The notes under the pieces were generated by a model. It had not been told where the DNA came from. It saw only the letters and a program-made list of their open reading frames with translations, and did no database searches. The position numbers were made by a program, and so were the translations under genes. Positions 1 through 21,579 of a stretch of 21,579 nt of DNA are shown here, piece by piece; position 1 is the stretch's first letter; each line of letters opens with the position of its first letter. Origin of the DNA: Anaerolineales bacterium UBA7227 (GTDB lineage Bacteria > Chloroflexota > Anaerolineae > Anaerolineales > Villigracilaceae); the NCBI GenBank assembly GCA_002473085.1, contig DKTP01000068.1, positions 1 to 21,579 on the forward strand, in the 5' to 3' direction.

Positions 1-22
1 ATTGGTAATTGGAGATTGGTTG
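1..22. repeat. Heptamer tandem repeat (ATTGGWR-type)
   Basis: Three consecutive 7-bp units (ATTGGTA, ATTGGAG, ATTGGTT) open the window, so the array may continue to the left. It has the same period as the array at 244-292. Short heptamer arrays of this kind occur between genes in cyanobacteria and, as far as I know, in Anaerolineae. No function is visible. Confidence 0.6.
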
Positions 23-243
23 TAGGAATTTTGCTGGACTTTGTATAATCAGTACTTCACGAAAGCATATGTGGCGGTCTCCCCTGGCGCCGCCCGCCAC
101 ATCGTCCCCGAAGCGAAGCGGAGTGGGAGGGCAGGCGTACCGTTAGATTTGCGCGCTACGCGAAGGGCGCAAGTTACGCATGATTTTCGTGATTTACTGA
201 TAATTAAGAACCTCGGAGACAAGATCTCCGAGGTTCTTCGCGT
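23..243. other. Intergenic segment, probably repetitive, no credible gene
   Basis: This stretch lies between two heptamer arrays, beyond the 3' end of the malic enzyme gene. It holds a 7-bp inverted repeat (71-77 with 94-100, arms GTGGCGG and CCGCCAC) and a perfect 14-bp inverted repeat (206-219 with 225-238). The 80-codon open frame at 41-283 on the plus strand runs through the hairpin and the heptamer array and resembles no protein family I know, so I do not call it a gene. The mix of hairpins and heptamers suggests a dispersed intergenic element. Confidence 0.45.
206..238 (-). terminator. Candidate terminator of the malic enzyme gene
   Basis: A perfect 14-bp stem (206-219 with 225-238) closes a 5-nt loop, 53 nt past the malic enzyme stop. 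Read on the minus strand it is followed by an AT-rich stretch (AATTATCAG), not by a clean U run, so termination may be weak. On the plus strand no T-rich tail follows. Confidence 0.4.
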
Positions 244-292
244 ACTGACCACTGATCACTGGTCACTGATCACTGATTACTGACCACCGATC
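244..292. repeat. Heptamer tandem repeat, seven ACTGATC-like units
   Basis: Seven consecutive 7-bp units start at 244, 251, 258, 265, 272, 279 and 286. They are ACTGACC, ACTGATC, ACTGGTC, ACTGATC, ACTGATT, ACTGACC and ACCGATC. The array runs into the malic enzyme stop codon (TGA on the minus strand, 291-293), so it touches the coding region. It resembles the short tandemly repeated repetitive (STRR) class known from cyanobacteria. Confidence 0.8.
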
Positions 293-2582
293 ACTTCTTC
301 GCGGGAGCCTTCTTTTCCTTCCCGTTCCGCCCCATCGCGTCCATCACGGCGACCGAGGCGATCTGCACGATGGCGTTGACGTCGTCGCCCGTCTGCAACA
401 CATGGACGGGCGCGCCCGTCCCGAGCAGGATCGGCCCGATGGCTTTGGCGTTGCCGAGGCGCGCCAGCAGTTTGTAGGCGATGTTCGCCGATTCCAGCGA
501 GGGGAAGACCAGCACGTTCGCGTCCCTGACCTGGCTGAACGGGTAGCGCTCCTCCACGATCTCAGGGATGACGGCGGTATCGGCCTGCATCTCGCCGTCC
601 ACCACGAGGTCAGGACGGCGGGCCTTGGTAAGGTCCACTGCCTTGCGCACCTTCTCCGAAAGCGGATGCGGCGTGGAGCCGAAGTTGGAGAACGAAAGAA
701 AGGCCACGCGCGGCTCGATCTCGAGTTGCTTGGCGAAATCCGCGGCCAGGCAGGCGATCTCCGAAAGGTCTTCCGCGCTCGGGTCAATGTTGACGGTGGC
801 GTCGGTGAAGAGATAGACGCGGTCATCCACGATCATGATGTACACGCCGGCGGCGCGCGCCGCGCCCGCGGCCGTGTGGTGAATGCGCAACGCGGGGCGG
901 ATGACGTCGGGATATTCATAGGTGAGTCCCGAGACGAACGCGTCCGCGTCGCCCATTTTCACCATCATCGGGCCAAATATATTGGCCTGGCGGATGCGGT
1001 TGCGGGCAATCGCCAGGGACACGCCCTTGCGGGCGCGGAGATTGTGATAGGCCCGGGCGTATTCGTCAATGCGCGTAAAGTTGAAGGGGTCCACCACCTC
1101 AGGGCAGCAGTGCAGGCCGAGTTCGGCGACGCGTTCCTGGACGACTTCGGGTCGGCCGATCAGAATGGGAGCGGCAATCCCTTCCTCTTTCAAGCGGTAC
1201 GCGGCGCGGATGACTTTCGGCTCCTCGCCCTCCGCGAACACGACGCGTTTCGTCCCGCCGCTGGCGCGCGCCTTGTTTTGAAAGAAGTAACGCATCTGCT
1301 CGCCCCTGCCCTGGCGGAACGTCAATTGCTGGCGATATTCGTTGATGTCGATCGGCTTACGCGCCACGCCCGTCTTCATGGCCGTCTCGGCGACGGCAGG
1401 CGCTTCCCAAAGGAGGACGCGCGGGTCGAGCGGCTTGGGGATGATGTACTCGCGTCCGAATTTCAGGCTGTTCACGCCATAGGCCCGCAGGACGGAATCT
1501 GGCACGTCCTCCTTGGTCAGCGCGGCGAGCGCCTGGGAGGCGGCGAACTTCATCTCGTCGTTGATGGACCGGGCGCGGACGTCCAGCGCGCCGCGGAAGA
1601 TGAACGGGAACCCCAGCACGTTGTTGACCTGGTTGGGGTAGTCGGAGCGGCCAGTGGCAATGATCACGTCCGGGCGGGCTTCCTGCGCCAATTCGGGACG
1701 GATCTCCGGGTCCGGGTTCGCCATAGCGAAGATGATCGGGTCCTTGGCCATGGATTTGACCATCTCCGGCGTCAGGATATTCGCCACAGAGAGGCCGTAG
1801 AACACGTCGGCATCCTTCACGGCGTCCGCCAGCGTCCGATGGCCTTTGTCGTCCACGGCGAGGCGTTCTTTGTACTTGTTCATGCCCTCCTTGCGGCCCT
1901 TGTACACCACGCCTTTGGTGTCCACAAGCATGATGTTTTCCCGCTTCACGCCCCAGCGGATGGCGAGTTCCGCGCAGGAAATGGCCGACGCGCCGGCTCC
2001 CGAAATCACGAGGCGGATGTCCGCGTGTTTCTTGCCGATGATCTCCAGCGCGCCCGCCAGCCCTGCCGAGGAGATGATGGCCGTCCCGTGCTGGTCGTCG
2101 TGGAAGACGGGGATGTCGAGCATCTTCTTGAGTTCTTCCTCGATGTAGAAACATTCGGGGGCTTTGATGTCTTCGAGGTTGATCCCGCCAAAAGTCGGGG
2201 AGATGGCCGCGACGACCTTGATGATCTCGTCGGGATCGTGCGAGTTGACTTCGATGTCGAACACGTCCACGTCCGCGAATTTCTTGAACAGCACGCCCTT
2301 GCCTTCCATCACGGGTTTGCTCGCCAAAGCGCCGCGGTCGCCGAGACCGAGGATGGCCGTCCCGTTGGAAACGACGGCCACCAGGTTTCCTTTTGAAGTG
2401 TATTCGTAGGCATCCTGCGGATTCTTTTCCACCTCTAAAACCGCGTCGGCCACGCCGGGCGAATAAGCCAGACTCAGGTCGCGTTGGGTATCCATAGGCT
2501 TGGTCGGAAGGATTGCGATCTTGCCGGGTTTTCCTTTAAGTCGGTGATACTCAAGCGCGTCTTCACGCGTAATCTTTGCCAT
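291..2582 (-). CDS. maeB: NADP-dependent malic enzyme with C-terminal phosphotransacetylase-like domain
   Basis: This enzyme oxidatively decarboxylates malate to pyruvate, making NAD(P)H in the cytoplasm. The protein has 763 residues, the usual MaeB length. The malic enzyme part (about 1-430) shows SLAYSPGVA with the catalytic Tyr40, [11 protein letters not shown] with the candidate catalytic Lys95, the metal-binding NLEDIKAPE (135-143) and HDDQHGT (161-167), a Rossmann GAGASA (195-200) and MANPDPE (287-293). The part from about 444 on is phosphotransacetylase-like, with [22 protein letters not shown] and LSFSNFGS. In MaeB proteins this domain is generally regulatory, binding acetyl-CoA, and not an active transferase. 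I chose the ATG at 2582 because GGAGGT lies just upstream and [13 protein letters not shown] matches the family start; an ATG 19 codons upstream lacks this support. The NADP preference is inferred from the fusion architecture. The gene diverges from recX. Confidence 0.93.
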
Positions 2583-2585
2583 GGG

Positions 2586-2591
2586 ACCTCC
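2586..2591 (-). promoter_or_regulatory. Ribosome binding site that fixes the malic enzyme start
   Basis: On the minus strand this reads GGAGGT, then CCC and the ATG at 2582. It is a near-perfect anti-SD match and favours the 763-residue start over the longer open frame beginning at 2639. Confidence 0.75.
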
Positions 2592-2627
2592 AGTTGTCTG
2601 AAACAGGGATGGGAATATGCACATGCT

Positions 2628-2633
2628 ATTATC
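2628..2633 (-). promoter_or_regulatory. Possible -10 element of the malic enzyme promoter
   Basis: The minus strand reads GATAAT here, in an AT-rich patch with an eight-base A/T run at 2648-2655. This would give a leader of roughly 40 nt. No good -35 hexamer sits at 16-18 bp, so the call is weak. Confidence 0.25.
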
Positions 2634-2696
2634 GCACAATCCATCAATTTTTTTTAGTTCATTTTGTCACATATTTCGGGTAATTTTAATGGGACA

Positions 2697-2726
2697 TTGT
2701 CGGCCGGGCGTTTTATCAAGTATAAT
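2697..2726 (+). promoter_or_regulatory. Sigma-70-type promoter towards recX
   Basis: TTGTCG (2697-2702) and a perfect TATAAT (2721-2726) are separated by 18 bp. Transcription would start near 2733, about 290 nt before the recX start codon. It is the clearest promoter in the window. Confidence 0.6.
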
Positions 2727-2732
2727 TCAGGC

Positions 2733-3004
2733 ACGCTGCAAGAACACGCCTGACCCATTGGCTGCCGATTCCTCGGCCCGGCTTGCAAATTGTACGGAAC
2801 TACGACTTTTGCCCTGCAATTGGGACAAATTGCGACGAAAACCGAACTGACTGACAGGATTTTGGTGATTGTTGATTTGAACCGTCATCCGGTTTAGCGT
2901 ATGACTCTCCGTTCCGTCTCGCGCGGGGCGGCGAGCCGTTGTAGCCAACCCAGACCGATTGCACAGCCGAGGCCTCCCCAGGCGGCCTGCGGCTGTGTGT
3001 TTTT
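2733..3004 (+). ncRNA. Candidate structured leader RNA or independent small RNA upstream of recX
   Basis: The segment runs from the expected start of the TATAAT promoter to the T run of an intrinsic terminator, about 270 nt, and holds no convincing gene. Several perfect short hairpins are visible: TGCAAG with CTTGCA (2737-2742, 2782-2787) enclosing GCCGA-TTCC-TCGGC (2764-2777); GCAATT with AATTGC (2816-2821, 2828-2833); AACCG with CGGTT (2880-2884, 2890-2894); and CTCGC with GCGAG (2918-2922, 2931-2935). I found no match by eye to tmRNA, RNase P, SRP RNA or a common riboswitch. An open frame beginning at 2901 is in frame with recX but reads through the terminator stem, so I do not treat it as coding. 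Confidence 0.4.
2961..3004 (+). terminator. Intrinsic terminator just before recX
   Basis: CACAGCCG plus AGGCC (2962-2974) pairs with GGCCT, one bulged G, then CGGCTGTG (2984-2997). This makes a 13-bp GC-rich stem with a 9-nt loop, followed by five T (3000-3004). It ends 22 nt before the recX ATG, so it either ends a small RNA or attenuates recX-rny transcription. Confidence 0.72.
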
Positions 3005-3006
3005 AA

Positions 3007-3021
3007 TCCCGCCCGCGGGAG
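3007..3021 (+). promoter_or_regulatory. recX ribosome binding site inside a small hairpin
   Basis: TCCCG (3007-3011) can pair with CGGGA (3016-3020) across a CCCG loop, which would cover the GGGAG motif (3017-3021) that lies 5 nt before the recX ATG. The pairing is perfect but short. Confidence 0.4.
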
Positions 3022-3026
3022 ATTGG

Positions 3027-3683
3027 ATGAAGAGGATCACCGCCATCGAAGCCCAGAAGAACAACCCCCACCGGGTAAACGTTTACCTCGACGGGGAATT
3101 CGCCTTCGGGCTGGCAAAAATCACCGCCGCATGGCTGAAGACCGGCCAGGCGCTGGACGAGGCAAAAATCGCCCAACTCCAGGCGGAGGACGCGCAGGAA
3201 AAGGCCTACCAACAGGCCATGCTCTTCCTGGGTTACCGCGCCCGCTCCGAGGCGGAAGTCCGCAGGAACCTCGAAAAGCACGAGGTCCCGCCCGCGGTCA
3301 TCGAGCGGACGGTGGAACGCCTGCGCGAGGAACGCCTGCTGAACGACGGCCAGTTCGCGCGGGACTGGGTGGCGAACCGCTCCGAGTTCCGTCCGCGCAG
3401 CCGCCGCGCGCTGGCGATCGAACTGCGCCGAAAGGGAGTGGACGAGGCCGCCATACAGTCCGCGACCGAGACCACAGACGAGACAACCCTGGCCTACGCG
3501 GCCGCGCAGAAACGGGCCCGCCGCCTCGAAGGTCTGGAGTGGCTCGAGTTCCGAAAAAAATTGAGCGGATTCCTCGCCCGGCGAGGATTCGATTACGAGG
3601 TCATCGCGCCGACGGTAAAACGCCTCTGGCTCGAGCGCGATGGCGGGCAAGACACCAACTTTGACAATGAGGAATTCCCATGA
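3027..3683 (+). CDS. recX: RecX family regulatory protein
   Basis: The 218-residue protein matches RecX in length and layout. RecX proteins bind RecA filaments and modulate recombination and the SOS response in the cytoplasm. It is built of tandem three-helix repeats, with RARSEAEVRRNL (about 72-83), a segment around DGQFARDWVANR and SRRALAIELRRKGV in the middle, and a C-terminal repeat containing EFRKKLSGFLARRGF. The start at 3027 is supported by GGGAG 5 nt upstream and by MKRITAIEAQ, a normal RecX beginning; a longer in-frame start at 2901 would translate a terminator stem. It overlaps rny by 4 nt (ATGA), so the two are probably translated together. recA, the usual neighbour, is not upstream here. 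Confidence 0.85.
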   Translation: MKRITAIEAQKNNPHRVNVYLDGEFAFGLAKITAAWLKTGQALDEAKIAQLQAEDAQEKAYQQAMLFLGYRARSEAEVRRNLEKHEVPPAVIERTVERLREERLLNDGQFARDWVANRSEFRPRSRRALAIELRRKGVDEAAIQSATETTDETTLAYAAAQKRARRLEGLEWLEFRKKLSGFLARRGFDYEVIAPTVKRLWLERDGGQDTNFDNEEFP

Positions 3684-5209
3684 ACCCAATCTTTTGGCTG
3701 ATATTGATCGTTTTTGGAATTGCCCTGGGCGCGGCGGCGGGATATTTGTTCCATCGCTACCAGGTGGAAAAAGCCATGCGCGACCAGCAGGAAAAGGCCG
3801 CCAACATCCTGAAAGGCGCGAGCGAACAAGCGCGCCTGATCGAAACCCAGGCGCGTGAAAACGCGGCCAGGGTTTTGCAGGCCGCCGAACAGGACATCAA
3901 GGAGCGCCGCGTCGAAAACAGCCGCGAGGCCGAACGTCTCGACAAGCGCCGCACCGAACTGGAAAACCGCGCCGACAAACTCGAACAGCGCGAGCAAAAC
4001 CTGAACAAACGACAATCCTCCGTTGACCGCCGCGCCAACGAGATCGACAAACTCTACGAGCAGGAAGTGGTAAAACTCGAACACATCTCGAATCTGTCGC
4101 AGGAGGACGCCCGCAAGGACCTGTTCGCGGCGGTGGAGAAGGAAGCCCGCGCCGACATGGCGCGCATCTACCGCCAGATCGAAGCGGAGGCGCGCGAGGA
4201 AGGCGAGAAACGCGCCCGCAAGTTGATCGCCGACGCCATCCAGCGCGTCGCGTCGGACCACGTGGCCGAGGTCACCAGTTCGCGCGTCACCCTGCCGAAC
4301 GAGGAGATGAAGGGACGCATCGTGGGCCGCAACGGGCGCAACATCAAAGCCTTCGAGCAGGCCGCGGGCGTGGACGTGATCGTGGACGATACGCCCGAGT
4401 CGGTCACCATCTCGTGCTTCGACTCGGTGCGCCGCGAGATCGCCCGCCGCGCCCTCGTCCGCCTGACGGTGGACGGGCGCATCCACCCCACCCACATCGA
4501 GAAGATCATCGAAGACGAGACCAGGGCCGTGGACAAGATCATCAACGAGGCGGGCGAGCAGGCCGCCTACGACGCCAACATCGCGGGGCTGCATCCCGAA
4601 GTGCTGCGCATGATGGGGCGGTTGAAATTCCGCACATCCTACGGGCAGAACCAGCTCGCCCACGCGGTGGAGGTAGCCAAACTGGCGGGCATCCTGGCGG
4701 CCGAGTTGGGCGCGGACGTGGAAATTTCCAAGCAGGGCGGCTTCCTGCACGACATCGGCAAGGCCATGGATCACAACCAGGAAGGCACGCACGCCGGGCT
4801 GGGCGCGGAGTTTTGCAAGCGCTATAACGTGAACCACAAGGTGGTCAACGCCATCGCCTCGCACCACCACGAAGTGGAACAGGAGACCATCGAGGCCGTC
4901 ATCGCCGAGGCGGCAGACGCCATCTCTGGGGCGCGGCCCGGGGCGCGCCGCGAAGACCTGGAAGCCTACATCAAACGCATCAAGACCCTCGAAGACCTCG
5001 CCAGTTCGTTCAAGGGCGTGCAGCAGAGTTTCGCAATCCAGGCGGGACGCGAAGTGCGCATCATCGTCCGCCCGGAGGAGATCGACGACCTCGACTCGGC
5101 GCGGCTGGCGCGCGACGTCGCCAAGAAGATCGAAGAGACCATGCAGTATCCCGGTCAGATCAAAGTCTCGGTGATCCGCGAGACGCGGGCGGTGGACTAC
5201 GCCAAATAG
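3680..5209 (+). CDS. rny: Ribonuclease Y
   Basis: RNase Y is a membrane-anchored endoribonuclease that starts mRNA decay. The 509 residues show the full family order: an N-terminal membrane helix (about 4-24), a long charged coiled coil (about 28-190), a KH RNA-binding domain with GRIVGRNGRN (212-221), and an HD phosphohydrolase domain with His328 (QLAHAVEVA) and the HD pair His357-Asp358 (FLHDIGKAMDH). The C-terminal part ends with VIRETRAVDYAK, typical of the family. Length is normal (family about 510-520) and no key residue is missing. The start ATG overlaps the recX stop and has GAGGAA 5 nt upstream. It is probably transcribed with recX. Confidence 0.97.
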   Translation: MNPIFWLILIVFGIALGAAAGYLFHRYQVEKAMRDQQEKAANILKGASEQARLIETQARENAARVLQAAEQDIKERRVENSREAERLDKRRTELENRADKLEQREQNLNKRQSSVDRRANEIDKLYEQEVVKLEHISNLSQEDARKDLFAAVEKEARADMARIYRQIEAEAREEGEKRARKLIADAIQRVASDHVAEVTSSRVTLPNEEMKGRIVGRNGRNIKAFEQAAGVDVIVDDTPESVTISCFDSVRREIARRALVRLTVDGRIHPTHIEKIIEDETRAVDKIINEAGEQAAYDANIAGLHPEVLRMMGRLKFRTSYGQNQLAHAVEVAKLAGILAAELGADVEISKQGGFLHDIGKAMDHNQEGTHAGLGAEFCKRYNVNHKVVNAIASHHHEVEQETIEAVIAEAADAISGARPGARREDLEAYIKRIKTLEDLASSFKGVQQSFAIQAGREVRIIVRPEEIDDLDSARLARDVAKKIEETMQYPGQIKVSVIRETRAVDYAK

Positions 5210-5254
5210 ACGGGATCCGCTCGAAGTCTGCGAGACGCGAAAAAGGATGATGAG

Positions 5255-7342
5255 ATGACACAGCCCCAGGCCAGACCGGTCCCCTTATACGCAAAATGGG
5301 TCCCTGTCCTGGGGTTGTCTGTTTTATATCTCGCGGCGCTCCCCAGCCTGTATCGGACGCTCGGGACGACGAGCGCGGCGCTGGGGATTTTTCCAGCGGC
5401 GCTGGCGGGATGGTATTTCGGCGTCTGGGGCGGGGGCGCCGCGGGACTGGGCCTGAGCGCCGCTGGCAGCCTGATCCTGTATCGGGTCACCGGGAATCTG
5501 CTCCTGGGCGCGCTTTGGCCCGGTATAGCGTTGATCCTTTGGTCGGGGCTGATGACCGGCTACCTGCGCCTCGTCCAGGAAGACCGCGCCCGCACCGAGA
5601 GAGAACTCCAGCGGCGTCTGCGCGAGGCGCGCGCCCTGGCAGACATCGGGCGCGCCTTGAGCGAGAGGGAACGCGTGAGTCTCGACCACGTTTTGCAGTT
5701 GATCGTGGACTCGGCGCGGGAATTGATCGCGGGGACCGAGCAGGCCGTCATCCACCTGCTGGACGAGGAGAATCAGACATTGATCGCGCGCGCGGTCTCC
5801 GGGTTCGAAGCCTCCGAAATCAGAACGGTCAACATGCATCTCGGCGAGGGCGTGGCCGGGCAGGTAATCGCCTCGGGCGAACCGATCAACATCGCCAACG
5901 TGGACGCCGACCCGCGCTTCCTGCGTCAAAACACCCGGCCGCGTTTCCAATCCCTGGCGGTGGCGCCCGTCCCAAGCGGGGAAAAAAGGCTCGGCGCCAT
6001 CAGCGTGCAAAGCCGCCAGGCCGACGCGTTCTCGGCGGAAGAAATCCAATTGCTTTCGGCGCTGGGCGCGCAGGCCTCCATCGCCATCGAAAACGCCCGT
6101 CTCTGGGAAGAGACCCAGCAGGGATTGAAGGAAACCAACGCGCTGTATCGCATCGCGCGGGAACTGTCCGCTTCGTTGAACCCCGATGAGTTGATGGAGG
6201 AAGTGGTCGCCCTCCTGCACGAGAATTTTGACTATTATTATGTCGGCATTTTCATCATAGACCCCGTCACAGACGAGCTCATCGTGCATCACGACCGCAC
6301 AGACCAGGGAGAAATGCTTGCAAAAGCGCGGCTTCCCGCCGGGACCGGCATCGTGGGACACGCGGCGCTCACCGGCGAACCTTTCCTGACCAACGATGTG
6401 GATAAAGTCCTCTTTTACCATCCACACCCGCTCTTGCCGCACACGCAATCCGAACTGGCCATGCCCATCAAAGTCAACGATCGGGCGCTGGGCGTACTGG
6501 ACATCGAGCAATCTCCGCCGCGCCGGCTAACCGGGCGCGACCTGCAACTCGTCGGCGCCATCGCCGAACAACTGGCGGTCGCGTTGCAAAAAGCCTCGCT
6601 CTACTCGGATCTCCAGGCCTCCCTCCAGCAGGAAAAAGCCATCCGCTCGCAACTGCTCCAAAGCGAGCGCCTCGCGCTGGTGGGACGGCTGCTGGCCTCC
6701 GTCTCACACGAATTGAACAACCCGCTCCAGGCCATCCAGAACGCGCTGTTTCTCCTCAAGGAGGAACAGGGCATATCCGAGCAGGGAAAACAGGACCTGG
6801 ACACCATCCTCTCGGAGGCCGAACGCATGGCCTCCCTGATAGAACGCCTGCACAGTTCCTACCGCCCCCTGCACGCGGCAGACTTCCGCCCGGTCCAGAT
6901 CAACGCGCTGGTGGAAAACGTCCACACCCTGGTCGCCGCCCACTTGCGGCGTCTCGAGATCGCCTTCGAGTTCCACCCCGACCCGTCGCTGCCCCCGGCC
7001 CGCGGCCTGCCAGACCAACTTAAACAAGTGACGCTCAACCTCGTCATGAACGCGGTCGAAGCGATGCCGGGCGGCGGGAGACTCACCGTCGCCACCCGGC
7101 GCGGCGGCGACGGCGAAGTCGCGCTGACCGTCGCCGACACCGGCCCCGGCATCCGGCCGGAGATCCTGCCGCGCATCTTCGACGCCTTCGTCACCGACAA
7201 GGATGGCGGCACCGGCCTCGGCCTCACCATCACCTACGACATCGTCCAGCGGCACAACGGACGCATCGCCGCCGAGAACCGGCCGGAAGGCGGCGCGGCC
7301 TTCACCCTCTGGCTCCCCATCCACAACGAGGAGGAAGCATGA
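5255..7342 (+). CDS. Membrane GAF-GAF sensor histidine kinase
   Basis: This 695-residue protein is the only complete histidine kinase in the window. It starts with about four hydrophobic segments (roughly 14-34, 38-58, 60-77 and 82-103), then a linker helix, GAF1 (about 139-283), GAF2 (about 306-446), a dimerisation/phosphoacceptor helix with SHELNNPL (His485), and an ATPase domain with an N box (LNLVMNAVEAM), DTGPGI (G1, Asp628) and GGTGLGL (G2, 651-657). SHELNNPLQ resembles kinases of the NtrB/HisKA type. GAF2 carries LLPHTQSELAMPI, a motif shared with the GAF1 domains of sensors A, B and C, so these GAFs are one subfamily. AAGGA lies 7 nt before the start. The stop overlaps the next gene (ATGA), which makes the response regulator at 7339 its likely partner. 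The ligand is unknown. Confidence 0.92.
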   Translation: MTQPQARPVPLYAKWVPVLGLSVLYLAALPSLYRTLGTTSAALGIFPAALAGWYFGVWGGGAAGLGLSAAGSLILYRVTGNLLLGALWPGIALILWSGLMTGYLRLVQEDRARTERELQRRLREARALADIGRALSERERVSLDHVLQLIVDSARELIAGTEQAVIHLLDEENQTLIARAVSGFEASEIRTVNMHLGEGVAGQVIASGEPINIANVDADPRFLRQNTRPRFQSLAVAPVPSGEKRLGAISVQSRQADAFSAEEIQLLSALGAQASIAIENARLWEETQQGLKETNALYRIARELSASLNPDELMEEVVALLHENFDYYYVGIFIIDPVTDELIVHHDRTDQGEMLAKARLPAGTGIVGHAALTGEPFLTNDVDKVLFYHPHPLLPHTQSELAMPIKVNDRALGVLDIEQSPPRRLTGRDLQLVGAIAEQLAVALQKASLYSDLQASLQQEKAIRSQLLQSERLALVGRLLASVSHELNNPLQAIQNALFLLKEEQGISEQGKQDLDTILSEAERMASLIERLHSSYRPLHAADFRPVQINALVENVHTLVAAHLRRLEIAFEFHPDPSLPPARGLPDQLKQVTLNLVMNAVEAMPGGGRLTVATRRGGDGEVALTVADTGPGIRPEILPRIFDAFVTDKDGGTGLGLTITYDIVQRHNGRIAAENRPEGGAAFTLWLPIHNEEEA

Positions 7343-8136
7343 ACCTGTCTGGGCGCGTGCTCATCATTGACGACGAAGCCAGCCTGCGCCAAACCCTGAC
7401 GCGCATCCTGCAACGCGCCGGCCACGAAGTGACCAGCGCGGAAAGCGGCGAACAGGGGCTGGAACTGGTGGCGGGCGGCGACTTCGACATCGTCTACATG
7501 GACCTGCGCATGCCGGGCATGCCCGGACTGGAAGCCCTCAAACGCATCCACGCGGCCCGTCCCGACCTGCCGGTCATCCTCTTCACCGCCCAGCCCGACG
7601 TCAACTCGGCGGTCGAGGCGCTGCGGCTCGGCGCCACCGACTATCTCCTCAAACCGCTCCAGCCCCAGGTCATGATCGAGCGGACGCAGGACATCCTTGC
7701 CCAGCGCGAAAAAGAACGCCGCCGCCGCGAACTCCAGGCGCAGATCCAGGCGTTGCAGGCGGAGCTCGAAGGCCTGGAAAAGGACGAGGAAACGCGCGTC
7801 CCGCCCGAGCGAGGAGAGACCGCCGAGCGGTTCGTCTCGCGCGGGACCGTCAGGCTGGACCTCCATGCCCGACGCGTCACCGTCGCCGGGCGCGTCGTCA
7901 GCCTTCCTCCCACCGCGTTCGACTATCTCCTCGTGTTGACGCGTCACGCTCCCAGCGTGGTGGATTACCAGACGCTCGTCGCCGAGGCGCAGGGCTACCA
8001 GGCCGAGATGCGCGAGGCGCAGGAACTGGTGAAGTGGCACATCCACCATATCCGCCAGGCCATTGAACCCGACCCGCAAGACCCGTCCTTCATTATCAAT
8101 GTGCGCGGCTTCGGCTATCGGCTCGTCGCCGACTGA
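7339..8136 (+). CDS. OmpR-type response regulator (receiver plus winged helix)
   Basis: The 265-residue protein has an N-terminal receiver with the acidic pair Asp11-Asp12, phosphoacceptor Asp55 (VYMDLRMPG) and Lys105 (LLKPL). A charged helical linker (about 114-150) is longer than in typical OmpR/PhoB proteins. A C-terminal winged helix (about 168-265) follows, with LPPTAFDYLLVL and the closing wing NVRGFGYRL. It is a DNA-binding transcription regulator, most likely phosphorylated by the kinase whose gene it overlaps by 4 nt. GGAGG 4 nt before the ATG supports the start. Proteins of this class bind tandem direct repeats spaced 10-11 bp, and such a repeat lies just downstream of this gene (8147-8166). 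Confidence 0.92.
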   Translation: MNLSGRVLIIDDEASLRQTLTRILQRAGHEVTSAESGEQGLELVAGGDFDIVYMDLRMPGMPGLEALKRIHAARPDLPVILFTAQPDVNSAVEALRLGATDYLLKPLQPQVMIERTQDILAQREKERRRRELQAQIQALQAELEGLEKDEETRVPPERGETAERFVSRGTVRLDLHARRVTVAGRVVSLPPTAFDYLLVLTRHAPSVVDYQTLVAEAQGYQAEMREAQELVKWHIHHIRQAIEPDPQDPSFIINVRGFGYRLVAD

Positions 8137-8146
8137 CCTTTGCCCC

Positions 8147-8166
8147 GCCAACTTTTGCCAACTTTT
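8147..8166 (+). repeat. Tandem 10-bp direct repeat, candidate response regulator operator
   Basis: GCCAACTTTT is repeated exactly, head to tail (8147-8156 and 8157-8166), with a weaker related copy at about 8136-8145. Its period matches DNA recognition by OmpR/PhoB-type regulators, and it lies between such a regulator and the receiver-GAF gene. Function as an operator is inferred. Confidence 0.5.
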
Positions 8167-8182
8167 CTCTTCCCATGACAAT
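8155..8182 (+). promoter_or_regulatory. Possible promoter for the receiver-GAF gene and sensor cluster
   Basis: TTGCCA (8155-8160) and GACAAT (8177-8182) are 16 bp apart, giving a start about 30 nt before the ATG at 8218. The -35 lies inside the tandem repeat, as expected for a regulated promoter. Both hexamers deviate from consensus. Confidence 0.3.
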
Positions 8183-8217
8183 CTGACCACCGGGGGACTT
8201 TGAGGGAAAATGGGCGC

Positions 8218-9540
8218 ATGAAACCTGCAAGCCCTGAATCCGGCGTCCATCCAATGCGCGTCCTCATCGTGGACGACCATCCCAACACCGCCACTATGCT
8301 GGCGAGAGCCGTCGCTCAATTAGGCAAACAGGTGGAGGCGCGTTCTGCCACCAGCGGGCGCGAGGCGCTTAAAGTGGCGGACGATTTCGCCGCCGACCTG
8401 CTCATCACCGACATGATCATGCCTGAGATGAACGGCCTGGAGTTGGCGGAGAAACTGCAAAACCATCCGGGCGGGCGGCCGGCGCACGTGATTCTGATCA
8501 CCGCCTACGACGTGCCGGGGTTGAAGGAAACCGCCCGCCGCGCAAAAGTGGACGAGATTCTCCTCAAGCCGGTGCGTCCCGAACGCATCTGTCAGATCGT
8601 GGAAAACCTGCTGGGCGAATGGAATCGTTCCCGGCCGGCCGCGGCGCAGCAAGCCGCCGGCCGGCCGCACAGGATCCTTGTGGCCGACGACCGTCCCGAC
8701 AATGTGACGCTGCTCTCGCGCTATCTCGAAAACGAGGGCTATGAATATATCGCCGCGGCCGACGGGGTGGAAGCCCTGGAGCAGGCCCGCCGGAGTCATC
8801 CCGACCTGGTGTTGCTCGACGTGAACATGCCCAAGAAGGACGGTTTCGCCGTCCTCGAAGAAATGCGCGCCGACGCGGACTTGCGGCACATCCCGGTCAT
8901 CATCCTGACCGCGGCCCGCATCGATCCCTCGGACGTCCAGGCGGGATTCCACCTCGGCGCGGACGACTACGTCACCAAGCCGTTCGACCGCCGCGAACTG
9001 ATGGCGCGCATCCGCACCAAACTGCGCGTAAAGGAATCCAGCGACCACCTCCTGCGCCAGAACCGCGAATTGAGCATGTTGCTCGAAGCCACTGGCATTT
9101 TGACCGCGCCCGGCCCCATCGAAACGCATCTCGACAACGTCCTCAGCCTGGTCGTCCAGAGACTGGGCGCCGGGGCGGGTTACTTCCTGGATTTTCAAAA
9201 CAATTCGCAGCGCGTCTTCCCCGCCTCCGCGGAACGCCTGGACCTCGCGCAGTTCAAGGATTTTCTGGAAAAGGACAACCGCTCGAACGGCGAGTGTATT
9301 GACAACGCGCAGGAAGACGAAGCCTGGCAAACCCGCGTGGGGCGCGACGTCCGTTCGACGCTTTACGTCCCCCTGCGCGACCGTCACAACAGATCCTTCG
9401 GGGCGATCCTGCTTTTCCACCCCGCCATCGCCCATTTCAAACCGGAACATTCCCCCATCCTGCAAGCCATCGCCAACCAGGTTTCCGTAGCCATCGAAAA
9501 CGAACAGTGGCGCTCCGCTCAACGCGCCGAACGCGCCTGA
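8218..9540 (+). CDS. Double-receiver protein with C-terminal GAF domain
   Basis: The 440-residue protein has two receiver domains and no DNA-binding, kinase or enzymatic output. Receiver 1 (about 13-130) has Asp19-Asp20, phosphoacceptor Asp65 (LLITDMIMPE) and Lys117. Receiver 2 (about 152-272) has Asp157-Asp158, Asp201 (LLDVNMPKKDG) and Lys254. After a helical linker, a divergent GAF domain covers about 284-430. Both receivers keep all key residues, so both should accept phosphate. It may act as a phosphate sink or as an adaptor between kinase and sensors (inference). I prefer the ATG at 8218 (GAGGGA 10 nt upstream). A TTG at 8200 in the same frame has only a poorly spaced G run, and an ATG at 8254 (MRVLIVDDHPN) has no ribosome binding site. 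Confidence 0.85.
   Translation: MKPASPESGVHPMRVLIVDDHPNTATMLARAVAQLGKQVEARSATSGREALKVADDFAADLLITDMIMPEMNGLELAEKLQNHPGGRPAHVILITAYDVPGLKETARRAKVDEILLKPVRPERICQIVENLLGEWNRSRPAAAQQAAGRPHRILVADDRPDNVTLLSRYLENEGYEYIAAADGVEALEQARRSHPDLVLLDVNMPKKDGFAVLEEMRADADLRHIPVIILTAARIDPSDVQAGFHLGADDYVTKPFDRRELMARIRTKLRVKESSDHLLRQNRELSMLLEATGILTAPGPIETHLDNVLSLVVQRLGAGAGYFLDFQNNSQRVFPASAERLDLAQFKDFLEKDNRSNGECIDNAQEDEAWQTRVGRDVRSTLYVPLRDRHNRSFGAILLFHPAIAHFKPEHSPILQAIANQVSVAIENEQWRSAQRAERA
8633..8666. repeat. GC-rich inverted repeat inside the linker between receivers
   Basis: GGCCGGCC plus GCGGC (8633-8645) pairs with GCCGC, one bulge, then GGCCGGCC (8653-8666), around a 7-nt loop. It encodes the Ala/Arg/Pro-rich linker between the two receivers. 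No T run follows, so it is not a terminator. Confidence 0.5.
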
Positions 9541-9577
9541 AACGAAGACCGACCGCCGCATCCACCAAGAGGTCCGC

Positions 9578-12500
9578 ATGAAAAAGCAATTCATTCCTTC
9601 CATACCGGAAACGCCCGAAGCGCGCAACACCTTGCGTCTTGCGCTGGGAGGCTCCATCGCCACCGCCATCGCCGCCTCGTTCTACTTCTTCCTGGGCTGG
9701 CGCTCCGGAGACTGGCAGCTGTATGGCTGGGGCGCGGGCATGGTAGCGCTCTCGGCGATAGCCCTCATTGCCTACTTCCAGGCGCGGCGCGGACGGACGA
9801 CAACCGCCGTATGGATGCTCATTTGGGGATTAACGCTTACCTTCCTTGTGCTTGTCATGCTGATCGAGGGAACGGGACTGATGCTCGGCGTGGGATTGGG
9901 AATCCTGATCGCGATCGCCGTCGGGCAAACATTGGACGCAAAATCGGCGCAGCGCGCCATGATCGTCGGCGCGGCGGGCGTCATCGCGTGCATCCTGCTC
10001 GACTTATACCTGCCTCCTTACCGCCTGCCCCAACCGGAAGCCGTGCGCGTTTTCGCTCCGGGCATCATCGGCGTTTTTGCCCTGATCTACGGGGTGGTGA
10101 TTGTCCGCAATTTCCGCAATTATTCCCTGCGCACGAAGTTTCTATTGAGCGCGTTCGTGATCGCCGGCGGAGCGCTGGGCGTCTTTAGTTTTTTCATGTA
10201 CCAAAACTCGAACCGAACGGTAGCGGCCCTGACCGGCGAACTACAATCCGCCATTCAGGAGCAGGCGGAACTTCAATTGAACGCCGCCGCCGAAAGGGAG
10301 GCGGGCAAGGCCAGCGAGGCTTTCGCCGAGATCGAAACGACCCTGCAATCATTGGTAGATTATCGGGAATCCCTGTTCGAGCGGACCAATTTATTAGGGA
10401 CAGGCTCGTATTGGGACGCCAATTCCCTTGCCAGGCTGGCGGGCGGACAATACAGCAACTCGGCCAAAGACCCCGGCTCGGTATTCTCGCCGGCCTCCAC
10501 CCGCCTCACTGAAGCCGCGCTCGAAGAACTGAATGTCTCCGTTTATCTGGATTTCATCGCGCCGTCCGTTTTGAAATCCAACCCCAACATCGTAGCGACC
10601 TATTTCATCAGCGCGAATGGCCCGACCCTGTACTATCCGAATATTGATCTGGCCGCCGCCCTCCCTCCAGATTTTAACGCGCAAGACAGCGTATTCTACG
10701 CGCTCGCCGCGCCGAAGAACAACCCGGACCGAAAACCGGTCTGGACGCCGCCCTACCAGGATCCCGCCGGCCTCGGACTGATGGTGACCAACTCCATCCC
10801 GGTGTACGACCAGAGCGGCAAATTCCGCGGCGTGATGGGAGCCGACATCCAATTGGCGCGCGTCGCCGACCAAATCTCAGGCGTTCAGGCGGGACAAAGC
10901 GGCTTTGCCTTCCTAATCGATCCCGAAGGACACATCCTCAGCATGACCGACGCGGGATATGCCTTCTTCGGACTCCAGCCGGAAAATGTGCCGTTCAACG
11001 AATCGCCCAAACAGACCGTGCTGGGACTCGGTCCCGCGGACCTGCAAACGGTCACGGATAAAATGGTCCGCGGGGAAGCAGGGTTGACGAAAGTGAACAT
11101 GGGCGAAACGGAATATTACATCTCCTACTTCCCGCTGGAAAGCGTTGGATACAGCATCGGGCTGATCGCGCCCACATCCGAGTTGGAAACCGCCTATCTC
11201 GAATCCCGCGCGCGTTCTGAAAGGGACATGGAGCAGACCAGCAAGACGGTTATCCTGCTCTTCATCGGGATTTTGCTCACGGCCGCAGTCGTAAGCCAGA
11301 TCCTCGGCCAGATGTTTCTACGTCCGTTATCCCAACTGCGCGACACCGCCGAAGAGATTGCCAAAGGCAACCTGGACGCGCAGGCGCGCATCGAATCGAA
11401 GGATGAGGTCGGCGTTCTGGGCCAGACCGTGAATTCGATGGCCGCGCAACTACGCGATCTGATCGGCTCGCTCGAACAACGCGTGGCCGAACGCACGAAG
11501 GCGCTTTCCACGGTGGCGGAAGTCGGCGCTTCGGCTTCCACGATCCTGGAAACGGACAGGCTGCTGCAAGAGGTGGTGGACCTCACCAAAGAGCGCTTCG
11601 ACTTCTACCACGCCCACATCTACCTGCTCGACGAAACCGGCGAAAATCTCACGCTGGCCGCGGGCGCAGGCGAGCCGGGACGGCGCATGGTCGCCGAGGG
11701 ACACTCGATCCCGCTCAACCGCGAGCGGTCGCTGGTAGCCCGCGCCGCCCGCGAACGAAAAGGCGTCACCGTCAACGACGTGACCGCCGCGCCGGACTTC
11801 CTCCCCAACCCCCTGCTGCCAAATACCCGCTCCGAACTGGCCGCGCCGATGATCGTCGGCGAACAGGCGATCGGCGTCTTCGACGTGCAATCCGACCAGG
11901 TCGGACGCTTCACCGAGGCGGACGTTGACGTGCAAACCACGCTGGCGGCGCAGATCGCCATCGCCATACAAAACGCGCGCCAACACGACCAGACCCAGTC
12001 CGCCCTGGCCCAGACCGAGAAACTGTTCGAGGCCAGCCGCGAGTTGGCGCAATCGGCGGACATGCAGGAATTGACGCGCGCCGCCGTCGAAGCGATGGAC
12101 ATCCCAGCCATAGACCGGGCCATCCTGGGCCTCCTGGATTACGATCCCAACGGCGCCCTGAAAGGCATGACCATCGCCGCCAACTGGTCGAACAACGCCG
12201 AATTGCCAGCCACGCCCATTGGAACGCATTATTCCGAAGAGGCGCTCAAATCCGTCTCCCTGTTCACAAGCAAAGAACCGCTCTTCTTCGACGACATGTT
12301 GAACGATGAGCGGATTGACGAGACCGCCAAAGAAATTTTCCGAAAACTGCGCTACCGCAGCGTGGTCGCGCTGCCGCTGTTCGTCCGGTCGCGCCAGGAT
12401 GCGCTCCTGCTGCTGGAAGGCGAACATCCGCACAACTTCACTTCGGACGAAATCCGCCTGTTCGCCTCGCTGGCGCCGCAGATCGCCACCGTGCTGGAAA

Positions 12501-12718
12501 ACCGCCGCCAGTTCGAACGCGCCCAAAGGCAGGCTGAGCGCGAAAGTATGCTGAACGCGATCAGCCAGAAGATTCAGGGCGCGGCCACCATTGAATCTGC
12601 CATGCAAATTGCAGTGCGGGAATTGGGACACGCGTTGGGCATGAAGCCTACTTCGGCGACATTGACGCCTACAATGGGAACCGCCCGCCAGAAAAATGCC
12701 AGGGAAGCCGCATCGTGA
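9578..12718 (+). CDS. Sensor A: membrane domain, Cache, HAMP, two GAF domains, no transmitter
   Basis: The 1046-residue receptor has about six membrane helices (roughly 24-176) and a seventh (about 187-208). An extracellular Cache-type sensor follows (about 215-550; note SGKFRGVMGADIQL and GQSGFAFLIDPEGHIL). Then come a last membrane helix (about 555-577), HAMP (about 578-632), a signalling helix (SLEQRVAERTKAL), GAF1 (about 655-800, with NPLLPNTRSELAAPM) and GAF2 (about 825-978). The chain ends after a stub, ISQKIQGAATIESAMQ with RELGHALG, that looks like the first helix of a further GAF. No HisKA, ATPase, GGDEF, EAL, methyl-accepting or phosphatase motif is present, so it must signal through a partner (inference). 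AGAGGT lies about 5 nt before the ATG. GAF2 and the stub closely match sensor C, also at DNA level. Confidence 0.88.
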   Translation: MKKQFIPSIPETPEARNTLRLALGGSIATAIAASFYFFLGWRSGDWQLYGWGAGMVALSAIALIAYFQARRGRTTTAVWMLIWGLTLTFLVLVMLIEGTGLMLGVGLGILIAIAVGQTLDAKSAQRAMIVGAAGVIACILLDLYLPPYRLPQPEAVRVFAPGIIGVFALIYGVVIVRNFRNYSLRTKFLLSAFVIAGGALGVFSFFMYQNSNRTVAALTGELQSAIQEQAELQLNAAAEREAGKASEAFAEIETTLQSLVDYRESLFERTNLLGTGSYWDANSLARLAGGQYSNSAKDPGSVFSPASTRLTEAALEELNVSVYLDFIAPSVLKSNPNIVATYFISANGPTLYYPNIDLAAALPPDFNAQDSVFYALAAPKNNPDRKPVWTPPYQDPAGLGLMVTNSIPVYDQSGKFRGVMGADIQLARVADQISGVQAGQSGFAFLIDPEGHILSMTDAGYAFFGLQPENVPFNESPKQTVLGLGPADLQTVTDKMVRGEAGLTKVNMGETEYYISYFPLESVGYSIGLIAPTSELETAYLESRARSERDMEQTSKTVILLFIGILLTAAVVSQILGQMFLRPLSQLRDTAEEIAKGNLDAQARIESKDEVGVLGQTVNSMAAQLRDLIGSLEQRVAERTKALSTVAEVGASASTILETDRLLQEVVDLTKERFDFYHAHIYLLDETGENLTLAAGAGEPGRRMVAEGHSIPLNRERSLVARAARERKGVTVNDVTAAPDFLPNPLLPNTRSELAAPMIVGEQAIGVFDVQSDQVGRFTEADVDVQTTLAAQIAIAIQNARQHDQTQSALAQTEKLFEASRELAQSADMQELTRAAVEAMDIPAIDRAILGLLDYDPNGALKGMTIAANWSNNAELPATPIGTHYSEEALKSVSLFTSKEPLFFDDMLNDERIDETAKEIFRKLRYRSVVALPLFVRSRQDALLLLEGEHPHNFTSDEIRLFASLAPQIATVLENRRQFERAQRQAERESMLNAISQKIQGAATIESAMQIAVRELGHALGMKPTSATLTPTMGTARQKNAREAAS
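11471..11496 (+). repeat. 26-bp exact repeat in the HAMP-to-GAF signalling helix (copy 1)
   Basis: This segment of sensor A is identical over 26 nt to 21554-21579 in sensor D, where the match is cut only by the window end. It encodes LEQRVAER plus flanking bases. Sensors B (about 14902) and C (about 17193) have diverged copies. Confidence 0.9.
12473..12516 (+). repeat. 44-bp exact repeat in the last GAF domain (copy 1)
   Basis: The segment is identical over 44 nt to 18841-18884 in sensor C and lies in a longer, highly similar block that continues into the C-terminal stub. It encodes APQIATVLENRRQF. Identity at synonymous sites suggests recent duplication or gene conversion between the two genes. 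Confidence 0.9.
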
Positions 12719-12775
12719 GCAATCCATTTATCTCCACATCCAAATTCTGGCCGATGCGACAGTAACAGTCATGCC

Positions 12776-14011
12776 ATGAAACGATCTCAAAAACTTTCCC
12801 ACCTGTTGCGCTTAATGTGGAACAATCCGATTTTCGGAGATTCCTATCCGCTTGAAATTAAGGCGGACCAGATGCTTGCGCAGGTAGATCGCATCTACAG
12901 CGGTTTTCAAGAGTCGTTTCGCGCGGCTCTGAAGGAAGGATTGCCCGACGCTTCGCCAAACGATTTGGACGAAATTGTGAATCAAGTCGGCCCAAAGTCC
13001 GTCGCATTTTGCGCGTCGATTTCGGCAGGCGAACTGAAGGATACGGAACGGCTTCAAAACGCGGCAGTAGCAATCGCTGTCCTCTATTGGGCCGATCAAA
13101 GCATGGATCGCGGCGATGACGCCATGGTCGCGGCGGTGCAACGCGTGGCGGCTGAAACGCGCGGGATGGCCGCCGCTTCGGATCATATCCCAGGCGCGGC
13201 AGCGTTTCGCCGAGCGGGATTAAGACACATCGAGCGCATGGTCCGCAAACTATACGAACACCCGGAAGACACGCCCCATATCCTGCGCGCGATTTACCTG
13301 GATATACTGGACAATGAGGCGCGCGTCCGCAATTTGAGCCGCGAATACTTCATCGCTGGACTCTCGCCGTCGTTTTGGGATGAACATGCCGACGAAGTCG
13401 CCCGCAAAACGATCGTCGATTCCGGTTTGATGAGCGCGTTGACGCTGATCTATTCCATTTATCGGAATCACGATAAAAGCCTGCCCTCGTTACAGGAAGT
13501 CTACCAGGATGACATCCTGATGAAACTGGTTCGGGAAAGATTCAACAGCGCGATCCGCGTCTTCGACGACTGGGGCGACCGTCATATTGACAACGCGCAG
13601 TATCCACAATGGGGAGTCTTCAACATTAATGTATTCAACCAACCCGATCGCCGCTTTCTCGAACGATTTACTTTTTATTCTGGAATAACCGATACGGCCT
13701 TACAGGGCAGCCTCATGTCCGCCTTTTCGCATGCGACAGAGGAGGACTGGCTGTACATCGCCCGCACATATGCATTTTTATTACGGGACAGCCTGGCATC
13801 CCTGCCTCAACCTGTCAAAGTAAAGTACGAGGTTTTCTTAACCCTGTGCAAGCGGACCCTGGAGGCTGGATTCGTCAACGCGGTGGGGGATATTTTCCTC
13901 ACCGAAGGACAGGAAGACAAAAACGTCACCCCCGACTCGCTGAACGCCATGCTTGACGCCCTTCAAGACACGAGCAGCGGATACCTGGAGGCGGCAAGGA
14001 GTAACCCATGA
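12776..14011 (+). CDS. Putative class I isoprenoid synthase-like protein
   Basis: I do not recognise a named enzyme in this 411-residue, mostly helical protein. Two aspartate-rich motifs stand out: YWADQSMDRGDD (105-115, a DxxxD with Asp107 and Asp111) and FDDWGDRHID (263-272, with Asp264, Asp265 and Asp268). Their spacing of about 157 residues, with a helix RKTIVDSGLMSAL (210-222) between them, fits the fold of terpene, squalene and polyprenyl synthases, where such motifs bind magnesium and the diphosphate. No signal peptide or membrane helix is visible. No strong ribosome binding site precedes the ATG at 12776; an ATG at 12815 (MWNNPIFGDSY) is an alternative. The gene sits 57 nt after sensor A and overlaps sensor B by 4 nt, so it appears to belong to the sensor operon. 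Its base composition looks slightly lower in GC than its neighbours. Confidence 0.45.
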   Translation: MKRSQKLSHLLRLMWNNPIFGDSYPLEIKADQMLAQVDRIYSGFQESFRAALKEGLPDASPNDLDEIVNQVGPKSVAFCASISAGELKDTERLQNAAVAIAVLYWADQSMDRGDDAMVAAVQRVAAETRGMAAASDHIPGAAAFRRAGLRHIERMVRKLYEHPEDTPHILRAIYLDILDNEARVRNLSREYFIAGLSPSFWDEHADEVARKTIVDSGLMSALTLIYSIYRNHDKSLPSLQEVYQDDILMKLVRERFNSAIRVFDDWGDRHIDNAQYPQWGVFNINVFNQPDRRFLERFTFYSGITDTALQGSLMSAFSHATEEDWLYIARTYAFLLRDSLASLPQPVKVKYEVFLTLCKRTLEAGFVNAVGDIFLTEGQEDKNVTPDSLNAMLDALQDTSSGYLEAARSNP

Positions 14012-15585
14012 GACCCAGATCTTTTTTTGCTTTTGAAGGAACCCCACAGGCGCGCAATGCCTATTACGCCAGTCTGATCTTTTTGCTGGTGAGTCTCCTT
14101 TCGATGCCTGTGTACGCTTTTATCGCTTATCAATCGCAAGTGTGGCAGGGTTGGTTCCTGGTGGCGCTTACCCTCATGCTTGCCCTGGCAAGCGGCGGAG
14201 GGATGCTATTAAGTCAGCGCGGTAAGACCGTCGAGGCAATGGGCGTGATGATTGCGACCATCATAGCCGGCGGCTGGATCGGCTCCCTGTTGATCGCTGG
14301 ATTGGGAACGCTGATGGCGATTCTTATCCCGGTGGTCTCGATCATTTTTGCCACACAGTCGTTTCCAAGCCGCTGGCTGAATCGCGCCCTGTTACTCGTC
14401 GGCCTCGCGGGGGTAATCGCCGCCTTCATCGGGTTGATGGGAGGCGATTTACAAGCCCAGATTCCGGCGTTACAAGGCACAGCGGTTCCAATCCTTGCAG
14501 CCGCCGCAATTGTCGGCTTTGGCGTCATTGTCGTTCGTCAATTTTCCCGATATCCCTTTTCCACAAAGTTGCTGATGCTCTTTTTGGTCATCGTTTTGGC
14601 GGCTGTCTCGGCCGTCGCCGCAACTGCAACCTGGCTGCTGCAGAATTTCACGACGCCCCAGGCGGCGGAAAGGACAATCGTGCTTGTCAGTTTGGCGGTT
14701 ATCCTGGCCGTAGGCTTTCTCTCCTCCATCGCGGCTCGGGCGCTGACAAGTCCCGTCGAAAACCTGACGAACGCTTCCAGCCGGGTCGCATCAGGCGATT
14801 TAGGAGCGCGCGCGTTCGTCGAAACCGATGATGAGATCGGCATTCTGGCAAAAACTTTCAATGAAATGGCGGCTCAACTGCAGGAAGTTTTCTCCACCCT
14901 GGAACAACGCGTGGCCGACCGTACTAAAGCCCTGCAAACCTCCGCCGAAGTGACCCGACGCCTGATGGCGGTGACGAGTCTGCGTCAACTGGCGACGGAG
15001 GTGGTGGAACAAGTCAAAACCGCCTTTAATTACTACCACGCGCACATCTACTTCATGGATGAGGAAAGCGGACATCTGATCATGGCGGGCGGAACCGGCG
15101 AGGCGGGCGCCGCCCTGCTGGCGCGCGGCCACAAGATCCAGATGGGACTCGGCCTGGTGGGGCGCGCCGCGCAGACCAATATCCCGGTCCTCGTCCCGGA
15201 TGTCTCTCAGGCAGAAGGCTGGCTGCCCAACCCCCTGCTCCCAGAAACCAGGTCGGAGGCGGCCGTCCCGATCTCGTTGGGCGACCAAATGCTGGGCGTG
15301 TTGGACGTACAGCAGAATGCGGTCAACGGGCTCGGCGAGGAAGACGTGGAGCTGCTGCAATCCATCGCTGGACAGGTAGCCATCTCCCTTAAAAACATCC
15401 GCTCATTTGAAGAATCGCGCGCCCAGGCAGAACTGGAAACCATGGTCAACCTGATCGGCCAGAAGATCCAGCGCGCCGCCAGCGTGGAAGAGACCCTGCA
15501 AACCGCCATCCGCGAGCTGGGACAGGCGCTCGGAGCCTCGCGCGTCCGGGCAAATATCCAGGCCAGCCAGGAATCATTGACTTAA
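14008..15585 (+). CDS. Sensor B: multi-helix membrane domain, HAMP, one GAF domain, no transmitter
   Basis: The 525-residue protein begins with about eight membrane helices (roughly 20-243). HAMP follows (about 245-297), then a signalling helix (TLEQRVADRTKAL), one GAF domain (about 320-466, with YYHAHIYFMDE and NPLLPETRSEAAV), and the same end stub as sensors A and C (IGQKIQRAASVEETLQ, RELGQALGA). It lacks an extracellular sensor domain: the loop between the last two helices is only about 11 residues. The membrane part is related to that of sensor A, sharing TPQARN near the start and VIVVRQFSRYPFSTKLL before the seventh helix. It looks like a sensor A paralogue without Cache and second GAF. 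AAGGAG lies 7 nt before the ATG, which overlaps the stop of the upstream gene. No catalytic output domain is present. Confidence 0.85.
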   Translation: MRPRSFFAFEGTPQARNAYYASLIFLLVSLLSMPVYAFIAYQSQVWQGWFLVALTLMLALASGGGMLLSQRGKTVEAMGVMIATIIAGGWIGSLLIAGLGTLMAILIPVVSIIFATQSFPSRWLNRALLLVGLAGVIAAFIGLMGGDLQAQIPALQGTAVPILAAAAIVGFGVIVVRQFSRYPFSTKLLMLFLVIVLAAVSAVAATATWLLQNFTTPQAAERTIVLVSLAVILAVGFLSSIAARALTSPVENLTNASSRVASGDLGARAFVETDDEIGILAKTFNEMAAQLQEVFSTLEQRVADRTKALQTSAEVTRRLMAVTSLRQLATEVVEQVKTAFNYYHAHIYFMDEESGHLIMAGGTGEAGAALLARGHKIQMGLGLVGRAAQTNIPVLVPDVSQAEGWLPNPLLPETRSEAAVPISLGDQMLGVLDVQQNAVNGLGEEDVELLQSIAGQVAISLKNIRSFEESRAQAELETMVNLIGQKIQRAASVEETLQTAIRELGQALGASRVRANIQASQESLT

Positions 15586-15633
15586 TCGGCTAGCAAATAT
15601 TTCGCTTCAATCAACCAATAAGGAAATTGCAAC

Positions 15634-16392
15634 ATGTCAAAAACGCTGTTCGCACTGTTTATCATCCTGTCTCTCGCGGCTATGGTATTGTCAGGCTGCG
15701 CCCCCCAACCGGTTATTCTTGAAGTCTATGCGGGCGATTCAATGAAAAAACCCGTGCTGGAGATCAAAGGCCTCTACGAAGAACAACATCCGAACGTCAC
15801 CGTCAATTGTAGTTTTGCGGCCTCCAAAACGCTGGAAGAAACCATGCGCGCCATCCAACAGGGCGACATTTACATCGCCACCCTGCAAGACGTGGAGCGA
15901 ATGAAACAGAATGGCCTGATCCTCGAAAGTCAACCGTTGGCGACCCTAACCCCCGCAATCATTGTGCGGAAGGGCGACAAAACAGTGAAATCCTGGGACG
16001 ACCTGGCTAGGGATGGGGTACGCATTTCCATCCTCACCCCCGAATTGGGAGCGGCGGGCAGCCTGGCGAAAAAGATCATCGGGAAATCGCCCCTGAAAGA
16101 CTCCATCGAAGCCAACATCATTGCTCTGGCCGCCACGCCAAGCGAAATGACGGAGCTGCTGTTAAAAAATGAAGTGGATGCTCTCATCATTTGGGATTCC
16201 GTCGCGAAATCCAACCCGAAACTGGAAGCCGTCCAAATCCCCGCCGACATTACCGAAATTCTGGAGATGTGGATTGCAATTCCATCCTACACCGCGTCGG
16301 AAAAGGACGCGTCGGCCTTTGTGGAATTCGTTGCCGGCGCGGAAGGAAAACAGGCGTTCAAAAACGCCGGTTTCTCCATCCTTGAAAAATAA
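15634..16392 (+). CDS. ModA-like substrate-binding lipoprotein
   Basis: The 252-residue protein has a lipoprotein signal peptide ending in LSGC (lipidated Cys22), so it should be anchored on the outside of the membrane. The mature part resembles the ModA family of oxyanion-binding proteins: YAGDSMKKPVLEI with FAASKTLEE at the first lobe, GDIYIATLQDVERM, TPELGAAGSLAKKI at the hinge, EVDALIIWDSVA, and FVEFVAGAEGKQAFKNAGF at the end. The exact ligand (molybdate, tungstate or other) cannot be read from the sequence. No ABC permease or ATPase gene is adjacent. The gene lies 48 nt after sensor B and 69 nt before sensor C, so a role in sensing, with the protein presented to a receptor, is more likely than simple uptake (inference). 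AGGA lies about 10 nt before the ATG. Confidence 0.75.
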   Translation: MSKTLFALFIILSLAAMVLSGCAPQPVILEVYAGDSMKKPVLEIKGLYEEQHPNVTVNCSFAASKTLEETMRAIQQGDIYIATLQDVERMKQNGLILESQPLATLTPAIIVRKGDKTVKSWDDLARDGVRISILTPELGAAGSLAKKIIGKSPLKDSIEANIIALAATPSEMTELLLKNEVDALIIWDSVAKSNPKLEAVQIPADITEILEMWIAIPSYTASEKDASAFVEFVAGAEGKQAFKNAGFSILEK

Positions 16393-16461
16393 CTCCGGCC
16401 CAGTATCGCAAGGTTGATCCTGCCGCCATGATCGTTTCCGCCAGATGAAAGCGAGGCATGC

Positions 16462-19068
16462 ATGTCTCTTAAATTAAAACTCGGCTTATTAATGTTGACC
16501 CTCATCGCCCTCTTGTCCGGCGCCTTTTGGGTTTTCACCCGCAACGCGCGGCAACTGGAAGATATCGCCGCCCGCCGGCGGTTGGGACAGGTCATGCTGT
16601 TCACAAGCGAAAAGCTGGCGTTGGGCAAATTAATCGCGCAATCGAACCTGCCCGACAAAAACAACGCCATCGCCCGGGTGGTTGACGACGTGTTCCTGAT
16701 GCAAGCTGCAGTCAATACCAACTTGCGAATCGAGAAACGGACCGAGATCGCAACCTCCCTGCGCGATATTCAAACCTCCCTGTCCACAATCAGTCTGTTA
16801 CTTCAGGATCTGCGAGCGCGCGCCGCGACAGGGCAGGCGCTGACCCAGGAGGACGTTCTCCGCCTGGATCAATTGGATGCCATCGTAAGCAAAGTCGGGA
16901 CGACGGTGACAGAATACGATCAATACCTTAACGCAGAGGAGAAACAGATCAAGAAAACAGCCAATCTGTTTACAAACATCATCGTCGCCGCCATGGTGGC
17001 CACGCTCATTGCGCTTTTCCTCATCGTATTCTTCAACATTCTCAGCCCAATCAACGCGCTGACGCGCTCCGCGCAGGAAATCACGCAGGGAAACTACGCC
17101 CACGCGACCAATCTCAAAAGTAAAGATGAATTGGGGAAACTGGGAAACGCCTTCGATACCATGACTTCCCGCCTGCGAGAGTTCATCGGTACGCTCGAAA
17201 CACGCGTGGCCGAACGCACGCGCAACCTGGAACTGGCCGCCGAAGTCGGACGCTCCGTCTCGCAAGTGCGCGACCTCGACGTCATGCTGCGAGAAGCCGT
17301 GGAGATCATCCGCTCTCGCTTCAACCTGTACTATGCGCAGGTCTACCTCGCCAACCCGACGCAGACGACGCTGACGCTTCGCTCCGGGACGGGGACGGTC
17401 GGCGCGGAACTGACCGCGCGCGGCCACAGCCTCCCGATCAACTCCGCGTCCATCAACGGGCGCGCGGCCGTGGAAAAACGCCCCGTGGTCATTTCGGACA
17501 CCGCCGCCAGCCCATCCTTCCATCCCAACGCGCTCCTGCCAGACACACGCTCGGAAATGGCCGTCCCGCTCATCATCAACGACCGGGTAGTGGGCGTGTT
17601 GGACATGCAGAGCGACCGGGCCGGCGCGCTCAACCAGGAAATCCTGCCCGCTTTTGAAGCGCTGGCCGGACAGTTGGCAGTTGCCGTCCAGAACGCGAAC
17701 CTTCTGGAAGAGGCCGAGCAGGCCCGCGCAGAAGTGGAAAAGCAGGCCGCCCGCCTCGTCCACGCCCAATGGCAGGATTACCTGGACGCCATCCACAAAC
17801 CCGAACAGATCGGGTTCGCCTACGAACAGAACCGGATCACGCCTCTCTCCGAGACCGAGGCCGCGCAGCCGCTTCCGAGCGACAGTTCCCTGTCCGCGCC
17901 CATCGCGGTCGGCGGAGAGACGCTCGGTTCGCTGGCGGCCGAGCTGAACGAGCAGTCCAAAAATCCGCAGGCGAGAGAACTCATCAACGCCGTCGCGCGC
18001 CAGGTGGCGCGGCAAGTCGAAAACCTGCGCCTGCTGGAAAACGCCGAGCGTTATCGCGCCGAAGCGGAGCAGGCCTCCCGCCGGCTGACCCGGGAAGGAT
18101 GGCAGGAATATGCCGCAGGCAGAAAAGCGGACGACCTCGGCTTCCTTTACGATCTGAAAGAGGTCCGGCCGCATGAAAGCGCCGCCGACCTTTCCCCCGA
18201 ACCGGCGGCGGTCGCCCTGCCGATCAAAGTCCGCGAGGAGGCCATTGGCAGCCTCGCCGTGCAAGGATTAAATCCCGCGGACGCCGCCTCGCTGGAGCTC
18301 GTCGCCACCGTCGCGGAACGGTTGGGCGCCCACATTGAAAACCTGCGCCAATACGACCGCGCCCAGTCCGCGCTGACACAGACGGAAAAACTGTTCGAAG
18401 CCAGCCGCGACCTATCGCAGGCCGGCGATCTACAGGAACTGACCGCTGCCGTCGTCGCCGCGCTGGACATCCCCGAAATCAACCGGGCAGTACTGGCAAT
18501 CTTCAATTACGACGCCGACAACCAGATCAACAGCCTCGACATCATCGCGAACTGGTGGAACGGGACGGGGACCGAGATCACCCCCGTCGGGACGCATTAC
18601 CCGCGCGAGGTCATCCGCGCCATGTCGCTGTTCGTCAGTCCCACGCCGGTCTTCTTCGACGATACGCACGCCGACGAACGCGTGGACGCGGTCACCATGC
18701 AGCTGGTTCAACGACAGAACCTGCGGGCGGTGGCAATCCTTCCCCTGCACAGCGGCGCCCGGCAGATCGGCGCGGTGATCCTGGAAGCCGAAGAACCGCA
18801 CAAATTCACCTCGGAAGAGACCCGCCTCTTCACCTCGCTCGCGCCGCAGATCGCCACCGTGCTGGAAAACCGCCGCCAGTTCGAGCGCGCCCAAAAGCAG
18901 GCCGAACGCGAAAGCGCGCTGAACCTCATCAGCCAGAAGATCCAAAGCGCGACCAGCGTGGAATCCGTCTTGCAGATCGCGGCCCGCGAACTGGGTCACG
19001 CGCTCGGCGCGCCGCTCACCATCGCCCAATTGGGCGTGAAAGAACGCGGCGACGGCGGCCAGGATTGA
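16462..19068 (+). CDS. Sensor C: helical periplasmic domain, HAMP, GAF, two half-GAF repeats, GAF, no transmitter
   Basis: The 868-residue receptor has a membrane helix (about 6-26), a helical extracytoplasmic domain of about 140 residues (27-168, like a four-helix-bundle ligand domain), a second helix (about 169-191), HAMP (about 192-244), a signalling helix (TLETRVAERTRNL) and GAF1 (about 265-411, with NALLPDTRSEMAVPL). Next come two tandem repeats of about 108 residues (416-525 and 526-634), each with WQ(D/E)Y, G-F-x-Y and a P-I-x-V/GSLA half-GAF pattern, and then a final GAF (about 640-807). It ends with the stub ISQKIQSATSVESVLQ, RELGHALGA and a short tail. No HisKA, ATPase or methyl-accepting motif is present. 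The final GAF and stub match sensor A closely. GCGAGG lies about 6 nt before the ATG. The ModA-like lipoprotein gene directly precedes it. Confidence 0.87.
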   Translation: MSLKLKLGLLMLTLIALLSGAFWVFTRNARQLEDIAARRRLGQVMLFTSEKLALGKLIAQSNLPDKNNAIARVVDDVFLMQAAVNTNLRIEKRTEIATSLRDIQTSLSTISLLLQDLRARAATGQALTQEDVLRLDQLDAIVSKVGTTVTEYDQYLNAEEKQIKKTANLFTNIIVAAMVATLIALFLIVFFNILSPINALTRSAQEITQGNYAHATNLKSKDELGKLGNAFDTMTSRLREFIGTLETRVAERTRNLELAAEVGRSVSQVRDLDVMLREAVEIIRSRFNLYYAQVYLANPTQTTLTLRSGTGTVGAELTARGHSLPINSASINGRAAVEKRPVVISDTAASPSFHPNALLPDTRSEMAVPLIINDRVVGVLDMQSDRAGALNQEILPAFEALAGQLAVAVQNANLLEEAEQARAEVEKQAARLVHAQWQDYLDAIHKPEQIGFAYEQNRITPLSETEAAQPLPSDSSLSAPIAVGGETLGSLAAELNEQSKNPQARELINAVARQVARQVENLRLLENAERYRAEAEQASRRLTREGWQEYAAGRKADDLGFLYDLKEVRPHESAADLSPEPAAVALPIKVREEAIGSLAVQGLNPADAASLELVATVAERLGAHIENLRQYDRAQSALTQTEKLFEASRDLSQAGDLQELTAAVVAALDIPEINRAVLAIFNYDADNQINSLDIIANWWNGTGTEITPVGTHYPREVIRAMSLFVSPTPVFFDDTHADERVDAVTMQLVQRQNLRAVAILPLHSGARQIGAVILEAEEPHKFTSEETRLFTSLAPQIATVLENRRQFERAQKQAERESALNLISQKIQSATSVESVLQIAARELGHALGAPLTIAQLGVKERGDGGQD
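18841..18884 (+). repeat. 44-bp exact repeat in the last GAF domain (copy 2)
   Basis: Identical to 12473-12516 in sensor A. The flanking sequence stays very similar for several tens of bases downstream, through the region encoding RAQ(R/K)QAERES. Confidence 0.9.
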
Positions 19069-19109
19069 ATTCCGCTTTGCAAGGAGCCAGCGCCGCCCCG
19101 TCCAACGCG

Positions 19110-19139
19110 TTGACCGCGCCTGGAGCCAAACCGTGCAAT
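19110..19139 (+). promoter_or_regulatory. Possible promoter of the BMP lipoprotein gene
   Basis: TTGACC (19110-19115) and TGCAAT (19134-19139) are 18 bp apart, inside the longest gap of the sensor cluster (169 bp, 19069-19237). The transcript would start near 19146, about 90 nt before the ATG. The -35 is good and the -10 is moderate. Confidence 0.35.
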
Positions 19140-19237
19140 TTTTCTACCGGACATCCTGCCTGAGCCAGCCAATGTTGGAGAACGTCTCTTACGCCAAGCG
19201 CTCACTTTTACGAGAGGTCCGCTACAAGGAGAAATAT

Positions 19238-20257
19238 ATGTCGCGCAAGTTAATCGTCCTTTTCGCCGCTTTTACCCTCATCCTTGCGGGATGCGGCGGC
19301 GCGCCAACCGCCTCGCCCGCGCCCGCCGTCCCTTCCCCCACTCCCGAGGCCAAACCCTTCCGCGTCGCGTTCATCACGCCAAGCGCGGTGAACGACATGG
19401 CCTTCAGCCAGGGCATTTACGAAGCGCTGATGCAAATCCAGGAAGAAATGGGCGGCGCGGCAAAAATGACCTTCGTCTATTCGCAAGGCATGTATGTGCT
19501 GACCGACGCGACCGCCGCGCTCCGCACCTACGCGACGCAAGGCTACGACCTGGTCATCGCGCACGGCTCGCAGTATGGAGACACCGTCAAAGAGGTGGCG
19601 CCCGAGTTCCCGCAAACAAGTTTCGCCTGGGGCACCGACTCCAAGACCTTTGGCCTCCCCAATGTGTTCGCGTACGAGGCCGCATCTGAACAGGGCGGAT
19701 ATGTCAACGGCGTCCTGGCCGCCAGCCTGACCGCCAGCAAAAAGATCGGGGTGATCGGCCCGGTGGAGGTGGGCGACGCCAAGTTATACGTGGACGGATT
19801 CAAAGCCGGCGTCGCGGCGACCGATCCCGAAATTCAGGTGAACGTGAACTATATCGGTTCATTCTCCGACGTTGTGCTGGCTTCTGAAACCGCGGCCGGA
19901 TACATCTCGGACGGCGCGGACGCGCTGACCGGCACCGCCCAGATGGTAGTTGGGCCGATCGGCAACGCCAGCGAAAACAACGTCCTCTGGTTCGGCACAC
20001 AGTCCAACCAGACCTCCCTGGCCCCCAGGATCGTTGTGGCAAACCAGGTTTACCACTGGGAAGTCGTGCTGAGGGAGATCGTCGCCAAGATCCAGGCCGG
20101 CAGGCTCGGCGGAGATTCCTTCACCATCACGCTCGCCAACGGCGGCCTCGTCATGGAGTACAACCCGGATTACGCCCTGCCCGCCGACATCAAGACATTG
20201 GGCGAGAAGACCGTGCGAGGCATCGTCAACGGCACGATCGCCATTGACCTGCCCTGA
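19238..20257 (+). CDS. BMP/PnrA-family substrate-binding lipoprotein
   Basis: The 339-residue protein has a lipoprotein signal peptide with LAGC (Cys19), a Pro/Ala-rich linker (about 21-38) and a mature domain of the BMP (basic membrane protein/PnrA) family. Family marks are VAFITPSAVNDMAFSQGIYE (43-62), DLVIAHGSQYGDTVKEVAPEF (104-124), EQGGYVNGVLAASLT (151-165), KIGVIGPVEVGD, and a late TLANGGLVM. Known members bind nucleosides or related small molecules, but the ligand here is unknown. No ABC transporter genes are adjacent; sensor D follows after 60 nt. I chose the ATG at 19238 because AAGGAG lies 6 nt upstream and the signal peptide begins there; an in-frame GTG at 19133 would add 35 residues before the signal peptide. 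Confidence 0.85.
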   Translation: MSRKLIVLFAAFTLILAGCGGAPTASPAPAVPSPTPEAKPFRVAFITPSAVNDMAFSQGIYEALMQIQEEMGGAAKMTFVYSQGMYVLTDATAALRTYATQGYDLVIAHGSQYGDTVKEVAPEFPQTSFAWGTDSKTFGLPNVFAYEAASEQGGYVNGVLAASLTASKKIGVIGPVEVGDAKLYVDGFKAGVAATDPEIQVNVNYIGSFSDVVLASETAAGYISDGADALTGTAQMVVGPIGNASENNVLWFGTQSNQTSLAPRIVVANQVYHWEVVLREIVAKIQAGRLGGDSFTITLANGGLVMEYNPDYALPADIKTLGEKTVRGIVNGTIAIDLP

Positions 20258-20317
20258 AAAAACGGCCGCTTATCCTTCGATGAAAGCAAAGTTCCGCATT
20301 TACCTGGAGTTCCTGAG

Positions 20318-21579
20318 ATGACGACTCAACCTGCTCGATCAGATCCCGGCCCTGTGGACAAAGCCAATCCCGGCAAACGCTCGTCCATTCGGACAAAAAT
20401 CACCTTCTGGGCAGGGCTTTGGCTGGCTTTGGTCTCTTTTATTCTGATCGGCTATTCCGTTTTTACGTTTCGGAACGCGGCCATTGACAATGCCACCAAA
20501 GAAGCGTTGGCTTTCTCGGAAGTGCAAGCCAGCCAGGTCATGGACGTTCTGAGCCCGCCTCTCGTGAAGGCGCGCACATTGGCGGAATCCCTGGAGGCGG
20601 TCAAGGACCCCAGCATCCCCATCGCCTTGTCGCGGGACGAGGCCAACGCCATTCTCCGAAAAGTTTTGCTGGAGAATCCCTCCTTTTTGGGCACATACAC
20701 CCTGTGGGAGCCAAACGAATTCGACGGATCGGACAGGCAGTATGCGAGAGCGGTGGCGCATGACGAAACCGGCCGTTTCATTCCCTACTGGGTGAGAGAC
20801 CTCGACGGAATCATCCACACGGAGGCTTTAACCCAATATGAAATACCGGGCGTCGGAGACTGGTACATCATCCCCCGCAGTACCCTGAAAGAGGTCGCCA
20901 TCGCGCCCATCGTCCGCCGCATCCAGGGACAAGACCTGACCATCGCGTCGTTCATCGTCCCCATCGTCTCGGACGGGAAGTTCTACGGCATCGCCGGGGT
21001 GGACGCGCCCATCGGCGTCATGCAGGAACTGGTGGATAGGATCGATCTATACGAAGGCAGCGCCGAAGTCGCGCTATTCACCGAAAGCGGGACGCTGGTC
21101 GCGGTTCGGAATCGCCCCGAGATAGCCAATCAATCGGTTGATCTTATTTACAACGATTACAATCAGATCCGATCCCAATTAGGCGATACATTTTCAAGGC
21201 TGAGCCAGGACGGCAAATACCTCCAAATCTTTTCGCCGATCAAAGTGGACGACGCGGGGACGCGCTGGGTGTTGGGCTTCAGCATCCCCTTCGACAAGAT
21301 CACGGCTCCCGCCACAAGCGCCGCCGTTCGCCAGGTGGTCATCAGCCTCGCCTTCATCGCGCTGGCCCTGATCTTCCTCTGGTTCGTCGCGGGACAGATC
21401 GTCCGCCCCATGCAGGCGTTGACCCAGGCCGCGCAGACCGTGTCGGCGGGAAATTTGAATGTGACCGCGGATGTGCGCAGCAACGACGAGACCGGCGTGC
21501 TGGCAGGCGCGTTCAACTCGATGACGCTCCAACTCAGAACCCTGTTCGCCACCCTCGAACAACGCGTGGCCGAACGCAC
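20318..21579 (+). CDS. Sensor D: Cache and HAMP receptor, 3' end cut by the window
   Basis: Translation from the ATG at 20318 is open to the window end, giving 420 residues plus two bases. It has a membrane helix (about 28-50), a double-Cache-like extracellular domain (about 55-335, with LWEPNEFDG, GDWYIIPRST, GIAGVDAPI and WVLGFSIP), a second helix (about 338-358), HAMP (about 360-412) and the start of a signalling helix, TLEQRVAER. This helix is identical at DNA level to that of sensor A over 26 nt, so a GAF-containing cytoplasmic part probably follows. Whether it has a kinase domain cannot be seen. GGAG lies 8 nt before the ATG. The BMP lipoprotein gene lies 60 nt upstream. Confidence 0.85.
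   Translation, partial: MTTQPARSDPGPVDKANPGKRSSIRTKITFWAGLWLALVSFILIGYSVFTFRNAAIDNATKEALAFSEVQASQVMDVLSPPLVKARTLAESLEAVKDPSIPIALSRDEANAILRKVLLENPSFLGTYTLWEPNEFDGSDRQYARAVAHDETGRFIPYWVRDLDGIIHTEALTQYEIPGVGDWYIIPRSTLKEVAIAPIVRRIQGQDLTIASFIVPIVSDGKFYGIAGVDAPIGVMQELVDRIDLYEGSAEVALFTESGTLVAVRNRPEIANQSVDLIYNDYNQIRSQLGDTFSRLSQDGKYLQIFSPIKVDDAGTRWVLGFSIPFDKITAPATSAAVRQVVISLAFIALALIFLWFVAGQIVRPMQALTQAAQTVSAGNLNVTADVRSNDETGVLAGAFNSMTLQLRTLFATLEQRVAER
21554..21579 (+). repeat. 26-bp exact repeat in the HAMP-to-GAF signalling helix (copy 2)
   Basis: Identical to 11471-11496 in sensor A. The match reaches the last base of the window, so its true length is unknown. Confidence 0.9.

What the first reader, a model, noticed from the sequence alone, without database searches (positions are those of the whole stretch)
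9578..21579. Array of receptors without any transmitter domain behind one two-component core
Three complete sensors (A, B, C) and a partial one (D) have input domains, HAMP, a signalling helix and (A, B, C) GAF domains. A, B and C lack a kinase, methyl-accepting, cyclase or phosphatase output. One full histidine kinase, one DNA-binding regulator and one double-receiver protein lie directly upstream. HAMP and signalling helices normally drive a covalent output domain. I therefore infer that output is supplied in trans, perhaps by mixed assemblies with the kinase at 5255-7342, whose GAF2 shares the LLPxTxSE motif with the receptors. I know of no well-described system with this layout.
Basis: partly seen in the sequence, partly recalled or inferred. 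Interest (0 to 1): 0.75.

Follow-up and report, generated by a model that had tools for sequence, protein, structure and literature searches.

The report
Kinase-less receptor array sharing one tip
A row of bacterial membrane sensors that carry no enzyme of their own end in the same short, unnamed protein tip and, in many relatives, sit beside free-floating kinases, which suggests a signalling array that works like the chemotaxis machinery but is built from different parts.

Summary
A, B and C have HAMP and GAF domains, no catalytic output, and no room for a hidden kinase frame. D is cut by the contig end. The layout is not a one-off. A, B and C end in a conserved ~50-residue C-terminal "cap" without a significant Pfam match. 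Of 120 listed homologs each of B and C, 119 and 120 end in it; one carries a kinase instead. In C homologs the cap is the most conserved segment (0.84 pairwise identity; GAFs 0.55-0.72). Cap receptors occur in 36 of 41 sampled genomes of the family, in tandem arrays (12 of 12 copies in 23 kb of a one-contig genome). In 42 of 55 related loci the last receptor, often the counterpart of C, is followed within 4-156 nt by a kinase without predicted membrane segments, whose GAF stack aligns with the receptor's. In 14 pairs the likeness ends where the receptor has its cap and the kinase its HisKA. A second array type ends in a ParA-like ATPase and a hybrid kinase. A CheW-domain search found none in 40 of 41 genomes. 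Best reading: membrane receptors controlling a separate soluble kinase through shared stalks and caps. Physical coupling is inferred, not shown.

The parts
5255..7342 (+). 5' histidine kinase, GAF-GAF-HisKA-HATPase, with hydrophobic N-terminus
   Evidence: Pfam; 2 hydrophobic segments; same position in G002, L130, L131, L137
7339..8136 (+). OmpR-type response regulator, REC-winged helix
   Evidence: Pfam Response_reg + Trans_reg_C
8200..9540 (+). REC-REC-GAF protein; 12 of 20 complete counterparts in related loci also carry a kinase
   Evidence: Pfam; count
9578..12718 (+). Receptor A: membrane helices, dCache, HAMP, signalling helix, GAF-GAF, cap
   Evidence: Pfam; hydropathy
12506..12673 (+). 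cap of A
   Evidence: profile A2, E 1.4e-27 (this cap is itself a row of A2)
12776..14011 (+). 411-aa protein of unknown family between A and B; its stop overlaps B's start codon
   Evidence: no Pfam/NCBIfam match; 57 homologs, those named with an organism are Chloroflexi/Anaerolineales
14008..15585 (+). Receptor B: several membrane helices, HAMP, signalling helix, GAF, cap
   Evidence: Pfam; AlphaFold2 model, mean pLDDT 89.7
15400..15567 (+). cap of B
   Evidence: profile A2 (this cap is itself a row of A2); helix-turn-helix in the model
15634..16392 (+). SBP_bac_11 (ModA-like) binding protein before C
   Evidence: Pfam; modA model just below cut-off
16462..19068 (+). Receptor C: membrane helices, HAMP, signalling helix, GAF, two reduced GAFs, GAF, cap; counterpart of the last receptor of related arrays
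   Evidence: Pfam; 69% identity over 698 aa to the last receptor of L110
18874..19041 (+). cap of C
   Evidence: profile A2 (this cap is itself a row of A2); most conserved segment of the listed C homologs
19133..20257 (+). Bmp/PnrA-like binding protein before D
   Evidence: Pfam
20318..21577 (+). Receptor D: dCache, HAMP, start of signalling helix; cut by contig end
   Evidence: Pfam; contig end

Best explanation
A, B, C and D belong to a family of Anaerolineae membrane receptors with no transmitter of their own. They sense through different outer or membrane domains, probably in part through the binding proteins encoded beside them, and pass the signal through HAMP, signalling helix and GAF stalk to a conserved helical tip, the cap. 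They act in trans: tips and stalks assemble with a separate soluble multi-GAF histidine kinase encoded at the end of the array (here beyond the contig end), which phosphorylates receiver proteins. C is the hub receptor: its stalk is built like the kinase's, so the two could pair in register, while the others would join through their caps. Shown: architecture, cap, arrays, kinase position in relatives, alignable stalks. Inferred: physical pairing, signal flow, direction of control, phosphotransfer targets, that D has a cap, and that this genome has the kinase.
For: No output domain in A-C. 119 of 120 listed B homologs and 120 of 120 listed C homologs end in the cap. The cap is the most conserved segment of C homologs. 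36 of 41 family genomes have it, in clusters. 42 of 55 loci have a kinase straight after the last receptor, gaps 4-156 nt. These 42 kinases have no predicted membrane segment, while 117 of 124 receptors with a complete start do, and all 42 have an intact H-box. 35 of 42 receptor/kinase pairs align over 150 columns or more. In 14 the likeness ends at cap and HisKA; in full-length alignments 11 of these 14 have the same cap-to-HisKA offset (12 of 14 with cropped sequences). Cross-identity peaks in the helices that link GAFs (0.46-0.55) and is 0.14-0.19 in the cap. No CheW-type domain in 40 of 41 family genomes.
Against: A last receptor is not more similar to its own neighbour kinase than to foreign ones (own pair ranks first in 1 of 42), so no pair-specific co-evolution was seen. 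The likeness of stalks may reflect only common ancestry, and the GAF-linking helices are also among the best conserved parts within the kinases themselves, so their cross-identity does not prove contact. In 13 pairs the likeness stops at HisKA in the kinase but about one GAF short of the cap in the receptor, in 8 it ends elsewhere, and 7 of 42 align over fewer than 150 columns. The cap profile finds nothing in the kinases of the 42 pairs, so the cap's docking site is unknown. No ortholog of the terminal kinase is found in this genome. Only 14 of 41 family genomes gave a match at E <= 1e-80 to that kinase; the other array type uses a hybrid kinase. No complex was modelled or measured.
Confidence: 0.6

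Rival explanations
1. The receptors form homodimers whose cap docks directly on a non-kinase target encoded in the arrays (a PLP enzyme-receiver fusion, a ParA-like ATPase, or single receiver proteins), so no kinase is controlled by them.
For: A ParA-like ATPase ortholog is in 35 of 36 cap genomes and 0 of 5 without cap.
Against: The kinase shares the stalk and is the gene adjacent to the last receptor in 42 of 55 loci. The ParA-like ATPase belongs mainly to the other array type.
Confidence: 0.2
2. The receptors work by mixed assemblies with the kinase at 5255-7342.
For: Same strand and gene order; single GAFs of this kinase match C at 25-33%; the 5' position is kept in several loci.
Against: Only single-GAF similarity was found, no stack. 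It has its own hydrophobic part, and a better-matched kinase exists elsewhere in the locus of relatives.
Confidence: 0.13
3. The receptors are decayed kinases that lost their C-terminus and have no function, or the truncation is a sequencing artefact.
For: Alignable stalks suggest descent from a common multi-GAF ancestor.
Against: The same end in 140 of 142 complete copies from 55 loci and in 239 of 240 listed database homologs, own proteins included; cap more conserved than the GAFs in C homologs; stops followed closely by the next gene.
Confidence: 0.03

Closest known systems
Chemosensory arrays (methyl-accepting receptors with a soluble kinase CheA, CheW, CheY; ParC/ParP or PpfA positioning)
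   Same: Many membrane receptors with varied inputs and one conserved cytoplasmic end; a separate soluble kinase (chemotaxis side: passage of PMC5936718); in relatives, single receiver proteins and a ParA-like ATPase encoded alongside
   Different: No MCP signal domain in A-D, no CheW-type domain in 40 of 41 family genomes; stalk made of GAF domains; kinase is an ordinary HisKA-HATPase with its own GAF stack
Ordinary HAMP-GAF histidine kinases (NarX/NarQ type)
   Same: Input domain, HAMP, signalling helix and GAF in the same order (passages of PMC8199190)
   Different: No HisKA/HATPase in A, B, C; a conserved cap stands where the terminal kinases have HisKA
Multikinase networks with an accessory sensor (RetS/GacS; listing and abstract starts only)
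   Same: One sensor modulating another sensor kinase in trans
   Different: RetS keeps kinase-type domains (recalled); here the receptors have none and come in arrays

Membership tests
Chemosensory (Che) system | Receptors carry the MCP signal domain | tested here: not met
   Pfam scan of A-D lists none at E <= 1
Chemosensory (Che) system | CheA and CheW present | tested here: not met
   PF01584 (CheW domain, also part of CheA by recall) in 1 of 41 family genomes (G025), not in the window's genome; control rings in 7 of 14 known genomes. MAGs may be incomplete
Chemosensory (Che) system | Separate soluble kinase encoded with receptors | tested here: met
   42 of 55 related loci, 42 of 42 without predicted membrane segment; not seen in the window itself
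Chemosensory (Che) system | Receptors and kinase form one complex that controls kinase activity | not testable with these tools
   no complex prediction or experiment was made
Chemosensory (Che) system | CheR/CheB adaptation | not tested
   no search made
Sensor histidine kinase | HisKA/DHp and HATPase domains in the same chain | tested here: not met
   A, B, C: none; 239 of 240 listed homologs: none; D incomplete
Cap-receptor family defined here | C-terminal cap within about 45 residues of the stop | tested here: met
   A, B, C and five receptors on contig C59; D cannot be tested
GAF domain (is the cap a truncated GAF?) | Profile similarity of the cap to the first part of GAF | tested here: not met
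   hhalign probability 0.1% in 4 of 4 comparisons; positive controls 98.4% and 99.9%

The most novel reading that the evidence does not exclude
A second, independent chemosensory-type machine: arrays of diverse membrane receptors with a new conserved tip domain that control soluble multi-GAF histidine kinases in trans, positioned in one array type by a ParA-like ATPase, in a bacterial family whose sampled genomes mostly lack CheW-type domains.
Probability: 0.45. Interest if true: 0.9.

Novelty: new variant of a known kind. Interest (0 to 1): 0.75.

Why it matters
Separating membrane receptors from the kinase lets a cell pool many signals on one kinase; in chemotaxis a soluble kinase reads membrane receptors (passage of PMC5936718). 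A second design, with an unnamed tip domain and GAF stalks, in a large family whose members are labelled only 'GAF domain-containing protein' or the like where a source names them (2584 database entries match B at E <= 0.001, 120 seen), would give a comparison case for how receptor arrays evolve and work. It would also give a role to an unexplained receptor family of Anaerolineae. The hypothesis is testable with a handful of proteins.

Tried and rejected
Hidden kinase or frameshift: rejected. C18 end as the continuation of D: no overlap with the window end. Cap as truncated GAF or relic of DHp: looked plausible by eye, not supported by profile comparison with working controls (the first run had no control). 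Cap histidine as phospho-acceptor: H in only 91 of 120 C homologs. Pair-specific similarity of a receptor to its own kinase: not found. Excess within-array similarity of caps: reached by 2 of 2000 permutations but tiny (0.504 against 0.494), the last GAF showed none (1525 of 2000), so not used; the centred form of that test warned of an empty row and is disregarded. Cap conservation in the 31-row alignment A5 (0.86) is biased because those loci were found with cap patterns; the figure used (0.84) comes from homologs picked by words in the first 500 residues, though ranked by whole-protein score. In the 65 B homologs aligned (of 120 listed) the cap (0.57) is less conserved than the GAF (0.68). 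The sequences compared were cropped at the cap and at HisKA, which could force the end points; the full-length comparisons end at nearly the same places and are the ones to trust. The 55 loci are not all independent: L101/L104 and L096/L137 overlap on one contig each, some others come from one genome, and L109/L111 look near-identical; the 42 pairs contain neither L104 nor L137. Structure search of the B model: the 50 matches shown are chiefly GAF-containing proteins. The C model has mean pLDDT 72 and pTM 0.35; its cap helices score about 69-83. Papers: listings (empty); passages of PMC8199190, PMC5936718, PMC6062612, none read whole; none of what was seen describes this layout; only open-licence papers were searchable.

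Full report
What is in the window. The region holds receptors A, B and C complete and D cut by the end of the contig. None of A, B, C has a catalytic output in Pfam, and the NCBIfam rows shown are HAMP- or GAF-level matches far below cut-off. The next gene starts within 48-64 nt of each stop, so no kinase frame is hidden. Two binding-protein genes (SBP_bac_11 before C, Bmp before D) and a gene of unknown family lie between the receptors.

The receptors share an end. A, B, C and five receptors on another contig of the same genome (C59) finish in a similar stretch of about 50 residues, followed by a short variable tail. I call it the cap; Pfam gives only non-significant matches there. In a search with B, 2584 proteins passed E 0.001 among 7999 scored candidates. 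Of the 120 listed (the window's own B included), 119 have no kinase domain and end 6-35 residues after the cap; the exception, P0004, is a histidine kinase. In a search with C (1160 passed among 7992 scored; 120 listed, own included), all 120 carry the cap at the C-terminus and none has a kinase domain. In these C homologs the cap is the most conserved segment: mean pairwise identity 0.84, against 0.72 GAF1, 0.55-0.57 reduced GAFs, 0.62 last GAF, 0.38 HAMP, 0.20 sensor part. In 65 of the B homologs it is 0.57 against 0.68 for the GAF and 0.20 for the tail. The model of B (mean pLDDT 89.7) shows the cap as a long helix, a turn and a 15-residue helix; the weaker model of C shows the same. Profile comparison does not relate the cap to the GAF start or to HisKA, with controls at 98.4% and 99.9%.

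The arrays are conserved. The cap profile matches 36 of 41 sampled genomes of the family at E 1e-5, 48 of 150 of the class sample and 28 of 241 of the phylum sample at E 1e-6, 14 of the 28 being of the own family. In a one-contig genome of 4.4 Mb all 12 copies found lie between 1,850,623 and 1,873,556. A named-genome scan with two cap-derived peptide patterns gave 55 loci, all with titles of Chloroflexi groups as I know them; it could not find diverged caps. They hold 143 cap proteins; 142 have a complete 3' end, 140 of these stop within 45 residues of the cap, and one (L139) also has a kinase domain. 51 of 55 loci hold a separate kinase gene. Two pairs of these loci overlap, so the counts hold a few repeats.

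Two array types. The window type reads: [RNase Y] - multi-GAF kinase - REC-winged helix - REC-REC-GAF (with kinase in 12 of 20 complete copies) - receptors - last receptor, often with several GAFs - soluble multi-GAF kinase - PALP-REC fusion - REC (Pfam of examples). Not each locus shows each gene, partly because loci are cut. G002, of the same genus, has this order including malic enzyme, RecX and RNase Y. The other type, seen in 6 of 6 regions that I chose from genomes with few contigs, besides the broken one of the own genome, reads: two single REC proteins - receptors - ParA-like ATPase - hybrid kinase with two REC. The ParA-like ortholog (at least 60% identity, one partial) is in 35 of 36 genomes with caps and 0 of 5 without; the exception is the window's genome. 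The genomes are related, so these are not 41 independent events. In 18 of 20 genomes whose coordinates I compared it lies 41-136 nt from a cap; in two it is 1.8 and 6.1 kb from the nearest listed one.

The separate kinase. In 42 of the 55 loci the last receptor is followed directly by a kinase, gaps 4-156 nt. All 42 kinases lack predicted membrane segments, as do 7 of 124 receptors with a complete start, and all 42 have an intact H-box. 35 of 42 pairs align over 150 or more columns. In 14 the likeness ends where the receptor has its cap and the kinase its HisKA; the offset between cap start and HisKA start is the same in 11 of these 14 in the full-length alignments, and in 12 of 14 with the cropped sequences. 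In 13 it ends at HisKA in the kinase but about one GAF short of the cap, as if the kinase lacked the last GAF; 8 end elsewhere. C itself aligns with about twenty such kinases of other genomes over about 410-490 columns at 27-33% identity, and its best 23 matches are all last receptors of their loci. Identity between receptors and kinases peaks in the helices between GAFs (0.46, 0.55, 0.53), is 0.13-0.37 over most of the GAF cores, and is 0.14-0.19 in the cap. Such helices are usual dimer contacts (recalled), so receptor and kinase stalks could pair; but they are also well conserved within the kinases, which weakens the inference. Own pairs are not more alike than foreign pairs. The window's genome shows no such kinase; its contig ends before the expected place.

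Not chemotaxis proper. CheW-type domains occur in 1 of 41 family genomes. The literature searches showed no description of this layout. ParC/ParP coupling of chemosensory arrays is known (PMC5706961, start of the abstract) and is the nearest parallel for the ParA-like gene.

Verdict. The idea of output in trans is supported, with a different likely partner and a conserved tip not described in what I could search. The step from gene order and shared stalks to a working receptor-kinase complex is inference.

Noticed in passing
L036:5165-6829 (own genome, contig C18); L076:5424-7070 (G002): A PLP-dependent enzyme of threonine-synthase type fused to a receiver domain (Pfam PALP + Response_reg) lies by the array kinases; by session profiles it is the next gene after the terminal kinase in 36 of 41 loci. 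A possible phospho-controlled metabolic enzyme.
   Followed up: partly
window 12776-14011; L125, L135: A 411-aa protein family without Pfam or NCBIfam match, 57 homologs, found beside receptors in the window and two other loci.
   Followed up: partly
window 19133-20257 with D; L091; L097: A Bmp-type binding protein lies directly before a dCache receptor in the three loci where it was seen; no permease or transport ATPase is among the ten window proteins scanned, which suggests sensing rather than transport, though the contig ends after D.
   Followed up: no
L034:7136-19865 (contig C59 of the own genome): Second array of five cap receptors after two single REC proteins; it breaks off into a dCache-like fragment and then genes that look by eye like MreB and ATP synthase; the usual ParA-like gene was not found in the genome: possible misassembly or rearrangement.
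   Followed up: partly
window 8200-9540: The REC-REC-GAF protein looks like a REC-REC-GAF-kinase without its kinase; both forms occur in relatives (8 without, 12 with).
   Followed up: partly
window 21542-21579, 11459-11496, 14890-14924: The DNA of the signalling helix is repeated (89% identical over 35-38 bases) among D, A and B; the contig ends in this repeat, a possible cause of the assembly break.
   Followed up: no
L037: A fetched stretch of contig C17 contains runs of masked bases.
   Followed up: no
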